Under the pieces are notes generated by a model that worked only from the letters and a program-made list of their open reading frames with translations, did no database searches and had not been told where the DNA came from. From assembly GCF_021391495.1 (NCBI RefSeq), contig NZ_CP090063.1, forward strand, positions 4,836,001 to 4,900,000: DNA of 64,000 nt, written 5' to 3'. Made by a program: the position numbers and the translations under genes. Below are positions 1 to 64,000 of this stretch, one piece after another. Position 1 is the first letter of the stretch. Each line of letters opens with the position of its first letter. Source of the stretch: Amycolatopsis acidiphila. Its GTDB lineage: Bacteria > Actinomycetota > Actinomycetes > Mycobacteriales > Pseudonocardiaceae.

Positions 1-1752
1 GGCATCGACTGGCTCTGCCTGCCCAGGTTCGACTCCCCCGCCTGCTTCGCCGCGCTCCTGCACGACGAGCACGCCGGCACCTGGCGGCTCGGCCCCGCCG
101 CGGGCGGGCCCGCCACCCGCCGCCGCTACCTTGGCGACACGCTCATCATGGCGAGCGAATGGGACACCCCCGACGGCACGGTGCGGGTGCTGGACTTCAT
201 GCCCCCGCGGGGCGAGGCTCCCGACGTCGTCCGCATCGTCGAAGGCGTGTCCGGGCGGGTCCCGATGCGCATGCTGCTGCGCCTGCGGTTCGACTACGGC
301 TCGGTCATCCCCTGGGTGCGGCACCAGGACGGCGGGCTCGCCGCCGTCGCCGGGCCCGACGCGGTCTGGCTGCGCACACCGGTCGACCTCCACGGCGACG
401 ACAAGGCCACCCACGCCGAGTTCACCGTCGAGGCCGGGCAACGGATCCCCTTCGTGCTCACCCACCACGCCTCGCACCTGCCCCACCCGAAGGCCGCGGA
501 GCCCGACCAGGCGCTGGCGGACACCCGACGGTTCTGGGCGGGGTGGAGCTCGCAGTGCCGTTACCGCGGCCCCTGGCGGGACGCGGTCCGGCGCGCCCTG
601 ATCACGCTCAAGGCGCTCACCTACGTCCCGACCGGGGGCATCCTCGCCGCGGCCACGACCTCGCTGCCCGAACAGCTCGGTGGGTCGCGCAACTGGGACT
701 ACCGCTACTGCTGGCTGCGTGACGCCACCTTCACCCTGCAGGCCCTGCTCGGGACCGGGTACACCCGCGAAGCCCGGGCCTGGCGGGAATGGCTGGTGCG
801 GGCCGTCGCGGGCGATCCGGGCGACCTGCAGATCATGTACGGCCTCGACGGCAGCAGGCGGCTGCCCGAGTCCACATTGGACTGGCTGGGCGGCTACGAG
901 AAGTCCGCGCCGGTCCGGGTCGGCAACGCCGCGGCCGGACAGTTCCAGCTCGACGTGTGGGGCGAGGTCCTCGACGGGCTGCACCTCGCCCGCGAAGCCG
1001 GCCTGCCGACCGCCGAGCCCGCGTGGGACCTGCAACGGGGCCTGCTCGACTTCCTCGAAAGCCACTGGGACCAGCCCGACAACAGCCTCTGGGAGGTCCG
1101 CGGCCCGCGCCGCCACTTCGTCCACTCCAAGGTGATGGCCTGGGCCGGTCTCGACCGCGCCGTCCGCACCGTCGAGAACCACCACCTCGACGGCCCCGTC
1201 GGCCAGTGGCGTGCCCTGCGCGACCGCATCCACCGGGACGTGTGCGAGCACGGCTACGACGAGGACCGCAACACCTTCACCCAGTTCTACGGCTCCCGCG
1301 GACTCGACGCCGCCCTGCTGCTCATCCCGCGGGTCGGCTTCCTGCCCTGGCACGACCGCCGGGTGCACGGCACCGTCGAGGCCGTGCGCACCGAGCTCGC
1401 CCACGACGGCTTCGTGCGGCGCTACGACCCGGACGCCGACGGCGGCGTGGACGGCCTGCCCGGGCACGAAGGCAGCTTCCTCGCCTGCGCGTTCTGGCTC
1501 GCCGACGCCCTGCACGGCACCGGCCGTGAGGACGACGCCCAGCGGTTGTTCGAGAAGCTCCTCGGCCTGCGCAACGACGTCGGCCTGCTCAGCGAGGAGT
1601 ACGACACCGAGCGGGGCCGGCAGGTCGGCAACACACCACAGGCCTTCAGCGTGGTCGGTCTGGTCAACACGGCCCGCCACCTCGGCGGAACCCCCACCGT
1701 CACCAGCGCTTCCCGGGAGCAGCAGGGCCTCCGCGAGACGCCCGCCGGGTGA
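1..1752 (+). CDS. Glycoside hydrolase family 15 protein (glucoamylase/trehalase-like), 5' end outside window
   Basis: The frame is open from the first base, so the start lies upstream; 583 residues are visible. The visible N-terminus (DWLCLPRFDSP) is the N-terminal beta-sandwich typical of bacterial GH15 proteins, which hydrolyse alpha-glucosidic bonds from chain ends in maltooligosaccharides or trehalose. The (alpha/alpha)6 catalytic barrel follows, with the family signature SRNWDYRYCWLRDATF near residue 230 and a C-terminal LSEEYD...GNTPQAFS segment that usually carries the general base. No signal peptide can be judged because the start is missing. It converges with the YeiH gene, six bases away. 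It has no visible metabolic link to its neighbours. The exact substrate cannot be told from sequence. Confidence 0.9.
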   Translation, partial: GIDWLCLPRFDSPACFAALLHDEHAGTWRLGPAAGGPATRRRYLGDTLIMASEWDTPDGTVRVLDFMPPRGEAPDVVRIVEGVSGRVPMRMLLRLRFDYGSVIPWVRHQDGGLAAVAGPDAVWLRTPVDLHGDDKATHAEFTVEAGQRIPFVLTHHASHLPHPKAAEPDQALADTRRFWAGWSSQCRYRGPWRDAVRRALITLKALTYVPTGGILAAATTSLPEQLGGSRNWDYRYCWLRDATFTLQALLGTGYTREARAWREWLVRAVAGDPGDLQIMYGLDGSRRLPESTLDWLGGYEKSAPVRVGNAAAGQFQLDVWGEVLDGLHLAREAGLPTAEPAWDLQRGLLDFLESHWDQPDNSLWEVRGPRRHFVHSKVMAWAGLDRAVRTVENHHLDGPVGQWRALRDRIHRDVCEHGYDEDRNTFTQFYGSRGLDAALLLIPRVGFLPWHDRRVHGTVEAVRTELAHDGFVRRYDPDADGGVDGLPGHEGSFLACAFWLADALHGTGREDDAQRLFEKLLGLRNDVGLLSEEYDTERGRQVGNTPQAFSVVGLVNTARHLGGTPTVTSASREQQGLRETPAG

Positions 1753-1758
1753 CCCGCG

Positions 1759-2835
1759 TCAGAGCGTGCCGGTGAGCGCTTGCAGGCCCAGGCTGGAGGC
1801 GGCGACGGCCAGCCACAGCAGGGCGCCGAGCACCAGTGGCCGGTGCCCGGCCGCGCGCACGTCGGCCAGGCGCAGGGACAGGCCGATGCCGGCCAGCGCG
1901 GTGGTGATCAGGAACGTGCCCAGGGCCGAGAGTGCCGGGTGCCAGGACGCGGGGATCACCCCGAGCGTGTCCAGGGCCGCGGCGGCGAGGAACCCGATCA
2001 GGAACAGCGGCACGATCTTGCGCCAGGGCATGTCCCGTAGCCGGAACCGCGCACCGCCGCCGGCCGCGGCGAGGTTGGCCTCCCGCCGGGCCGCGAGCAG
2101 CGCGAGCGTGAGCACGACGGGGATGATCATCAGGGTCCGGGTGAGCTTGACGACGATGCCGTAGCTCCCCGCGTCGCCGCCGTAGGCGAACGCGGCGGCC
2201 ACGACCGAGGACGTGTCGTTGATCGCGGTACCCGCCCACAGGCCGAACGAGTGCGGGCTCATGCCGAGCAGATGCCCCAGCGGCGGGAACAGCAGCACCG
2301 CGGCGATGTTGAAGGTGAAGATCGTGCCCACCGCGTAGGCGACCTCCGCCTGCTTCGGCTTGATGACCGCACTCGTCGCGGCGATCGCGGACGCACCGCA
2401 GATCCCGGTGCCCACCCCGATCAGCGTCCGGGTGTCGCCCCGCACCCCCAGCAGCCGGCCCAGCAGCCACGCGCCGCCGAGCGCTACGGCCAGCGTGCCC
2501 AGCATGACCGGCAGCGAACTGCGGCCGACCACGACGACCTGCCGCAGCGACAACCCTGTCCCGAGCACGACGATCGACGACTGCAGCACGGGCCTGGCCG
2601 CGACCGCGTAGCCCGCCCTCCACCTCGGCCCCCGCAGCGCCGGGACGGCCGCGCCGGCGATCGCGCCGAGCACGATGCCGAAGACCGGGCCGCCGACCAG
2701 CGGCACGAACCGGCCCGCCACCGTGGCGACCGCCGCGACGACGACCGCGACCGCCAGCCCCGGTACGGGCCGCGCGAGCGAGCCTGCCCAGGAGGTGTCC
2801 GGCCGGATCCCGGCGACCTTGCTGTCGACCGCCAC
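1759..2835 (-). CDS. YeiH/UPF0324 family membrane protein (putative sulfate exporter)
   Basis: A 358-residue polytopic membrane protein of the UPF0324/YeiH family. It has about ten hydrophobic segments and the conserved GTGICGASAIAA stretch in the middle, plus a GTAINDTSSV motif. The family is annotated as putative sulfate or organosulfonate exporters, but its substrate is not established. I chose the GTG at 2835 (VAVDSKVAG) because GGAAGGGG lies just upstream. An ATG at 2895 would add 20 residues that run through the shared operator and have a poor ribosome site. It is divergent from a UTRA GntR regulator, which is the likely controller. Confidence 0.85.
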   Translation of the reverse strand: MAVDSKVAGIRPDTSWAGSLARPVPGLAVAVVVAAVATVAGRFVPLVGGPVFGIVLGAIAGAAVPALRGPRWRAGYAVAARPVLQSSIVVLGTGLSLRQVVVVGRSSLPVMLGTLAVALGGAWLLGRLLGVRGDTRTLIGVGTGICGASAIAATSAVIKPKQAEVAYAVGTIFTFNIAAVLLFPPLGHLLGMSPHSFGLWAGTAINDTSSVVAAAFAYGGDAGSYGIVVKLTRTLMIIPVVLTLALLAARREANLAAAGGGARFRLRDMPWRKIVPLFLIGFLAAAALDTLGVIPASWHPALSALGTFLITTALAGIGLSLRLADVRAAGHRPLVLGALLWLAVAASSLGLQALTGTL

Positions 2836-2850
2836 CGGAGCACCCCTTCC

Positions 2851-2890
2851 AAATGTACGTATCTTGACCCTACAATATGTCCGTACATTT
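2851..2890. promoter_or_regulatory. Inverted-repeat operator between yeiH and gntR
   Basis: A perfect 9-base inverted repeat, AAATGTACG (2851-2859) and CGTACATTT (2882-2890), flanks a 22-base AT-richer spacer in the divergent intergenic region. The right part also holds the short palindrome ATGT-CCGT-ACAT. Placement between a GntR regulator and its divergent target suggests autoregulation plus control of yeiH. The arms are seen directly; the binding protein is inferred. Confidence 0.6.
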
Positions 2891-2960
2891 GCCAAGAGGG
2901 CTGCGCCGATCGTCCGGCGCGCGCGATCCTCGGTACTGTCGGTGCCCGGAGGCGATGGCT

Positions 2961-3737
2961 GTGAAGGACCAGGGGCTGGACCGCGACGGCGCGGCGCCGC
3001 TGTGGCGGCAGCTGCAGCAGTTGCTGCTCCACCGGATCGCGGACGGCGAGTTCGCGGCCCGGTTCCCCGGCGAGCTCGTGCTCGCCGAGGAGTACGGAGT
3101 GAGCAGGCAGACGGTTCGCCAGGCCCTGCGGCAGCTGCGCGCCGACGGCACCCTCGTGGCCGAGCGCGGCCGGCAGCCCCGGGTCGCTCCCCCGGCGGAG
3201 ATCACCCAGCCGGTCGGGGCGCTCTACAGCCTCTTCGCCGCCGTCGAGGCCGCCGGGCTGGCGCAGTACAGCGTCGTGCGCACCCTCGACGTGCGGGCCG
3301 ACGCGATCGTCGCCGACCGGCTGGCGCTGGAAGGGTCCACGCCGCTGGTGTACCTCGAGCGGCTACGCCTCGCCGGGGACGAGCCGCTGGCCCTGGACCG
3401 GGTCTGGTTGCCCGCCTCGGTCGCCCGGCCGCTGCTCGAGGCCGACTTCCGGCACACCAGCCTGTACGGCGAGCTGCACAAGCGCGCCGGCATCCGCCTC
3501 GACCGCGGCCACGAGCAGATCCGGGCCGTCATCCCGACCGTCGGCGAGCGGGCCCAGCTGCGCTGCGGCGAGCACGCCGCCGCCCTGTCCATCACCCGGC
3601 TCGGCACGGCGTCCGGCACCCCGGTCGAATGGCGCCACACCCTCGTGCGCGGCGACCGGTTCGCCCTCACCGCCGAGTTCTCCGGCCGGGCCGGCTACCG
3701 CCTCCTCGGCTCCCGGTCGGAGTTCGCCCCGGCCTGA
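2961..3737 (+). CDS. GntR family transcriptional regulator (HutC/UTRA type)
   Basis: A 258-residue regulator with an N-terminal winged helix-turn-helix (about residues 10-75, containing AEEYGVSRQTVRQALRQL) and a C-terminal UTRA effector domain that binds a small molecule in HutC-type regulators. The GTG at 2961 is preferred because GGAGG lies eight bases upstream; an in-frame ATG at 2955 sits almost on the ribosome site. It is divergent from yeiH across the 2851-2890 inverted repeat, so it probably represses yeiH and itself. The effector is unknown. Confidence 0.85.
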   Translation: MKDQGLDRDGAAPLWRQLQQLLLHRIADGEFAARFPGELVLAEEYGVSRQTVRQALRQLRADGTLVAERGRQPRVAPPAEITQPVGALYSLFAAVEAAGLAQYSVVRTLDVRADAIVADRLALEGSTPLVYLERLRLAGDEPLALDRVWLPASVARPLLEADFRHTSLYGELHKRAGIRLDRGHEQIRAVIPTVGERAQLRCGEHAAALSITRLGTASGTPVEWRHTLVRGDRFALTAEFSGRAGYRLLGSRSEFAPA

Positions 3738-3788
3738 GCCCGCGACCTCCCCATAGACAACCGCGATACCACCATCGACGGCAGACCG

Positions 3789-3817
3789 TTGTCGGGGTTT
3801 CCGGCCGACCCTAGCGT
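3789..3817 (+). promoter_or_regulatory. Predicted promoter of the solute-binding-like gene
   Basis: TTGTCG (3789-3794), a 17-base spacer and TAGCGT (3812-3817) precede the gene starting at 3863. GACAAC (3758-3763) and GTTGTC (3788-3793) form an inverted repeat overlapping the -35 and could be part of a LysR site. This is a pattern match only. Confidence 0.4.
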
Positions 3818-3862
3818 TGGGCCGGGGCCGAGAGGTCGCAGGACGAGGTGAGGAGACCGGTC

Positions 3863-4753
3863 ATGGGAAAGTTCGTCATCCAGCCGCACAGCAGGCTGCA
3901 GGAGTGGGTGGCCGAGGAGCACGGCTACTTCGCCGAGGCCGGCCTCGACTACGAGTTCCAGGCGGACGGCCTGTCCGCCAAGTCCCACACCACCTCGGCG
4001 GTGCGGTCCGCGGACAGCGTCCCGGCCGAGATCCGCAAGGGCGCCTTCGAGGACATGATGGCCTCGCGCGCCTGCGACGTGTCGGCGGCCTGCCACTGGG
4101 CGGTCAACGCGGTGGCCGCCGCGGGGGCCGGCAAGATGTGGGGCAACGCCTACTCGGTCACCCCCGCGGGCATCTTCGTCACCCCGGAGTCCGACCTGCG
4201 CCGCCCCGAGGACCTCGCCGCGGTCGACGTGGCGGTGGGCTACCACTCCGGCAGCCACTACGCGACCATCCAGACGCTCGAACCGTTCATCCCGTTCGAG
4301 CAGATCAGGCTCTCGTTCCAGGGCCTGCCCAACGACCGGGTCCGCCGCCTGATGCGTGGCGAGGTGCAGGCCGCGACGGTGTTCGGCGGCCAGTACTACG
4401 TCATGGAGCAGCTGGGCTACCGCAAGCTGGCCGACGCCACCTTCGCGGTCGGCTTCCTGGTCGCCCCCACGGCCGACCAGGAGGACACGGCGAAGTACTT
4501 CGCGGCGCTGGCGAAGGCGCAGCGGGACATCGACCTCCAGCCGGACAGGTACCTGAAGTACTGGTCCCGCGAGCTGCCCGAGGACATCGTGGAGCTCGTC
4601 GACGTGCGCCGCTTCGGCCCCGGCGAGCGGATCGTGTTCGAGCCTTACACCAGGGAGATGTACGACGTCACCCAGCGGTGGATGAACTCCCACGGCCTGC
4701 TCGACCTCGATGCCGCGAAGGAGTCGTCGTTCGACGACGTCGTCCTCGTGTGA
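3863..4753 (+). CDS. Substrate-binding-like protein (SsuA/NMT1-type fold) without signal peptide
   Basis: A 296-residue protein that resembles type-2 periplasmic binding proteins of the SsuA/THI5/NMT1 group. Features are an early EEHGYFAEAGLDYEF element, a PEDLAAVDVAVGYHSGS stretch like the first-domain closing region, and a central segment on the number and order expected of that fold. No signal peptide or lipobox is present and no ABC permease or ATPase gene is near, so it may be a cytoplasmic binding protein or enzyme of that fold. The ATG at 3863 has GAGGTGAGGAG upstream; the GTG at 3848 is less well placed. It is followed 39 bases later by a LysR regulator on the same strand, probably its partner. 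Substrate unknown. Confidence 0.6.
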   Translation: MGKFVIQPHSRLQEWVAEEHGYFAEAGLDYEFQADGLSAKSHTTSAVRSADSVPAEIRKGAFEDMMASRACDVSAACHWAVNAVAAAGAGKMWGNAYSVTPAGIFVTPESDLRRPEDLAAVDVAVGYHSGSHYATIQTLEPFIPFEQIRLSFQGLPNDRVRRLMRGEVQAATVFGGQYYVMEQLGYRKLADATFAVGFLVAPTADQEDTAKYFAALAKAQRDIDLQPDRYLKYWSRELPEDIVELVDVRRFGPGERIVFEPYTREMYDVTQRWMNSHGLLDLDAAKESSFDDVVLV

Positions 4754-4792
4754 GCCCACCCGGATGGCCGGCCGCGGAACGGAGAACAGCAC

Positions 4793-5695
4793 GTGAACCT
4801 GGACCTGTACCGGCTGCTCGTCTTCGTGACCGTGGTCGACCGCAACGGGTACTCGGCGGCGGCCCGCCCGCTCAACCTGGCCCAGCCCACCGTCTCGCAC
4901 CACGTCAGTGAGCTGGAACGGGCCTGTGGCACGGAACTGCTGCACTACCAGGACCGGGCGGTGCACCTGACCGCGGCCGGCCACGAGGTCTACCGGACGG
5001 CGCTGGTCATGCTCGCCGAGCAGGACCGGCTGAAGGACTCACTGGGAGACCTGGCACAGGGCCGCCGCGGCCGCGTCCGGCTCGGCGCCAGCATGGCCTT
5101 CGAGCAGCAGTACTTCTTCGACGAGGTCGTCGCCCCGTTCCGCCGGTCGTACGAGGGCACGCTGCTGTCCGTCCGGTTCGGACACAGCAGGCGGGAGGCG
5201 CAGGCCGTGCTGGACCGCGAGCTGGACCTCGCCTACGTCATCCGGTGGCACCTGCCAGGTGAGGCGCGGTTCGAGGCCCTGCAGCAGATGAGGCTGGTGT
5301 TCCTGGCGTCGCGTGCTCATCCGCTCGCGGGCAGGACGAAGGTGACGGTGGACGACATCGGCGAGTACGGGTTGATCACGGCTCCGCTGACCGGCGTCGA
5401 GACCGGCTTCTACCGTGAGGTGCTGCGCAGGTCCGGGCTCACCGGCGACCATTCGGTGCTCGAGGTCGGCGGCCTGCAGGCCAGGTTCCTCGCCGCGGCA
5501 GCGAGCCTCGGCGTGATCGCGACCTTCGTCCCGGACCACCCCCGCGACATCGTGTTCGCCGACCTCGTGCCGCTGCGGGTGGACGGGCCGCGGACCACCG
5601 TCGAAGTCGGCCTCGTCCGCCGGGACGGGGACCCGAAGTCCCGCAGCACCGACGCGCTGGCCTGCCGGCTGCGCGAACTGGCACGGAAGCGGTGA
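4793..5695 (+). CDS. LysR family transcriptional regulator
   Basis: A 300-residue LysR protein. The N-terminal winged helix spans about residues 1-65 (YSAAARPLNLAQPTVSHHVS is the recognition region), followed by a linker helix and a two-subdomain effector-binding part (about 90-295). The GTG start has GGAG upstream. It lies co-directionally behind the solute-binding-like gene rather than divergent from it, which is less usual for the family. It probably regulates that gene from the repeat near 3758-3793. The inducer is unknown. Confidence 0.88.
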   Translation: MNLDLYRLLVFVTVVDRNGYSAAARPLNLAQPTVSHHVSELERACGTELLHYQDRAVHLTAAGHEVYRTALVMLAEQDRLKDSLGDLAQGRRGRVRLGASMAFEQQYFFDEVVAPFRRSYEGTLLSVRFGHSRREAQAVLDRELDLAYVIRWHLPGEARFEALQQMRLVFLASRAHPLAGRTKVTVDDIGEYGLITAPLTGVETGFYREVLRRSGLTGDHSVLEVGGLQARFLAAAASLGVIATFVPDHPRDIVFADLVPLRVDGPRTTVEVGLVRRDGDPKSRSTDALACRLRELARKR

Positions 5696-5748
5696 GGCGG
5701 AATCCGGCGGTCGGCGACGTCAACGCCGGCCACCGCGGCCACGATGCC

Positions 5749-5775
5749 GACCGATCGGTCAAGAACGGGTACAAT
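5749..5775 (+). promoter_or_regulatory. Promoter/operator of the TetR gene
   Basis: The perfect 12-base palindrome GACCGATCGGTC (5749-5760) runs into GGTCAAGAAC (5757-5766) and a consensus-like -10 TACAAT (5770-5775). The -10 is seven bases before the ATG at 5783, so the transcript is probably leaderless. GGTCAAGAAC recurs twice before the SDR gene at 6512, which marks it as the likely TetR half-site. Confidence 0.6.
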
Positions 5776-5782
5776 CACGACC

Positions 5783-6397
5783 ATGGCCAGACCACGGGAT
5801 TTCGTCGAAGCCGACGTGGTGCGCGCGGCCCGGGACCAGTTCTGGGAGACCGGGTACGCGGGCACCTCGGTGCTCGACCTCACCGCGGCGACCGGCCTGG
5901 GGAAGGGCAGCCTGTACGGGGCCTTCGGCGACAAGCACCAGCTGTACCTGCGCGCGTTCGACGACTACTGCGCCGACGCGGTGGAAGGCGTCCGGAAGGA
6001 GCTGCTCGACGGACCGGGCAAGGCCATCGACCGGCTTCGTGCGCACGTGGTCGGCGTGACCAAGAGCGTCATCGCGGACAGGACCCACCGCGGCTGCATG
6101 CTCGCCAAGACCACGGCAGAGCTCGGCGGTCGCGATCCCGAGGCGGCCCAGCGGGCGCGCAGCACCTTCGCCGCGCTGGAAGACCTGCTGACGGCGTGCG
6201 TCGAGGAGGCCCAGCGCGACCGCGACATCGACCCGCGGCGCGACGCCCGCGAACTCGGCGGCCTGCTGCTGGCCACCCTGCGCGGCATCGAATCGCTCGG
6301 CCAGGCCGGTGTCGACCGGAAGACGCTGCTTCGCACGGCCGAGGCGGCACTGGCGTCGCTGCCTCGACCACGCCGCGGCCGCTCGTCCGCCGGCTGA
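5783..6397 (+). CDS. TetR/AcrR family transcriptional regulator
   Basis: A 204-residue TetR repressor. The N-terminal helix-turn-helix (about residues 8-55) contains GYAGTSVLDLTAATGLGKGSLY, followed by a helical ligand domain. The start MARPRDF at 5783 was chosen because the -10 TACAAT lies just upstream; an in-frame ATG at 5744 would place the operator inside the gene. It is followed by an SDR gene on the same strand whose promoter carries two more copies of the same decamer, so this protein very likely controls both. Such TetR/SDR pairs often respond to reactive aldehydes or quinones, but the ligand here is not known. Confidence 0.87.
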   Translation: MARPRDFVEADVVRAARDQFWETGYAGTSVLDLTAATGLGKGSLYGAFGDKHQLYLRAFDDYCADAVEGVRKELLDGPGKAIDRLRAHVVGVTKSVIADRTHRGCMLAKTTAELGGRDPEAAQRARSTFAALEDLLTACVEEAQRDRDIDPRRDARELGGLLLATLRGIESLGQAGVDRKTLLRTAEAALASLPRPRRGRSSAG

Positions 6398-6434
6398 GCA
6401 TCCATTTTTCGCTGACGCGTTGAAGCACGGCCTC

Positions 6435-6485
6435 GTTCTTGACCTTCTAGTCCATAACCAAGTACTGTACCGGTTGGTCAAGAAC
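6435..6485 (+). promoter_or_regulatory. Promoter and paired TetR half-sites of the SDR gene
   Basis: GTTCTTGACC (6435-6444) and its exact reverse complement GGTCAAGAAC (6476-6485) flank the promoter. The -35 TTGACC (6439-6444) is part of the first copy, the spacer is 18 bases, and the -10 is TACTGT (6463-6468). The second copy covers the expected start of transcription. The arrangement fits repression by the upstream TetR. Confidence 0.65.
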
Positions 6486-6511
6486 CGTAATTCCGGACAG
6501 AGGGACAAGAC

Positions 6512-7261
6512 ATGACGAACACGCTCGGCGGCAAGGTGGCACTGGTGACCGGGGGGTCGCGCGGGATCGGAGCCGCATCGGCGCTGGCACTGGCGGACGA
6601 GGGTGCCGATGTCGCGATCAGCTACTCCTCCTCGGCCGATCAGGCCAAGGCCGTACTCGCCGAGCTGGAGGGCAAAGGCGTACGCGCCGCCGCGTTCCAA
6701 GCGGACCAGGCCGACGCCACGCAGGCCGCGGGTCTCGTCCGCACCGTGGTGGAGCAGCTCGGCAGGCTGGACATCCTCGTCAACAACGCCGGGGTCACGG
6801 TGGCCGCCCCGATCGACAGCGAGCTGGCCGACGAAGCCGCCTTCGACCGCCAGCTCGCGGTCAACTACACCAGCGTCGTAGCGGCGATCCGCGCGGCCTA
6901 TCCGCTGCTTCCCGAGGGCGGCCGCGTGATCAGCATCAGCTCCGGCGTCGGCACGCGCGTCGGCTTCACCGGGATGACCGACTACGCCGGCACCAAGTCC
7001 GCTTTGGAGGGTTACAGCCGCGGCGCGGCACGAGACCTGGCGCACCGGGGCATCACGGTCAACGTCATCCAGTCGGGATTCGTGGACACCGAGCTGAACC
7101 CCGCCGACGGGCCGGCCGCGTCGGTCTTCCTGCCCACCACCGCACTCGGACGTTACGGCAGGCCCGAGGAGATCGCCGCCGGCGTCGTCTTCCTCGCCGG
7201 CCCGCAGTCCTCCTACGTCACCGGCGCCGTGCTGCGCATCGACGGCGGATACGGCGCCTGA
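6512..7261 (+). CDS. SDR family oxidoreductase (FabG-like)
   Basis: A 249-residue classical short-chain dehydrogenase/reductase. The NADP(H)-binding TGGSRGIG lies at residues 13-20, NNAG at 91-94, catalytic Tyr158 and Lys162 in YAGTK, and the C-terminal GAVLRIDGGYG typical of FabG-like enzymes. The length is normal for the family. It probably reduces a carbonyl compound with NADPH, but the substrate cannot be read from sequence. It is expressed from its own promoter under the TetR operator described at 6435-6485. Confidence 0.87.
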   Translation: MTNTLGGKVALVTGGSRGIGAASALALADEGADVAISYSSSADQAKAVLAELEGKGVRAAAFQADQADATQAAGLVRTVVEQLGRLDILVNNAGVTVAAPIDSELADEAAFDRQLAVNYTSVVAAIRAAYPLLPEGGRVISISSGVGTRVGFTGMTDYAGTKSALEGYSRGAARDLAHRGITVNVIQSGFVDTELNPADGPAASVFLPTTALGRYGRPEEIAAGVVFLAGPQSSYVTGAVLRIDGGYGA

Positions 7262-7305
7262 CAGCGCGGAGGCGAGCTGCACGAGCACACGGGCGTGGAC
7301 CGGGC

Positions 7306-8007
7306 TCAGCCGGCGCGAAGGTCGTAGAACTGTCTGATGTGGACGGTGACGGTGTCGGCGGCACGGGCGGCGTCACCGGCCTCGACCGAGTCCAGGATTC
7401 GGCGGTGTTCGGTGGCGAGCCTGCCGGCGGTCCGGCGCCAGTGCGCCGACCGGTCGTACCCGGCCCGCATCTCGCTCTGCAGCACGTCGCCGAGCGTGCT
7501 GAGCAGCAAGGCGGCGAGCTCGTTGTGCCCGGCGCGGGCGAGCAGGGTGTGGAACCGGCAGTCGAGCTCGCCGAACCGCGCGTAGCCGATCGCGGGGTCC
7601 GCCATCTCCCGGACCACGACGTGCAGCGGTGCCAGCTCGTTCGGCGTCGCGCACGCGGCCGCGCGAGCCGCGGCGGCGCTTTCGAGGCCGATCCTGATGG
7701 ACATCAGCTCCGCGCGCTCGAAGCCGGACACCGCCATGTGCAGCCGGAGCAGCCTGCCGACGAGCGGGGAAGGCGGCGGCGCCACGACGTGGCGGCCACC
7801 GGGACCCCGCTCGAGGACGCGCATCGTCTCGAGGACGCCGAGGGCGTGGCGGACGCTGTTCGTACCGGCCCGGAGGGTGGCGGCGAGCTCGCGTTCGGAC
7901 GGCAGCCGGTTGCCGGCGTGGAGCCGTTCCCGGAGCATCCATTCCTGGATGTCGGCCACGACCTGCCCGGGCGCCCTCAGGTACCGCACGTTGTCCGGCT
8001 CATCCAT
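7306..8007 (-). CDS. FadR/GntR family transcriptional regulator (first copy)
   Basis: A 233-residue GntR regulator of the FadR (FCD) subfamily. The winged helix (about residues 12-75) contains LPSERELAATLRAGTNSVRHAL, and an all-helical FCD ligand domain follows. The ATG at 8007 (MDEPDN) has GGGGAGG upstream; an earlier in-frame start would read through the promoter. The gene lies directly behind the CoA-hydrolase-like gene but has its own promoter with a FadR-type operator (TGGTTGGACCA). It flanks the mutase module and may regulate the divergent promoter at 9.15 kb together with, or in competition with, the second FadR-type regulator at 16.0 kb. Confidence 0.85.
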   Translation of the reverse strand: MDEPDNVRYLRAPGQVVADIQEWMLRERLHAGNRLPSERELAATLRAGTNSVRHALGVLETMRVLERGPGGRHVVAPPPSPLVGRLLRLHMAVSGFERAELMSIRIGLESAAAARAAACATPNELAPLHVVVREMADPAIGYARFGELDCRFHTLLARAGHNELAALLLSTLGDVLQSEMRAGYDRSAHWRRTAGRLATEHRRILDSVEAGDAARAADTVTVHIRQFYDLRAG

Positions 8008-8044
8008 CGAAAAGTCGCCTCCCCGACAGCATCGTCGGGAGCCG

Positions 8045-8073
8045 AGCCTAATCGCTACGTGGTTGGACCACAA
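8045..8073 (-). promoter_or_regulatory. Promoter of the first FadR-type regulator with TGGT-N3-ACCA operator
   Basis: Read on the minus strand, TTGTGG (8073-8068), a 17-base spacer and TAGGCT (8050-8045) form a good promoter 38 bases before the ATG. The operator-like TGGTTGGACCA (8060-8070) overlaps the -35 and spacer. TGGT-N3-ACCA is the general FadR-subfamily operator pattern, so autoregulation is likely. Confidence 0.6.
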
Positions 8074-8083
8074 TGAGGCCTGG

Positions 8084-9115
8084 TCACGGAAGCACCAGGT
8101 CGTCCTCCAGCGGGGCGAAGAAGCTGTCGACGCAGGCGGGCGTCACGGCGGCGAGCTCGGCCGGGCGCCACGCCGGCCTGCGGTCCTTGTCGATGATCGC
8201 CGCGCGGATTCCCTCGGCCAGGTCCGGATGCGCGAGGAAGCGGCTGCAGAGCCGGTAGTCCTGGCGCAGGCACTCCTCGATGCCCGTCATCGAACGGGCC
8301 GCCCGGATGGCCCGCAACGTCACCTTGACCGCCGTCGGCGCCGCGGCGACGATCTTGCGCGCCGCGTCGGCCGCCGCCGCTTCGGGCCGGGCAGCGAGGC
8401 GGCGCAGGATCTCCTCGACCGTGCCGGCTCCGCCGTAGCACGCGTCGATCCACGCCCGATGTCCCGGCAGCACAGGAGGTTCGGGCGCCCGCGCGTGCTT
8501 CTCGACCGTGCCGCCGTCCGCGAGGTGGGCGATCAGCCCGGGTACTTCCGACGACCGGGCGAAGTGGTCGGCGAGCCCGCAGTACAGCGCGTCGGCCGCG
8601 GTCAGCCGGTCACCGGTCAGCGCGAGGTGCGTGCCGGTCTCCCCCGGTGCGCGCGCGAGCAGCAGCGTGCCGCCGACGTCCGGGGCGAGCCCGATCCCCA
8701 CCTCCGGCATCGCGAGCACGGCGCGCTCGGTGACGATCCGCAGGGCGGCGTGGCAGCCGATCCCCATCCCGCCGCCCATCGTGATCCCGTCCATGATCGC
8801 GACCACGGGTTTGGGATAGCGCGCGAGCCGTGCGTCGAGCCGGTACTCCGCACGCCAGAGCCGGCGCGCGAGCCCAGGATCGGTGCGGGCGGAGCGGTGC
8901 ACGACCGCGATGTCGCCGCCCGCGCAGAACGCGCGGTCCCCCGCCCCGTCCAGGACGACGGCCCGCACCCGCGAATCGTCCTCCCACGCGTCGAGCGCCC
9001 CGCGCATGCCTTGGATCATCTCGAGATCGAGCGCGTTGAGCGCCTCCGGACGGTCGAGCGTGATCCTGCCGAGCACCCCCTCGCGGCGGCAGCGGACGGT
9101 CCCACCTCGCACCAT
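8084..9115 (-). CDS. Enoyl-CoA hydratase/isomerase family protein, 3-hydroxyisobutyryl-CoA hydrolase-like
   Basis: A 343-residue crotonase-fold protein, longer than ordinary enoyl-CoA hydratases and matching 3-hydroxyisobutyryl-CoA hydrolases. The oxyanion-hole segment FCAGGDI is near residue 65, and MPEVGIGLAPDVGG carries the Glu and Asp used by HIBCH. The next stretch (LALTGDRLTAADALYCGLADH) is also hydrolase-like. The family hydrolyses 3-hydroxyisobutyryl-CoA in valine catabolism. The ATG at 9115 follows GGAAGGG. It is divergent from the B12-mutase operon and shares its promoter region, so here it may remove a branched hydroxyacyl-CoA formed around the mutase step, or salvage CoA. That role is inference. 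Confidence 0.75.
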   Translation of the reverse strand: MVRGGTVRCRREGVLGRITLDRPEALNALDLEMIQGMRGALDAWEDDSRVRAVVLDGAGDRAFCAGGDIAVVHRSARTDPGLARRLWRAEYRLDARLARYPKPVVAIMDGITMGGGMGIGCHAALRIVTERAVLAMPEVGIGLAPDVGGTLLLARAPGETGTHLALTGDRLTAADALYCGLADHFARSSEVPGLIAHLADGGTVEKHARAPEPPVLPGHRAWIDACYGGAGTVEEILRRLAARPEAAAADAARKIVAAAPTAVKVTLRAIRAARSMTGIEECLRQDYRLCSRFLAHPDLAEGIRAAIIDKDRRPAWRPAELAAVTPACVDSFFAPLEDDLVLP

Positions 9116-9153
9116 GACGCCCTTCCGTTCGACCACGAACTCGAGCTTAGGCC

Positions 9154-9189
9154 TTGCTCTCCCGTGCGACCAGACCTATGGTCTGACCA
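9154..9189 (+). promoter_or_regulatory. Promoter and operator of the hcm operon
   Basis: TTGCTC (9154-9159), a 17-base spacer and TATGGT (9177-9182) form the promoter. Two overlapping palindromes cover the -10: CAGACCTATGGTCTG (9171-9185) and TGGTCTGACCA (9179-9189). The second is the classic FadR-subfamily operator and is the exact reverse complement of the site at 15791-15801. On the other strand TGGTCG-N17-TAAGCT can drive the divergent hydrolase-like gene. A repressor here would block both directions. Confidence 0.7.
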
Positions 9190-9220
9190 CATGGCTGTCG
9201 TACCAGATCGCGGAGCTGAG

Positions 9221-9640
9221 ATGGACACGAACGAGGAGCCGGCCCGGGTGATGCTGGCCAAGATCGGCCTCGACGGGCACGACCGCGGCGTGAAGGTGGT
9301 CGCCAGGACGCTGCGGGACGCGGGGATGGAGGTGATCTACACCGGCCTGCACCGCAGCCCGGAGCAGGTGCTGGAGGCGGCCGTCCAGGAGGACGTGGAC
9401 GTGCTCGGCGTCAGCCTGCTCTCGGGCGCCCACCTGCCGATCTTCACGCGGATCTTCCAGCTGCTCGACGCGATGGGAGAACGGCCGCGGTTCGCGGTCG
9501 TGGCCGGCGGGGTGATGCCCGACGAGGACGTGGACGAGCTCAAGAAGATGGGCGTCGCCGAGGTGCTCGGCCAGGACACGACACCGGACACGATCGTCGG
9601 GCGGATCCGCGAGCTGACCGCGCTGGCGCGGGAGGCGTGA
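9221..9640 (+). CDS. hcmB: B12-binding small subunit of an acyl-CoA mutase (2-hydroxyisobutyryl-CoA mutase type)
   Basis: A 139-residue cobalamin-binding domain. It has the base-off/His-on motif DGHDRG (Asp18, His20, Gly23), the SLLSG element (Ser65-Leu-Leu) and the GG pair at 96-97, which together hold the lower ligand tail of B12. It forms the small subunit of a heteromeric acyl-CoA mutase with the large subunit at 11992. The ATG at 9221 has GGAG five bases upstream; the ATG at 9191 lies on the operator and near the transcription start. It is the first gene of the operon and overlaps the ligase gene by one base. Assignment to the hydroxyisobutyryl type comes from the large subunit's active-site residues and operon content. 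Confidence 0.87.
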   Translation: MDTNEEPARVMLAKIGLDGHDRGVKVVARTLRDAGMEVIYTGLHRSPEQVLEAAVQEDVDVLGVSLLSGAHLPIFTRIFQLLDAMGERPRFAVVAGGVMPDEDVDELKKMGVAEVLGQDTTPDTIVGRIRELTALAREA

Positions 9641-11043
9641 TGGAGCAGTGGAGCTGGCCGCCGCGCTACGACGAGTCCTACCGGCCCGAGCCCGGGCAGC
9701 GGTTCTGGTTCCCGCGGCGGGAGACCATGCCCGCGCAGGAACGCGATGAGGCGATCCTCGCCCGGATCCGCGAGGTGATGGCCTACGCGTGGGAGAACGC
9801 GCCGTTCTACCGCCGCAAGTGGGATGAGGCCGGAATCCACCCGTCCTCGGTCAAGAGCCTGTCGGACTTCGAGAAGGTCCCGGTGGTGCGCAAGGAGGAG
9901 CTGCGCGCCGACCAGGCCGCGCACGAGCCGTTCGGCAGCTACCTGTCGGTGCCCGTGTCGGAGGTCAAGCACGTCAACGGCACGTCCGGCACGACCGGCA
10001 GGCCCACCGCGTTCGGCATCAGCGAGCGCGACTGGCGCAGCGTGGCGAACGCACACGCCCGGGTCATGTGGGCGATGGGCATCCGGCAGGACGACACCGT
10101 GCTGGTCGCGTCCCCGCTGAGCCTGTACTGGGGTTCCTGGGGTGCCTACATCGGCGCGGAACGCCTCGGCGCCCGGGTCTTCCCCTTCGGCGCCGGAACA
10201 CCCGGCCAGACCGCGCGCACGGTGCACTGGATGCGGCAGATGGGGGTGACCGTGTTCTACGGGACGCCTTCCTACGCACTGCACCTGGCCGAGGTCGCCG
10301 CGGACGAGGGCGTCGACCCGGCCTCGCTCGGGCTGCGCAAGCTGTTCTTCTCCGGCGAACCGGGCGCGAGCGTGCCCGCCATCCGCTCGAGGATCGCCGG
10401 GGCGTTCGGCGCGCAGGTCTACGACTCGGGGAGCATGGCCGAGGTCAGCCCGTGGATGCACCTGGGCGCGGCGAGCGACGAACCCGGCGTGCTGTGCTGG
10501 CAGGACCTGGTCTACACCGAGGTCTGCGACCCGGTCCACCACCACCGGGTCGAGTACGGCGCCGAGGGGACCCCCGTCTACACGACGCTCGAGCGCACGA
10601 GCCAGCCGATGATCCGGTTGCTGTCCAACGACCTCACGCGCTGGGAGGCACCCTCGGCGGCGCGCGGCCGCAGCTACCCGTTCCTGCCGAACGGGATCTA
10701 CGGCCGGATCGACGACATGTTCACCGTCCGCGGCGAGAACGTCTACCCGAGCGCGATCGACGACGTCGTGATGGCGGCCGACGGCTACGGCGGCGAGCAC
10801 CGGATCGTGATCAGCCGTGAGTCCACGATGGACAGTCTCGCGGTGCAGGTCGAGTACAAGGACGTCCCGGAGCCCTCGCTGCAGGCCTGGGCAGGCGGCA
10901 TCGCCGAGAAGCTGCGGAAGGTGCTCGGCGTCGGCGCGAAGGTGGTGCCGGTGGCGCACCAGACCTTCGACCGCACCGAGTTCAAGGCACGGCGGGTCGT
11001 CGACGACCGCGACCTGTTGCGACGGCTCGGAAGCGCGTCATGA
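9640..11043 (+). CDS. hcl: PaaK-type acyl-CoA ligase, probable 2-hydroxyisobutyrate-CoA ligase
   Basis: A 467-residue AMP-forming CoA ligase of the phenylacetate-CoA ligase (PaaK) group. NGTSGTTGRP, the phosphate-binding loop, lies at about residues 113-122; the YDSGSMAEVSPW and GRIDDMFTVRGENVYP signatures precede the hinge and the C-terminal lid. Known 2-hydroxyisobutyrate-CoA ligases belong to this group and are encoded with the mutase, so it probably makes the mutase substrate from the free acid, ATP and CoA. It starts at ATG 9640 inside the stop of hcmB and overlaps meaH by four bases. Phenylacetate is unlikely because no paa genes are present. Confidence 0.8.
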   Translation: MEQWSWPPRYDESYRPEPGQRFWFPRRETMPAQERDEAILARIREVMAYAWENAPFYRRKWDEAGIHPSSVKSLSDFEKVPVVRKEELRADQAAHEPFGSYLSVPVSEVKHVNGTSGTTGRPTAFGISERDWRSVANAHARVMWAMGIRQDDTVLVASPLSLYWGSWGAYIGAERLGARVFPFGAGTPGQTARTVHWMRQMGVTVFYGTPSYALHLAEVAADEGVDPASLGLRKLFFSGEPGASVPAIRSRIAGAFGAQVYDSGSMAEVSPWMHLGAASDEPGVLCWQDLVYTEVCDPVHHHRVEYGAEGTPVYTTLERTSQPMIRLLSNDLTRWEAPSAARGRSYPFLPNGIYGRIDDMFTVRGENVYPSAIDDVVMAADGYGGEHRIVISRESTMDSLAVQVEYKDVPEPSLQAWAGGIAEKLRKVLGVGAKVVPVAHQTFDRTEFKARRVVDDRDLLRRLGSAS

Positions 11044-11978
11044 GGTCCCCCGCCGAGCTCGTCGACGCCGTCCTCGCCGGTGAGCACGCGGCGGTCGCCC
11101 GCATGCTCACGTTCGTCGAGCGGCGCGCGGACGGCGTCGACGAAGCGCTCGCGAAACTGCATCAGCACGCCGGCGGCGCCCACGTGCTGGGCCTGACCGG
11201 ACCGCCGGGCAGCGGCAAGAGCACGCTCGTCACCGCGCTGTCGCGGCACTACCGAGCGCAGGGCCGCACGGTGGGGATCCTGGCGGTCGATCCGTCCAGT
11301 GTGTTCAGTGGCGGTGCGATCCTCGGCGACCGGATCAGGATGAGCGAGCTGGGCGGCGATCCCGGCGTGTTCATCCGGTCGATCGCCACCCGGGGCGCGC
11401 TCGGCGGCCTGTCCCGCGCCAGTCTGGACGCGCTCACCGTGCTCGACGCCGCGGGCAAGGACCTGGTGATCCTCGAAACCGTCGGTGTCGGACAGGCCGA
11501 GGTGGACGTCATCAGCGCCGCGCAGACCGTCGCCGTCGTCAGCGTGCCCGGGATGGGCGACGACGTGCAGGCGATCAAGGCGGGCCTGCTGGAGATCGCC
11601 GACGTGCACGTGGTCAACAAGGCCGACCGGGAGGGCGCCGGGCGGACCGTCGCGGAACTGCGCGACATGCTGCGGCTCTCCCGCCGCCGCGCCGACCAGT
11701 GGAACGTGCCGATCGAGCAGACCGTCGCCGCCACCGGGCAGGGCGTGGCGGAGCTGGCCGAGCGGTTCGCCGAGCACCTGGCCTGGATGACCGAGCACGG
11801 CGAACGCGAGCGGCGCGCCCGCCGCAACGCCGCCACCCGCATCCGCTGGGTGGCCGAGCAGCTGGTGCTCGACCGGCTGCGTCCGGGCGTGCCGGACTTC
11901 GACCGGGCCGTCGACGAGGTGACCGCACGCCGCGGCGACCCGCTGTCGGCCGCCCGGCACCTGGTGGCCCACCTGTGA
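11040..11978 (+). CDS. meaH: MeaB/ArgK-type GTPase chaperone of the mutase
   Basis: A 312-residue G3E-type P-loop GTPase. Walker A GLTGPPGSGKST is at residues 51-62, the switch-like ETVGVGQAEVD at 146-156 and the guanine-specifying NKAD at 193-196. MeaB-type proteins gate cofactor loading and protect B12-dependent acyl-CoA mutases from inactivation. The ATGA overlap with the ligase gene and the position before the large mutase subunit support a dedicated role with HcmA/HcmB. The family name ArgK (an arginine-transport kinase) is a historical misannotation and does not fit here. Confidence 0.88.
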   Translation: MRSPAELVDAVLAGEHAAVARMLTFVERRADGVDEALAKLHQHAGGAHVLGLTGPPGSGKSTLVTALSRHYRAQGRTVGILAVDPSSVFSGGAILGDRIRMSELGGDPGVFIRSIATRGALGGLSRASLDALTVLDAAGKDLVILETVGVGQAEVDVISAAQTVAVVSVPGMGDDVQAIKAGLLEIADVHVVNKADREGAGRTVAELRDMLRLSRRRADQWNVPIEQTVAATGQGVAELAERFAEHLAWMTEHGERERRARRNAATRIRWVAEQLVLDRLRPGVPDFDRAVDEVTARRGDPLSAARHLVAHL

Positions 11979-11991
11979 GCGAGGAGGACTT

Positions 11992-13698
<1,707 letters not shown>

Positions 13699-13738
13699 GC
13701 GACCCCCTCTCAATGTCGAGAGCCCTTCGGAGGTCATC

Positions 13739-15391
13739 ATGTACCACCAGGTTTCCGCGCCGCTGTGGGGCAGTCTGGGCTGGTCCGCCCTGATCGCCGC
13801 ACTCCCCCTGCTCGTGCTGTTCGTGCTGCTGGGGGTGTTCCGGATCCGCGCCTGGCTCGCGTCGCTCGTCGGCCTCGCGCTCTCGCTCGTGGTCGCCGTC
13901 GCGGCGTACCGGATGCCGGCGGGAGCGGCGTTCGACTCCGCACTCGAAGGCGCGGCCTTCGGGCTGTTCCCGGCACTGTGGATCGTGGTCAACGCGATCT
14001 GGATCTACCAGCTCACCCGCCGCTCGGGCCATTTCGACGTACTGCGCCGGAGTTTCGCCCGGATCAGCGACGACCAGCGCGTGCAGGGCATCATCATCGC
14101 CTTCTCCTTCGGCGCGCTCCTCGAGGCGCTGGCCGGGTTCGGCGCGCCCGTGGCCATCTGCTCGGTGATGCTCGTCGCGGTCGGGCTCAAGCCCATCAAG
14201 GCCGCCACCATCGCGCTGATCGCGAACACCGCGCCGGTGGCCTACGGCGCGGTCGCGCTGCCGGTCATCACCCTGGCGAAGGTCACCGGCCTGCCGCTGC
14301 CCGACCTGGCGGCGATGACCGGACGGCAGGTGCCGGTGCTCGCGCTGATCGTGCCGCTCGTCCTCGTCGTCGTGCTGGACGGCAGGCGGGGGCTGCGCCA
14401 GGCGTGGCCCGCCGCCCTGGTGTGCGGGGCGAGCTTCGCCGTCGCGCAGTACCTGATGGCCAACTTCGGTGTGGTCCAGCTGACCGACATCGTGGCGTCG
14501 CTGGTGTCCGCGACCGCGGTCCTGCTCCTGCTCCGGGTGTGGAAACCTCGCCCCGCCGAGCCGGTTCCCGCGGCGGACGTCGCCCCGCCACCTTCGGGCG
14601 GCGGGGGCGCGACCACCGCCGTGCGCACGGCCGCCGCGGCGACCGACACCCGGATCGAGGTGGTCCGGGCCTTCGCGCCCTACGTCGCGGTCATCGTGCT
14701 GTTCTCCCTTGCCGCGGTGCCCCCGGTCGCCGCGGCTCTCGCCCACACGACCAGCACGTTCGGCTGGCCGGGGCTGCACGTGGCGAACGCGAGCGGCAAG
14801 GCGGTGACCCTCGTGCAGTTCAAGTTCGACTGGCTGGCCGACAGCGGCACCGTGTTGTTCGTCGCCGGGCTGCTGACCATCCCGCTGCTCAAGCTCCGGG
14901 CCCGTGACGCGCTTCGCGCCTACGGCCACACGATCGTGCAGCTGCGCACGGCCGCGCTGACCGTGACGGCCGTGCTCGCGCTCGCCTACGTGATGAACAT
15001 GTCCGGCCAGACCGCGACCCTGGGCCTGTTCCTGGCCGGCGCGGGCGGGCTGTTCGCGCTGCTGTCCCCGCTGCTCGGCTGGTTCGGCACCGCGGTCACC
15101 GGGTCCGACACCTCGTCGAACTCGCTGTTCGGCGCCCTGCAGGTCGGCGCGGCGGGCGGGGCGGGCATCTCCCCGCTGCTGATGGCCGCGGCCAACACCA
15201 GCGGCGGCGTGCTGGGCAAGATGATCAGCCCGCAGAACCTCGCGATCGGGGCCAGTGCGGTCGGCCTCGCCGGGCGGGAAGGCCTGCTGTTCCGCCGCGT
15301 ACTGGCCGCCTCCGCGGTGTTCGTGCCCCTGATGTGCGTGCTGGTGTACCTGCAGTCCACCCCGATCCTGTCCTGGATGGTGCCGTCATGA
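13739..15391 (+). CDS. L-lactate permease family (LctP) transporter, probable 2-hydroxyisobutyrate uptake
   Basis: A 550-residue polytopic membrane protein of the LctP family with about 12-14 transmembrane segments. Family features are the GALLEALAGFGAPVAI element near residue 125 and the C-terminal GSDTSSNSLFGALQ and SGGVLGKMISPQNLAIG motifs. LctP proteins carry short 2-hydroxyacids such as lactate and glycolate. The mutase substrate acid is 2-methyllactate, so uptake of 2-hydroxyisobutyrate is a reasonable inference. An alanine/glycine-rich hydrophilic loop lies near residues 275-300. It starts 40 bases after hcmA and overlaps the next gene by four bases (ATGA). Confidence 0.85.
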   Translation: MYHQVSAPLWGSLGWSALIAALPLLVLFVLLGVFRIRAWLASLVGLALSLVVAVAAYRMPAGAAFDSALEGAAFGLFPALWIVVNAIWIYQLTRRSGHFDVLRRSFARISDDQRVQGIIIAFSFGALLEALAGFGAPVAICSVMLVAVGLKPIKAATIALIANTAPVAYGAVALPVITLAKVTGLPLPDLAAMTGRQVPVLALIVPLVLVVVLDGRRGLRQAWPAALVCGASFAVAQYLMANFGVVQLTDIVASLVSATAVLLLLRVWKPRPAEPVPAADVAPPPSGGGGATTAVRTAAAATDTRIEVVRAFAPYVAVIVLFSLAAVPPVAAALAHTTSTFGWPGLHVANASGKAVTLVQFKFDWLADSGTVLFVAGLLTIPLLKLRARDALRAYGHTIVQLRTAALTVTAVLALAYVMNMSGQTATLGLFLAGAGGLFALLSPLLGWFGTAVTGSDTSSNSLFGALQVGAAGGAGISPLLMAAANTSGGVLGKMISPQNLAIGASAVGLAGREGLLFRRVLAASAVFVPLMCVLVYLQSTPILSWMVPS

Positions 15392-15819
15392 TCCACGACC
15401 TTCCCGCCGTGGAGGAGGCCAACGCCGCCATCGGCGCCGCCGTCTCCACCACGTCACTGCCCGCCGGCCTCGAAGACCTGCTGACCGAGGTCCAGCACGA
15501 CCTGCTCGACCTCGCCGACGGACTGCGCGTCCCGCCGCCCGATCGCCTCCGGCGTGCGCTGCGCGACCTCGGCCCCGCGGACTTCCCGCGCGGGTTCGCG
15601 GTTCTCGGCGGGTTCAGCGACGGCGCGGGACTGCTCAAGCTGGCCAGGGCGATCACCCGCCGTGCCTGCCGGGCGGCCGAGGGCGAGCCGGCTCGCTACC
15701 TCGAACTGCTGGCCGAAGTGCTTCTCGTGGCCGCCTGGCGGGCCGAGGAACACGAACGCGAGCAGATCCCGCTGGGCAGCTGCTTCGATGTGGTCAGACC
15801 AACAGAGAGGTCGCATTGA
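15388..15819 (+). CDS. N-terminally truncated PduO-type corrinoid adenosyltransferase-like protein
   Basis: A 143-residue helical protein. Its parts line up in order with PduO/MMAB ATP:cob(I)alamin adenosyltransferases: VEEANAAIG (7-16) with VDELNAALG, LTEVQHDLLDLADGL (32-46) with the QxxLFDLG helix, FAVLGGFSDGAG (70-81) with FILPGG, and ARAITRRACRAAEGE (86-100) with the ARTxxRRAER helix. The N-terminal ATP-loop region (TKTGDxGxTSL) is missing, and RRAER has become RRACR. The ATG overlaps the permease stop, so no room exists for a longer start in this frame without entering the permease. It could be a cofactor-delivery or scaffold remnant. The similarity is my reading of motif order, not a search result. 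Confidence 0.6.
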   Translation: MIHDLPAVEEANAAIGAAVSTTSLPAGLEDLLTEVQHDLLDLADGLRVPPPDRLRRALRDLGPADFPRGFAVLGGFSDGAGLLKLARAITRRACRAAEGEPARYLELLAEVLLVAAWRAEEHEREQIPLGSCFDVVRPTERSH

Positions 15820-15845
15820 CAGCCCCCTGCCACTCTGATTACCTG
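15791..15845 (+). promoter_or_regulatory. Promoter and FadR-type operator ahead of the B12 riboswitch
   Basis: TGGTCAGACCA (15791-15801), the exact complement of the hcm operon operator, sits 14 bases upstream of TTGACA (15816-15821). An 18-base spacer and TACCTG (15840-15845) follow. The -35 overlaps the stop of the preceding gene. This would start a transcript that begins with the cobalamin riboswitch and runs into the FadR-type gene at 16025, so the regulator probably controls itself. Confidence 0.5.
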
Positions 15846-15955
15846 GAGTGACAGTTCGTGGAGAAGAGGAATTCCGGTGAGATTCCGGGCCGGTCGCGCC
15901 ACTGTGATCGGACGGCGCCCTCGCGGCGTGTTCCGTAGGCAGACCCTCCCTCCGC
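15846..15955 (+). promoter_or_regulatory. Cobalamin (B12) riboswitch
   Basis: The conserved core of the cobalamin riboswitch is visible from 15865 to 15910: GAGGAATTCCGGTGAGATTC is followed by CGGGCCGGTCGCGCCACTGT and GATCGG. CCGG-TGAGATT-CCGG is the expected hairpin and CGCCACTGT is the near-invariant loop segment. A 3' GTAGGCAGACC (15937-15947) matches the conserved closing element. The outer P1 stem is weak by eye, so the exact ends are uncertain. The downstream expression platform (to 16024) contains a CGGGC/GCCCG hairpin and could mask the ribosome site GAGG at 16014-16017. The only downstream gene on this strand is the FadR-type regulator, which is unusual for this riboswitch class. Confidence 0.82.
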
Positions 15956-16024
15956 GCTTCATCCTTTACCGGGCCGCACGAGCCCGAGAGGGGCCGGAAT
16001 GATGCCGAGTACCGAGGACCGACG

Positions 16025-16756
16025 GTGACCAGCGAAGCCTCGTGGGAGCCGGTGCGCCGCGTACGCACCCACGAGCAGGTGTTCGCGCAGATCCAGCAGA
16101 AGATCCTCGACGGGAGCCTGCGTGCCGGGCAGCGGCTGCCCAGTGAACGCGAGCTGGTCAGCGCGCTCGGGGTCAGCCGCACGAGCGTTCGCGAGGCGCT
16201 GCGCGCCCTGGAGGCGATGGGCATCATCGAGGCCCGCACCGGCTCCGGGCAGGACGCCGGTTCCGTGGTCACCGACAAGTCGACCCCGGCGATGACGAAC
16301 CTGCTGCGGCTGCACATCGCGCTGGCGAAGATCAGCCTCGCCGACCTCGTCGAGACCCGCGTCCAGCTCGAACGCAACGCCGCCAGTGGCGCGGCGTCGG
16401 CCCGCACCCCCGAGGACGTGCGCCGCCTCGCCGACCTCGTCGACGCGATGCGCTCGACCGGCTCCGACTACCCCGAGTTCAACGCGCTGGACACCGAGTT
16501 CCACGTCGCCATCGCCCGGATCTCGGGCAACGCGCTCGCCGCCGACCTGATGCAGGCGCTGCGCGGAGCGGTGGAGCACGAGATGGCGGCCGCGTTCGCC
16601 CGCTTCGACGACTGGCGCGCGGTGGCGAACTCCCTCGTCGACGAGCACGAAGCCATCCTGCGCGCGATCGAAAAGGGCGACTCGGACGCGGCGGCGGATC
16701 AGGTGTCCGAGCACATCACGCGCTTCTACCAGGACCGCATCCTCAACGCGGACTGA
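16025..16756 (+). CDS. FadR/GntR family transcriptional regulator (second copy), B12-riboswitch controlled
   Basis: A 243-residue FadR-subfamily regulator. The winged helix (about residues 12-80) contains LPSERELVSALGVSRTSVREALRAL, and the FCD domain (about 95-235) has the usual conserved His-containing helices (EFHVAIARISGN, DEHEAIL). The GTG at 16025 has GAGG upstream. It lies downstream of a cobalamin riboswitch and of an operator identical to that of the hcm operon. The simplest reading is a repressor of the B12-dependent mutase genes. Its own synthesis is stopped when B12 is present, so the mutase operon opens only with cofactor. It overlaps the convergent FGE gene by 14 bases. Confidence 0.85.
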   Translation: MTSEASWEPVRRVRTHEQVFAQIQQKILDGSLRAGQRLPSERELVSALGVSRTSVREALRALEAMGIIEARTGSGQDAGSVVTDKSTPAMTNLLRLHIALAKISLADLVETRVQLERNAASGAASARTPEDVRRLADLVDAMRSTGSDYPEFNALDTEFHVAIARISGNALAADLMQALRGAVEHEMAAAFARFDDWRAVANSLVDEHEAILRAIEKGDSDAAADQVSEHITRFYQDRILNAD

Positions 16757-17639
16757 CGTCGGCCGCGGTGCGGAAACCCAGGTTGCCGCTGGAGCTGTCG
16801 GGGGTGTTCGCGGTACGCGCGGCCACGCGGTAGCGGTTGCAGTAGGAGTCGTGGCACAGGTAGGAACCGCCGCGCATCGACCGGCCCGAGCGCGCCGGGT
16901 CGAACCAGTCCGCGCACCACTCCCACACGTTGCCGGACACGTTGTACAGCCCGAAACCGTTCGGCTCGAACGCGTCCACCGGTGCGGTTCCGGCGTAGCC
17001 GTCCTCCTCGGTGTTACGCACCGGGAACTTCCCCTGCCAGATGTTGCAGCGATGCTCCCCGCCCGGGATGAGCTCGTCGCCCCACGGGTAGCGCGCCTGG
17101 TCCAGTCCGCCCCGGGCCGCGTACTCCCACTCGACCTCGGTCGGCAGCCGGCGGCCCGCCCACCGGCAGTAGGCCACGGCGTCGTGCCAGGACACGTGCA
17201 CGGCGGGATGGTCCCAGCGCTGCTCGACGCTGCTGCCCGGACCTTCCGGTGCCCGCCAGTACGCCCCGGAAACGCCGCACCACCACGGGGTCTGTTGCGG
17301 CCGCGGCGAGGTCTTGCGCAGCTCGCCGGGCACGAACCGGGCGAACACGTAGGTCCAGCCGAACTTCTCCGCCTCCGTGCGGTAGCCCGTCGCGTCGACG
17401 AACTCGGCGAACCGCGCGTTGGTCACCGCGTGGGCATCGATCGCGAACGCGTCCACGCACACCTCGCGCACCGGGCCCTCGCGGTCCTCGGAAAAGCCGT
17501 CCTCGTCCTCGGTCCCCATCCGGAAAGTCCCGCCGGGCAACCTGATCAGCCCCTCGGAGGCGGTGGCCGCGCCGTGCGGTACGTCCTCGGCGACGCCGGT
17601 GCGCGGGGTGGAACGAGACGGGGGACAACAGTGGGACAC
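16743..17639 (-). CDS. Formylglycine-generating enzyme family protein (sulfatase-modifying factor)
   Basis: A 298-residue protein of the FGE/SUMF1 family. FGE converts the Cys or Ser of a sulfatase signature to formylglycine using copper and O2. PGGTFRMGTEDEDGFSEDREGP opens the domain, GRRLPTEVEWEYAARGG and GNVWEWCADWF are classic family motifs, and the catalytic pair Cys262/Cys267 is present in SYLCHDSYC. The GTG at 17639 has AGGAGG nine bases upstream. No sulfatase gene lies in this window, so its client is elsewhere. It follows the hexapeptide-repeat gene on the same strand (87-base gap). Confidence 0.9.
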   Translation of the reverse strand: MSHCCPPSRSTPRTGVAEDVPHGAATASEGLIRLPGGTFRMGTEDEDGFSEDREGPVREVCVDAFAIDAHAVTNARFAEFVDATGYRTEAEKFGWTYVFARFVPGELRKTSPRPQQTPWWCGVSGAYWRAPEGPGSSVEQRWDHPAVHVSWHDAVAYCRWAGRRLPTEVEWEYAARGGLDQARYPWGDELIPGGEHRCNIWQGKFPVRNTEEDGYAGTAPVDAFEPNGFGLYNVSGNVWEWCADWFDPARSGRSMRGGSYLCHDSYCNRYRVAARTANTPDSSSGNLGFRTAADVSPR

Positions 17640-17726
17640 GCCGGAATACCTCCTACCTCACGTCCACAGTAGCCGCAGCGCGGCGCGCACCCGGCCGAAG
17701 CGGGGGCGTCGCGTCGTCGTCCGGGA

Positions 17727-18335
17727 TCAAGAACCGTCGACGGGGCGGTCGCCACGGTGGCTGCCGAACTGCTCGGCGTAGCGGGCGGTGACGCGGTCCA
17801 TCGTGGCCTCTTCGCGTGCGAGCCCGAACACGGTGCCGGGAAAATCGGATTCGCGTTGCATGCTCCACAGTTCCTCGTGCTGCTCGGGCGGGAACAGGCG
17901 CGCCGGGTTGCCGACCGCGATCCAGCCGATCGGCACCGTGGTTCCCGGTTCGAGGTGAGCGTTGACGTGCACGACGGCGTGGATGCGAACCTCGGACCCT
18001 GTTCCGATCCGCGCGCCGGGAAAGATCGCCGCACCGGTGGCGACGAACACCTCGTCCTCGATCGAAGCGCCGTTGACATGGCAGTGCGGACCGATCAGCA
18101 CGCTGCGGCCGATCGTGCCGGCGTTGCCCTCGCGGCCACGGACAAGGGCGTTCTCCATGACGATCGAGCGTGCGCCGACCTCGATCGCCCCGCCCTCCGC
18201 GGTGAGCACCGCGCCGAACAGGACCCGAACGTCCTCGCCGATCGTGACATCACCACATACGACCGCGTTCGGCGCCACGTAGGCCGACGGGTGGATACGT
18301 GGGCGGAGGCCGTCATGCTCGAGAATCATCCGCAC
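17727..18335 (-). CDS. Gamma-carbonic-anhydrase-like hexapeptide-repeat protein
   Basis: A 202-residue left-handed beta-helix protein of the gamma-carbonic anhydrase/PaaY/CaiE group. Hexapeptide repeats run from about residue 15 to 130 (AYVAPNAVVCGDVTIGEDV, then SVLIGPHCHVNGASIEDEV). A C-terminal helical tail carries GNPARLFPPEQ. Histidines such as those in GPHCH and RIHAVVH could form the metal site. Members are trimeric and often lack measured carbonic anhydrase activity, so the reaction is uncertain. It appears to be the first gene of a two-gene leftward unit with FGE. Confidence 0.78.
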   Translation of the reverse strand: MRMILEHDGLRPRIHPSAYVAPNAVVCGDVTIGEDVRVLFGAVLTAEGGAIEVGARSIVMENALVRGREGNAGTIGRSVLIGPHCHVNGASIEDEVFVATGAAIFPGARIGTGSEVRIHAVVHVNAHLEPGTTVPIGWIAVGNPARLFPPEQHEELWSMQRESDFPGTVFGLAREEATMDRVTARYAEQFGSHRGDRPVDGS

Positions 18336-18574
18336 ATCGTCCCCACGCCGAGCGGGAACGGCAACGAGGACGCCGGATGGACTTCGCTATCGGTATCACG
18401 GAGTTTCGATGCCGCCACCATCCCCGCGCTGGTCCTGCTCACCGCCGCCGCCGACGTCGCCGGCCAGCTGAGTCCGGGTGCGCGGAACCCGGGCGGACAG
18501 GACGCCCCGGCGAACCGCGTTTCACGCGGCGCCGGTTTTCCCCGCGCCTCAGCCGGTTCTCAGTGTCGGCAGGC

Positions 18575-18912
18575 GGGACCTTCGGTATGATCGCCAACCG
18601 GCCTCCACCGGCCAGTTCCGCGCGATCAACGCCGTCGGCGCCGTGATCATCCTGCTCGCCGGGGTGCTGCCGCTCGTCGCGGTCCGGCTGCCGGTCCTGC
18701 GCCGTGCCCTGCCGGTGCCCGGCTGGGTCGGTGCGGTCGGATGCTGCATGCACGCGCTGGTCGACGGCATGCTGCGGGTGCTCAGCGTGCTCGGCGCGCA
18801 CCCGACTCAGCTCCCGGCGAGCGCCTGGACCTCGTTCGACCGGCATGCGTCCGTCACCAGGCCGAAGCGGCGCGCGTGGCTCGTCTCGGCGGTCGCCGGC
18901 TGTCTCGCGCTG
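18575..18912 (+). pseudogene. Possible decayed membrane-protein gene fragment in a 600-base gap
   Basis: Between 18336 and 18942 no convincing intact gene is seen. One frame encodes a membrane-like stretch (GAVIILLAGVLPLVAVRLP, then GWVGAVGCCMHALVDGML and AHPTQLPASAWTSFDRHA). It recalls the C-terminal part of small actinobacterial membrane proteins of the DUF3995 kind, then breaks into a basic non-family tail. No start with a ribosome site is visible. I read it as a relic, with low certainty. Nothing recognisable lies in 18336-18574 beyond the expected promoter area of the hexapeptide gene. Confidence 0.3.
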
Positions 18913-18942
18913 ACGGTGCCACAGCAGCGAAGGGAACCGATC

Positions 18943-19614
18943 ATGATCACCGAGGCCGCACCCAGGACCACCGCCGGACACCCGCTGCGCCAGGGGTTGA
19001 CGCCGCTGGTGGTCGACGTGGCCGTGCCCATCGGCCTGTACTACCTGCTCGCCAAGGGGTTCGGGATGAGCGAGCCGGCGGCGCTCGCGTGGAGCAGTGC
19101 CGTCCCGGCCGTGCGCACCGTGTGGGGAGTCGTGGCGCAGCGGCGGGTCAACGCGCCGGCGGCGCTGATGCTGGCGGTGAACGTGGCCGGGGTGCTGCTG
19201 AGCCTGCTCAGCGGCGACCCGCGGCTGATGCTCGCCAAGTAGGGGGTGGTGAGCAGCGTGGTCGGCCTGGTGATCCTCGGGTCGGTGTGCCTGGCCCGCC
19301 CCATCATGAGCACGGCGCTGCGCCCGCTGTTCGCCAAGGGCGACGCGGGCCGGCTGGCGGCGTGGGACCGGCTCTCGGCGACCTCGCCCGCGTTCCGCCG
19401 GGCGGAGCGCACCTTCTCGCTCGTCTGGGGAACCGCGTTGCTGACCGAATGCGTGGTGCGCATCGTCGGCGTCTGCACCCTGCCGGTCGACACGATGGTC
19501 TGGCTCGGCACGGTGATCCTGCTGGCGGCGCTGGCGGTCGCCTTCCGGGTGAGCCATGCCCTGGCCCTGCGCCCGATGAAGGACCTGTTCGTCGCGGAGC
19601 AGGCCGTTCAGTAA
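18943..19614 (+). pseudogene. VC0807-like membrane protein gene split by an in-frame amber codon
   Basis: Two parts lie in one frame and together form a membrane protein of about 223 residues. Residues 1-99 (start MITEAAPRTTAGHPLR, ribosome site AAGGGA) end at TAG 19240-19242. Reading then resumes as GVVSSVVGLVILGSVCLARP and ends at 19614. The hydrophobic pattern, four to five segments, resembles the actinobacterial VC0807-like family and continues smoothly across the stop, as expected from a single nonsense change. A separate start exists at GTG 19246 but lacks a ribosome site of its own. It could be a true pseudogene, a sequencing error, or read-through. Confidence 0.6.
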
Positions 19615-19660
19615 CTTGGGTCCCTCTCATCAGAACGGTCCGAGCCGGGAAGGAGTGGAG

Positions 19661-20851
19661 ATGAGCCAGTCGCCCGAGATCGCCATCCTCGGCGGCGGGA
19701 TCGGCGGCCTCGCGGCCGCCGCCTTCCTGCGGCGGGCCGGCCTTGCGAGCACGATCTACGAACAGGCAGCCGAGCTGACGGACGTGGGCGCGGGCCTCGT
19801 GGTGGCTCCCAACGCCGCCTGGCTGCTGCGCAGACTCGGCGTGCTCGACGCCTTCACCCGCCGGGCGGTGCGGTTGGAGGTCGGCTGGGAGTTCCGGCGC
19901 TGGCAGGACGGCCGGATCCTCTCGGCCGAAAACCTCGCCACGTCGTGCGAACGGCTCTACGGCGAGCAGACCTACACCGCACACCGTGCCGATCTGCTCG
20001 ACGTCCTCCGGAAAGCGGTCCCGGAAGACACCGTGCACCTCGGCAGGCGATGCACCGGACTGCTCCCGCGGGAGGGACGCCCGGCCCTGCGTTTCGACGA
20101 CGGCGAGGTGGTCGAGACCGACGTCGTGATCGGCGCCGACGGGATCCACTCGGTGGTGCGCCACGCGCTCACCGAATCGCCCGCCCCCGCCTATTCGGGC
20201 CTCTGCGCCTTCCGCGCGCTGGTACCTGCCCAGGACGCACCCCCGCCGGCCCGGCGGAACGCGCAGACACTGTGGATCGGACCGGATCACCACCTGGTGC
20301 ACTACCCCGTCTCCGCGGGCGAGCTGGTGAACCTCGTCGCCTTCGCCCCGGCCGGGGACTACGCCGTCGAATCGTGGACGGCGACCGCGACGGTCGAAGA
20401 GCTCCTCGCCGAGTTCCGCGGATGGGACCCGCGGCTGCTCGACCTGATCCGGGCGGCCGGCACGCCGGGGCGGTGGGCATTGCTGGACCGCAGCCCGTTG
20501 CGACGGTGGAGCCACGGACCCGTCACCCTGCTCGGAGACGCCGCACACCCGATGTTCCCGTTCTTCACACAGGGAGCGGCACAAGCGATCGAGGACGCCG
20601 CCGTGCTGGCCCGGTGCCTCGCCGCGGACGCCGCCGATCCCGCCACGGCGCTCCGACGCTACGAGGCACTGCGAATCCCACGCACCACCCGGCTCCAGGA
20701 AGTCAGCCACGGACGCTCGCACCTCAACCACCTTCCTGACGGGCCGGCGCAGCAAGCCCGCGACGCGGCGTTCGCCGACGCCGATCCCTTGCTGGCCAAC
20801 GGCTGGATCTACGGCTACGACCCGGACACCGCGGCGGCGCTGCCCCGGTGA
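19661..20851 (+). CDS. FAD-dependent aromatic-ring-type monooxygenase
   Basis: A 396-residue group A flavoprotein monooxygenase. The dinucleotide fold GGGIGGLAAA is at about residues 10-19, the GADGIHS motif (contacts with FAD and NAD(P)H) near 158-164 and the second FAD motif GDAAHPMFPFFTQGA near 290. Such enzymes hydroxylate aromatic or similar substrates with NAD(P)H and O2; salicylate and 3-hydroxybenzoate hydroxylases are close in layout. The ATG at 19661 follows AAGGAG. No other aromatic-pathway gene is adjacent, so the substrate is open. Confidence 0.85.
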   Translation: MSQSPEIAILGGGIGGLAAAAFLRRAGLASTIYEQAAELTDVGAGLVVAPNAAWLLRRLGVLDAFTRRAVRLEVGWEFRRWQDGRILSAENLATSCERLYGEQTYTAHRADLLDVLRKAVPEDTVHLGRRCTGLLPREGRPALRFDDGEVVETDVVIGADGIHSVVRHALTESPAPAYSGLCAFRALVPAQDAPPPARRNAQTLWIGPDHHLVHYPVSAGELVNLVAFAPAGDYAVESWTATATVEELLAEFRGWDPRLLDLIRAAGTPGRWALLDRSPLRRWSHGPVTLLGDAAHPMFPFFTQGAAQAIEDAAVLARCLAADAADPATALRRYEALRIPRTTRLQEVSHGRSHLNHLPDGPAQQARDAAFADADPLLANGWIYGYDPDTAAALPR

Positions 20852-20857
20852 ACCCGG

Positions 20858-21140
20858 CTACTGCCCGTCCCGGTGGACGGCCTCGAGCCGGGCCAGGTCG
20901 TCAGGCGCGAGCCGCAGCGCCGCGGCGGCGGCGTTCTCCGCGAGGTGGCCGGTACCCGGGATGGCCAGCCGGCCTCGCCTGGGCCAGCTGCTCCGGGCGC
21001 GCGTTGGACGCCCCGAGGTGACGGATCAAGCCGGCGTCGCGCTGGGGCAGCCGCATCGCGCCGAACCCGACCCGGTTGCCGGTCAGGTCCCCGGGCGTCC
21101 AGGTGCCCGCGGCCGCCGCGTCGACCGTTGCAGAAGCCAT
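20858..21140 (-). pseudogene. Aldo/keto reductase relic with internal deletions
   Basis: On the minus strand short pieces of one aldo/keto reductase follow each other. They are an N-terminal piece (DLTGNRVGFGAMRLPQ), a middle piece (GLIRHLGASNARPEQLAQA) and, after a frame change near 20970, the C-terminal piece (AIPGTGHLAENAAAAALRL) ending in TAG at 20860-20858. The family is normally 280-330 residues; about 95 remain, and the catalytic barrel is lost. The order of pieces is intact, which points to at least two deletions in place rather than transfer of a fragment. Confidence 0.72.
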
Positions 21141-21150
21141 GGCCCGGGCG

Positions 21151-21714
21151 TCAGTTCAGGAGGTTTCGCGCCCACGCGGTCACATGCACCTGTGCTGTCG
21201 TGCCGAGATCGGCGTCGAGCGGGAGGGTCTGCGTTGCGGCGCCGGGGATCGGGACGACCTCGACCGACGACCCGGTCGAGCGGTCGCCGTAGGTGACGGT
21301 GCCCGACCACGACAGGACCGAGAGCGCCCGCCCGCCGGGCTCGACCGTCACCGGCGAAGGGCCGGGATCGCGTGCCATGTAAGAGGAATCGTGCAGCAGG
21401 GTGACCGGCATCGGGACACCGCCGCCGTCGAGCAGCCGGATCTCCGGATAGCCCTCGAGCCGGATCGGGTGCGTGCCGCAGTTGGTCACCGTCAGGACGC
21501 TCGCCCGGTGCCCCAGGGCCGCCTCGACCTCACCGGCCTCGACGCTGAGCCCCGGTGCGGGACAGGCAGCCGGGGTGGGACTGGCCGGCACCGGCGACGG
21601 CGACGCGACCGGCCCGGCCGTCAGCAGTCGCGGGTCGATCCCGTTGTCGTACTGGCCCACCCGCCCGCAGGCGGTGAGGGCGAGCAGCAGAAGCAGGACA
21701 ACAGCGCAGCGCAT
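21151..21714 (-). CDS. Secreted lipoprotein with DUF4232-like domain
   Basis: A 187-residue lipoprotein. The signal peptide is MRCAVVLLLLLALTAC with lipobox LTAC (Cys16), followed by a Ser/Pro/Ala linker (about 35-50). A beta-rich domain with two Cys (ACPAPGLSV and VTNCGTHPIRLEGYP) follows, characteristic of DUF4232 proteins common in actinomycetes. It should be anchored on the outer face of the membrane; its function is unknown. I chose the ATG at 21714 because it begins directly with the signal sequence; an earlier start would bury it. Divergent from the tetronate operon. Confidence 0.8.
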   Translation of the reverse strand: MRCAVVLLLLLALTACGRVGQYDNGIDPRLLTAGPVASPSPVPASPTPAACPAPGLSVEAGEVEAALGHRASVLTVTNCGTHPIRLEGYPEIRLLDGGGVPMPVTLLHDSSYMARDPGPSPVTVEPGGRALSVLSWSGTVTYGDRSTGSSVEVVPIPGAATQTLPLDADLGTTAQVHVTAWARNLLN

Positions 21715-21771
21715 GAGCCCCCTGTTCCGGACGCGTGAGCGTAACAGCGTGTCGATGACCGACAGCGGCTG

Positions 21772-21836
21772 CGCGCAACACGCAGCATGTTTGCGCGAAG
21801 TACGCAGATTCACCTACGCTTACGCACATAACGCAC
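21772..21836 (+). promoter_or_regulatory. Repeat-rich control region before kdgT
   Basis: The inverted repeat CGCGCAA (21772-21778) and TTGCGCG (21791-21797) is followed by a run of direct repeats: TACGCA (21801), TACGCT (21815), TACGCA (21821) and AACGCA (21830). Spacings of 14, 6 and 9 bases and position just before the operon suggest binding sites for the DeoR regulator encoded at its end. No clear -10/-35 pair stands out. Confidence 0.45.
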
Positions 21837-21864
21837 CCATGGCCCACGTTCAAGGAGGAGCGTC

Positions 21865-22851
21865 GTGGCGGTTCCCCTCAAGCGCCGGATCGAGGCGGTC
21901 CCCGGCGGAATGATGATCGTCCCGCTGCTGGTCGGTGCGGTGCTCTACACCGTCGCCCCCGGCACCGGAAAGTTCTTCGGGTCCTTCACCGGGGCCCTGT
22001 TCTCCGGGTCGCTGACGATCCTCGCCGTCTTCTACGTCTGTATGGGCGCGGGCATCGAGGTCCGGTCGACGCCCTACATCCTGAAGAAGGGCGGCGCGCT
22101 CTTCGCGGCCAAGGTGGCGATCTCGGTGATCGTCGGCGTCATCCTCGGCCGCCTGCTCGGCGAGCTGCCGATCAGCTCCGGCGCCTTCGCCGGCCTGTCC
22201 ACGCTCGCGGTCGTGGCGGCGATGAACGACACCAACGGCGGCCTGTACATGGCGTTGATGGGCCAGTTCGGCAAGGGCAAGGACGTCGCGGCGTACTCGA
22301 TCATGACCATCGAGTCCGGCCCGTTCCTCACCATGCTCACGCTCGGCGCGGCCGGGCTGTCCGCGTTCCCGTGGCAGACCCTCGTCGGCGCCGTGCTCCC
22401 CCTGCTGGTCGGCATGCTGCTGGGCAACCTGGACCCGGACATGCGGGAGTGGCTCGGCCGGGCCGTGCCGGTGCTCATCCCGTTCTTCGCGTTCGCGCTC
22501 GGCTCGAGCATCGACCTCAAGTCGGTGTGGCGCGCGGGCCTGCTGGGCCTCGGGCTAGGGCTGTTCGTGTTCCTGGTGACCGGGGCGGTGCTGCTGCTCG
22601 CCGACAAGTTCACCGGCGGGACGGGCATCGCGGGCATCGCGGCCGCGTCCACGGCGGGCAACGCCGCGGCGGTCCCCGCGATCGTCGCGGCGGCGAACCC
22701 GGCTTACCGCGCCGCCGCGGCACAGGCGACGATCCTGGTGGCGGCTTCGGTGGTGGTGACCTCCCTGCTGGTCCCGTTCGCCACCGCCTGGTTCGCCGCG
22801 CGAGCCAGGGCGAAGGAGGAGAAACAGGTGACCGAAAGGACATCGCCGTGA
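21865..22851 (+). CDS. kdgT: 2-keto-3-deoxygluconate permease family (KdgT) sugar-acid transporter
   Basis: A 328-residue membrane protein of the KdgT family with about ten transmembrane segments. Typical motifs are [18 protein letters not shown] at the N-terminus, [19 protein letters not shown] near residue 115 and the C-terminal [17 protein letters not shown]. KdgT proteins are proton symporters for sugar acids. Its GTG has AAGGAGGAG upstream. The next gene is a DUF1537 acid-sugar kinase (four-base overlap) followed by PdxA2, so the cargo here is probably a four-carbon acid (threonate or erythronate) and not 2-keto-3-deoxygluconate. Confidence 0.87.
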
Positions 22852-24011
22852 GCGAGCGGCTGGTGATCGTCGCCGACGACCTCACCGGCGCCGCCGACGC
22901 GGCGGCCGCCTACGGGCCCTTCGACCGGGTCGCGGTGGCGCTCGACGGCTCGGCCGCGCTGCCGGACGCCGACGTGATCGCGATCGACACCGACAGCAGG
23001 CACCGCAGCCCGGAGTTCGCCGCGCGGGCCGTGGCGGCGGCCGTGCGCGGGGCGGCCGACGCCGGGTTCCCGCTGTACAAGAAGATCGACTCGACACTGC
23101 GCGGCAACATCGCGGCCGAGGTCGGCGCCGCCCTGCACGAACTTTCGGCGACGGCGCTGCTCGCGCCCGCGTTCCCGGGCACCGGACGGACGGTGACGGG
23201 CGGCGTGCTGCGGGTCGGCGACACCGTTCGCGGCGACCTGCGGGAGCTGTTCGCCGGAACCGGCTTGCGCACGGCGCTGATCCCGCTGGATGTTGTCCGA
23301 AGTGGACCGTCCGAGGTGGTCGCCGCGTACCGCGCGGCGGCGGCCGACGTGGTGTGCGCGGACGCGGTGACCGAGGCCGACCTGGAGGTCCTGCACGCGG
23401 CGGGCACGGCGCTCGGGCCGGACGTGCTCCTCGTCGGTTCCGCCGGTCTCACGCGGGTCGCCGCGCGGGCCCGCGGCCACCGCGAGCGGCCGTTCCCGCC
23501 CGCGGGCGGCGCGGCGGTGCTCACCGTGCTCGGCAGTTACTCCGGGCTCGCCCGTGAGCAGCGGGCGGCGATGGCAGCGTCCGGCGAGGTCACCGTGGTG
23601 GCGGTCGCCGCCCCGTTCGGCCTTGCGGAGCAACGCCGGGCCGGAGCAGCGCTGTCCACATCGGACGGTGATGTGCTGCTCGTGCCGGATCCGGCGGCCC
23701 CGGTCGCCCGTGCCGACGCGGCCGAGGTCGCGGGTGCGCTCGCGAGCGTCGCGGCCCGCCATGTCGCGCGGCGGCGGGACACGCTCGCCGGCCTGATCCT
23801 GGCCGGCGGCGAGACCGCGCGAGCCGTGCTGCTGGCCGCCGGGGTGCGCGGCTTCACCGTGCTCGGCGAGCTGGCGCCCGGTGTCGTCCGCTCGGCCGTG
23901 CCCGAGCTCGGCGGGCTGCCCCTGATCACCAAGGCCGGCGCCTTCGGCGCGCCGGACACCCTGGAGCACGCCCGGCGCGCACTGCACGCGCCGGCCGGCG
24001 CTTCACACTGA
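22848..24011 (+). CDS. dtnK: Four-carbon acid-sugar kinase family protein (DUF1537)
   Basis: A 387-residue DUF1537/OtnK-type kinase. The N-terminal domain opens with [15 protein letters not shown] and holds [10 protein letters not shown], the sugar-acid binding stretch. The C-terminal ATP domain has [29 protein letters not shown] and the closing [17 protein letters not shown]1537 enzymes phosphorylate D-threonate, D-erythronate or related tetronates at O4. It begins at GTG 22848 in the stop of kdgT (GTGA). Some family members are 30-40 residues longer, but all main motifs are present. The D-threonate kinase name is a best guess among related substrates. Confidence 0.82.
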
Positions 24012-24031
24012 ACGAGGAGGAGAGGATTTCC

Positions 24032-25042
24032 ATGGCACGACCCATTGTCGCCATCACCATGGGGGACGCCGCGGGCGTCGGACCGGAGGTCGTAGTCAAG
24101 GCGCTGGCGGACGCCGGGCTGTACCGCTCGTGCCGCCCGCTCGTGGTCGGCGACGCCGCGCGCCTGCGCAAGGCGATCGCCGTCACCGGCGTCGCGCTGG
24201 AGGTCCGGGCCGTCGAGGCACCGGAGGACGGGGGCTACACCGCGGGCGTGGCCGACTGCCTCGACCTGGGCCTGATCCCCGAGGACCTGCCGTTCGGCGA
24301 GCTGTCGCCGATCGCGGGCGAGGCCGCGTACCAGTACGTCCGGACCGCGACCGAGCTCGCGGTGGCGGGCCGCGTGCAGGCCATCTGCACCGCGCCGCTG
24401 AACAAGGAGGCGCTGCACGCGGCCGGGCACCGCTACCCCGGGCACACCGAGCTGCTCGCCGCGCTCACCGGCACGCCGGAGGTGTCGATGATGCTGTCCG
24501 CGCCGAAGCTGCGCGTCGTGCACGTGACCACGCACATCGGGCTGGTGGACGCGGTGGCGAAGATCGAGCCGGGCCTGGTCGCCAGGACGATCCGCCGGGG
24601 GGAGGAGACCCTTCGCAGGTCCGGCATCGACCGTCCGCACATCGCGGTGTGCGGGATCAACCCGCACGCGGGCGAGAACGGCTTGTTCGGGCGTGGCGAG
24701 GAAGCGGAGAAGATAGCGCCCGCGATCGCCGAGTGCCGCGCCCAGGGCATCGACGTCGACGGGCCGCTGCCCGCGGACACCGTCTTCTTCCGCGCGGTCC
24801 GCGGCGACTTCGACCTGGTCGTCGCGATGTACCACGACCAGGGCCACGGCCCGGTCAAGGTGCTCGGCTTCGACGCGGGGGTGAACATCACGATCGGCCT
24901 GCCGGTGATCCGGACCAGCGTCGACCACGGCACGGCGTTCGACATCGCGGGCACCGGCAGGGCGGACGAGGCGAGCATGCTGGAAGCCCTGCGCCAGGCG
25001 GTCGAGCTGGCGCCGCAGGCGAAGGAGGAGCACGCGTCGTGA
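24032..25042 (+). CDS. pdxA2: PdxA-family 4-phosphotetronate dehydrogenase (PdxA2)
   Basis: A 336-residue metal-dependent dehydrogenase of the PdxA family. TMGDAAGVGPEV opens the fold; metal and phosphate motifs are YPGHTELLA, HVTTHIGLVDAV and MYHDQGHGPVKVLGF. PdxA2 proteins oxidise and decarboxylate D-threonate/D-erythronate 4-phosphate to dihydroxyacetone phosphate. Together with the transporter and kinase this completes a route from tetronate to central metabolism. A vitamin B6 role is unlikely because no other pdx gene is present and the operon context is catabolic. The start has GAGGAGGAGAGG upstream. Confidence 0.87.
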   Translation: MARPIVAITMGDAAGVGPEVVVKALADAGLYRSCRPLVVGDAARLRKAIAVTGVALEVRAVEAPEDGGYTAGVADCLDLGLIPEDLPFGELSPIAGEAAYQYVRTATELAVAGRVQAICTAPLNKEALHAAGHRYPGHTELLAALTGTPEVSMMLSAPKLRVVHVTTHIGLVDAVAKIEPGLVARTIRRGEETLRRSGIDRPHIAVCGINPHAGENGLFGRGEEAEKIAPAIAECRAQGIDVDGPLPADTVFFRAVRGDFDLVVAMYHDQGHGPVKVLGFDAGVNITIGLPVIRTSVDHGTAFDIAGTGRADEASMLEALRQAVELAPQAKEEHAS

Positions 25043-25800
25043 ACGCACGCACCCGGCGGGAAGCGATCCGGGACCTGCTGCGCAACCGCCCGGTCGGGGT
25101 GGACGAGCTCGCCGTGCGCTTCAACGTCACCGCGTCCACGATCCGCCGCGATCTCGCCGTGCTGACCGAGGCCGGCGAGATCGTGCGCACCTATGGCGGG
25201 GCGCTCGCGCCGGGCTGCGAGGAGCAGCCGCTGCACGAGCGGGAGACCTTGGCGGGTGTGGAGAAGGCCGCCATCGCGCGCGAGGCCGAGAAGCACGTCC
25301 GGCAGGGACAGCTGCTGTTCCTCGACGCGGGCACGACAGTCGGCGCGCTGGCCGCACGGCTGGCAGGCTGGACCGGGATCAGCGTCGCGACCACCGGCCT
25401 GACCACGCTCAACGCGCTCGCGGACGCCGAGGGCGTCGAGCTCATCGCGCTCGGCGGCGTGGTCCGGCACATCAGCCAGGGCACGGTCGGCCCGCTCACG
25501 GAGCTGGCCCTGACCCGGCTGACCGCGGACGCGGTGTTCTTCAGCGGCGACGGGATCACCGCCGAGCGCGGTGTGTGCGAAGCCAGCGCGGAACAAGCCG
25601 CCGCGAAGCGCCGTCTCATCGAGCAGGCCAGCGAGGTGTTCGTGCTGGCGGACGCGAGCAAGCTCGGCCGGGCGAGCTCGCACTGGTGGACGACGCTGCC
25701 GCCCGCCTGGACGTTGATCACCGACTCGTCGGCGACCGAGGAGCAGCTCGCGCCGTTCCGCGCACTACCCGGGGTCACCGTGCACGTGGCGCAGGTCTGA
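25039..25800 (+). CDS. DeoR family transcriptional regulator of the tetronate operon
   Basis: A 253-residue DeoR repressor. The N-terminal helix-turn-helix (about residues 3-57) has VDELAVRFNVTASTIRRDLAVL, and the sugar-phosphate sensor domain follows, with LDAGTTVGALA near 95 and VFFSGDGITAERGV near 155. It begins at GTG 25039, overlapping pdxA2 by four bases, and ends the operon. DeoR proteins usually respond to a phosphorylated pathway intermediate, so the tetronate 4-phosphate or dihydroxyacetone phosphate is a likely effector. Its target is probably the repeat region at 21772-21836. Confidence 0.87.
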   Translation: MNARTRREAIRDLLRNRPVGVDELAVRFNVTASTIRRDLAVLTEAGEIVRTYGGALAPGCEEQPLHERETLAGVEKAAIAREAEKHVRQGQLLFLDAGTTVGALAARLAGWTGISVATTGLTTLNALADAEGVELIALGGVVRHISQGTVGPLTELALTRLTADAVFFSGDGITAERGVCEASAEQAAAKRRLIEQASEVFVLADASKLGRASSHWWTTLPPAWTLITDSSATEEQLAPFRALPGVTVHVAQV

Positions 25801-25840
25801 GCGAGGGTCGCCGCCGCCGCGGACGTCGGCGCGCTCGTGG

Positions 25841-27439
25841 TCAGGCGTCCTCGAGGATCATTCGCGCCGCCTTCACGGACATCGCCATCAGGGGGCCGTT
25901 GAGGTTGCCGGCGACCATGACCGGCAGCACCGACGCGTCCATCACGCGCAGCCCGTCGACCCCGCGCACCCGCAGCTGCGGATCGGTGACCGCGTCCTCG
26001 CCGGGACCCATCTTGCACGCGCCGTAGGCGTGGAAGCTGGTTCCGCCGTTGAGCAGCACGTGGTTGAGGATCGACTCGTCGTCCTGGACGGCCCAGCCGG
26101 GCTCGGTCTCGGCCTTGACCACGTCGACGAACGGGTGCTGGGCCGCGATGTCCCGCATCCGCCGGAACAGGTCCACGAACTTCCTGCGGTCCGCGTCGTC
26201 GAACTCGTAGTTCGTGGTGATCCGCGGGTGTACCGCCGGATCGCCGGACACCACGTGCAGCCTGCCGAGGCTCGTCGGCCGCAGCGGGTAGCCGATGATC
26301 GACGCCCCGGGCCTGCTCTCCAGCGTCAGGTCCAGCGGCTTGCTGCCCTGCGTGAACGGCGTCATCAGGATCTGCGCGTCGACGCGGGGCTCGGCCGGGT
26401 TGGTCTTGAGGAAACCGACCAGGTCGTAGGCCGCCGACGCGATGGGACCACTGCGGGTGAACAGGTACTTCAGGCCCGAGGCCGCCTGCCCCAGGCCACT
26501 GCTCAACCGGGCGTTGTACCCCAGTTTCGGGTCGTTGAGCCGCAGCTGCAGCGTGACGTACCGGTGCTCGATCATGTCCTCGCCGACCATCGGGCGATCG
26601 AGGACGAGATCGATCCCGGCCGCCTTCAGCACCTCCGCGCCACCGATGCCGGACAACTCGAGCAGCTTCGGCGTCTCCATGTTGCCGAGCGACAGGATGA
26701 TCTCCTTGCCGGCCCGGATCTCCTCGGCCCCGGCGCCCGTGCCGACCACGACGCCGACCGCCCGGTCCTTCTCGACGACCACCCTGGTGACCTGCGCACC
26801 GGTGCGCACGGACAGGTTCGGGCGCTTTTCCGCGGGCTTGAGGAAGACCTTGCCCGCGCTCTGCCGCAGGCCGTTCTTGATGTTCGCCGGTGCGTAGCCG
26901 ACTCGCTCCTCGTCGGAGGAGTTCAGATCGTCCACCCGCTTCAGCCCGATGTTGCCCGCGGCGTCGAGCATGGCCTCGTCGACCGGGTCACCGCTCTGCT
27001 GAACGCTGATGTGCAACGGGCCACCGGCTCCGCGCATGTCCGACGCACCCAGCTGGTGGTCCTCGATCTCCTTGTAGACGGGCAGGATCTCCTCCCACCC
27101 CCAGCCGGGGTTCCCACGCTCCACAATGGAGTCCCAGTCGTGCTGGGCGCCCCGGTTGTAGACCATCCCGTTGATGGCGCTCGACCCGCCGAGAACGCGG
27201 CCCCGCGACCACTTCTCCGTCTGGCCCAGCGGTCCGAACGGCTCGGTCTCGTAGACGAACGAGTGCTGGGGGTTCTCGATGCTGAAGGCGAACCCCTTGG
27301 GAATGTGGAAGATCGGGCTCCGGTCGCGCTTACCGGCCTCCAGCAACAGGACGCGGGCGCCCGGGTCCTTGCTCAGCTCGGCGGCGAGGACGCAACCGGA
27401 CGTGCCGCCCCCCACGATGATGTAGTCGTATGACGCCAT
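25841..27439 (-). CDS. GMC family FAD-dependent oxidoreductase (choline dehydrogenase-like)
   Basis: A 532-residue glucose-methanol-choline oxidoreductase. The FAD-binding YIIVGGGTSGCVLAAELS is at the N-terminus, and signature 1 (GRVLGGSSAINGMVYNRG) is near residue 80. A second region, SLGNMETPKLLELSGIG, is near 255. The C-terminal MVAGNLNGPLMAMSVKAARM follows a HAYGACKMG active-site His. It oxidises an alcohol to an aldehyde, substrate unknown. The ATG at 27439 is preferred because AAGGG lies six bases upstream. Its upstream region holds one exact and one near copy of the TTGAC-N6-GTCAA repeat shared with genes at 45-58 kb. Confidence 0.87.
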   Translation of the reverse strand: MASYDYIIVGGGTSGCVLAAELSKDPGARVLLLEAGKRDRSPIFHIPKGFAFSIENPQHSFVYETEPFGPLGQTEKWSRGRVLGGSSAINGMVYNRGAQHDWDSIVERGNPGWGWEEILPVYKEIEDHQLGASDMRGAGGPLHISVQQSGDPVDEAMLDAAGNIGLKRVDDLNSSDEERVGYAPANIKNGLRQSAGKVFLKPAEKRPNLSVRTGAQVTRVVVEKDRAVGVVVGTGAGAEEIRAGKEIILSLGNMETPKLLELSGIGGAEVLKAAGIDLVLDRPMVGEDMIEHRYVTLQLRLNDPKLGYNARLSSGLGQAASGLKYLFTRSGPIASAAYDLVGFLKTNPAEPRVDAQILMTPFTQGSKPLDLTLESRPGASIIGYPLRPTSLGRLHVVSGDPAVHPRITTNYEFDDADRRKFVDLFRRMRDIAAQHPFVDVVKAETEPGWAVQDDESILNHVLLNGGTSFHAYGACKMGPGEDAVTDPQLRVRGVDGLRVMDASVLPVMVAGNLNGPLMAMSVKAARMILEDA

Positions 27440-27486
27440 CGCCATCCCTTTTCTCGTGCGGTGACCGCGGCGTCGGCGCCGGATCG

Positions 27487-27612
27487 TTGACACCTTCGTC
27501 ACTTCACGGGCGACGTCGGGAACGGGCACGGTTCCGAAGGTTGGCCGTACTCGGCGGCAGAACACTACTAAGAGTGCCGGTCAAATGGAAGCCTGATTGA
27601 CGAAGTAGTCAA
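27487..27612 (-). promoter_or_regulatory. Two TTGAC-N6-GTCAA-type sites upstream of the GMC gene
   Basis: TTGACGAAGTAGTCAA (27597-27612) is an exact member of the repeat family found five more times at 45.4, 52.7, 52.8, 58.3 and 58.6 kb. TTGACACCTTCGTCAC (27487-27502) has one mismatch. They lie between the GMC gene and the FAD protein gene at 27648 and could bind one shared regulator. Confidence 0.5.
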
Positions 27613-27647
27613 ATGTAGCCTCGAACGATCTGCGGTGGGCCGGCGAA

Positions 27648-28427
27648 TCAGCAGGTCACCTGCTCGCCGGCCCGCTCCGGCAGGCAGCCCCGGCCGGCCC
27701 GGCGGCCGGCGGCGACCACCTCGGCGTCGGTGAACCAGCGGTCGGTGAAACCGGCCGTCGCGGAGAACAGGCCGGGGACCGGCCAGCCACCGGCACTGAT
27801 CACCGCGCCGGTCGCGGTGTCCACCCGCAGTGCCGGCACGGACGTCGGATGCAGCGGGGCGGCACCCGACGACACCGGCCTCGGCACGCATTCCGCGTGT
27901 CCCTCCGCCGCCAGTACCGGCGTGAGCGAGGAACCGACGAACTCCCAGCCGGACGGTGGCGTCGCGACCACGACCACGGCGCACTCGACCGTGCCGAGCA
28001 CGAAGGACTCTTCCCACAGCCGCTCCGCGGCCTCGGTGAAGACCTCCCGCACGATGGCGGACGTACGCCGGGCGTGCAGGCTCATCCGGTACAGCCGGCG
28101 ATGCCAGGCGGCTTCCGCGGTGTTCGGCCCGATCGCGCCGTATCCGGCGCCGATCACCTGGCGGCCCTCCACCAGAAGCTCGTGCACCGTCGCTTGTGGA
28201 CGGACGCGGACCCCGTTCTCGAGCGCCGTCCGCCGCAGCTCGGCGCGCAGCCCGTCGCCGCCGGATCGGCCCACGCCGGGGGGACGCCGCCCGGCGAGCG
28301 ACGACTCGAGGGGCAGCTTGTCCAGGACGAGCACGTCGGCTCCGGCCTGCGCGGCCTCGATCGCCGCCGCCGCCCCGGCCAGCCCGAACCCGACCACCAG
28401 CACGTCCGCACGGTCCGTCAGCGCCAT
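27648..28427 (-). CDS. Short FAD-binding oxidoreductase (fumarate reductase/KstD-like fold)
   Basis: A 259-residue flavoprotein beginning MALTDRADVLVVGFGLAGAA, the dinucleotide-binding fold, with GGAGG well placed upstream. The C-terminal part (GWPVPGLFSATAG, then RRAGRGCLPERAGEQ) matches the end of fumarate-reductase/3-ketosteroid-dehydrogenase type proteins, where an active-site and FAD region follows. Normal members are 450-570 residues, so the central substrate domain is mostly missing, yet the frame is clean and start and stop are good. It may be a compact family member or a gene reduced by deletion. It shares its strand with the TetR gene 83 bases upstream. Confidence 0.65.
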   Translation of the reverse strand: MALTDRADVLVVGFGLAGAAAAIEAAQAGADVLVLDKLPLESSLAGRRPPGVGRSGGDGLRAELRRTALENGVRVRPQATVHELLVEGRQVIGAGYGAIGPNTAEAAWHRRLYRMSLHARRTSAIVREVFTEAAERLWEESFVLGTVECAVVVVATPPSGWEFVGSSLTPVLAAEGHAECVPRPVSSGAAPLHPTSVPALRVDTATGAVISAGGWPVPGLFSATAGFTDRWFTDAEVVAAGRRAGRGCLPERAGEQVTC

Positions 28428-28510
28428 GGGTCCAGCCTCCTTGCTGAGCACGCCGAAATGCCCTGACCTGCGCGGAGCTATTTATAGCAGCCTGTGTCAA
28501 AATACGAAAG

Positions 28511-29134
28511 TCAGCGAGGTGAAGCCGCGTCCTCCAGGTGGCGCAGCGCCTCGTCGACCGCGTCGTGCGGCTCGGCCGAGCCCTGCATGCTCCACCACAG
28601 CAGGGCACGCAGGATCGCGGCCTGCGTGCCGGACGCGATCACCTGCGGCGCGAGATCGTCGGGTTTGGCGTCGAGTTGCTCGACGAGCCAGTCGCGGACG
28701 ATCGTGTGCCACACCCGGAACGGCTCGGGCATGCTGTGCTGGAGCTCGGGGGTGCGGCTGATGACCCGCAGCCGGAGGCGGTCCATCGGCTTGTTCTCCG
28801 CCGAGGCGAGCAGCTGCGTGACAGCGATCCGGATCCGGGCCAGCAGGCTCTCCTGCGGCGGCGAGGCGTCGAGGTAGTCCCGCATGCCGCCGATGTCGGC
28901 GACGAGTCCACCCCAGACGATCTCGCTCTTCGAGGGGAAGTAGCGAAAGACCGTCCGGGACGTGACGCCCGCGGCCGCCGCCACCTCGGCGAGCGGCACC
29001 GCGTCGTATCCCCGTTCGTCCCACAGCGTCAGGGCGACCTGCTCCAGCTCCTCGCGGGTGACCTTCGGCGGCCGTCCCCGTCCGGGGGAATCCCCCGAGC
29101 CGCGCACTGGCCCCCCCGGATCTATTTGTGTCAT
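28511..29134 (-). CDS. TetR family transcriptional regulator
   Basis: A 207-residue TetR repressor. An N-terminal extension rich in Gly/Arg (GSGDSPGRGRPPK) precedes the helix-turn-helix (about residues 24-70, GYDAVPLAEVAAAAGVTSRTVFRYF). The ligand domain is typical of the group that ends in a Trp/Met-rich helix. It is divergent from the KstD-like flavoprotein gene, with 57 bases between starts, and is followed by the short FAD gene. TGTGTCA occurs on both sides of the gene (29128-29134 and 28493-28499), a possible half-site. It probably controls the flavoprotein genes on either side. Confidence 0.85.
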   Translation of the reverse strand: MTQIDPGGPVRGSGDSPGRGRPPKVTREELEQVALTLWDERGYDAVPLAEVAAAAGVTSRTVFRYFPSKSEIVWGGLVADIGGMRDYLDASPPQESLLARIRIAVTQLLASAENKPMDRLRLRVISRTPELQHSMPEPFRVWHTIVRDWLVEQLDAKPDDLAPQVIASGTQAAILRALLWWSMQGSAEPHDAVDEALRHLEDAASPR

Positions 29135-29191
29135 AGTGTGAACTTATCAAGCCGGAGCGCTTCCCCCAACACGATGCACAGGAGCATTGCC

Positions 29192-30793
29192 GTGGATTCT
29201 CAGCCTGACTACGACGTGGTAGTGGTTGGATACGGTGCGGCCGGAGCGGCCGCGGCGATTCAGGCCGCCGAACAGGGCGCCCGGGTACTCATACTCGACC
29301 GCGGTTACGGCGGCGGCGCCAGCGATCTGTCGGGCGGCGTGGTCTACGCCGGCGGCGGGACGCGGCACCAGCGCGCGGCCGGGCTCGACGACACCCCGGA
29401 CAACATGTTCGAGTACCTGCGCCTGGAGACCAAGGGCGTGGTCTCGGAGAAGACCCTGCGCCGTTTCTGCGAAACCAGCCCCGAGATGATCGACTGGCTG
29501 GAACGGCAGGGAGTCGAGTACCGCGGCACCCTCTGCCCGTACAAGACGTCCTATCCCACGGACGCGCACTATCTCTACTTCTCGGGCAACGAGAAGGCCT
29601 GGCCGTACGCGCTCAGCGCGAAACCGGCGGCGCGAGGCCACCGCCAGGTCGCCAAGGGCATGGGCTCCGGGCACGCGTTCTTCGAGGTGCTGCGCCGTTC
29701 GGCGATGGCCAAGGGGGTGGCTTTCCGCCCGCTGAGCCGGGTGCACGAACTGATCATCGAGGACGGCACCGTCGCCGGGGTGCGGTTCCGGTCGATGGAC
29801 CACGAAGGCGACGCGGGCCCCCGTCACCGCAAGCTGGCCCAGCTGGGCGTCAAGCTGTCGAACTGGGTGCCTGCGGTCGGCGCGCACTTCAACGGGCGAG
29901 CGGACAAGTTGTGGCAGGCCAACACCGCCGAAGGCGAGGTTCGCGCGAAGGCCGTCATCCTGGCCGCGGGCGGGTTCGTCTACAACCCGGAGATGAAGGC
30001 GCAGTACGCGGGCGGCTACGCGCACATTTCGCCGCTGGGCACGGCGGGTGACGACGGCACCGGTATCCGGCTGGGCGTTTCCGCCGGTGGCAGCACGGAT
30101 CTGATGGAGCGGATGACGGCGTGGCGGTTCCTCTCGCCGCCGAGCGCGTTCCTGGAAGGCGTGACGGTCGGGCCGAGCGGAGCCCGCATCGCCAACGAGG
30201 ACCTTTACGGCGCAACCCATTCCGACGTGATGATCCACGAGCACGAAGGCCGCGGCTTCCTGGTCGTCGACGCCCGCCAGTGGAAGAAGGCACGCCGGCA
30301 GGTGCGCACCCAGACCCAGCCGTTCCAGCTGGCGATGGCCGCCTATCTCTTCACCGCCGGTCACATCAAGGCAGCCAGCGTCGAGGCGCTGGCGAGGAAG
30401 ATCGGCGTGCCCCCCGCCGCGCTGGCCGACACCGTGTCGGCCTACAACACCGGGATCACCTCCGGTGCGGGCGACCCTGCCCACAAGGCCCCGGACCTGT
30501 GCTCGCCGGTGACCGAGGGCCCGTTCTACGCCGTCGACATCTCGATCAAGAACTCGCCGGCCTTCCCCGCGCCCGGCCTCACCCTCGGTGGCCTGCGGGT
30601 CGACGAGGAGACCGGTGAGGTGCTCACCGCGAAGGACGAACCCGTGTCCGGCCTCTACGCGGCCGGCCGCAACGCGGTCGGGATCTGCTCGAACAGCTAC
30701 ATCAGCGGGCTTTCGCTGGCGGACTGCATCTTCTCCGGCCGCCGGGCCGGCCAGCACGCGGCGAGCCTCCGTTCCGCGGAGGCGGCTGTCTGA
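29192..30793 (+). CDS. FAD-binding dehydrogenase of the fumarate reductase/3-ketosteroid-1-dehydrogenase group
   Basis: A 533-residue flavoprotein. The N-terminal YDVVVVGYGAAGAAAAIQA fold is followed by LSGGVVYAGGG and AAGGFVYNPEM near residue 260. The C-terminal SGLYAAGRNAVGICSNSYISGLSLADCIFSGRRAG closes the FAD domain and holds the Tyr and Gly-rich region characteristic of the group. Members perform 1,2-desaturation of ketosteroids or reduction of activated C=C bonds. The GTG at 29192 has AGGAG seven bases upstream. No other steroid-ring gene is present, so a steroid substrate cannot be claimed. A hairpin terminator follows at 30802. Confidence 0.82.
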   Translation: MDSQPDYDVVVVGYGAAGAAAAIQAAEQGARVLILDRGYGGGASDLSGGVVYAGGGTRHQRAAGLDDTPDNMFEYLRLETKGVVSEKTLRRFCETSPEMIDWLERQGVEYRGTLCPYKTSYPTDAHYLYFSGNEKAWPYALSAKPAARGHRQVAKGMGSGHAFFEVLRRSAMAKGVAFRPLSRVHELIIEDGTVAGVRFRSMDHEGDAGPRHRKLAQLGVKLSNWVPAVGAHFNGRADKLWQANTAEGEVRAKAVILAAGGFVYNPEMKAQYAGGYAHISPLGTAGDDGTGIRLGVSAGGSTDLMERMTAWRFLSPPSAFLEGVTVGPSGARIANEDLYGATHSDVMIHEHEGRGFLVVDARQWKKARRQVRTQTQPFQLAMAAYLFTAGHIKAASVEALARKIGVPPAALADTVSAYNTGITSGAGDPAHKAPDLCSPVTEGPFYAVDISIKNSPAFPAPGLTLGGLRVDEETGEVLTAKDEPVSGLYAAGRNAVGICSNSYISGLSLADCIFSGRRAGQHAASLRSAEAAV

Positions 30794-30801
30794 CCCTCGC
30801 G

Positions 30802-30824
30802 GGGGCGGGCACCCGGCCCGCCCC
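30802..30824 (+). terminator. Hairpin terminator after the flavoprotein gene
   Basis: GGGGCGGGC (30802-30810) and GCCCGCCCC (30816-30824) form a nine-base perfect stem with a five-base loop, nine bases after the stop. No U-tract follows, as is common for actinobacterial terminators. Confidence 0.6.
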
Positions 30825-30863
30825 GCCCGGTCCGCATCACATCGGCGCAGCCGCTCCGGCTGT

Positions 30864-30881
30864 TATGCTTCGATACATCGA
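30864..30881 (+). promoter_or_regulatory. -10 element and palindromic operator before ArsR gene
   Basis: TATGCT (30864-30869) is a likely -10 and runs into the 12-base inverted repeat TCGAT-AC-ATCGA (30870-30881), which would cover the transcription start. ArsR-type repressors often bind such AT-centred repeats at their own promoter. Confidence 0.5.
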
Positions 30882-30906
30882 TGAGGACCGAACGGGAGCG
30901 GCACGC

Positions 30907-31212
30907 ATGAACGACGAGGAGGCGCGGCCCTTCCGCGCCCTCGGCGATCCGGTCCGGTGGGTCGTCCTACGGCACCTCGCGGCCGCGCCGGGCGAGGTGG
31001 GCGCGAGCGAGCTCGCCGACGTGGTCACCGTGGGACAGCCGACGCTGTCCTACCACCTCGCCGTCCTGCGCGAAGCCGGCCTGATCGAGCGCCGCAAGGA
31101 AGGCCGCCAGCACTTCCACCGCATTCGCCCGGAAGCGGTGGCGGAGCTCGCGGAGTTCCTCGAAGCGGGCCTGCTGAAGGGCCCCACGGTGGACGAGCAG
31201 ACCACGGCCTGA
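30907..31212 (+). CDS. ArsR family winged-helix regulator
   Basis: A 101-residue ArsR/SmtB-type regulator. RALGDPVRWVVLRHLA begins the winged helix, and VTVGQPTLSYHLAVLREAGLIERRKEGRQHFHRI is the recognition helix and wing. No CxC metal motif is seen, so it is probably not a metal sensor of the classic kind. The start MNDEEA at 30907 follows a Gly/Ala-coding leader in which an earlier ATG (30865) overlaps the operator. No co-directional target follows; the next gene, also ArsR-type, converges with it. The 155 bases between them hold nothing recognisable. Confidence 0.8.
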   Translation: MNDEEARPFRALGDPVRWVVLRHLAAAPGEVGASELADVVTVGQPTLSYHLAVLREAGLIERRKEGRQHFHRIRPEAVAELAEFLEAGLLKGPTVDEQTTA

Positions 31213-31367
31213 TCGCAGCGGCTCGGGAGAGGGTGGCGCGCCCGTCCGCCCGGCTCCGAGCGGAACGCGTGCGGTAGCGAGACGTGCGGCCACCCACCCC
31301 CAGCAGCACGCCCGGCGCACCTGCGACGTGGGCGCGGCTCACCAGAGCAAGCACGGCCCGGCGAGCA

Positions 31368-31736
31368 CTACCAGGTCAGCAGGCCCGGATCCTCGGGCTC
31401 GTCCGGAGCGGCCGACCGCACCGCCGTCACCGGTGACCCCGGCCGTCCGCCACGACCGGCCGGCGCCAGGCCGCGCACCTGCTCGACCAGCTCCCGCACC
31501 AGCTCCCGGCGCAGCGCGTAGAAGTAGTGGCGGCCCTGCTTGCGCACGGTCAGCAAGCCGGCCTGGGTGAGGATGCGCGTGTGGTAGGACACCGCGGGCT
31601 TGGAGAGCGGCAGGATCTCCTCCAGGGTGCTGAAGGCCAGCTCGTCCACCTGGGCCAGCTCCCGCACGATGCTCCAGCGCACCGGGTCGCCGAGCGCCTT
31701 GAAGGCTTCGGTGGCCTGGGGATCCGCATCGGTCAT
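31368..31736 (-). CDS. ArsR-type HTH regulator at the end of the Rieske operon
   Basis: A 122-residue protein with an ArsR-like winged helix (FKALGDPVRWSIVRELA, then LPLSKPAVSYHTRILTQAGLLTVRKQGRHYFYAL). A basic helix and a Pro/Gly-rich tail follow. No metal-binding Cys pair is seen. The ATG at 31736 has GGAGGAG upstream; the GTG at 31742 is too close to it. It lies 43 bases behind the enoyl-CoA hydratase gene on the same strand, so it is the last gene of the leftward Rieske/E1/lipoyl operon and may regulate it. Confidence 0.78.
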   Translation of the reverse strand: MTDADPQATEAFKALGDPVRWSIVRELAQVDELAFSTLEEILPLSKPAVSYHTRILTQAGLLTVRKQGRHYFYALRRELVRELVEQVRGLAPAGRGGRPGSPVTAVRSAAPDEPEDPGLLTW

Positions 31737-31779
31737 CGGCACACTCCTCCTCGACCGGCCACAGTGGATGGACCGGGGC

Positions 31780-32577
31780 TCACCGGCCGCCGAACGACGG
31801 TGGCCGCCGCTCGCGCCGCGCCTCGATGGCTTCTCGCAGGTCGGCGGTGGTCATCGTGACCGGCTGGGCCAGCGACTCCCAGCGCAGCGCGGCCTCCAGG
31901 CCGCCGGCGGCGTGCTCGAGCCCGGTCTTGGTCAGCCGCACGGCGACCGGGCCCGCCGCGGCGATCTGCGCGGCGATGGCGAGCACGTCGTCCAGGACGT
32001 TCGCCGTCACCCCGTTCACCAGGGCCCAGGAAAGTGCTTCCTCGGCCCCGACTTCCCGTCCGGTGTAGAGCATCTCACGCGCCCGGGCGATGCCGATCGC
32101 CTCGGGCAGCAGCCAGGTGGCCCCCATCCCGCCGTGCAGGCCGAGCTCGAGGAAGGACGTGCCGAACGAGGCGCCGGGCGTCGCGTACCGGAGGTCGCAG
32201 GCGAGCGCGAGGCAGACGCCCGCGCCCAGGACCGGCCCGTCGATCGCGGCGAGCACCGGGACCGGCAGCTCCCGCGGCCGCAGCCAGCTGCGGTAGAACG
32301 GCAGCATCCGCCGACGCAGGCGATCGGCGGTCAGCTCCGCCGGCGATCCCTCGTCGAACCAGGACAGGTCGGCACCGGCGCAGAAGGTCGTGCCCTCCCC
32401 CGTCACGACGACCACCCGGACGTCCTCGTCGGCCGCGACCGCGTCGAGGGCGCGGTCCCAGGCCTCGGTCATCTCCCCGGTCATGGCGTTGCGCAGCCGG
32501 GGGCGGTTCAGGGTCAGCAACCGGATGCCGGGACCGGGTTCGGTCACCAGCACCGCGTCCCCGGATCCGGTCGCCAT
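31780..32577 (-). CDS. Enoyl-CoA hydratase/isomerase family protein
   Basis: A 265-residue crotonase. The oxyanion-hole regions are TTFCAGADLSW near residue 65 and GPVLGAGVCLALACDLRYA near 113. At the two catalytic Glu positions of hydratases it has FLELGLHGG, so one Glu is kept and the second is replaced; isomerase or lyase chemistry is possible. The length is normal. It lies between the free lipoyl-domain gene and an ArsR gene in the leftward operon, and probably acts on a CoA thioester made in this pathway. Confidence 0.82.
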   Translation of the reverse strand: MATGSGDAVLVTEPGPGIRLLTLNRPRLRNAMTGEMTEAWDRALDAVAADEDVRVVVVTGEGTTFCAGADLSWFDEGSPAELTADRLRRRMLPFYRSWLRPRELPVPVLAAIDGPVLGAGVCLALACDLRYATPGASFGTSFLELGLHGGMGATWLLPEAIGIARAREMLYTGREVGAEEALSWALVNGVTANVLDDVLAIAAQIAAAGPVAVRLTKTGLEHAAGGLEAALRWESLAQPVTMTTADLREAIEARRERRPPSFGGR

Positions 32578-32641
32578 CCCCGCGGTCCTCCGCTCGTCGT
32601 CGATGCCGCAGTTGTATCACCAGGCACCGCCGACGAGCATC

Positions 32642-32872
32642 TCAGCCGAGCTCGCCGACGACGGTACCGACCGGGTAGGTCTCACCGGGCTCAGCCTTGA
32701 TCCGCAGCACCCCGTCGACCGGGGCCTCGATCTCGGTCTCGGTCTTGTCCGTCGCGAGCAGGTAGACCGGGTCGCCGGCGCGGACGCCGGCGCCGTCCTC
32801 GACCAGCCACTCGACCAGTTCGCCCTCGGTCATCGACACACCGAGCTGCGGAATGTTCAGTTCGAACGCCAT
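32642..32872 (-). CDS. Stand-alone lipoyl (biotinyl/lipoyl) domain protein
   Basis: A 76-residue protein that is a single lipoyl domain: MAFELNIPQLGVSMTEGEL, then ATDKTETEIEAPVDG with Lys43 as the expected lipoylation site in the DKTE turn, and the closing PVGTVVGELG. In 2-oxoacid dehydrogenase complexes this domain is the N-terminus of the E2 subunit. Here neither the peripheral subunit-binding domain nor the acyltransferase domain follows, and no E3 gene is near. It directly follows E1-alpha and E1-beta in an operon, so it likely accepts the acyl or acetaldehyde group from that E1. How the group leaves the lipoyl arm is unclear. Confidence 0.85.
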   Translation of the reverse strand: MAFELNIPQLGVSMTEGELVEWLVEDGAGVRAGDPVYLLATDKTETEIEAPVDGVLRIKAEPGETYPVGTVVGELG

Positions 32873-32965
32873 TGCGCTCCTTGTCCCCCGTTTCGAGGTA
32901 ATGCGGATCGGGCCGGCCACCGGGCTCATTCGCCCAGTGGCCGTTCGGGACCGGGCCGAGCAGCG

Positions 32966-32993
32966 GTTCGCCGAACTCGGGTACTCGGCGAAC
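32966..32993 (-). other. Hairpin between E1-beta and the lipoyl gene
   Basis: GTTCGCCGA (32966-32974) and TCGGCGAAC (32985-32993) form a nine-base perfect stem with a ten-base loop in a 139-base gap, the only sizeable gap in an otherwise overlapping operon. It could be an attenuator, a processing site or a weak terminator. Confidence 0.4.
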
Positions 32994-33011
32994 ATCAGCT
33001 CCGGGGACAGC

Positions 33012-34034
33012 TCAACCGAAGAGGTCACGGACAGTTTTTTCGATACCCGGCCGCGAGGGCAGGTATGCGGCTTCCAGCGAGGACGCGTACGGCACCGGCG
33101 TGTTCGCGGCCGCCACCCGGCGCACCGGAGCGTGCAGCTGACCGAACAGGTCCTCGCTGATGGTCGCGGCCAGTTCGGCACCGAACCCGTTCCGGCGCAC
33201 GGCTTCGTGCACGATGACCGCTCGCCCGGTGCGGCCGACGGAGCCCAGGATGGCGTCGAGGTCCAGCGGAACGAGCGAGCGGACGTCGAGGACCTCGGCA
33301 TCGATCCCGTCCGCTGCCAGGTTTTCCGCCACCGCGAGGCAGTCGTGGACCTGCTTGCCCCAGCTGATGAGCGTGACGTCGGAACCGGGGCGGGCGATGC
33401 GGGCCTGGCCGAGTGGCACCCGGTGGTCGCCCTCGGGCACCGGCCCCTTGGCGGCGAAGTACAGGTGGTGCATCTCGACGAACACGACCGGGTCGTCGTC
33501 GAAGATCGACGACAGCAGCAGGCCCTTCGCGTCGGCGGGCGTCGACGGGACGACGACCTTCAACCCGGGCGTGTGCACCAGCGACGCTTCGAGCATGTCC
33601 GAGTGCTGTGCGCCGAACCCGCCACCCGCGCCGGTGGTCGTCCGTACCGTCAGCGGCACGTTGGTCTGGCCACCGGACATGTAGCGCAGCTTCGCGGCGT
33701 GGTTGATCAGCTGGTCCCCGCACACGGACAGGAAGTTCATCAGCATGATCTCCGCGACCGGGCGCATGCCGGTGATCGCCGCGCCGACCGCGGCGCCCAT
33801 GATGGCCTGCTCCGAGATCGGCGTCGGCCGGACCCGCTCCAGACCGTACTTGGTGGACAGTCCCTTGTGGAGGCCGAACCCACCACCCTTGGGGTCCTGG
33901 ATGTCCTCCCCCAGCTGGAACACGGTGTCGTCGAGCCCGAGCGCGACGTCCAGTGCCTCGTTGATCGCCTGGATCAGCATCATCTCCCGCGCGGCAGGAG
34001 CCTGCGCGTCGCGCACGTCGCTTTGCACTGTCAT
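33012..34034 (-). CDS. 2-oxoacid/acetoin dehydrogenase E1 component, beta subunit
   Basis: A 340-residue transketolase-fold protein. The Pyr domain has FQLGEDIQDPKGGGFGLHKGL near 40-60, RPTPISEQAIMGAAVGAAITGMRP near 70 and the long PADAKGLLLSSIFDDDPVVFVEMHHLYF. The C-terminal domain begins near residue 205. It pairs with E1-alpha, encoded just upstream with a four-base overlap, to form an alpha2beta2 thiamine-diphosphate enzyme like acetoin or branched-chain 2-oxoacid dehydrogenase E1. The ATG at 34034 overlaps the alpha stop (ATGA). The substrate is not evident. Confidence 0.88.
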   Translation of the reverse strand: MTVQSDVRDAQAPAAREMMLIQAINEALDVALGLDDTVFQLGEDIQDPKGGGFGLHKGLSTKYGLERVRPTPISEQAIMGAAVGAAITGMRPVAEIMLMNFLSVCGDQLINHAAKLRYMSGGQTNVPLTVRTTTGAGGGFGAQHSDMLEASLVHTPGLKVVVPSTPADAKGLLLSSIFDDDPVVFVEMHHLYFAAKGPVPEGDHRVPLGQARIARPGSDVTLISWGKQVHDCLAVAENLAADGIDAEVLDVRSLVPLDLDAILGSVGRTGRAVIVHEAVRRNGFGAELAATISEDLFGQLHAPVRRVAAANTPVPYASSLEAAYLPSRPGIEKTVRDLFG

Positions 34035-35035
34035 CGGATCGCACCTTCGGCATAGACATCGGTCGTGAGTTCTTCGGGCTCGGCCATCGGCTGGGACATC
34101 GCGTACTCGAACGCGTCCTCGATCTCGGCTCGCAGCCCGTCCTCGACGCGGGTGAGCTCGGCCTCCGACCGGTGGCCCGCGGCGAGCAGCTTTTCCCGCA
34201 TCCGCACCACCGGGTCGGCTTCCATCGCCGCGCGCAGCTCCTCCTCCGGCATGTATTCCATGCCGTCGCCCATGACGTGCCCGAAGAACCGGTAGGTCAT
34301 GGCCTCGACGAGGGTCGGCCCGTCGCCGGCGCGCGCCGCGTCGATCGCGGTCCGGGCGGCGCCGTACATCGCCTCCGGGTCGTTGCCGTCGACGTGGATC
34401 GAGCGCATCGAGTAGGCGGCACCGCGATCCGCGATCCGCTCGACCGACGTCCCATCGGCGAGAGTCGTGTATTCGGCGTAGCGGTTGTTCTGGCAGACGA
34501 ACACGACCGGCAGGTTCCACACCGAGGCCAGGTTCAGCGCCTCGTGGAACGCACCGATGTTGGAGGCGCCGTCGCCGAAGTTCACCACGGTCACCTGCCC
34601 GCTCTTGCGCAGGTGCGCCGAGAGCGCCACGCCCACCCCGATCGGCATCCCGGAGCCGACGACACCGGTGGTGACGATGAGCCCCGAAGAGGGGTCGGTG
34701 ATGTGCATCGGGCCACCCTTGCCCTTGCAACTTCCACTGGCACGCCCGAAGAACTCGGCGGTCAGCGTACGCAACGGCACGCCCTTGGCGATCTGGTCGT
34801 GCACGCCCCGGTAGATGGTCAGGACGTAGTCCTCGGGTGCGAGCACCGCGCTGATGGCCGACGGGATGATCTCCTGTCCGCGCGGGGAGTAGTACATCCC
34901 GCCGATCTTCCCGGCCCGCATGGTCGCCCGGTACTTCTCGTCGTACAGCTTGATCTTGACCGCCGTGGTGTAGATGCCGGCGAGCACGTCGCCGTCCACC
35001 CCTTCCACCGCGGTGGCCTCGGGGGAGGTCGTCAT
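34031..35035 (-). CDS. 2-oxoacid/acetoin dehydrogenase E1 component, alpha subunit
   Basis: A 334-residue thiamine-diphosphate-binding subunit. The TPP motif begins GDGASNIGAFHEALN (about residue 157) and ends with NN in VFVCQNNRYAEYT. GRASGSCKGKGGPMH near 100 and TYRFFGHVMGDGMEYMPEEEL near 260 match the acetoin dehydrogenase/branched-chain type. With E1-beta it would decarboxylate a 2-oxoacid or cleave an acetoin-like compound and pass the fragment to a lipoyl arm. It overlaps the ferredoxin gene by four bases, so redox and acyl chemistry are encoded as one unit. Confidence 0.88.
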   Translation of the reverse strand: MTTSPEATAVEGVDGDVLAGIYTTAVKIKLYDEKYRATMRAGKIGGMYYSPRGQEIIPSAISAVLAPEDYVLTIYRGVHDQIAKGVPLRTLTAEFFGRASGSCKGKGGPMHITDPSSGLIVTTGVVGSGMPIGVGVALSAHLRKSGQVTVVNFGDGASNIGAFHEALNLASVWNLPVVFVCQNNRYAEYTTLADGTSVERIADRGAAYSMRSIHVDGNDPEAMYGAARTAIDAARAGDGPTLVEAMTYRFFGHVMGDGMEYMPEEELRAAMEADPVVRMREKLLAAGHRSEAELTRVEDGLRAEIEDAFEYAMSQPMAEPEELTTDVYAEGAIR

Positions 35036-35418
35036 TGTCCGCTCCGTTCTGCTGTCTGGTTTTCCGCGGTCCGCACCCCGGGTTTGCGGACCTCGACGTC
35101 GCCGCTGATCCGGACCTGGCAGGCCAGCCGGACGCGGCGGGGGTCGATCCGCCGTCGCCGCCGGGTGAGGTCGCCGAGCATCGCGTTCTCGGCCTCGGTC
35201 TTGTCCGACACGTTGTCCAGGCCCTCGAGGACCTCGCACTGGCAGGCCGTGCAGGTGCCCATGCCGTAGCAGAGCGTCGGCCACTCGTAGCCCTCGCGCC
35301 AGGCCGCCTGGATCAGCGACTCCCCCGGTCGCACCTCGATGAGGTACCCGCCCGGTTCCACCCGGACCCCGCCGCCCTGGTCACCACCGACCGGACGGCG
35401 GAAACCGTTACCGCGCAA
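35032..35418 (-). CDS. [2Fe-2S] plant-type ferredoxin
   Basis: A plant-type ferredoxin of up to 128 residues. The cluster ligands are in LCYGMGTCTACQCEV and the later RLACQVRI, giving the C-x5-C-x2-C...C pattern. A basic LTRRRRRIDPRRV segment precedes the last Cys. The start is uncertain: TTG 35418 overlaps the Rieske gene by 11 bases, and GTG 35361 (VEPGGYLIEV) gives a more typical family N-terminus. It overlaps E1-alpha by four bases. It most likely passes electrons to the Rieske oxygenase encoded just upstream; no dedicated reductase lies in this operon, though one is encoded divergently at 37854. Confidence 0.85.
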   Translation of the reverse strand: MRGNGFRRPVGGDQGGGVRVEPGGYLIEVRPGESLIQAAWREGYEWPTLCYGMGTCTACQCEVLEGLDNVSDKTEAENAMLGDLTRRRRRIDPRRVRLACQVRISGDVEVRKPGVRTAENQTAERSGQ

Positions 35419-36808
35419 TGTACTTGTCGATCTCGTTGTGCATGGTGTAGATCATCGTCTCGTAGCGGGGGGACATCGTGGCCTCGGAGAACGCGCGGCT
35501 GCGGTAGCCATCCTGCTGGCGCAGGATGTTCTCGAAGTCCTGACGCAGCACGAACGGCCAGTCCTCCGGCGCGATCGGCCCTTCCGGCCGTGCGGGAGCC
35601 TGCTCCTCGCCGGTGATGGGAATCTGCATCGCGAACACCTCGAACACGCACGAGTTCGCGTCCGTGCCGTTCGGGCGGACACGGTAGTACAGAAGGTTCC
35701 CCGGCATGCCGAGCATCACGAGGTTCGGGAACAGGAACGCGTAGGACGTCGCCTTCGGATCCGGTGGCGGCAACGGGATCCCCGCGTCCTGGGCGTAGGC
35801 GTAGTACTCCTGGAAGAACGCCGGCAGCAGCTCCTCGTCGGGCAGGTTCTTGCCACGCACGCGATCGGCGATCAGCTCGTCGCGCACCGTGTTGGTCGCG
35901 TCGGTGCCCTCGAACAACACCTGGTTCTGCGACAGGAACCACTCACCGAAGCCCATGCCCTCGACCGGCGACTCGGTGAGCACGAACGCCGAATCCGGGA
36001 GTGCCGGCGCCGTGCTGTCCACATGGCCCATCCCGCGCGGGAAATAGGGCACCGCGTCGGCGTTGTAGGCCTCCCCTGTCGCACCGAGCGCGAGCTCGGG
36101 ATGCGCCTGCATGACGTGGTAGGCCTCCATGAACGCCTCGAGCGCGACCTTCCAGTTCGCCGGCAGAACCGTGTACTTCCACCAGCGGAACCGCATCCGC
36201 TCCATGGCCACGGGCGCGAGGTATTCGTCCATCTCACCGAAGAACTCGTCCAGCGAGGGCGCGTCGTCGTCGAAGGTGATCCAGACGAAGCCGTAACGGA
36301 CCTCGTGGCGAACCTCCTTCAGCGCCATCTTGGCCGGGTCGACCGACTCCGGGACGAACCCGCGACGCCCGTAGAGCATCGACTGCGAGCCGTCGAGGTT
36401 CCAGCGCCAGCCGTGGAACGGGCAGACGATCTGGCCACCGCCGAACGTGCCGCAGTCCTGCGCCAGCCGGGTGGCCCGGTGGGGGCAGACGTTCTGGTAG
36501 ACCTTGAGGGTGTCCTCGTCGACCCGCACCACCATCACGGACTCGCCGACGATGGTGTACTCGATGTAGTCGCCGACTCGCGGAAGGTCCTCCAGCCGCG
36601 CCGCCCACTGCCAGGTGCGCAGCCACATCTTCTCGTTCTCCAGGTCGGCGAAACCCTGGTCGTAGTAACGCTCGGCGGGAATGTGCACGCCGTCGGCCAT
36701 CCGGAAGGGCACGCTCGAGGTGTCCACGCCGGGATCGGGCAGGCACCGCTGCGCCTCCGGCTCCGTCAGAGTGTTCGCCTCGGCCGGGCGCTCGATCTGG
36801 GCGGTCAT
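35408..36808 (-). CDS. Rieske non-haem iron oxygenase, alpha subunit
   Basis: A 466-residue ring-hydroxylating-type oxygenase subunit. The Rieske [2Fe-2S] ligands are Cys108, His110, Cys129 and His132 (NVCPH...CPFHGW). The mononuclear iron site is in the NWKVALEAFMEAYHVMQAHPE region with His230 and His235; the carboxylate ligand should lie near the C-terminus. It hydroxylates or demethylates an organic substrate using O2 and electrons from the ferredoxin. The ATG at 36808 follows AAAGGAG. It is the first gene of the leftward operon. Known substrates of related enzymes vary widely, so none is assigned. Confidence 0.88.
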   Translation of the reverse strand: MTAQIERPAEANTLTEPEAQRCLPDPGVDTSSVPFRMADGVHIPAERYYDQGFADLENEKMWLRTWQWAARLEDLPRVGDYIEYTIVGESVMVVRVDEDTLKVYQNVCPHRATRLAQDCGTFGGGQIVCPFHGWRWNLDGSQSMLYGRRGFVPESVDPAKMALKEVRHEVRYGFVWITFDDDAPSLDEFFGEMDEYLAPVAMERMRFRWWKYTVLPANWKVALEAFMEAYHVMQAHPELALGATGEAYNADAVPYFPRGMGHVDSTAPALPDSAFVLTESPVEGMGFGEWFLSQNQVLFEGTDATNTVRDELIADRVRGKNLPDEELLPAFFQEYYAYAQDAGIPLPPPDPKATSYAFLFPNLVMLGMPGNLLYYRVRPNGTDANSCVFEVFAMQIPITGEEQAPARPEGPIAPEDWPFVLRQDFENILRQQDGYRSRAFSEATMSPRYETMIYTMHNEIDKYIAR

Positions 36809-36849
36809 GGCCACTCCTTTGTCGCGGATCCGCACTCATCAATGAATTG

Positions 36850-36869
36850 ATCGACACAAACTTATCGAT
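36850..36869 (-). promoter_or_regulatory. Inverted repeat in the Rieske operon promoter region
   Basis: ATCGA (36850-36854) and TCGAT (36865-36869) flank ten bases, 42 bases before the Rieske start. On the minus strand TTTGTGTCGAT lies here, and TTTGTGTCATA occurs before the TetR gene at 29134, so both may be bound by that TetR. The evidence is short-motif similarity only. Confidence 0.35.
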
Positions 36870-36978
36870 ACGTTAGGCCGGACGGGGGCACTCGTCAATC
36901 GACCGGGAGCGCGGACACCGCGGCCCCGCACTCCATCACCCGATCAGGCTAATGATCTAGCTATTTGTATGACATGAA

Positions 36979-37009
36979 GGAGCGCCGGCCCGAACCGGAC
37001 CGGCGCTCC
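36979..37009 (-). terminator. Hairpin terminator after the EthD-like gene
   Basis: GGAGCGCCGG (36979-36988) and CCGGCGCTCC (37000-37009) make a ten-base perfect stem with an 11-base loop directly after the stop of the leftward gene ending at 37021. Confidence 0.7.
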
Positions 37010-37020
37010 AGGGGGAACCG

Positions 37021-37383
37021 TCACGCGCCGGCCTGGCGGCGCGGCCCGCGCGCCCGCCAGGCCGACATGGAGATCGTCGCCAGGTCCAGCGAGTCGCTCA
37101 GCGGCATCTCCCCACTGCCGACCCGGCGCAGGAACTCGGCCAGCACCTCGTCCGCGTCCCGGTCCAGCTCGTAGACCGCCAGGTAGGAGTGTGCCGGGGC
37201 CGACGGCTCGGGCATCCCCTCGGCCTCCGGCGGCTTCGTCGGCGCGAGCTCGTAGCGCCGGGCCCCCGTCACCCCCGGCACGGCGAGCACGTCGCCGAGA
37301 TGGTGGTGGTCGTACCACTCGTTGAACTCGTCCTCGCGCCCTGCGGCCGGATTCGAGAACACCAGGAAGAGATCCTCGGCCAT
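37021..37383 (-). CDS. EthD-like/dimeric alpha-beta barrel protein of unknown function
   Basis: A 120-residue protein. MAEDLFLVFSNPAAGREDEFNEWYDHHHLGDVLAVPGV is the start of a ferredoxin-like dimeric alpha/beta barrel of the EthD/DUF4286 kind, with an EWYDHHHLGDV signature that includes a His-rich edge. The family contains small helper proteins of oxygenase systems, including EthD of the P450 ether-degradation cluster, and some ring-modifying enzymes. It is encoded between the Rieske operon and the P450 operon. Its function is not known. ATG 37383 is preceded by AAAGGACC on its strand. Confidence 0.68.
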   Translation of the reverse strand: MAEDLFLVFSNPAAGREDEFNEWYDHHHLGDVLAVPGVTGARRYELAPTKPPEAEGMPEPSAPAHSYLAVYELDRDADEVLAEFLRRVGSGEMPLSDSLDLATISMSAWRARGPRRQAGA

Positions 37384-37614
37384 CAGCCGGTCCTTTCACG
37401 AAACTGGTTGCGCCCACAGGAAAACTGCTCGTCCACAGTAGACGATCGGGGCGACGGTGAAGTCACCGTAGCGCCGGGACGGCAGATCCTCAAGTGCGCG
37501 GCCGCCTTGCCGGCGGTCGCTGTCCGCGTTCACGCAAGAGCCCTGTGCGATGGATCACCGCCCCCCGAGCTACACCTGCAGGCCGGGAAGGTCTAGCCTC
37601 GACCGTAGGTGAAC

Positions 37615-37627
37615 TTAGTTAGGTTAA
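37615..37627 (+). promoter_or_regulatory. Possible iron box before the P450 operon
   Basis: TTAGTTAGGTTAA resembles half of the actinobacterial IdeR/DtxR box (TTAGGTTAGSCTAACCTAA) and lies 36 bases before the ferredoxin start. Only about two thirds of positions match, so this is tentative. Confidence 0.25.
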
Positions 37628-37662
37628 GACACCGCCACGACTCGGACAGGTTGGAGAATTTC

Positions 37663-37857
37663 GTGCATATCACCATCGACGAGGACAAATGCTGCGCGGC
37701 CGGTCAGTGCGTGCTGGCCGCTCCGGAGGTCTTCGACCAGCGGGACGACGACGGCATCGTGGTGCTCCTGGACGCCGACCCGCCGCAGGCCCAGTACGCG
37801 GCGGTCCGGGACGCCGCCGCCGTCTGCCCCGCCGCCGCCATCGCGGTACAGGAATGA
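37663..37857 (+). CDS. Small [3Fe-4S] ferredoxin of the P450 system
   Basis: A 64-residue ferredoxin of the type paired with actinobacterial P450s. Cys ligands are in DKCCAAGQC and the C-terminal AAAVCPAAAI, consistent with a [3Fe-4S] cluster (C-x5-C...C). VHITIDEDKC is a typical start, and GTG 37663 has GGAG seven bases upstream. It overlaps the ferredoxin reductase gene by four bases. It should carry electrons from that reductase to the P450 at 40323. Confidence 0.87.
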   Translation: MHITIDEDKCCAAGQCVLAAPEVFDQRDDDGIVVLLDADPPQAQYAAVRDAAAVCPAAAIAVQE

Positions 37858-39068
37858 GCGTGCCGGCGTCCGTCGTGATCGCCGGGGCGTCGGCGGCGGG
37901 ACTGTCCACCGCCGAGACACTGCGAAGGCAGGGATTCGACGGGCGGATCACGCTGATCGGCGAGGAGGTGCACCCGCCCTACGACCGGCCGCCACTGTCC
38001 AAGCAGATCCTCTCCGGCACATGGCCGGACGAGCGGGTGTGGCTGCGCGACGAGGCGGCGCTCGCCGGTCTCGCGCTCGACCTCCGGCTCGGTGCCCGCG
38101 CGGAGGCGCTCGACACCGGCGCCAAGGTCGTCCGGCTGTCGGACGGATCCCTGGTGTCCTACGACGAGCTGGTCATCGCGACCGGCGTCCGGCCCCGCCG
38201 GCTGCCGGGAACGGCGGACGTGGCAGGCGTGCACGTGCTGCGGACCCTCACCGACGCCACCACCTTGCGCGCCGCGCTGGCAGGCTCACCCCGGCTCGTC
38301 ATCGTGGGCGCCGGGTTCCTCGGCGCCGAGGTGGCCTCGGTCGCCCGCCAGGCCGGTGCCCAGGTGACGCTGGTGTCCGACATCGAAGCGCCACTGTCCG
38401 ATGTGCTCGGTCCGCAGCTGGGCGAGCTGCTCGTCGGCGTGCACCGGGACCACGGCGTGGAGGTGGTCACCGGGGCGCGGGTGGAGGAGGTCCTCGTCTC
38501 GGGCGGACGTGCCCACGGCGTGCGGCTCGCCGGTGGCCACACCATCGAGGCGGACGCCGTGCTGGTGTCCATCGGCTCGGTCCCGAACGTCGAATGGCTG
38601 GCCGGCAGCGGCGTCGAGGTCGGCAACGGTGTCCTCTGCGACCAGTACAGCCAGGCCGGGCCCGGTGTGTGGGCGGCGGGCGACGTCGCCAGCTGGCACC
38701 ACCCGGGTCTGGGCGAGCGCATCCGGATCGAGCACCGGACCAACGCCGCCGAGCAGGGCATGGCGGTGGCGCGCAACATCCTGGCCGGCGAGGACAGGTC
38801 GCCGTTCGCCCCGGTGCCCTACATCTGGTCGGACCAGTACGACCTCAGGATCCAGATCCACGGCCTGCCTCGCGGCGCCGACGCCTTCGCCGTCACCGAG
38901 GGCAGTCTCGCCGACCGCAAGCTGGTCGCCCTCTACGGCAAGGACGCTCAGGTCCGCGCCGCGGTCGGGATCAACATGGTCCGTCCGGCACGGGCGGCAC
39001 GGGCGCTCGTCGCCACACCGACGGCATGGGAGACGGCAACCGCCGTCCAGGAAGGAGTCACACCATGA
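37854..39068 (+). CDS. NAD(P)H:ferredoxin reductase (FAD-dependent, putidaredoxin-reductase type)
   Basis: A 404-residue oxygenase-coupled reductase. The FAD fold VVIAGASAAGLSTAETL is at the N-terminus, IATGVRPRRLPG near 105 and the NADH-binding VIVGAGFLGAEVASVAR near 145. The later VWAAGDVASWHHP near 275 is the second FAD motif. The reductase fold and C-terminal domain are typical of BphA4/putidaredoxin reductase. It transfers electrons from NAD(P)H to the adjacent ferredoxin. It overlaps both neighbours by four bases, so the three-component system and two extra genes are translated together. It may also serve the reductase-less Rieske operon. Confidence 0.9.
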   Translation: MSVPASVVIAGASAAGLSTAETLRRQGFDGRITLIGEEVHPPYDRPPLSKQILSGTWPDERVWLRDEAALAGLALDLRLGARAEALDTGAKVVRLSDGSLVSYDELVIATGVRPRRLPGTADVAGVHVLRTLTDATTLRAALAGSPRLVIVGAGFLGAEVASVARQAGAQVTLVSDIEAPLSDVLGPQLGELLVGVHRDHGVEVVTGARVEEVLVSGGRAHGVRLAGGHTIEADAVLVSIGSVPNVEWLAGSGVEVGNGVLCDQYSQAGPGVWAAGDVASWHHPGLGERIRIEHRTNAAEQGMAVARNILAGEDRSPFAPVPYIWSDQYDLRIQIHGLPRGADAFAVTEGSLADRKLVALYGKDAQVRAAVGINMVRPARAARALVATPTAWETATAVQEGVTP

Positions 39069-39943
39069 GTGTGCAAACGGTTTCCCCCGGGCAGTCGCTC
39101 GAATCCGCCGCGCCGCGCGCCGGGGTCATCGGGCTCGGCATGATCGGCGGCGGGGTGGCGGTCAGCCTCGCCCGCTCCGGCCGCGTCCCCACCGTCTACG
39201 ACATCCGGCCGGACGCCGCCGACAAGCTGGCCGGCGTGCCGGCCCCGGTCGCCTCACCGGCCGAGGTCGCGCGGGCCAGCGACGTGGTGCTGGTCGCCGT
39301 CGTGGACGCCGACCAGGCCAGGTCGGTGCTCTTCGGCGAGAACGGCGTGCTCGCCGGCGCCGAGCCGGGGCTCATCGTCGTCCTGCTGTCCACGGTCGCC
39401 GTGCCGGTGGTGCACGAGCTGGCGGAAGCGTGCGCGAAGGCGGGCGTGTCGCTCCTGGACTGCGGCGTCACTCCCGGGGACAAGGCGGCCGAGAACGGCC
39501 TCGTGGCCATCCTCGGCGGCGAGGAGTCCACAGTGGAGCGTGCGATGCCGGTGCTGACCGACTTCGCCAAGCGGGTGGTCCACTGTGGACCGGTCGGTGC
39601 GGGCATGGCGACCAAGATCGCCCGCAACGTCATCACCTACGGCAGCTGGCGCGCGGTCCACGAGGCCACCACCCTGGCCGGCGCCGCGGGCGTGGACCCG
39701 GAGAAGCTGATCACGGTGATCGAGGAGGCCGATCCCGAGGGCGCCACGCTGTTGTCCTGGCAGCGTCAGCGCCTCGCCGGGATCGCGCAGCCGCTGGCGG
39801 CCCAGGTCGTGCGGCTGCTCGACAAGGACCTCGCCGCCGCCCAGGAACTGGCGGCCCAGCTCGGGCTCACCCTGCCACTGGCCGACGTCACCCGTGCGCA
39901 CGGCGCGGAGACGATCGGCGCGGAGTCCGGGAAGGACGCGTGA
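39065..39943 (+). CDS. NAD(P)-dependent beta-hydroxyacid dehydrogenase (3-hydroxyisobutyrate dehydrogenase family)
   Basis: A 292-residue beta-hydroxyacid dehydrogenase. GVIGLGMIGGGVAVSLARSG is the nucleotide-binding site, LLDCGVTPGDKAAENG takes the place of the substrate-binding DAPVSGG loop, and ATKIARNVI holds the conserved catalytic Lys and Asn. The unusual loop suggests a substrate unlike plain 3-hydroxyisobutyrate. An N-terminal stretch of about 18 polar residues is extra. In the P450 operon it may oxidise the alcohol that the P450 forms, but that is inference. It overlaps FdR (ATGA). Confidence 0.8.
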   Translation: MSVQTVSPGQSLESAAPRAGVIGLGMIGGGVAVSLARSGRVPTVYDIRPDAADKLAGVPAPVASPAEVARASDVVLVAVVDADQARSVLFGENGVLAGAEPGLIVVLLSTVAVPVVHELAEACAKAGVSLLDCGVTPGDKAAENGLVAILGGEESTVERAMPVLTDFAKRVVHCGPVGAGMATKIARNVITYGSWRAVHEATTLAGAAGVDPEKLITVIEEADPEGATLLSWQRQRLAGIAQPLAAQVVRLLDKDLAAAQELAAQLGLTLPLADVTRAHGAETIGAESGKDA

Positions 39944-40326
39944 TGGACGAGACCACGAAAACGGGCCTGAAGACCATGGACGAGGTCTACGGGCCCGGCT
40001 TCACCGATTCCCTGCCCGCCGAGCGGTCTCCGATGCTGGAGAAGACCGTCGATCACCTCTTCGGCGAGATCTGGAGCAGGCCCGGGCTTTCGGTGCGCGA
40101 CCGGCGGCTGCTCGTGCTCGGCGCCACCGCGGCGCTGGGCCGCGCGGACCTGATCGAGATCCAGGTGCGCGGCGCGCTGCACAACGGCGAGCTGAGCGCC
40201 GAGCAGCTGCGGGAAGCCGTGCTGCACCTGCAGTACTACGTCGGCTGGGGGAACGGAACCCAGGTGAACAACGGAGTCGAAGCCGCGCTGCGGGCGCACG
40301 TGGCCGAGGAGAAGGAGAACTCATGA
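39943..40326 (+). CDS. Carboxymuconolactone decarboxylase (CMD/AhpD-like) family protein
   Basis: A 127-residue all-helical CMD-fold protein with VRDRRLLVLGATAALGRADLIEIQVRGALHNGEL and EQLREAVLHLQYYVGWGNG, where the last Tyr/Gly-rich stretch is typical of the 4-carboxymuconolactone decarboxylase side of the family. There is no CxxC pair, so it is not an AhpD-type peroxidase partner. A real gamma-lactone decarboxylation in aromatic catabolism is not supported by neighbours. It sits between the dehydrogenase and the P450 with one- and four-base overlaps, so it belongs to that pathway. Confidence 0.75.
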   Translation: MDETTKTGLKTMDEVYGPGFTDSLPAERSPMLEKTVDHLFGEIWSRPGLSVRDRRLLVLGATAALGRADLIEIQVRGALHNGELSAEQLREAVLHLQYYVGWGNGTQVNNGVEAALRAHVAEEKENS

Positions 40327-41549
40327 CCGTGGAACTGCCCGCGATGCCGATGGAGCGGACACGCCTGCTCGACCCGCCGCTGGAGTACGACCAGCTGCGC
40401 GAGGAACAGCCGGTCGTCCGCGTGCGCTTTCCCAGCGGCCGCGTCGGCTGGCTGGTGACCCGGTTCGACGAGGGCAGCCAGGTGTTCTCGGACCCGCGGA
40501 TGAGCGCGCGGCGGCCGCGCCACGACGTCCCGCCCGAGGAAGGGGACGACCACGACTCCGACGAGTCCGGGGAAGGGATCGACCCGACCTTCGTGTTCAT
40601 GGACGAGCCCGATCACGGCGCCTACCGGCGGCTGCTGGCGGGCCGGTTCACCCCGAAGTCCATCCAGGCCAAGCTGCAGCCCTACATCGACCGGATCGTC
40701 ACCGAGCACCTCGACGCCATCGAGAAGGCCGGCGCGGCCGGTGAGCCGGTGGACCTGATCGAGCACCTCGCGCTGCCGATCCCCTGCCTGGTGATCTGCG
40801 AGCTGCTCGGCGTGCCCTACGCCGACCGGGACAAGTTCCACCACGCCACCGAGGTGATGATGGACGTCAGCAAGCCGCGTGCCGAGCGGGACAGCGGCGC
40901 GCGCTGGCTGCAGAGCTACATCACAGGGCTGGTGGCCGACAAGCGCGCCGACCCGGAGTCGACGGGCCTGCTGGCCGACCTGATCCGGACCAGCGAGCAG
41001 GACGGGTCGATCCTCACCGACAAGGACCTGATCAGCATCGGCGTGCTGCTGCTGTTCGCGGGCCACGACACCACCATGGCGATGATCGGCCTGTCGTCGC
41101 TGACCCTGCTCACCCACCCCGAGCAGCGGCAGAACCTCGTCGAGCACCCGGAGAAGATCGGCCCCGCGGTCGAAGAGCTGCTGCGCTACCTCACCATCGT
41201 CCAGTTCGGACTCGGCCGGACCGCGAAGGAGGACCTGGAGATCGGCGGGCAGCCCATCGCGAAGGGCGACCTGGTCGTGGTCGCCATGCCGGCCGCCAAC
41301 CGCGACCCCCGGGCGTTCGACGACCCCGACGTGCCCGACTTCGACCGCAAGATCACCCGTCACCTCGCCTTCGGGTACGGCGTGCACCAGTGCCTCGGGC
41401 AGAACGTCGCCCGGGCCGAGCTGAAGACCATCCTGCCCCGGCTGTTCCAGCGGTTCCCCGGGCTGAAACTGGCCACCCCGCTGGAGGAGGTCGAGATGGA
41501 CACCTACGGCACCAACTACGGCGTCCGCAAGATGCTCGTCACCTGGTGA
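40323..41549 (+). CDS. Cytochrome P450
   Basis: A 408-residue soluble bacterial P450. The I-helix motif AGHDTT lies near residue 245, the K-helix ExxR in EELLRYLTIV near 290, and the haem-binding FGYGVHQCLGQ with Cys357. An unusual acidic insertion (PPEEGDDHDSDESGEG, about 69-84) lies between the B and C helices. It uses electrons from the operon's reductase and ferredoxin to hydroxylate an unknown substrate. It is the last gene of the operon, starting in the stop of the CMD gene (ATGA), and is closed by a strong terminator. Confidence 0.9.
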   Translation: MTVELPAMPMERTRLLDPPLEYDQLREEQPVVRVRFPSGRVGWLVTRFDEGSQVFSDPRMSARRPRHDVPPEEGDDHDSDESGEGIDPTFVFMDEPDHGAYRRLLAGRFTPKSIQAKLQPYIDRIVTEHLDAIEKAGAAGEPVDLIEHLALPIPCLVICELLGVPYADRDKFHHATEVMMDVSKPRAERDSGARWLQSYITGLVADKRADPESTGLLADLIRTSEQDGSILTDKDLISIGVLLLFAGHDTTMAMIGLSSLTLLTHPEQRQNLVEHPEKIGPAVEELLRYLTIVQFGLGRTAKEDLEIGGQPIAKGDLVVVAMPAANRDPRAFDDPDVPDFDRKITRHLAFGYGVHQCLGQNVARAELKTILPRLFQRFPGLKLATPLEEVEMDTYGTNYGVRKMLVTW

Positions 41550-41553
41550 CCCG

Positions 41554-41589
41554 GCGGGCTGCCCGCCCCGCCAGGGGCGGGCAGCCCGC
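41554..41589 (+). terminator. Very strong hairpin terminator after the P450 operon
   Basis: GCGGGCTGCCCGCCCC (41554-41569) and GGGGCGGGCAGCCCGC (41574-41589) form a 16-base perfect stem with a four-base loop (GCCA), five bases after the P450 stop. No U-tract follows. Confidence 0.82.
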
Positions 41590-41651
41590 ACGCCCGCCCG
41601 GTTCGCCGGTGTGTTCTGCTGGAAACTGACGCGTCATAGGCGGATGGAGAG

Positions 41652-42380
41652 GTGGTGGCTGTGCCTGCTGGCGGTTCCGGCCGGCCACGGAGCCGGCGCG
41701 GTGAGGGCGAGCGGCTGCGGGCCGAGGTCCTGGCGGCGGTGAACCGTCTCCTCGACGAATGGGGCAGCGACGACAAGCTCACCATGCGCGCGGTCGCCAA
41801 AGAGGTCGGCGTCGCGGCGCCCAGCATCTACCTGCATTTCGCGGACAAGGCCGAGCTCGTCTGGGCAGCGCTGACGGACAAGTACGAACAGCTCGCGGCG
41901 CAGATGCGGACCGCCGATCTCGCCGCGGCCGAGGAGGGGGTGCGGGAGCGGCTGCGGGCGCAGGTCCACGCGTACTGCCGGTTCGCGCTGCACAACGCCG
42001 GGCACTACCGGCTGATGTACGAGGTCCGCCAGCCCTCGGTCGAGCTGTCCAGGATGGGCTCGCACCCCGCGCGGCTGGTGTCCCGGCGGCTGCGCGGCGC
42101 CCTGGCCGCGTGCGCCGACGACGGCTACCCGCTCACCCTCCCGCTGCACCAGGCCGCGAACACGTTGTGGACCGGGCTGCACGGGCTGGTGTCGGTCCAG
42201 CACAGCCTTTCGGTGAACAGTTCCGAGGACATGGTGCTGGGGCTCGCGGATGGTCTGGTGGACATCCTGGTGGGCGCCGAGCGCACCGCCGGGCCCGCCT
42301 ATCCGCCCGACACCCCGGTCGAGCGCCTCATCGCCCGGACCGTCTCGAACGAAGGCCTGCCGGGTCCTGGAGTCCCCTAA
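41652..42380 (+). CDS. TetR family transcriptional regulator
   Basis: A 242-residue TetR protein. A basic RPRSRRGEGERLRAE precedes the helix-turn-helix (KLTMRAVAKEVGVAAPSIYLHFADK, about residues 42-66). The ligand domain has HAYCRFALHNAGHYRLMYEVR and a long C-terminal helix ending near the stop. GTG 41652 has GGAGAGG upstream. The ten-base palindrome TGACGCGTCA (41627-41636) just before the start is a likely autoregulatory operator. It is divergent from nothing and lies behind the P450 terminator, so its targets could be the P450 operon or the LuxR gene after it. Confidence 0.85.
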   Translation: MVAVPAGGSGRPRSRRGEGERLRAEVLAAVNRLLDEWGSDDKLTMRAVAKEVGVAAPSIYLHFADKAELVWAALTDKYEQLAAQMRTADLAAAEEGVRERLRAQVHAYCRFALHNAGHYRLMYEVRQPSVELSRMGSHPARLVSRRLRGALAACADDGYPLTLPLHQAANTLWTGLHGLVSVQHSLSVNSSEDMVLGLADGLVDILVGAERTAGPAYPPDTPVERLIARTVSNEGLPGPGVP

Positions 42381-42390
42381 ACTGATCGCC

Positions 42391-44688
42391 ATGCCTGCGC
42401 CGGTGCCGCCGCGGCGTTCCCCCGGGAACCTGCCAGCCGAGATCACCACGTTCGTCGGGCGCCGGGGAGAACGCACCGACATCAAGCGGTTGCTCTCCGG
42501 CAGCAGGCTGCTCACGCTGACCGGGTTCGGCGGGGTCGGGAAGACCCGGCTGGCGCTGCGCGCCGCCGAGGACCTGCAGCGCGCGTTCGCCGACGGAGCC
42601 TGGCTCGTGGAACTGGCGACGCTGACGGACCCGGCCCTGCTGGCGGACACCACGGCCAAGACCCTCGGCCTGCGCACCCGGGGCAGGGACTCCGCGGTCG
42701 ACGCACTGGTCGGCCATCTGGGCACCCGGGACCTCCTGCTGGTCCTGGACAACTGCGAGCACCTGCTCGACGCGTGCGCCCTGCTGGTCGGCACCCTGCT
42801 GCGAGAGTGCCCCGGACTTCGCGTACTGGCCACCAGCCGCGAGCCGCTGCGCTGCCGCGGGGAAACGGTCCTGCCCGTCGCTCCGCTGACCGTGCCCGCC
42901 GAAGGAGCCGGCGGACCGGCCTCCTACGACGCGATCAGCCTCTTCGCCGAGCGCGCCCGCGCGGCCGATCCCCGGTTCGAGGTCACCGAGGCCAACCGGG
43001 GCGAGGTCGCGGCGATCTGCCGTCGGCTCGACGGCATCCCGCTGGCGCTGGAACTGGCCGCGGTACGACTGCGCGCCCTCTCCCCCGCCGAGCTGCTCGA
43101 ACGGTTGTCGGACCACTTCGAGCTGGCCGGTCCGCACAGCCGCGGTGCGCCCGAGCGCCAGCGCACCCTGCGCGGGTGCATCGAGTGGAGCCACGAGCTG
43201 TGCACCCCGGCCGAGCGCCGGCTCTGGGCTCAGGCCTCGGTGTTCGCGGGTGACTTCGAGATCGACGCGGTAGAGGCGGTGTGCCGGACCGGGCAGGGCG
43301 CGGAGCCGGTGGTGCAGACGTTGCCGGCGCTGGTGGAGAAGTCCATCCTCACCCGCGAGGAGCACGACGGGCGCACCCGGTACCGGATGCTCGAGGTGAT
43401 CCGCCGCTACGGCTGGGACCAGCTGGCCCCGGCCGAGCGGACCGCGGTGCGGCGGCGTCACCGCGATTTCTACAGCGCGCTCGTCGCGCGGTCGGAACCG
43501 GAGTGGTTCGGCACCCAGCAGCGGAGGTGGATGGACCGGCTGGCCCTGGAGCATCCGAACCTCCGCGCCGCGATGGAGTTCTGCCTCGGCGACCCCGCGG
43601 AGGCGGAAGCCGGCCTCGAGATCGCGGGCCGCCTGCGCGACGCGTGGATCGCACTCGGCGCGCTGAACGAGGGCACGCACTGGCTGGAACGCCTGCTCAC
43701 CGCGGGCCCGGTCGCCCCGCGGGCGCACGCGCGGGCGCTGTGGACCGCGGCGTGGCTGGCCGTCATGAAGGGCGATCTGGCGACGGCGAAACCGCTGATC
43801 ATCGCGGGAATCCGGCTCGCGAGGACCCTGGACGAGCAGACCCGCGCGCTGATGACCCAGGTGTCGGGGATCTACGCCATGTTCGCCGGGGACCTGCCGA
43901 GAGCCATCGCCCGGAGCGAGCAGGCACTGGCGGTGTTCCGCACGACCGGCGACCGGAACCAGGAGATCAGCACCCTCATCATGGCGCAGATGGCCTACGG
44001 CTACGCCGGCGAAGCCGGTCAGGCGCTGGAGCGATACGCCGCCTGCCTCGAGCTGGCCGAGGAAGTGGGCGACACCTGGTTCCGGTCGTACTCGATCTGG
44101 AACGCGGGCACCGTCCAGTGGCGGCGCGGCCGGGCGGACGAGGCGCTCACCCTGTTGCGGGACGCACTCCGGCTCAAGCGCGAGATCACCGACGAGCTCG
44201 GCCTCGCGGTCTGCCTGGAGACCATCGCGGCCGCGACGGCGGACTCCGATCCGGACCGGGCGGCGAAGATCTTCGGGGTGGCGGTCGCCCGCTGGGCCAG
44301 GATGGGCGCGACGGTCACGACGATCCCCTGGACGGGCCCGGCGCACGCCGACACCGAAGCAAGGCTGCGCGCCGAGCTGGGCGACCGCCGGTTCGAGCTC
44401 GCGCAGCGGCAGGGGTGCGAGCTCGATCCCGAGGAGGGCCTCGACCTCGCCGAGGCCAAGGACCCGGCCACGGCGTCCCGCGCGTCGCGGGCGAAGGACG
44501 CGCCGTTGACGCCACGGGAGGAGGAGGTCGCGGCCCTGGTCAGACGTGGGCTGACGAACAAGGAGATCGCCGGCACGCTGGTCATCGCCCAGCGCACGGC
44601 CGAGACCCACGTCGAGCACATCCTGACCAAGCTGGGGTTCACCTCGCGCGCGCAGATCGCGAGCTGGATGCTCGAGCAGCACTCCTGA
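42391..44688 (+). CDS. Large NB-ARC-like ATPase/LuxR family regulator
   Basis: A 765-residue regulator. The N-terminus holds a P-loop ATPase of the AfsR/NB-ARC type: Walker A GFGGVGKT at 45-52, LLLVLDNCEHLLDAC for Walker B near 115, and the RLDGIPLALELAAVRLR motif near 215. A helical, TPR-like middle follows (about 400-640), and the C-terminal LuxR helix-turn-helix is LTPREEEVAALVRRGLTNKEIAGTL...THVEHILTKLGF. The whole is a single-protein sensor-switch that turns on transcription. The -10-like TAAACT (42378-42383) ends seven bases before the ATG, so the mRNA is probably leaderless. Targets and signal are unknown. Confidence 0.88.
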   Translation: MPAPVPPRRSPGNLPAEITTFVGRRGERTDIKRLLSGSRLLTLTGFGGVGKTRLALRAAEDLQRAFADGAWLVELATLTDPALLADTTAKTLGLRTRGRDSAVDALVGHLGTRDLLLVLDNCEHLLDACALLVGTLLRECPGLRVLATSREPLRCRGETVLPVAPLTVPAEGAGGPASYDAISLFAERARAADPRFEVTEANRGEVAAICRRLDGIPLALELAAVRLRALSPAELLERLSDHFELAGPHSRGAPERQRTLRGCIEWSHELCTPAERRLWAQASVFAGDFEIDAVEAVCRTGQGAEPVVQTLPALVEKSILTREEHDGRTRYRMLEVIRRYGWDQLAPAERTAVRRRHRDFYSALVARSEPEWFGTQQRRWMDRLALEHPNLRAAMEFCLGDPAEAEAGLEIAGRLRDAWIALGALNEGTHWLERLLTAGPVAPRAHARALWTAAWLAVMKGDLATAKPLIIAGIRLARTLDEQTRALMTQVSGIYAMFAGDLPRAIARSEQALAVFRTTGDRNQEISTLIMAQMAYGYAGEAGQALERYAACLELAEEVGDTWFRSYSIWNAGTVQWRRGRADEALTLLRDALRLKREITDELGLAVCLETIAAATADSDPDRAAKIFGVAVARWARMGATVTTIPWTGPAHADTEARLRAELGDRRFELAQRQGCELDPEEGLDLAEAKDPATASRASRAKDAPLTPREEEVAALVRRGLTNKEIAGTLVIAQRTAETHVEHILTKLGFTSRAQIASWMLEQHS

Positions 44689-44703
44689 CCAGGCGGAGCA
44701 CGC

Positions 44704-44719
44704 ACGTACGTAGGTACGT
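44704..44719 (+). promoter_or_regulatory. Inverted repeat before the cysteine-rich gene
   Basis: ACGTAC (44704-44709) and GTACGT (44714-44719) are perfect six-base arms around GTAG, about 80 bases before the gene at 44801. It is an obvious operator candidate for a dimeric regulator; the LuxR-type protein encoded just upstream is one possibility. Confidence 0.45.
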
Positions 44720-44800
44720 AAGTGTCGATCCCGACGGCACCGCGGGTGCCGCGAGGCACGATCGACCGGCGAACCCGGAATCCAACGTCGGAGGCCGCCC

Positions 44801-45430
44801 GTGAACACCGATCTGCTCCCGCTGCCCGGCCGGCTCCCGGCCGGGATCGAGCGGTTCCCCGTCACCGCGTGCGGCTCCCCGGCGCCGTGCCCGGTCTGCC
44901 ACGAATGCGCCGCCGACTGCGCGGACTGCGTCGTGTGCGAGCGGGACGCCTGCCCGCACTGCCGGGTCCCGGACCTCACGCCGCGCACCGCCACCATGCT
45001 CGTCGTGGCCGGGCTGACGCTCGCCCACGATCTCCGGACCGCCATGCTGGCCAGTGCGCGACCGGTGTTCCGCAACCACCTGGCGCGCGCGTTCGAGACC
45101 CTGACCGAAGCGCTGGAGCGGGGTGAGCGCCCGCGGCCGCGGTCGCTGATCGAGCAGTTGTGCCTGCACCTGATGATCCGCTACGCGACCGACCTCGCCT
45201 GCGACGTCGGCGAGACGCTGTGCGCCAACCTGCCCTACAGCGACTACGACTACTACTTCTACCGGCTCTACGACACCCTTCTGCCCGACGACCGGCACGA
45301 GCCGTACGTCGAGGAGACCGTGCGCACCCGCGGCTGTGAGCGGGTCTTCGACTTCGACCACCTCGCCGAGGTCGTCCACCGCAGCGAGTCCTCCTGGGTC
45401 CTGTTCGAGTCCACTGTGGACGCCAACTGA
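44801..45430 (+). CDS. Cysteine-rich protein of unknown function
   Basis: A 209-residue protein I do not recognise. Residues 24-54 hold nine Cys (24, 30, 33, 36, 40, 43, 46, 51 and 54) in repeated CxxC-like spacing plus one His, which looks like two zinc sites or an iron-sulfur cluster. The rest is mainly helical with a hydrophobic stretch (AGLTLAHDLRTAMLA), a Tyr-rich segment (SDYDYYFYRLYDTLL) and an acidic C-terminus. No signal peptide is seen. GTG 44801 has GGAGG six bases upstream. It sits between a LuxR regulator and DoxX with a palindromic operator before it. Confidence 0.7.
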   Translation: MNTDLLPLPGRLPAGIERFPVTACGSPAPCPVCHECAADCADCVVCERDACPHCRVPDLTPRTATMLVVAGLTLAHDLRTAMLASARPVFRNHLARAFETLTEALERGERPRPRSLIEQLCLHLMIRYATDLACDVGETLCANLPYSDYDYYFYRLYDTLLPDDRHEPYVEETVRTRGCERVFDFDHLAEVVHRSESSWVLFESTVDAN

Positions 45431-45461
45431 GTTGACGGTTACGTCAACCCTCCCCTAGATT
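45431..45461 (+). promoter_or_regulatory. doxX promoter with TTGAC-N6-GTCAA operator over the -35
   Basis: GTTGACG-GTTA-CGTCAAC (45431-45448) is a perfect 7-base inverted repeat. It contains the -35 TTGACG (45432-45437); after an 18-base spacer comes the -10 TAGATT (45456-45461). The ATG at 45470 is eight bases beyond the -10, so the transcript is probably leaderless. The repeat is one of six exact TTGAC-N6-GTCAA copies in the window. Confidence 0.7.
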
Positions 45462-45469
45462 GCACCGTC

Positions 45470-45991
45470 ATGACCACAGGAAGCGCCGCGGCCGACACCG
45501 GCCTGCTGCTGATCCGCGTCGTCGGCGGGCTGACCATGGCCGCGCACGGGTACCAGAAGTTCTTCTCCGGCGGCCGCATCGCCGGGACCGGGCGCTGGTT
45601 CGACAGCATGGGGATGCGACCCGGCAGGCTGCACGCGCTCGCCGCCGCCTCGACCGAGCTCGGCGCCGGGATCCTGCTCGCGCTGGGCCTGCTCACCTCG
45701 ATCGCCGGGGCCGCGTTCGTCGCGCTGATGCTCGTGGCCGGATACACCGTGCACCGCGCCAACGGGTTCTTCAGCGTGAAGTCCGGCTGGGAGTACAACC
45801 TCATCCTCGCCGTGATCGGGGCGGGCCTCGGCACGGCCGGGGCGGGCCGGTTCTCCCTGGACCACCTGGCCGGCCTGGACGGCGTGTTCTCCGGCCTGCC
45901 CGGCGGGCTCATCGCGATCGCGGGCGGCCTGCTCGCCGGGATCGGGCAGCTGGCGGTGTTCTACCGGCCGCCGGCGCCCGAACCAGCCTGA
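45470..45991 (+). CDS. DoxX family membrane protein
   Basis: A 173-residue DoxX protein with four transmembrane segments. GLLLIRVVGGLTMAAHGYQKFFSG opens the first, and SMGMRPGRLHALAAASTELGAGILLALGLLT is the typical second-helix motif with the conserved Glu. The C-terminal helix ends in a short Pro-rich tail. DoxX proteins are found with redox and sulfur or thiol stress systems; some form quinone-linked oxidoreductase subunits. Function here is unknown. Its promoter carries the regulon repeat shared with the acyl-CoA genes. Confidence 0.85.
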   Translation: MTTGSAAADTGLLLIRVVGGLTMAAHGYQKFFSGGRIAGTGRWFDSMGMRPGRLHALAAASTELGAGILLALGLLTSIAGAAFVALMLVAGYTVHRANGFFSVKSGWEYNLILAVIGAGLGTAGAGRFSLDHLAGLDGVFSGLPGGLIAIAGGLLAGIGQLAVFYRPPAPEPA

Positions 45992-45995
45992 GCGC

Positions 45996-47222
45996 TCAGG
46001 CCTTCGGCTCGCGGGGCAGCCCGAGCACCTGTTCCGCCAGGATGGTGCGCTGCACCTCGGAGGTGCCGGCGTAGATCGTGCCGGCGCGGGCGTTCAGCGA
46101 GACCTGCCACCAACTGTTCGACGAGGCCGGGTCCGCACCCGGGTCGTCGGCGCGCATCTGCCTCGACGGCGCCTTGCCGGTGAGCGCGAGGCCGTCGATC
46201 CCCTGCAGGTCCAGCGCCAGCTGGGTGGCCACCCGGTGGTACTCGCTCCAGTACAGTTTGGACACGGACGCCGCGTGGCCGATCTCCTCGCCGGACAGCA
46301 CGCCGGTGAGGATCCGGTAGCCGAGGTGGCGCATGACCTCGACCCGCGCGTGGCACCACGCGATCCGCTGCCGCAGCACCGGGTCCCCGGCCCGGCCGGT
46401 CAGCCGCGCCAGCTCGATGAGCCGGTCCAGCTCGGCCCGGAACAGGATCGGGTTGGTCGCCGCCTCCTCGCCGCGCTCGAAGGTCAGCAGGGTCCGCGCC
46501 ACCTGCCAGCCCTGACCGGGTTCCCCCACGACCAGGTCGCGACGGGTGTGCGCCCCGGTGAAGAAGACCTCGCAGAACTCGCGGCCGCCGGCCATGTGCC
46601 GGATGGGCCGCACCTCGACGCCGGGCTGGTCGATCGGCACCAGCAGGAACGACAGACCCCGGTGCTTGGGCGCCGCCGGATCGGTGCGAGCGAGCACGAA
46701 GATGCCCGTGCAGGTGTCGGCGCCGGAGGTCCAGATCTTCTGCCCGTCGACGACCCACTGCTCGCCGTCGAGCCGCGCGCGGGTCGACACGGCGGCGAGA
46801 TCGGAACCGGCACCGGGTTCGGAGAAGCCCTGGCACCACCGCTGCTCACCGGAGAGCAGGCCGGGCAGGAACTCGGCCTTCTGCGCTTCGGTCCCCCAGC
46901 GCAGCAGGGTGTTGCCGAGCATCTTCAGCCCGGTGGAGTCCTGCGGCAGCTCGCCGAAGGGCAGCCCGGCCAGGGTCAGCTCCTCCACCAGCACGACCTG
47001 GTGCAGGGTGGACAGCCCGCGGCCGCCGTAGCGGAGCGGCCAGGCCACGCCGAGCAGTCCTCGCCGGTACAGGGTGCGCCGCCAGTGCCGGACGAACTCC
47101 TTGGTGGCCGGCGTGTCCGGGATGGCCCCGATCCCCCGCCACCCCCGCGGCAGCTCCTCGGCGAGCACCGCCCGGACCTCGGCCCGGAACTCCTCCGCCT
47201 CAGCGGGGTAGGTCGTGTCCAC
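45996..47222 (-). CDS. Acyl-CoA dehydrogenase (large partner)
   Basis: A 408-residue acyl-CoA dehydrogenase with all three domains. WCQGFSEPGAGSDLAAVSTRA is the FAD and substrate motif near residue 130, and GQKIWTSGADTCTGIFVLARTD follows. The C-terminal TIYAGTSEVQRTILAEQVLGLPREP matches the actinobacterial FadE proteins active on steroid side chains and other bulky CoA esters. GTG 47222 has GGAGG upstream. It is divergent from a second, more degenerate dehydrogenase (47312). In such pairs an alpha2beta2 enzyme forms, with one FAD per pair. Confidence 0.87.
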   Translation of the reverse strand: MDTTYPAEAEEFRAEVRAVLAEELPRGWRGIGAIPDTPATKEFVRHWRRTLYRRGLLGVAWPLRYGGRGLSTLHQVVLVEELTLAGLPFGELPQDSTGLKMLGNTLLRWGTEAQKAEFLPGLLSGEQRWCQGFSEPGAGSDLAAVSTRARLDGEQWVVDGQKIWTSGADTCTGIFVLARTDPAAPKHRGLSFLLVPIDQPGVEVRPIRHMAGGREFCEVFFTGAHTRRDLVVGEPGQGWQVARTLLTFERGEEAATNPILFRAELDRLIELARLTGRAGDPVLRQRIAWCHARVEVMRHLGYRILTGVLSGEEIGHAASVSKLYWSEYHRVATQLALDLQGIDGLALTGKAPSRQMRADDPGADPASSNSWWQVSLNARAGTIYAGTSEVQRTILAEQVLGLPREPKA

Positions 47223-47311
47223 TGGCACCTCCGCACCTTGATTCCTTAATAGCACAATAAGGTATACGATCTAGCTACAACATATGGTGCTGACGCCGTT
47301 CTGGAGGCCGC

Positions 47312-48499
47312 GTGGAGTTCCGTTTCGACCCCGAACACCTCGAACTCCAGCGCACCGTCCGGCGGTTTCTCACCGAGGTCTCCCCCGAAGCCCGGATGCG
47401 CGCCGACGCGGAGACCGCCGAGGGCTGGGACTCCGGCACCTGGCGGCGCCTGTGCGCCGAGCTCGAACTGACCGCGCTGGCGGTCCCGGAACGGTACGGC
47501 GGGCACGGCTTCGGGCTCACCGAGCTGGGCATCGCGTTCGCCGAGGCCGGGGCGAGCCTGCTGTGCGCACCCCTGCTGTCGACCTCCCTGGCCGCACGGG
47601 CGATCCTCGAATCCGGTGACGAGGAGGCGGCGGGCGAGCGACTGCCGGGGCTGGCCGCGGGCACGGTCACCGGCACCCTCGCCGCGCACGAGCCCGGCCG
47701 AGGCTGGGACGACCCGCTCACCCGTGCTGTCCGGACGGAGGCGGGCTGGACCGTCACAGGCCACAAGAACTGGGTCCTCGACGGGCACACCGCGGGGTTG
47801 TTCGTGGTCTCGGCCGCCACCGACCTGGGCCCGGCGCTCTTCCTGGTCGACGGCGCGGCTCCCGGGTTACGGGCGGCCCCCGTGGACACCGTCGACCCGA
47901 CCCGGAAGGCCGCCGCCCTGGAACTGTCCGCGGTGCCCGCGACGCCACTGGGCGCGGCGGGCGCGGCACTGCGGCGCACCCTCGACGCCGGCCTGGTGCT
48001 GCTCGCCGCCGAGCAGACCGGCCTCGCCCGGCGCTGCCTGGACATGGCGGGCGAGTACGCCCGGCAGCGGGAGCAGTTCGGCCGCCCGATCGGCATGTTC
48101 CAGGCTGTCAAGCACAAGCTGGCGAACGTGCTGCTGGAGGTCGAGGCCGCGACCTCGGCGATGATGTACGCACTGTGGGCGGCCGACCACCAGCCGGCCG
48201 AACTGCCCGCGGCGGCGGCCATCGCGGCGTCCACGTGTGCCGAAGCCGCACTGCTCGCCGCCGGGGAGAACATCCAGGTCCACGGCGGCATGGGAGTCAC
48301 CTGGGAGCATCCGGCGCACCTCTACCTCAAGCGGGCCACCACCAGCCGTCTGCTACTCGGCGACCCGCAGCAGCACCTGGAGCGCCTCGCCGTCCACATC
48401 GGACTCGGCGGCCTGGCGGCCCCGGACGGAACCTCTCCGCACCCCGAGCGTCAGGAGGACGCATGGCAGGACGGCTGGAAGGCAAAGTCGCCTTCGTGA
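47312..48499 (+). CDS. Acyl-CoA dehydrogenase (small partner type)
   Basis: A 395-residue acyl-CoA dehydrogenase. The C-terminal EQFGRPIGMFQAVKHKLANVLLEVEAATSAM and NIQVHGGMGVTWEHPAHLYLKRA are conserved FadE motifs. The middle FAD-contact motif (normally GAGSD) is lost, with HEPGRGWDDPLT there, as in the non-FAD-binding or beta half of heteromeric FadE pairs. GTG 47312 has GGAGG five bases upstream. It likely pairs with the divergent protein at 45996. The SDR gene that follows overlaps it by 37 bases. Confidence 0.85.
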   Translation: MEFRFDPEHLELQRTVRRFLTEVSPEARMRADAETAEGWDSGTWRRLCAELELTALAVPERYGGHGFGLTELGIAFAEAGASLLCAPLLSTSLAARAILESGDEEAAGERLPGLAAGTVTGTLAAHEPGRGWDDPLTRAVRTEAGWTVTGHKNWVLDGHTAGLFVVSAATDLGPALFLVDGAAPGLRAAPVDTVDPTRKAAALELSAVPATPLGAAGAALRRTLDAGLVLLAAEQTGLARRCLDMAGEYARQREQFGRPIGMFQAVKHKLANVLLEVEAATSAMMYALWAADHQPAELPAAAAIAASTCAEAALLAAGENIQVHGGMGVTWEHPAHLYLKRATTSRLLLGDPQQHLERLAVHIGLGGLAAPDGTSPHPERQEDAWQDGWKAKSPS

Positions 48500-49308
48500 C
48501 GGGCATCGCGCGCGGCCAGGGCCGCTCGCACGCGCTGGCACTGGCGAGGGAAGGCGCCGACGTGATCGGCATCGACCGGGCGGAGCCGGTGGCGAGCATG
48601 GGCTACCCGCTGGGCACCGAAGAGGAGCTCGCCGAGACCGTGCGCCTGGTCGAGAAGACCGGCCGCCGGATCGTGGCCCGCAAGGGCGACGTCCGCGACC
48701 GGCAGGCGGTCCTCGACCTGCTCGCCGACGGCGTCGCGGAGCTGGGCAGGCTGGACGTCGTCGTGGCCAGTGCCGGGATCTCGCCGCCGCCGCACCGGCT
48801 GTGGGAGATCCCGCCGGAGCAGTGGGACGACGTGATCGGCACCAACCTCACCGGCGTGTTCCACACGCTGGCCGCGGCCATGCCGCACATCCTCGCCGGG
48901 CGGGCGGGCGGCTCGGTGATCGTGATCAGCTCGGGCGCGGCGATGAACAACGTGCCGAACCTCTCGGACTACGTCGCGACGAAGAACGCCGTCATCGGGC
49001 TCGCGAAGTCGCTGGCCAACGAGGTCGCGCACCGGCAGGTCCGGGTGAACGTCATCGCCCCTGGCACCGTCGACACGCCGATGATCACCGCCAACGAGCC
49101 GCAGTTCAAGCTGTTCCGCCCGGACCTGCCCGACCCCTCGCTCGACGACTGCGTGGAGGCCTTCCGCCGGATGATGCCGATGGGCAGGCCCTGGCTCGAC
49201 CCGGCCGACATCTCCGACGCGGTGGTGTACCTGGCCTCCGACGAGGCCCGCTGGATCTCGGGCGTCGTGCTGCCCGTCGACCAGGGCAACGTCAACCGCC
49301 CGTTCTGA
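48463..49308 (+). CDS. SDR oxidoreductase, mycofactocin-coupled type
   Basis: A 281-residue short-chain dehydrogenase. The N-terminal GKVAFVTGIARGQGRSHALALAREGADVIGID, with the QGRSHA stretch, is the hallmark of mycofactocin-coupled SDRs, which keep tightly bound NAD and use mycofactocin as external acceptor. SSGAAMNNVPNLSDYVATKNAVIG holds the catalytic Tyr and Lys. The C-terminus is PVDQGNVNRPF. No mycofactocin biosynthesis gene lies in this window. It overlaps the acyl-CoA dehydrogenase gene by 37 bases, so the two are probably coupled. Confidence 0.87.
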   Translation: MAGRLEGKVAFVTGIARGQGRSHALALAREGADVIGIDRAEPVASMGYPLGTEEELAETVRLVEKTGRRIVARKGDVRDRQAVLDLLADGVAELGRLDVVVASAGISPPPHRLWEIPPEQWDDVIGTNLTGVFHTLAAAMPHILAGRAGGSVIVISSGAAMNNVPNLSDYVATKNAVIGLAKSLANEVAHRQVRVNVIAPGTVDTPMITANEPQFKLFRPDLPDPSLDDCVEAFRRMMPMGRPWLDPADISDAVVYLASDEARWISGVVLPVDQGNVNRPF

Positions 49309-49323
49309 CCGAGGAGAAGCCCT

Positions 49324-50127
49324 GTGAAGGACACCGAATACGTCCGGGTCGAGATCAGCGGCGGCGTCGCCACCGTGACGCTGGACCGGCCGCCGGTCAA
49401 CGCACTGAGCGCGCCGATGATGCGGGAGATCGGGCAGGTGTTCACCGAGCTGGGCACCGCGACCGACGCGGTGGTCGCGGTGCTCACCGCCGACGGGGAC
49501 CGGATCTTCTGTGCCGGCGCGGACATCTCCGAGTCCGAGCGCCGCTACGCACGGCGTGAGCTGATCGCCGGCGAGACCGTCGCCGATCTCGCCGACCCGG
49601 GTGCCGTGGTGCGGGGCTGCTTCGGTGGCATCCGCGAGGGCGGGCTGCCGGTCATCGCCGCGGTCAACGGCGGCGCGGTCGGCGCGGGTGCCGCGCTGAT
49701 CGCCAGCTGCGACCTGGTGGTGCTGTCGGAGAACGCCTGGCTTTCGCTGCCGGAGATCAACGTCGGGGTGCTGGGCGGCGCGAGGCACGTGCAGCGGCTG
49801 GTCGGGGCGTTCAAGGCCCGCGAGATGGCCTACACCGGACGGCGGGTCCCCGCGGCGGAGATCCACCGGCTCGGTGCCTCGGTCGGCGTCGTGCCACCGG
49901 CCGAACTTGCTGCCACGGCACGGGAGCTCGCGCTGGAACTGGCCGCGAAGAGCCCGCTCGCGTTGCGGATGGCCAAGGAGTCGATGAACCGCGTCGAGGA
50001 CCTTCCGCTGGAGGAGGGCTACCGGCTGGAGCAGGACTACACGGCGCGGGTCAGCAGGCTCGACGACGCCCGGGAGGCACGCGACTCCTACCGGGAGAAG
50101 CGCACGCCCGAATGGAGCTGGCGGTGA
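49324..50127 (+). CDS. Enoyl-CoA hydratase/isomerase family protein
   Basis: A 267-residue crotonase. TVTLDRPPVNALSAPMM opens the fold, RIFCAGADISESERR and AAVNGGAVGAGAALIASCDLVV hold the oxyanion hole, and LSLPEINVGVLGGARHV carries one of the two catalytic Glu positions of hydratases; the other is replaced. GTG 49324 has GAGGAG upstream. It follows the SDR by 15 bases in the rightward operon and probably hydrates or isomerises an unsaturated CoA ester formed by the acyl-CoA dehydrogenase. Confidence 0.85.
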   Translation: MKDTEYVRVEISGGVATVTLDRPPVNALSAPMMREIGQVFTELGTATDAVVAVLTADGDRIFCAGADISESERRYARRELIAGETVADLADPGAVVRGCFGGIREGGLPVIAAVNGGAVGAGAALIASCDLVVLSENAWLSLPEINVGVLGGARHVQRLVGAFKAREMAYTGRRVPAAEIHRLGASVGVVPPAELAATARELALELAAKSPLALRMAKESMNRVEDLPLEEGYRLEQDYTARVSRLDDAREARDSYREKRTPEWSWR

Positions 50128-50981
50128 TGTCGCCGAGCCCGGTGCTTTACGAGGTCGGGGACGACGGCGTCGCGGTGATCACGCTGAACCGGCCGGAGCG
50201 GCGCAACGGCTGGAACCCCGAGCTGGAGCGCCGCTACTTCGAGGTCCTCGATGAAGCCGACCGCGATCCGGGGGTACGCGCCGCGGTGCTCACCGGGGCC
50301 GGCAAGGCGTTCTGCCCCGGCGTCGACAGCGCCCGGCTGGACGAGCTCGCCGGTCAGGGACTGGACGTGTCCGGACGGCGCTCGCCGGTGCGGCCGTGGG
50401 CCTTCCGCAAGCCGCTGATCGCCGCCGTCAACGGGGCCTGCGCCGGCATGGGGCTGCTGCAGGCCCTGCTGTGCGACGTCCGGTTCGCCGCCCGCGGCGC
50501 CCGGTTCACCACCGCGTTCGCCCGCCGGGGGCTGGCGGGCGAGTTCGGCATCACGTGGCTGCTCCCCCGGCTCGTCGGCCTGGAGCGCGCCTCCGACCTG
50601 CTGCTGTCCGCGCGGGTCTTCGACGCCGACGAGGCGCTGTCGCTGGGTGTGCTCAGCCGGGTCAGCGAGCCCGACGAGCTGCTGCCTGCCGCCAGGGCCT
50701 ACGCCGCGGACATCGCCGCGAACTGTTCCCCGGTCTCGCTCGCGCTCATCCGCCACCAGCTGCACGCGGACCTCCGCCACGACTTCGCCGGCGCGCTCGG
50801 CGCGGCCTACCGGGCGATGCACGTGGCCGCGTCCGGACCGGACTTCCGGGAGGGCATGGACAGCTTCCTGGCGAAGCGGCCGCCGCACTTTCCCGCACTG
50901 GCCCCGGACTTCGACCCGGCGAAGATCACCGGCGACCCGCTGCCGGAGGTCGACCTGCGGCCCGAGGACCAGCTGGGCTGA
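50127..50981 (+). CDS. Enoyl-CoA hydratase/isomerase family protein
   Basis: A 284-residue crotonase. ITLNRPERRNGWNPELERRYF begins the fold, GKAFCPGVDSARLDEL replaces the usual FCAGADL, and NGACAGMGLLQALLCDVRFAA forms the second part of the oxyanion hole. At the Glu positions GRRGLAGEFGITWLLPRLVG has Glu in the second position only. The start ATG 50127 shares a base with the previous stop. The different active site suggests isomerase or retro-aldol type chemistry rather than hydration. It ends the rightward operon, converging with an SDR gene eight bases away. Confidence 0.83.
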   Translation: MSPSPVLYEVGDDGVAVITLNRPERRNGWNPELERRYFEVLDEADRDPGVRAAVLTGAGKAFCPGVDSARLDELAGQGLDVSGRRSPVRPWAFRKPLIAAVNGACAGMGLLQALLCDVRFAARGARFTTAFARRGLAGEFGITWLLPRLVGLERASDLLLSARVFDADEALSLGVLSRVSEPDELLPAARAYAADIAANCSPVSLALIRHQLHADLRHDFAGALGAAYRAMHVAASGPDFREGMDSFLAKRPPHFPALAPDFDPAKITGDPLPEVDLRPEDQLG

Positions 50982-50988
50982 GCACGGG

Positions 50989-51774
50989 TCAGGCGACGTG
51001 CCAGCCGGTGTCGGCCGCGATGCGAGTCGCGTTGATCAGGGAAGCGGCGTCCGAGCACAGCCATACGACCAGCTCGGCGACCTCCGCCGGCTGCCCGAGC
51101 CGTCCGATCGGCTGGGCGGTCTCCATGGCGTGCACGGCTTCCGGCGTCAGGTACTGCCGCGCCCGTTCGACGATGCCGGTCTCGATGTTGCCGGGCGCGA
51201 TCGCGTTGACGCGGATCCCGCGCTTGACGTACCGCAGGCCCGCCGAGGTCGTCAGCCCGTAGACGCCGTGCTTGCTGGCGGTATAGGCCGCGTCCCCGAT
51301 GTTGCCCTTGTACGTCGTCTCCGAGGCGACGTTGACGATGGCGCCGCCGCCGCGTTCCAGCATCCGCGGGATCTCGTACTTGAGGCAGAGGAACACACTC
51401 GTCAGGTTCGTCCGCAGCACTCGTTCCCACTGCTCCTCGGAGTACCCGACGATCGACTCCGGCGCCTCGATGATCCCGGCGTTGTTGTGCGCGTAGTCGA
51501 GACCGCCGAAGGCACCGACGGTGAACTCGACCATCTCGCGCACGCCGGCCGAGTCCGCCACGTCGACCTCGACGAACTCCGCCTTGCCGCCTGCCGCCCG
51601 GATCAGCTCGACCGTCTCCGGGCCGGTGGTGGCGTCGACGTCGGCCACCACGACACTCGCGCCGCATTCGGCGAAGCGGCGGGCCGAGGCCCGGCCCATC
51701 CCGTAGCCGCCGCCGGTCACGAGCGCGACCTTGTGCCGCATGTCGATCTGCACCCCGGACGCCACGGGAATCAC
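50989..51774 (-). CDS. SDR family oxidoreductase
   Basis: A 261-residue classical SDR. The cofactor loop TGGGYGMGRAS lies near residue 20 and the catalytic Tyr and Lys in YTASKHGVYG near 165; the C-terminus is ADTGWHVA. The start GTG 51774 overlaps the stop of the previous SDR by four bases; a later ATG (51741) gives a normal-looking N-terminus MRHKVALVTGG and cannot be ruled out. It likely oxidises a 3-hydroxyacyl-CoA or a cyclic alcohol. It is translated with the 307-residue SDR encoded just upstream. Confidence 0.83.
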   Translation of the reverse strand: MIPVASGVQIDMRHKVALVTGGGYGMGRASARRFAECGASVVVADVDATTGPETVELIRAAGGKAEFVEVDVADSAGVREMVEFTVGAFGGLDYAHNNAGIIEAPESIVGYSEEQWERVLRTNLTSVFLCLKYEIPRMLERGGGAIVNVASETTYKGNIGDAAYTASKHGVYGLTTSAGLRYVKRGIRVNAIAPGNIETGIVERARQYLTPEAVHAMETAQPIGRLGQPAEVAELVVWLCSDAASLINATRIAADTGWHVA

Positions 51775-52694
51775 CCGCGCAGGCCGGGAATCCCGGCGGG
51801 GAAGGTGCCGAGCGCGATGCGCAACCCGTTGTCCAGCTCGGTCGCGTCGAGGCGCTCGCCGCCGGCGGCCGTGTGTCCCGGCAGCACGGACCACGGCGCG
51901 ACGGGGTGCACGGTGTTGCCGTCGACGCGCAGGATCCGCCCGGTGAGCCAGCCGGAGCGCGCCGAGCACAGCCACGCCACGACCGGGGAGGAGTTGGCCG
52001 GGTCGAGCGGGTCCCAGCCACCGCCGGAAGCGGAAACGCCCACGGTCTGGGTCATCCGGGTGGCGGCGACCGGCGACACGCAGTTCGCGGTGACGCCGTA
52101 CCGGCTGCCCTCCATCGCGGAGGTCAGCGTCAGGTTGGCGATACCGGCCTTCGCGGCCCCGTAGTTGGCCTGGCCGACGTTGCCGGCGAGGCCGGTGCCC
52201 GACGTGGTGTTGACGATCCGGCCCGCGACCGGGCGCCCCTGCTTGTGCTCGCGGCGCCAGTAGTCGCACGCGTGCTTGGTCAGCGCGAAGGTCCCCTTGA
52301 GGTGGACGTCGAGCACCAGGTCCCAGTCCTGCTCGGTCAGCGAGGTGATCGTCCTGTCCCGCAGGATGCCGGCGTTGTTGACCACGGCGTCCAGCCGGCC
52401 GAACTGTTCGACCGTGCGCTCGACGAGCGCGCCCACCCCGCTCCAGTCGGTCACCGAACCGGCGTCGGCCACGGCCTTCCCGCCCAGCTCCTCGATCCGG
52501 GCCACGACCTCCTGGGCCGGGTCCTCCCGCGGAGACTCCGCGGACTCACCATCCAGTCCCACGCCGAGGTCGTTCACGACCACGGTGGCCCCGTGGTCGG
52601 CGAGTTCCAGGCAGTGGCTCCGGCCGATGCCCCGGCCACCGCCGGTCACGATGACGACCCGGCCGTCGAGCATCCGCTCGCCCTGCGCACGCAC
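51771..52694 (-). CDS. SDR family (3R)-hydroxyacyl-CoA dehydrogenase-like protein
   Basis: A 307-residue SDR of the type found at the N-terminus of multifunctional beta-oxidation proteins. DGRVVIVTGGGRGIGRSHCLELADHGATVVVNDLGVGLDG is the cofactor site, with an insertion after NDLG typical of this class. INTTSGTGLAGNVGQANYGAAKAG-like text near 165-185 holds the Tyr and Lys. The GTG at 52694 has GGAAGGAG eight bases upstream. It is the first gene of a leftward pair under an operator-covered promoter (52730-52758). The predicted reaction is NAD-dependent oxidation of a 3-hydroxyacyl-CoA. Confidence 0.82.
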   Translation of the reverse strand: MRAQGERMLDGRVVIVTGGGRGIGRSHCLELADHGATVVVNDLGVGLDGESAESPREDPAQEVVARIEELGGKAVADAGSVTDWSGVGALVERTVEQFGRLDAVVNNAGILRDRTITSLTEQDWDLVLDVHLKGTFALTKHACDYWRREHKQGRPVAGRIVNTTSGTGLAGNVGQANYGAAKAGIANLTLTSAMEGSRYGVTANCVSPVAATRMTQTVGVSASGGGWDPLDPANSSPVVAWLCSARSGWLTGRILRVDGNTVHPVAPWSVLPGHTAAGGERLDATELDNGLRIALGTFPAGIPGLRG

Positions 52695-52729
52695 CGATCC
52701 CGCTCCTTCCACGTCGGCGATCCGGCCAA

Positions 52730-52758
52730 ACAGTAAGCTTATTTGACTTTTTAGTCAA
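52730..52758 (-). promoter_or_regulatory. SDR-pair promoter with TTGAC-N6-GTCAA operator over the -35
   Basis: The repeat TTGACT-TTTT-AGTCAA (52743-52758) contains the minus-strand -35 TTGACT (52758-52753). A 17-base spacer leads to -10 TACTGT (52735-52730). A repressor bound to the repeat would block this promoter. Confidence 0.7.
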
Positions 52759-52821
52759 TCAGCGTTGTGATTGACCCGATATCGCGTTGTCTACTCCGGC
52801 TCGACGTGGGGAACGTCGTTC

Positions 52822-52837
52822 TTGACGTTGCAGTCAA
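52822..52837 (+). promoter_or_regulatory. TTGAC-N6-GTCAA operator before the rightward hydratase operon
   Basis: TTGACGTTGCAGTCAA is an exact member of the repeat family, 32 bases before the ATG at 52870. With the copy at 52743 the divergent intergenic region carries two sites, centre to centre 79 bases, so cooperative binding is possible. Confidence 0.65.
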
Positions 52838-52869
52838 CGGGACGCGCACCAGGACGAACAGGAGGGTCG

Positions 52870-53673
52870 ATGTCGAACCCGTTTGCGCCGGAGCTGCTCA
52901 TCGAGGCCAGGGGCGCGATCCGGATCGTCACGCTGAACCGGCCGGAAGCACTCAACGCGACGAACGAGGCGCTGCACGACGCGCTGATCGCGGTGTGGCG
53001 CCACCTCGCCGACGATCGAGAGGTCCGCGCCGTCGTGCTCACCGGTGCCGGGCGGGCCTTCAGCGCCGGTGGCGACTTCGAGCATTTCGTCGAGCTGTGG
53101 GACGACCGCGACATGCGCCGCAAGGAGATCGAGGGCGCCCGGCGGCTGCTGACCGAGATGGTCGACTTCCCGCTGCCGGTGGTCGCGGCCGTCAACGGCG
53201 CCGCGGTGGGCCTTGGCTGCAACCTGGCCGTGTGCAGCGACATCGTGCTCATGGCCGAGAGCGCGTTCATCGCCGACCCGCACGTCGGCGTCGGGCTGAC
53301 CGCGGCCGACGGTGGCGCGCCGACCTGGCCGTTGCTGATGGGCATGCTGCGGGCCAAGGAGTATCTGCTCACCAGCGAGCGGATCCCGGCCGACCAGGCG
53401 GTCGCGCTCGGCCTTGCCAACCGCGTCGTGCCCGACGGCGAGCTGCTGGACCAGGCGGTCGCACTCGCCGAAAAGCTCGCCAAGCAGCCCCCGCAGGCGG
53501 TGCAGAGCACCAAGCGGGCGCTGAACATGCACCTGAAACGGGCTGTCGCGGGCGTGCTCGAGTACGCGCTGGGCGAGGAGTTCGCCTCCTTCGACACCCC
53601 CGAGCACCAGGAGATCGTGAAGAAGTTCCTCGCCAGGTCCAAGGCCAGGGAAGCGGAACGGTCGGCGTCGTGA
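52870..53673 (+). CDS. Enoyl-CoA hydratase/isomerase family protein
   Basis: A 267-residue crotonase. IVTLNRPEALNATNEALHDAL opens the fold, RAFSAGGDFEHFVELWDD has Gly-Gly-Asp in place of Ala-Asp, and NGAAVGLGCNLAVCSDIVLM holds the second part of the oxyanion hole. The start ATG 52870 follows GGAGGG. It overlaps the acyl-CoA dehydrogenase gene (53670) by four bases. The mixed active-site residues leave hydratase and isomerase both possible. It is the first gene of the rightward operon under the 52822 operator. Confidence 0.85.
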   Translation: MSNPFAPELLIEARGAIRIVTLNRPEALNATNEALHDALIAVWRHLADDREVRAVVLTGAGRAFSAGGDFEHFVELWDDRDMRRKEIEGARRLLTEMVDFPLPVVAAVNGAAVGLGCNLAVCSDIVLMAESAFIADPHVGVGLTAADGGAPTWPLLMGMLRAKEYLLTSERIPADQAVALGLANRVVPDGELLDQAVALAEKLAKQPPQAVQSTKRALNMHLKRAVAGVLEYALGEEFASFDTPEHQEIVKKFLARSKAREAERSAS

Positions 53674-54842
53674 CGAGTACGGCCACCGCATCGCTCGCGA
53701 CCGACCTGGGGGCCTACCGCACCTCGCTGCGGGCCTACCTGAACAACGGGGACGCCCTCGACCGCTGGCGTGGCAAGCACCACGGCAGCACCGAGGACCG
53801 CATCGCCGAGCACGCCGCCCTCATGGCACACCTCTACCAGGACGGCTGGAACCGCTACGGCTGGCCCGCCGAGGCCGGCGGCCACGGCGGCGACGAACGG
53901 CACCGGGGTGTGCTCTACGACGAGCTGTCCGCGGCCGGGCTGCCGGTGCCCGATCCGCAGCTGATGCTGGAAACCCTTGGCCCGGCGGTGGTCCGCTTCG
54001 CACCGGACCTGGCCGCGCGGTACCTGCCGGAGTACCTGCGGGGCGCGAACTGGTGGGGGCAGGGGTTTTCCGAGCCCGAGGCCGGAAGCGACCTGGCCGG
54101 GCTGCGCTGCCGCGCGCGCCGCGAAGGCGAGCACTACGTGCTCTCCGGCCAGAAGCTGTGGACCAGCCATGGCGCCACCGCGAGCCGGTTCGTCTGCCTG
54201 GTGCGCACCGGAACACCGGAGAGCAGGCACCGTGGCCTGTCGATGATCATGGTGGACGCCGCCGCGCCCGGTGTCTCCGTCCGGCCGATCGCGCTGGCGA
54301 GCGGGTACCGGGAACTGGCCGAGGTGTTCTTCGACGACGTGGTCGTCCCCGCGGACCGGCTCGTCGGCGAGGAGGGCCAGGGCTGGGCCGTGGCGATGTA
54401 CCTCCTGCAGTGGGAACGGGCGATGTACGCGTGGCAGAGCGCCGCGGTCGCGCTGCGCCGCTTCCGTGAACTGCTCGGCCAGGTGGCCGGCAAACCCCTG
54501 CCCGACGGCGCCGCGACGCGCATCGGCGAGTGCTACGGCGACATCGTGGCGCTCCGCGCGCGGAGCGTCCGTACGGTGCGACGGCTCGCGGCCGGGGAGA
54601 CCGTGGGCCCGGAAGCCAGCGTGGACAAGGTTCTGCTCGCGACGGCGGAGACCAGCCTGCACGATCTCGCCCGCGACCTGCTCGGCACCGACTTCGTGCT
54701 CGGGGCGGGCGCGGACACCGGCGACTGGCGGGCGGACTGGTGGTTCAGCCGGTCGGCCACCATTCTCGGCGGTTCCGCCGAGGTCCAGCGGACGATTCTG
54801 GCCGACCACGTGCTCGGCCTGCCGAAGGAGCCCCGGGCATGA
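53670..54842 (+). CDS. Acyl-CoA dehydrogenase (large partner)
   Basis: A 390-residue acyl-CoA dehydrogenase with WWGQGFSEPEAGSDLAGLRC for FAD/substrate binding near residue 130 and SGQKLWTSHGATASRFVCLVRTG following. The C-terminus has ILGGSAEVQRTILADHVLGLPKEPRA, almost the same ending as the protein encoded at 45996, so both are large partners of FadE pairs. GTG 53670 overlaps the hydratase stop. The next gene encodes a shorter dehydrogenase with a four-base overlap, its likely partner. Confidence 0.88.
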   Translation: MTSTATASLATDLGAYRTSLRAYLNNGDALDRWRGKHHGSTEDRIAEHAALMAHLYQDGWNRYGWPAEAGGHGGDERHRGVLYDELSAAGLPVPDPQLMLETLGPAVVRFAPDLAARYLPEYLRGANWWGQGFSEPEAGSDLAGLRCRARREGEHYVLSGQKLWTSHGATASRFVCLVRTGTPESRHRGLSMIMVDAAAPGVSVRPIALASGYRELAEVFFDDVVVPADRLVGEEGQGWAVAMYLLQWERAMYAWQSAAVALRRFRELLGQVAGKPLPDGAATRIGECYGDIVALRARSVRTVRRLAAGETVGPEASVDKVLLATAETSLHDLARDLLGTDFVLGAGADTGDWRADWWFSRSATILGGSAEVQRTILADHVLGLPKEPRA

Positions 54843-55825
54843 CGAGTACGACCATGGACACCGCGACCGCCGAGCTGCTCACCGGTTCGCTGCGTGAGCT
54901 GTTCGCCGGTTCGGCCGGCCGCGCGGTCGGCCCCGCCCTGGCGGCCCTGGGCTGGGCGGAGGTGGTGGCCGAGGACCCCGCGGGAGCGACCACGCTGCTG
55001 TTCACCGAGCACGGCCGGGCGCTGGCGTCCTCGCCCGCGCTCGACGCCGTGCTGCTCGCCGAGCTCGACCGCGTGCTGCCCGCCGGGAACGGCACCCGCG
55101 CGGTGCTCTACCCGTATCCCGACGACGGCGACCAGCCCTCCACAGTGGATGGACCGGTGCGCGGGCTTCTGCTGGCGGGACTGGAATCGGTCGACGAGGT
55201 AGTGGTGCCGGTGCGCGCGAACGGCGCTGTCGCCCTGCTCGTCGCGGACCCCGCGGGCTGCCCTGCCGAACCCGTGGCGGGCTTCGACGCCGGCTCGGGC
55301 TGGCTGATGGTGTCCGGCTGGCAGCCGGCCGGGGAGCCGGTGCCCGCCGCCCAGCCCTGGGAGCGGGCGGTGGCCGCCGGGCGCCGGGCGCTGGCCGCGG
55401 AGATCGCCGGGGTGTGCCAGGCCGCGCTGGATCTCGCTGTCGCCCACACCTCCGCACGGGTGCAGTACGGCCGCCCCATCGCGTCGTTCCAGGCCGTCCG
55501 GCACCGCCTCGCCGAGGGCCACGTCGCGATCAGCGACATCGCGTCGATGCTCGACGCCGCGTGGGCCACCGCGGGAAGTGCGAACGGCGGCGCCTGGGCG
55601 GCCGCGATGACGAAGCTGCGAGCCGGCCGCGCGCAGGCCGAGGTCATGCGGCACGGTGTCCAGGTGCTCGGCGCGATGGGTCTGACGAGCGAGAGCGAGA
55701 TGCACCGCCACGTCACCCGCGCGGGCGCGCTCGACGCCCTGCTCGGCGGTCATCGCCTGCTGAGCGAGACGACCGGCCGCGCGTTGCTGGCCGGGGCACC
55801 CGCGGACCCCGTCGTCGAGGTCTGA
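54839..55825 (+). CDS. Acyl-CoA dehydrogenase (short partner lacking the FAD motif)
   Basis: A 328-residue acyl-CoA dehydrogenase. The C-terminal domain is well kept (YGRPIASFQAVRHRLAEGHVAISDIASML, then VLGAMGLTSESEMHRHVTRAGALDALLG). The N-terminal and middle domains are shortened and have lost the GxGSD motif. This is the form of the second subunit of heteromeric FadE enzymes of actinobacteria. The ATG overlaps the previous stop (ATGA). A strong terminator follows, so it ends the operon. Confidence 0.82.
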   Translation: MTSTTMDTATAELLTGSLRELFAGSAGRAVGPALAALGWAEVVAEDPAGATTLLFTEHGRALASSPALDAVLLAELDRVLPAGNGTRAVLYPYPDDGDQPSTVDGPVRGLLLAGLESVDEVVVPVRANGAVALLVADPAGCPAEPVAGFDAGSGWLMVSGWQPAGEPVPAAQPWERAVAAGRRALAAEIAGVCQAALDLAVAHTSARVQYGRPIASFQAVRHRLAEGHVAISDIASMLDAAWATAGSANGGAWAAAMTKLRAGRAQAEVMRHGVQVLGAMGLTSESEMHRHVTRAGALDALLGGHRLLSETTGRALLAGAPADPVVEV

Positions 55826-55830
55826 CACGG

Positions 55831-55868
55831 AAGCGGGCCGGGCAGTCGCGCCCGGCCCGCTTCTGTTT
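55831..55868. terminator. Bidirectional hairpin terminator
   Basis: AAGCGGGCCGGGC (55831-55843) and GCCCGGCCCGCTT (55850-55862) form a 13-base perfect stem with a six-base loop, followed by CTGTTT. It lies between convergent operons ending at 55825 and 55877 and can serve both. Confidence 0.85.
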
Positions 55869-55876
55869 CCGTCTTC

Positions 55877-56809
55877 TCAGCGGGGTTCCCGCGGCCGCCG
55901 GACCTCCGAGCGCGGCCGCTCGACCAGCTCGACGACGGCGCCGTCGGGATCGGCGAGGAACAGCACCGTGAACCCGCCGGTGGGGGTGTCCGGCATCGGG
56001 ATGAACAGCGGTTCCGGCACCTGCTCGCCCGACTCCCGCACGAGTGCCGCGTGCGCCTCGCGAACGTCTTCGACCGCGAGCGCGATCCGGTACAGCCCTT
56101 GGGTGTTGGCCCGCCGCGGCGATCCGGCCCCCGGCCGCTCCTGGAGCTCCAGCGAGAACGTCGGGTCCTCGGGGAGCACGAGCGACGCCCACGACGTGCC
56201 GTCGCCGGTGCCGCGGGCTCGCACGGTCCAGCCGATCGAGCCGTACCACGCGAGCGAGCGGGCCAGGTCGGTGCAGCGCATCCGCTCGTGGGAGATCAGC
56301 GCACCGACCGGATCGGTTTCCGCGGGCGGGATCTCGGCGACCTCGACCGTGACGCCGTCGGGGTCGGTGGTCCGTAGCCCCGGCCAGGTTTCGCCACGAA
56401 CCCGTAGCCCGCCCTCGGCAGGCTCCGGCTCGCAGCCGAGCGCCACGAGCCGGTCCCGCAGCCGGGACAGCGACCCGACGCGGTAGCCCAGCGCCGTGAA
56501 CGCCGAGGGGCGCATGCCCTCGTCCGCGGGCTCGGTCACGGGACGCTGCCACTCGACGAACTCGACGGCGGGCACCGCGCGGGGACCGCGCCGGTCGTAG
56601 AGGAACGTCGTCACGCTGGCGGTCGAGCGGTCCAGGCCCATGCTCGTCGAATCGTCGTCGGTGCTCACCGACCGCATCCTCGGGTCGAGGCCGAAGACGG
56701 CCATGACGAACCCGGCCGCCCTGGCGCCGTCCACCGTGTTCAGGTTGCAGTGCATCACGGAGTGGGCGTGCTGCGCGGGCCGTGCGGCCGTCCCGGCGGG
56801 CGCGCTCAC
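55877..56809 (-). CDS. VOC/glyoxalase family protein with two domains
   Basis: A 310-residue vicinal-oxygen-chelate protein with two repeats. The first is about residues 18-150 (HCNLNTVDGARAAGFVMAVFGLD, ending TTDPDGVTVEVAEIP), the second about 160-295 (SHERMRCTDLARSLAWYGSIGWTV, ending FLADPDGAVVELVERP). Paired His and Glu positions could bind one metal. VOC proteins include extradiol dioxygenases, glyoxalases and epimerases, so the reaction is open. The start GTG 56809 overlaps the SDR stop by four bases. It is the last gene of the leftward isochorismatase-like/SDR/VOC operon. Confidence 0.8.
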   Translation of the reverse strand: MSAPAGTAARPAQHAHSVMHCNLNTVDGARAAGFVMAVFGLDPRMRSVSTDDDSTSMGLDRSTASVTTFLYDRRGPRAVPAVEFVEWQRPVTEPADEGMRPSAFTALGYRVGSLSRLRDRLVALGCEPEPAEGGLRVRGETWPGLRTTDPDGVTVEVAEIPPAETDPVGALISHERMRCTDLARSLAWYGSIGWTVRARGTGDGTSWASLVLPEDPTFSLELQERPGAGSPRRANTQGLYRIALAVEDVREAHAALVRESGEQVPEPLFIPMPDTPTGGFTVLFLADPDGAVVELVERPRSEVRRPREPR

Positions 56810-57663
56810 TTCGTGGTCTCCGGGAGGAAGAAGCTCAGCTCGAGATCGGACTCCTCGCCGTCCAGGCGGTAGCGGGAGAAGTCCGTGACCCCCTCGGACC
56901 GCAGCACTTCCTCGTCGGTGACCAGCTGACCGGTGAACGACCGCGGGTCCCGGCTGACGATCGCGAGCGCGGCGTCGGCCATCACGGCGGGCGTGCGGGA
57001 GCGCTTGCCGGCGACCTCCTCGCCCAGGATGACCCGGATCCCCTCGGTGCCGACGGCCGTGCGGGGCCACAGCGAGTTCGCCGCGACGCCGCGGTCGGCG
57101 AGCTCGGCGGCGAGGCCGAGCGTGTTCAGGCTCGCCGCGTACTTCGACGCGGTGTAGGCCAGGTGCGGGCCCAGCCACTGTCCGGAAAGGACCAGCGGCG
57201 GCGAGATGGTCAGGATGTGCCCGGCCACGGACCTCTCCAGGTGCGGCAGCGCCGTCCGGCTGACCAGGAAGCTGCCGCGCGCGTTGATCGCGTGCACCAG
57301 GTCGTACTTCTTCATCGCGATCGCCGAGGTGGGCGTCGTGTCGAAGGCGGCGGCGTTGTTGACCACGATGTCCAGCCCGCCGAACTCCTCGACGGTGCGC
57401 GCCACGGCGGCCTCGACGTCCTCGTCCTTGCGGATGTCGCCGACGACTCCCAGCGCCTTCCCGCCGGCCTCGGTGACCTGCCCGGCCACCGAGTACACCG
57501 TGCCGGGCAACCGGTTCGGCCGCGGCTGCCCCGACGTGGCGAGCAGGCTGACGTTCGCCCCCGCCGCGGCGAAGCGCAGCGCGATGGCGGCGCCGATCCC
57601 CCGGCTGCCGCCGGTGATCAGCGCGGTGCGCCCCGCCAGTGGTTCGTGTTCCGCAGTGCTCAC
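56806..57663 (-). CDS. SDR family oxidoreductase (hydroxysteroid dehydrogenase-like 2 type)
   Basis: A 285-residue SDR. LAGRTALITGGSRGIGAAIALRFAAAGANVSLLATSGQPRPNRLPGT has the NADP-type cofactor site with the longer insertion typical of HSDL2-like SDRs. TISPPLVLSGQWLGPHLAYTASKYA holds the catalytic Tyr and Lys, and the C-terminus (RLDGEESDLELSFFLPETTK) is acidic. HSDL2-like enzymes act on unknown, probably fatty or branched, substrates. The start GTG 57663 overlaps the isochorismatase-like gene by four bases. Confidence 0.83.
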   Translation of the reverse strand: MSTAEHEPLAGRTALITGGSRGIGAAIALRFAAAGANVSLLATSGQPRPNRLPGTVYSVAGQVTEAGGKALGVVGDIRKDEDVEAAVARTVEEFGGLDIVVNNAAAFDTTPTSAIAMKKYDLVHAINARGSFLVSRTALPHLERSVAGHILTISPPLVLSGQWLGPHLAYTASKYAASLNTLGLAAELADRGVAANSLWPRTAVGTEGIRVILGEEVAGKRSRTPAVMADAALAIVSRDPRSFTGQLVTDEEVLRSEGVTDFSRYRLDGEESDLELSFFLPETTK

Positions 57664-58319
57664 GCGGTTCGACCTCCGTCGGTCCGGGAGTGGGCATTCG
57701 TCTCGGCGGGAAAGGCCCGCCAGGCCGCGCCCAGCTCGTCGACGGTCAGGACCCGGCCGAGCATCTTGAAGGTGTGCCGCAGCATCTGTTCGCCGTACTC
57801 GGCCGGCGTCGCGGTGACCGCGTCCCGGGCCACCACGACCTCGAACCCCTCGTGCGTCGCTTCCCCGGCACTCAGCACGAGCGCCACGTTGAGCGAGACC
57901 CCGGCGAACACCAGGGTGCGCGCACCGCGGGCCCGCAGCACGGGCAGCAACTCGGTGCCCCAGGTGGGCGACAGGCCCTGGTGCCGGGGCAGCACCAGGT
58001 CCTCCTCGGCGTAGAGCTCGGGCAGGACCCGGGTCGCGGGATGACCGGGCGCCCACTCCTCGGTGGGGGCCGCGATGGCCCGCCACAAGGGGGCGGTCCC
58101 CGGGTTCACCGCACCGAGCCGGCCTTCGAACGTCGCGTGCACCACGGTCGCGCCGGCCGCCCTGGCCGAGTGCACGAGCTTCTCGATACCGGGCAGGACG
58201 GCGCGGGCGTCGGCCGCGAGCGCGGGCAGGACGGAGTTCTCACCGAGGACCCCGGCCTGGCACTCCACACAGACGACCGCGGTGGCCCGGGGATCGATGG
58301 CGAGCTGACTTGACGACAT
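57660..58319 (-). CDS. Isochorismatase-like protein with degenerate catalytic triad
   Basis: A 219-residue protein of the isochorismatase/cysteine-hydrolase fold. VVCVECQAGVLG, VLPGIEKLVHSARAAGATVVHATFE and VFAGVSLNVALVLSAGEATHEGFEVVVARDAV align with the usual motif order. The Asp-Lys-Cys triad appears as Glu19 (VCVECQ), Arg112 (LVLPRHQG) and Ala146 (GVSLNVAL in place of GVxTxxCV). The nucleophilic Cys is therefore absent and hydrolase activity is unlikely; it may be a structural or binding protein. The ATG 58319 lies inside the regulon repeat and close to the predicted transcription start. First gene of the leftward operon. Confidence 0.78.
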   Translation of the reverse strand: MSSSQLAIDPRATAVVCVECQAGVLGENSVLPALAADARAVLPGIEKLVHSARAAGATVVHATFEGRLGAVNPGTAPLWRAIAAPTEEWAPGHPATRVLPELYAEEDLVLPRHQGLSPTWGTELLPVLRARGARTLVFAGVSLNVALVLSAGEATHEGFEVVVARDAVTATPAEYGEQMLRHTFKMLGRVLTVDELGAAWRAFPAETNAHSRTDGGRTA

Positions 58320-58331
58320 TGTCAAACCGTA
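58310..58331 (-). promoter_or_regulatory. Promoter and TTGAC-N6-GTCAA operator of the isochorismatase-like operon
   Basis: On the minus strand TACGGT (58331-58326) is a fair -10 with ATGACC 17 bases further upstream. The repeat TTGACGACATTGTCAA (58310-58325) begins right after it and contains the start codon, so transcription and translation would begin together. Binding there should block the start. Confidence 0.55.
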
Positions 58332-58350
58332 GCATTCGCTGCCCCGGTGG

Positions 58351-58563
58351 TCATCCGGCAATCCGTGCGCGCAGCCGCCCGCCGCAGGCCGCGGGGCCGG
58401 AACGCTCTCGCGGCAGCTGCGCCCGATAGCAGCCGCGGCACAGCTCCCCACCGGCCACGAGGACGTAACGGGCGTCTCGCGGCACCAAACCCGGTTCGGC
58501 GTCGACCCGGCAGATCCCGTAGTGCCCAGCCGCCGCACACAGGCAGGCGCATTCCTGTGACAT
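58351..58563 (-). CDS. Small cysteine-rich protein, possible zinc-binding
   Basis: A 70-residue protein (MSQECACLCAAAGHYGIC, then GGELCRGCYRAQLP) with Cys at 5, 7, 9, 18, 42 and 45 and a further Cys near 60. The CxCxC, GHxGxC and CRGCY pattern resembles small actinobacterial proteins of the DUF6372 kind, probably binding one zinc. Function is unknown. In-frame starts at ATG 58563, ATG 58569 and GTG 58572 compete; GGGGTGA favours 58563. It is divergent from the CoA ligase operon and upstream of the isochorismatase-like gene on the same strand. Confidence 0.55.
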   Translation of the reverse strand: MSQECACLCAAAGHYGICRVDAEPGLVPRDARYVLVAGGELCRGCYRAQLPRERSGPAACGGRLRARIAG

Positions 58564-58621
58564 GGTCATCACCCCGGTCCGTTAATATCGATGAATGATC
58601 TAACTCGATGCTCTCATAGCC

Positions 58622-58656
58622 TTGCCTCTCGCGACCCTTATTGACATTATTGTCAA
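58622..58656 (+). promoter_or_regulatory. Promoter of the CoA-ligase operon with TTGAC-N6-GTCAA over the -10
   Basis: TTGCCT (58622-58627), a 17-base spacer and CATTAT (58645-58650) form the promoter. TTGACA-TTAT-TGTCAA (58641-58656), the cleanest copy of the repeat family, covers the -10 and the expected transcription start. Confidence 0.7.
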
Positions 58657-58689
58657 GCCAACGTGCCCGGAGCCCCGATGGAGTAGCCC

Positions 58690-60258
58690 GTGCCGACGTC
58701 CCGTACCGAGCACTGCCTCGGCGACATCCCGCGCCGCAACGCGGTTCGCTACGCCGAGGTCCCGTCCTATGTGGCCGACGGCCGCGGCGTGACCCATGGC
58801 GAGCTGTACGGGCGCGCGTCCGCGCTGGCTGCCGCGCTGGCCAAGGCGGGACTGCGCCGCCAGGACCGGATCGCGCTGTTCGGCCGGAACAGCATCGCCT
58901 TCGGCGAGGTGCTCGCGGCGGGACAGCTCAGCGGCATCATCGTCGCCACCGTCAACTTCCGGCTCGCGGCGCCCGAGATCGGCCGGATCCTCGCGGACGC
59001 GAACCCGCGGGTGCTCTTCGTCGACGCGGAGTACCTGCCGGTCATCGACCTCGCGCGCGCCGAGCTGGATCTCGGGCTGATCGTCTGCCTCGACCACACC
59101 GAGCGCACCGACGTCGTGCGCTACGAGGACTTCCTGTCCTCCACGGCCGGAGCGGACCTGCCGTTCTCCGCACGGCCGGAGGACATCGCCTGCCTCATCT
59201 ACACCAGCGGCACCACCGGCAGGCCCAAGGGCTGCATCCTCGGACAGCGGGAGCTCTTCCACGGCGCGCACCTGATGAACGTCGAGATGCGCACCGGCAG
59301 CGACGACCGGGTACTGCTGACGATGCCGCTGTTCCACATCGGCGCGATGGCGATCGGCCTCGGGCTGCACGCCCGCGGCGGAACCTCGGTGCTGCACCGG
59401 CAGTTCGACCCCGTGGCTGTGCTCGACACGGTGGCCGGGCAGGACATCACGGTGCTGCACCTGGCCCCCACCATGCTGCAGGCGCTGCTGCGCGAGGCGG
59501 CCGGGCGGCCGGGCTCGCTCGCCGGGGTGCGGACGGTCGTCTACTCCGCCGCGCCGATCACCGCGCCGGTGCTGCAGGCGGCGATGACCGCCATGCCCGG
59601 CGCGGGTTGCCTCAACCTCTACGGCCAGACCGAGGTGATGACCTCCGGGCTGCCGCGCGAGCTGCACCGCGGGGAGGGTGCCGCACGCGAGCGCCGGCTG
59701 AGCTCGGTCGGGCACCCGTTCCCAGACAACGCCGTGCGCATCGTCGGCGAGGACGGCACCGAGTGCCCGCCCGGCACACCGGGCGAGGTCACCGTCGCCT
59801 CGCCCGCGATGTTCCGCGGTTACTGGAACGACTCGGCGGCGACCGCGGCCACGCTCCGGGACGGCTGGTGCCACACCGGCGACGTCGGCGTGCTCGACGA
59901 AGAGGGCCTGCTGCACCTGGTCGACCGGAAGAAGGACGTCATCATCTCGGGCGGCGAGAACATCTACTCCCTGGAAGTGGAGGAAGCACTCGTCACGCAT
60001 CCGGGAGTGGTCCAGTGCGCGGTCGTCGGCATCCCGGACGAGCGCTGGGGCGAAGCGGTGTGCGCGGTGGTCGTGCCGGCCGAGGGCGCCGCGATAGACG
60101 TGACAGACCTGCGCGAGCACGTCTCGGCGCGGATCGCGCGGTACAAGGCGCCGCGCTCCGTGGTCGTCGTCGAGGAGCTGCCGGTCCTGCCGACCGGAAA
60201 GGTCGACAAGAAGGCACTCCGGCAGCAGTTCGCGGCCCGGCAGGAAACCGGCGCCTGA
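58690..60258 (+). CDS. AMP-forming acyl-CoA synthetase
   Basis: A 522-residue ANL-superfamily ligase. The phosphate loop YTSGTTGRPKGC is at 171-182, LNLYGQTEVMTSGLP holds the adenine-binding part near 310, GWCHTGDVGVLDEEGLLHLVDRKKDVIISGGENIYS is the hinge near 395-430, and the lid Lys is in PTGKVDKKALRQ near 505. It activates a fatty or other carboxylic acid with ATP and CoA. It lies under the operator-covered promoter at 58622 and is the first gene of a rightward operon with a second ligase and a secreted hydrolase. Confidence 0.88.
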   Translation: MPTSRTEHCLGDIPRRNAVRYAEVPSYVADGRGVTHGELYGRASALAAALAKAGLRRQDRIALFGRNSIAFGEVLAAGQLSGIIVATVNFRLAAPEIGRILADANPRVLFVDAEYLPVIDLARAELDLGLIVCLDHTERTDVVRYEDFLSSTAGADLPFSARPEDIACLIYTSGTTGRPKGCILGQRELFHGAHLMNVEMRTGSDDRVLLTMPLFHIGAMAIGLGLHARGGTSVLHRQFDPVAVLDTVAGQDITVLHLAPTMLQALLREAAGRPGSLAGVRTVVYSAAPITAPVLQAAMTAMPGAGCLNLYGQTEVMTSGLPRELHRGEGAARERRLSSVGHPFPDNAVRIVGEDGTECPPGTPGEVTVASPAMFRGYWNDSAATAATLRDGWCHTGDVGVLDEEGLLHLVDRKKDVIISGGENIYSLEVEEALVTHPGVVQCAVVGIPDERWGEAVCAVVVPAEGAAIDVTDLREHVSARIARYKAPRSVVVVEELPVLPTGKVDKKALRQQFAARQETGA

Positions 60259-60282
60259 TCCCCCGTACCCGAGGAGGTGCGC

Positions 60283-61848
60283 ATGTACCCGGCAGACTTC
60301 GCGCTGTCCACTCCGGACAAGTCCGCGGTGGTGGTGGCGGACACCGGGCAGCGCCAGACCTACCGGGAGCTCACGGAGGGCGCGAACCGGCTGGCCCGGC
60401 TGTTGCGCGAGGCGGGCTTGCGCCCGGGCGACCACTACGCGGTCTTCGCCGAGAACCACCTGCGGTACTTCGAGCTCGTGTGGGCCGGCCTGAACAGCGG
60501 CCTCTACGTCACGCCGGTCAACTCGCACCTGACCGCGGCCGAGGCCGCCCACCTCGTCAACGACAGCGGCGCCAAGGTGGTGCTCACCACCTCGGCCATG
60601 GCCGAGGTCGCGGAGCAGCTGGTGCCACTGACCCCGGGCGTCACGCGCCGGCTGATGCTCGACGGGACGGGCGAACACCACGAGTCCTACGAGCAGGCCG
60701 TCTCGGCCTTTCCGCCCGAACCGCTCGAGGACGAGGTGCGGGGCACCTTCATGCTCTACAGCTCCGGCACCACGGGCAGGCCGAAGGGCATCCGCTTCCC
60801 GTTGCCCGGCCATCCCGCCCGTGCCGGCGATCGCGAGCTGCTGCCCTCGGGTACCGCACTGCTCGGCCTCGACGAGGACACGGTGTACCTCTCCCCCGCG
60901 CCGCTCTACCACGCCGCGCCGCTGCGGGTCTCGGCTCTGGTGCACTGCACGGGCGGGACGGTGGTCGTACTGCGCCGGTTCGACGCGGAGCAGGCCCTCG
61001 CGGCGATCGAGGAACACCGGGTCACCTCGAGCCAGTGGGTGCCGACGATGTTCGTGCGCATGCTCAAACTGCCCGGCGAGGTCCGCGACCGCCACGACCT
61101 GTCGAGCATGCGGATCGCGGTGCACGCGGCGGCGCCCTGTCCGGTGGAGGTCAAGCGCCGGATGATCGAGTGGTGGGGCCCGATCCTGCGGGAGTACTAC
61201 TCGGGCACCGAGAACATCGGCACGACCGTGCTCTCCAGCGAGGAATGGCTGGCACACCCGGGCTCGGTGGGGCGGCCGCAGGGGACCGTCATCCACATCT
61301 GCGCCGAGGACGGCACCGAGCTGCCCGCGGGATCCGTGGGCACGGTGTACTTCGCGACACCGGACATCACGGTCGCCTACCACAACGACCCGGAGCGGAC
61401 CGCGGCGTTGTCGCATCCGCAGCATCCGGACTGGCGCACCATCGGCGACATCGGGCACCTCGACGAGGACGGCTACCTCTACCTGAGCGACCGCCGCGAC
61501 TTCACCATCATCGCGGGCGGGGTCAACATCTATCCCCGCGAGATCGAGGACGTCCTCGTGGTGCACGACGAGGTCGCCGACGTCGCCGTGTTCGGGGTGC
61601 CCCATCCGGAACTGGGCGAGCAGGTTCAGGCCGTCGTCCAGCCGGTGCGCTGGTCCGACGCCGGGAACGGCCTCGCCGAGCGCCTGCTGGCCCACTGCCG
61701 GACGCGGCTTGCCCCGTTCAAGTGGCCGCGCTCGATCGACTTCGTGCGCGAGCTGCCACGGCAGGACAACGGAAAGCTCTACAAGACGGCGCTGCGCGAG
61801 TCCTACCGGGCGCGAAGCCGACAACCAAGGAGAGAATCATTTCGATGA
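60283..61848 (+). CDS. AMP-forming acyl-CoA synthetase
   Basis: A 521-residue ANL ligase. The phosphate loop LYSSGTTGRPKGIRF is near residue 160, followed by an unusual PLPGHPARAGD region; EYYSGTENIGTTVLSSEEW holds the adenine-binding part. The hinge is RTIGDIGHLDEDGYLYLSDRRDFTIIAGGVNIYP and the lid Lys in RQDNGKLYKTAL. It resembles FadD-type ligases of bulky acids more than acetyl-CoA synthetase. ATG 60283 has GAGGAGG upstream. It overlaps the hydrolase gene by four bases. Confidence 0.88.
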   Translation: MYPADFALSTPDKSAVVVADTGQRQTYRELTEGANRLARLLREAGLRPGDHYAVFAENHLRYFELVWAGLNSGLYVTPVNSHLTAAEAAHLVNDSGAKVVLTTSAMAEVAEQLVPLTPGVTRRLMLDGTGEHHESYEQAVSAFPPEPLEDEVRGTFMLYSSGTTGRPKGIRFPLPGHPARAGDRELLPSGTALLGLDEDTVYLSPAPLYHAAPLRVSALVHCTGGTVVVLRRFDAEQALAAIEEHRVTSSQWVPTMFVRMLKLPGEVRDRHDLSSMRIAVHAAAPCPVEVKRRMIEWWGPILREYYSGTENIGTTVLSSEEWLAHPGSVGRPQGTVIHICAEDGTELPAGSVGTVYFATPDITVAYHNDPERTAALSHPQHPDWRTIGDIGHLDEDGYLYLSDRRDFTIIAGGVNIYPREIEDVLVVHDEVADVAVFGVPHPELGEQVQAVVQPVRWSDAGNGLAERLLAHCRTRLAPFKWPRSIDFVRELPRQDNGKLYKTALRESYRARSRQPRRESFR

Positions 61849-62897
61849 CAGTCCTTTCCAGGGCACGCGCGCTGGTCCCGGCCGCTGCCGTGCTGCTGTC
61901 GCTCCCGTTCACCGCGGTGTCCGCCGTGTCGGACCCGGGAGGCTGCTCCGACGTCAAGGTCCCGGCCTCGCTGGCGCCGGGACTGCCCAAGGACCAGACC
62001 ATCTACGGGCGGCTGTGCCTGCCACCCGGGCACGCGCCCGACGTCCTCCAGATCCTCGTGCACGGCGCCAGCTACGACCACACGTACTGGGATTTCCCGG
62101 GGTTCGGCGGCCAATACTCCTATACCCGCACTCAGAACTCCGCCGGCTACGCCACACTGGCCATCGACCAGCTCGGCGTCGGCCGCAGCTCGCATCCGCT
62201 GAGCGCGCTGGCCACCCAGCTCGCGGGCGCCAGCACCGTGCACGACGTGGTCACGGCGGCCCGCGGGGGCGCGCTCGGCCCGAGTTTCGACCGGGTCGCG
62301 CTGGTGGGCCATTCCTTCGGATCGCTCACCGTGTGGCTCGAAGCCGCGACCTACGCCGATGTCGACGGGGTCCTGGTGTCCGGGGCGTCGCACTCGCTCG
62401 GCGCGCTCGCCCTCGCCGAGCTGGGCCCCCACATCCGCCCGGCCCAGCTCGACCCCGTCACGGCCGCACACGTCCCCGCGGCGGATCTGGGCTACGTCAG
62501 CATTCCCGGGGCCCGCGCTCCGATCTTCTACTATCTGCCCAATGCCGATCCCGCTGTCGTCGCGCAGGACGAGGCCACCCGCAGCGAGATTCCGGTGGGA
62601 GTGGGGGCCACGATCCCGGTCTACATTCCGGCCACCGTCGGTATCAAGGTGCCGGTCCTCGAGGTCAACGGCGTCGAGGACAAGCCGTTCTGCGTCCAGG
62701 GCGGCGGTGGCTCGCTCACCGACTGCCGCAGCGACGCCACCCTGCACGACTCCGAGGCGGTGTTCTTCTCCCCCGAGGCACACCTGGAGACCACGGTCAT
62801 CCCCGACGCGGGGCACGACCTGAACCTGCAACGCAACGCCCGGGTCTTCTTCGACCGCGCGACGCGCTGGTTCCAGAACCACTTCCCGCTACGCTGA
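61845..62897 (+). CDS. Secreted alpha/beta hydrolase
   Basis: A 350-residue alpha/beta hydrolase. A signal peptide (SRARALVPAAAVLLSLPFTAVSAV) is cut near residue 27-28. HGASYDHTYWDFPG forms the oxyanion part near 73, VALVGHSFGS the nucleophile elbow with Ser157, and DAGHDLNLQ the catalytic His near 319. It is predicted to be exported and to act outside the cell. Its ATG lies in the stop of the ligase gene (ATGA), so a secreted esterase or amidase is translated with two cytoplasmic CoA ligases: it may free an acid from an ester that the ligases then activate. Confidence 0.83.
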   Translation: MTVLSRARALVPAAAVLLSLPFTAVSAVSDPGGCSDVKVPASLAPGLPKDQTIYGRLCLPPGHAPDVLQILVHGASYDHTYWDFPGFGGQYSYTRTQNSAGYATLAIDQLGVGRSSHPLSALATQLAGASTVHDVVTAARGGALGPSFDRVALVGHSFGSLTVWLEAATYADVDGVLVSGASHSLGALALAELGPHIRPAQLDPVTAAHVPAADLGYVSIPGARAPIFYYLPNADPAVVAQDEATRSEIPVGVGATIPVYIPATVGIKVPVLEVNGVEDKPFCVQGGGGSLTDCRSDATLHDSEAVFFSPEAHLETTVIPDAGHDLNLQRNARVFFDRATRWFQNHFPLR

Positions 62898-62904
62898 CCC
62901 GGGT

Positions 62905-62940
62905 CCGGCGGTGACCAGGGGCGTACCCGGTCACCGCCGG
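62905..62940. terminator. Bidirectional hairpin terminator
   Basis: CCGGCGGTGACC (62905-62916) and GGTCACCGCCGG (62929-62940) form a 12-base perfect stem with a 12-base loop. It lies between the rightward operon ending at 62897 and the leftward gene ending at 62931. Confidence 0.72.
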
Positions 62941-64000
62941 CCGTCCGGAACCGTGTCCCCGTCGGCGATCGCGGCGCGGACCTGCTGGCGCTGGATCTTT
63001 CCCATGGAGTTGCGCGGGATGGACGCCAGCGTCCGCACCCGCTCCGGGGTCTTGTACCGGGCCATTCCCGCGTCCCGGCAGTGCGCGCGCACGTCGTCCA
63101 GGGTCGGCGGCGGCAGCCCGTCCGCCGGAACCACCACGGCACAACAGGTCTCGCCCAGCCGTGGATCCGGCAACCCGATCACCGCGATGTCCGCGATCGC
63201 CGGATGGGTGGACAGCACCGCCTCGATCTCGGCGACCGAGATGTTCTCACCGCCCCGCACCACGATCTCCTTGAGCCGGCCGGTGATGGTGACCAGGCCG
63301 TGCTCGTCCACGACGGCGAGGTCACCGGTCCGGACGTAGCCCTGCTCGTCGATCGCGGTGGCGTCCAGCTCGTGGTCCAGGTAGCCGGCGAAACGCTGTG
63401 GCCCGCGCAGCCGCAGCTCCCCCGAGCTTCCCGCGGGCAGGTCCCTTCCGTCGGCGCCGGCGATCCTGACCTCCACGCCCGGCCCCGGGAGCCAGGACGA
63501 CCTCGCCTTGCCCGCCGCGTCCGTCCGCCGCGGGAACCCCGCGATGGGGAACTCGGTCAGGCCGTACCCGTTCACCACGCCGTCCCCGCCCAGTGTCCGG
63601 CGGACGATCTCGTCGAGGTCCGGGGAGACCGCCGCGCCGCCGCCCATGCACAGCCGCAGCCCTGGAAACAGCCGCTCGGCGCCGTGTTTTCGTTGCGCGG
63701 CAAGATAAGCCTGGAAGAAGGGGGTGGCGCTGCCGAGGATCGTCGCCCCGTGCTCCGCCATGGTGACCGGGGTGCGGGCGGGGTCGAAGTTGTCCAGCAG
63801 CACGAGCCTGCTGCCCACCCGCAACGTGGTGACCAGCCAGGCCATCCCGCCGATGTGGGCGAACGGGTAGGCCATCGGGAACACGTCGTCCTCGCCGGCA
63901 CCGAACTGGTCCACCATCGCGTTCGAGGACGCGAACACCGAGGCGTCGGTGTGCAGCACGCCCTTGGGCCGGGCCGTGCTGCCCGAGGTCACGTACACCC
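62931..64000 (-). CDS. AMP-forming acyl-CoA synthetase, 5' part outside window
   Basis: About 356 C-terminal residues of an ANL ligase. The phosphate loop YVTSGSTARPKGV is at the edge of the window, VNGYGLTEFPIAG near the adenine site, and the hinge in GYVRTGDLAVVDEHGLVTITGRLKEIVVRGGENIS. The lid Lys is in IPRNSMGKIQRQ. TS-G-S-TARPKG has Ala where most family members have Gly. It is convergent with the hydrolase operon across the hairpin at 62905-62940. Its start is beyond base 64000. Confidence 0.85.
   Translation of the reverse strand, partial: VYVTSGSTARPKGVLHTDASVFASSNAMVDQFGAGEDDVFPMAYPFAHIGGMAWLVTTLRVGSRLVLLDNFDPARTPVTMAEHGATILGSATPFFQAYLAAQRKHGAERLFPGLRLCMGGGAAVSPDLDEIVRRTLGGDGVVNGYGLTEFPIAGFPRRTDAAGKARSSWLPGPGVEVRIAGADGRDLPAGSSGELRLRGPQRFAGYLDHELDATAIDEQGYVRTGDLAVVDEHGLVTITGRLKEIVVRGGENISVAEIEAVLSTHPAIADIAVIGLPDPRLGETCCAVVVPADGLPPPTLDDVRAHCRDAGMARYKTPERVRTLASIPRNSMGKIQRQQVRAAIADGDTVPDGRR

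Follow-up and report, generated by a model that had tools for sequence, protein, structure and literature searches.

Related systems and layout of the locus

The leader of Mycobacterium tuberculosis ppe2 carries a riboswitch that is turned OFF by binding of B12, with a short upstream ORF (uORF) as its first target and PPE2 produced mainly by termination-reinitiation, as outlined in PMC11260477. The leader analyzed here lies in a 64 kb window (the whole stretch of DNA under analysis, part of one 8.18 Mb contig) and resembles ppe2/uPPE2 in a predicted translational OFF design acting on the Shine-Dalgarno sequence of a short uORF, in the stop-start overlap between uORF and gene and in a GGAA motif. 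It differs in its target, which is a PPE protein together with cob genes in the published case and a transcriptional regulator, reached by predicted coupling, in the window (PMC11260477). The AspocR and Rli55 riboswitches of Listeria are OFF switches for B12 whose effect is inverted, so that a B12-dependent catabolic pathway comes on when substrate and cofactor are both present, and the same logic is proposed here; the means differ, being antisense RNA on pocR or sequestration of EutV in Listeria and a predicted repressor protein in the window (summarized in PMC8079631). In Bacillus thuringiensis a guanine riboswitch in the nupR leader turns down this GntR-family gene, which encodes a regulator of nucleoside transport. 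The placing of the OFF riboswitch is alike, but the ligand is guanine, the mechanism transcription termination and the regulator of the HutC type, and the abstract mentions no uORF (PMC9430930). The hcl-hcmAB clusters of Aquincola and others hold ligase, mutase, chaperone and GntR genes together as the window does, whereas the word "riboswitch" is absent from the main text of the report describing them (PMC7176365).

In published work as judged by titles or the beginnings of abstracts, a range that takes in few subscription papers, no arrangement of a B12 riboswitch on a mutase regulator was found. An earlier note on this DNA calls it rare for riboswitches that an OFF switch is turned into an ON response through a protein. 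This may be true where a repressor gene is under a B12 riboswitch, but AspocR and Rli55 reach that logic through RNA, and nupR is a precedent for a riboswitch on a GntR regulator gene. A B12 riboswitch before the gene of a probable repressor, combined with an overlapping uORF, is a new assembly of known kinds of parts.

The genes of the locus are as follows.

7306 to 8007, - strand: G2, a second FCD regulator with a degenerate recognition helix (sequence comparison)
8084 to 9136, - strand: 3-hydroxyisobutyryl-CoA hydrolase family protein, divergent from the mutase operon (NF004127, 402.4 bits against a cut-off of 274)
9191 to 9640, + strand: hcmB, B12-binding small subunit (PF02310 B12-binding, 94.6 bits)
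9640 to 11043, + strand: PaaK-like acyl-CoA ligase, probably a 2-hydroxyisobutyrate-CoA ligase (family matches; for the cluster make-up compare the clusters described in PMC7176365)
11040 to 11978, + strand: MeaB-type GTPase chaperone (TIGR00750, 316.6 bits against a cut-off of 240.75)
11992 to 13698, + strand: hcmA, 2-hydroxyisobutyryl-CoA mutase large subunit (top PDB match 4r3u, 799.3 bits)
13739 to 15391, + strand: LctP-family permease (TIGR00795, 442.1 bits against a cut-off of 341.15)
15388 to 15819, + strand: short adenosyltransferase-like protein (PF01923, 30 bits over profile positions 31-138 of 171)
16025 to 16756, + strand: FCD1, a GntR/FCD regulator and predicted repressor (PF00392, 78.5 bits; PF07729, 85.3 bits)

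The operon thus runs on the + strand from hcmB through the ligase, the GTPase, hcmA and the permease to the adenosyltransferase-like gene, whose encoded sequence on inspection lacks GDxG. The riboswitch and then FCD1 lie 3' of the operon on the same strand, and FCD1 is followed by an FGE-sulfatase gene on the opposite strand. In the comparison with PDB sequences, HcmA scores 799.3 bits against 4r3u and at most 439.9 bits against methylmalonyl-CoA mutases. It is closest to HcmA, shares the RQIAGFG stretch with 4r3u, including the Ile that we take to be meaningful for assignment to the HcmA type, and has a separate B12-binding subunit (PF02310 in hcmB). The operon enzyme is a predicted 2-hydroxyisobutyryl-CoA mutase, its substrate being assigned from sequence.

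The comparison covers 15 loci in which an FCD1 orthologue adjoins a 2-hydroxyisobutyryl-CoA mutase operon, namely the window, L025, L050-L052, L022-L024, L053, L054, L027, L028, L055, L026 and L090. Named carriers are Prauserella rugosa, P. alba, P. salsuginis, Amycolatopsis acididurans, A. acidicola, Pseudonocardia eucalypti and an actinomycete MAG. Of L026, the contig covers only about 1 kb before hcmB.

The riboswitch leader

Three elements make up the leader between the operon and FCD1.

15841 to 15997, + strand: AdoCbl riboswitch RF01482 (39.2 bits, E=1.1e-5, full model 1-149)
15962 to 15992, + strand: predicted P13 expression platform, a CGGGC/GCCCG stem with a 7-nt loop (leader comparison)
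15999 to 16028, + strand: upstream ORF encoding MMPSTEDRR, its TGA overlapping the GTG start of FCD1 as GTGA (leader comparison)

The RF01482 match comes from a permissive scan of positions 15600-16200 (601 bases) and lies below the gathering score (39.2 against 50 bits). A search of the own genome gives three RF01482 matches in total, with the FCD1 leader among them at E=3.4e-5. At gathering scores Rfam names no family anywhere in the 64 kb window and nothing in L022, L023, L024, L026 or L027. Reading these nulls as absence of a riboswitch was rejected after the permissive scans and a survey of 61 genomes, in which RF01482 matches at E<=0.01 in 54 and exceeds its gathering cut-off in 15, so that sub-threshold scores are usual in the relatives. 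A significant RF01482 match, counted also below the gathering score, occurs in all 11 leaders with an intact aptamer, and one of the 11 exceeds the gathering score. The scores are 51.6 bits in L028 (the same leader as L008), 44.8 in L053 (L007), 41.8 in L027, 40.5 in L050, 39.2 in the window, 37.6 in both L051 and L052, 37.3 in L023, 36.8 in L024, 35.7 in L022 and 32.6 in L025 (L006), the last being the weakest match (E=0.032 in 52 kb) and missed at E<=0.01. The cobalamin riboswitch that the earlier note had placed before a regulator gene is thus recovered, in 11 of the 15 loci, although under a different family than expected, as RF00174 gives the FCD1 leader only 19.3 bits (E=0.031, cut-off 31.5) and RF01482 provides the match.

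The aptamer is composed of P3 (15857-15863 with 15950-15956), GGAA at 15868-15871, the B12 box near 15938-15945, an L5 loop CGCG and an L13 loop CGC, between which a 3-base pairing is possible by eye. The conserved core, the B12 box, the GGAA junction and L5 and L13 loops able to pair are present in 11/11 intact leaders; no change is seen among them in GGAA, in the GGTCGCGCCACTGTGATCG segment or in most of the B12 box. The sequences of P3, the P6 extension and P13 change across these leaders with pairing largely retained, and compensatory changes are apparent, with four pair types at P3 pair 3 and variation in the end pairs of P13. For P3, 52 of 56 cells are paired in 8 distinct rows. When the 3' strands are shuffled this value is reached in 20 of 10000 trials, and a shift of the strands by 1-2 positions leaves 12-22 of 40-48 cells paired. 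The P6 extension alone is clearly stabler than shuffles in some rows only (0 to 69 of 500 shuffles as stable). By this comparison the B12 riboswitch before FCD1 is real and well conserved, and its ligand is very probably AdoCbl. The score of the window under gathering, the decay in L054 and the loss in L055 could be read as marks of a degenerate aptamer that no longer binds its ligand, but this is highly improbable against the invariance of the core segments in every intact leader and the changes in P3, the P6 extension and P13 that largely preserve pairing.

The outer pairing of the platform joins UCCUUU at 15962-15967 to the Shine-Dalgarno region AGAGGG at 15987-15992, and a UCCU-type outer helix of this kind is present in 9 of the 11 intact leaders and missing in L027 and L028. 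In the window the Shine-Dalgarno sequence, GAGAGGGG, falls short of AGGAGG in strength. Folded in isolation, the platform fares no better than shuffles (z of 0.71, 0.54, 0.27 and -0.21). No terminator-like site is found on the + strand at 15700-16100, which favors a translational platform, and transcription termination was dropped as its mode of action.

A uORF of 8-18 codons starts just 3' of P13, and its purine-rich Shine-Dalgarno sequence adjoins the P13 stem, in all 11 intact leaders. Its TGA overlaps the GTG or ATG of FCD1, as RTGA in these leaders and in L054 and as TGATG in L055; in some loci several in-frame starts are possible. The regulator gene at 16025-16756 is the next gene on the strand after the riboswitch, as had been claimed, but it does not follow alone, the short overlapping uORF standing between. 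The uORF peptides differ in sequence between loci, and the role of the uORF is therefore likely to lie in coupling and not in a peptide product. The leader is best described as a predicted translational OFF platform with putative uORF-FCD1 coupling. What is new is the placing, in 11/11 intact leaders, of P13 next to the Shine-Dalgarno sequence of a uORF that itself overlaps the start of a regulator gene, the ppe2 type of layout.

Regulators, operator-like sites and the predicted circuit

FCD1 has a GntR winged helix and an FCD domain. Its nearest solved relative is 2di3, a GntR protein (134.8 bits among PDB sequences), which we take to be LldR of C. glutamicum and which shares the GntR plus FCD architecture; it is not known to be controlled by a riboswitch. 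Against the NCBIfam LldR equivalog FCD1 scores 111.2 bits with a cut-off of 311, and it is therefore LldR-like in domain make-up only. The label "FadR-type" given to it previously is right in the broad sense of an FCD-domain protein.

G2 is 39% identical to FCD1, and the two differ in their DNA-reading parts. The mean pairwise identity over 13 loci is 0.93 for the recognition region of FCD1 and 0.47 for that of G2, compared with 0.63 and 0.46 for the respective FCD domains. The Arg of the SRTSVRE helix is lost in G2 of 9 of 13 loci (the Amycolatopsis/Prauserella types, with the window included, and G032) and retained in L054, L027, L028 and L055. The GntR Pfam cut-off is passed by 8 of 9 G2 proteins, the L022 protein reaching 22.4 against 27. 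FCD1 is the better candidate reader of the palindrome described below, because its recognition helix is near-invariant and that of G2 degenerate. The D/H/H/H residues, which presumably form the metal site of the FCD domain, are kept in 14/14 FCD1 and 13/13 G2 sequences examined. G2 may sense an effector, and in view of the FCD domain and the permease it is likely that FCD1 or G2 responds to substrate.

The predicted promoters and sites are these.

8060 to 8070, - strand: operator-like TGGTCCAACCA, overlapping the predicted G2 -35 TTGTGG (site comparison)
9154 to 9189, + strand: predicted mutase operon promoter TTGCTC-N17-TATGGT, with TGGTCTGACCA reaching into the -10 (register conserved)
15791 to 15801, + strand: palindrome TGGTCAGACCA, 14 bp before TTGACA of the FCD1 promoter (exact match)
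15816 to 15844, + strand: predicted FCD1 promoter TTGACA-N17-TTACCT (by eye)

Both palindromes pointed out in the earlier note are exact, with TGGTCTGACCA occupying 9179-9189 ahead of the hcmB ATG at 9191. GGTCNGACC or a one-base variant lies within the mutase-operon -10 TATGGT in 13 of 14 loci and in L090, giving 14/15, with a TTG-type -35 about 17-18 bp upstream of the -10 by eye. The same motif or a one-base variant also precedes the FCD1 promoter in 14 of the 15 loci, L026 having only the poorer GGTACGACC; TTGACA is retained, with the palindrome just upstream, in 8/8 loci of the Amycolatopsis/Prauserella type. An operator-like site precedes all 13 G2 genes and is overlapped by a TTGTGG -35 in 10 of them (by eye). 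Simple consensus promoter scans report neither the FCD1 nor the mutase operon promoter, so both predictions rest on conservation.

The number of motifs is what chance would give, with 16 occurrences of TGGTCNGACCA in the own genome against 15 of a reversed control pattern and 22 palindrome matches with <=2 mismatches in the window, fewer than the 33.5 in shuffles; it is therefore conserved position, and not count, that gives the sites weight. Outside the window, 246 kb from the other 14 loci contain 42 exact copies of the motif, where 20 first-order simulations gave 13.45 on average (range 8-20); these loci are related and not independent. A third exact palindrome in the window, at 38826, looks by eye like coding sequence and is taken as chance.

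These features are consistent with a B12 inverter acting as a cofactor-gated derepression circuit, a reading given a probability of about 70%, in which we infer the ligand, the coupling, the DNA binding, its sign and the effector. With ligand bound, the L5-L13 kissing loop and P13 would mask the Shine-Dalgarno sequence of the uORF, and as the uORF stop overlaps the FCD1 start, reinitiation on FCD1 would be reduced and the repressor would fall. Bound to GGTCNGACC in the mutase-operon -10, FCD1 would otherwise block transcription, so that a rise in B12 would lower the repressor and raise the B12-dependent operon. A 2-hydroxy acid is probably a further signal to FCD1, acting through the D/H/H/H site, and this would make the circuit an AND gate for substrate and cofactor. 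The inverter had been proposed from the window alone, and the comparison lends support to its OFF-type platform, its -10 operator and a conserved DNA-reading helix, but G2 and its operator-like site have to be added to it.

FCD1 lies 3' of the operon on the same strand, with no + strand terminator-like site between 15700 and 16100. This would also suit a riboswitch present chiefly in mRNA that runs on from the mutase operon, where it would be a feedback brake on repressor synthesis and not the primary B12 sensor. Such a role is unlikely given that the palindrome and a promoter-like stretch lie ahead of the aptamer, either beyond the last operon gene or overlapping its 3' end, and that they do so also in L027 and L028, where no adenosyltransferase-like match was found. 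Were FCD1 an activator, or mainly self-acting, the riboswitch would only limit the regulator level and B12 would lower the mutase. FCD regulators of both signs exist, and the own site of FCD1, about 55 bp upstream of the predicted transcript start and upstream of its -35 at an activator-like distance, is as compatible with activation as with repression. An activator is nevertheless distinctly improbable, as the sites in the mutase-operon -10 and over the G2 -35 are in blocking positions and a decrease of a B12-dependent enzyme by B12 would be perverse.

It is similarly hard to credit that G2 regulates the mutase operon and that the riboswitch-controlled FCD1 serves other genes. A G2-type gene is found at the mutase end of 13 of the 15 loci, always with its operator-like site, four of these proteins keep the recognition Arg, and clusters of this kind usually have a GntR gene ahead of them (as described in PMC7176365). 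Yet the recognition region of G2 evolves fast and has mostly lost this Arg while the sites stay nearly identical, the L022 protein falls under the GntR cut-off, and L090 has FCD1 and the sites with no separate G2 match in the fetched stretch. The preferred derepression circuit can be extended, in a tentative and rather doubtful form, to three parts, which would be an inverter of a kind not seen before. The riboswitch-uORF unit would meter FCD1, while G2, with its effector domain kept and its DNA-reading helix lost, would serve either as a partner that senses substrate or as a dominant-negative antirepressor; the cofactor would then set the dose of repressor and the substrate its quality, each on a separate subunit.

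If the inverter is correct, it would provide a compact natural conversion of an OFF riboswitch to an ON response through one repressor gene and would extend riboswitch-uORF coupling of the M. tuberculosis type to a regulator gene. It also suggests that the use of 2-hydroxyisobutyrate-type acids is subject to a checkpoint for B12 and thereby for cobalt.

Distribution of the arrangement and loss of the aptamer

Within the family, 13 of 390 genomes have an FCD1 match at E<=1e-75, and among 396 genomes drawn from the phylum 2 have one at E<=1e-68, the own genome being included in both counts; mutase matches at E<=1e-230 are found in 16/390 and 2/396 of these genomes. Two mutase loci, L091 and L092, show no FCD1 in the fetched stretches. 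Of the FCD matches of lower score (42-52% identity), L009-L012, L019 and L020 have no cobalamin match in the Rfam scan, and those at 31-34% identity from Firmicutes and Rhodobacteraceae (L029-L039) were set aside as other regulators.

As a control, the genes downstream of 30 RF01482 loci were classified with Pfam, taking one locus per genome and including the chelatase locus of the own genome but not the FCD1 leaders of G000, G008, G018 and G032, although these are present in the same match list. The products are of cobalt-transport, chelatase or periplasmic-binding kinds in 26 loci, namely CbtA/CbtB in 7, magnesium-chelatase-type proteins in 7, periplasmic binding proteins in 6, CobN in 3 and CbiM in 3, with nothing named by Pfam in 4 and a transcription factor in 0/30; in five loci the choice between two overlapping ORFs was made by eye.

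Of the 15 FCD1 loci, 11 have an intact aptamer (32.6-51.6 bits), one has a decayed copy and three have none, so that the aptamer is not essential to the system. The decayed copy is that of L054 (by eye), L055 and L026 are without an aptamer, and permissive RF01482 scans give no match in any of these three loci; the short leader of L090 has no aptamer as judged only by eye. In the protein tree L055 is sister to the riboswitch-bearing L028 and lies inside the riboswitch-bearing part (99/98), a nested position that suggests loss of the aptamer. L055 retains the palindrome site, the promoter-like stretch, the Shine-Dalgarno sequence and the uORF, and the aptamer thus appears to behave as a separable module. 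The arrangement is conserved in several genera and has been lost naturally in some, so that versions with and without the riboswitch are available for comparison.

Mutase operon and the paralogous regulator

The features of the mutase locus considered here are as follows.
Window 7306-8007, minus strand: G2, a paralogue of the FCD1 regulator
Window 15388-15819: adenosyltransferase-like protein, a member of the mutase operon

The end of the predicted -10 element lies about 8 bases upstream of the hcmB ATG at 9191 (window 9177-9193), and with this spacing the transcript of the 2-hydroxyisobutyryl-CoA mutase operon may be leaderless. The adenosyltransferase-like protein aligns with PF01923 only over profile positions 31-138 of 171, and the GDxG loop was not found in this protein. 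Given the partial alignment and the absent loop, the protein may not function as an adenosyltransferase.

G2 genes occur in 12 other loci, and the D/H/H/H residues of the FCD domain are retained in these as well as in the window copy. The DNA-recognition helix of G2 is fast-evolving and is degenerate in 9 of the 13 loci. G2 may be a partner or an antirepressor.

Riboswitch leaders and downstream genes in relatives

A match to the B12 riboswitch family RF01482 at E ≤ 0.01 is present in 54 of 61 genomes and lies above the gathering score of 50 in 15 of the 61, most matches in these relatives thus being missed at that score. One relative's leader resembles the riboswitch leader minus the aptamer.
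L055 (genome G448), 12677-12797: leader retaining the operator-like palindrome, promoter-like stretch, Shine-Dalgarno sequence and the short upstream ORF

In L028 of A. acidicola (10001-11724) and in L054 (12236-14082), FCD1 is followed on its own strand by the gene for the 3-hydroxyisobutyryl-CoA hydrolase; in L028 (the locus also numbered L008) the two genes show an apparent stop-start overlap. With this arrangement, the riboswitch might lower the hydrolase there as well.

Other RNA family matches

Further B12 riboswitch matches occur in the window's own genome.
L001: upstream of a nickel/cobalt transporter gene, read by eye
L003: upstream of a BtuF-like binding protein gene, read by eye
L114: upstream of a magnesium-chelatase-type gene, named by Pfam

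Positions 2899-3487 of L012, a relative's locus, match the Saccharopolyspora sRNA family Sernc389 at 33.1 bits, below the threshold of 74.
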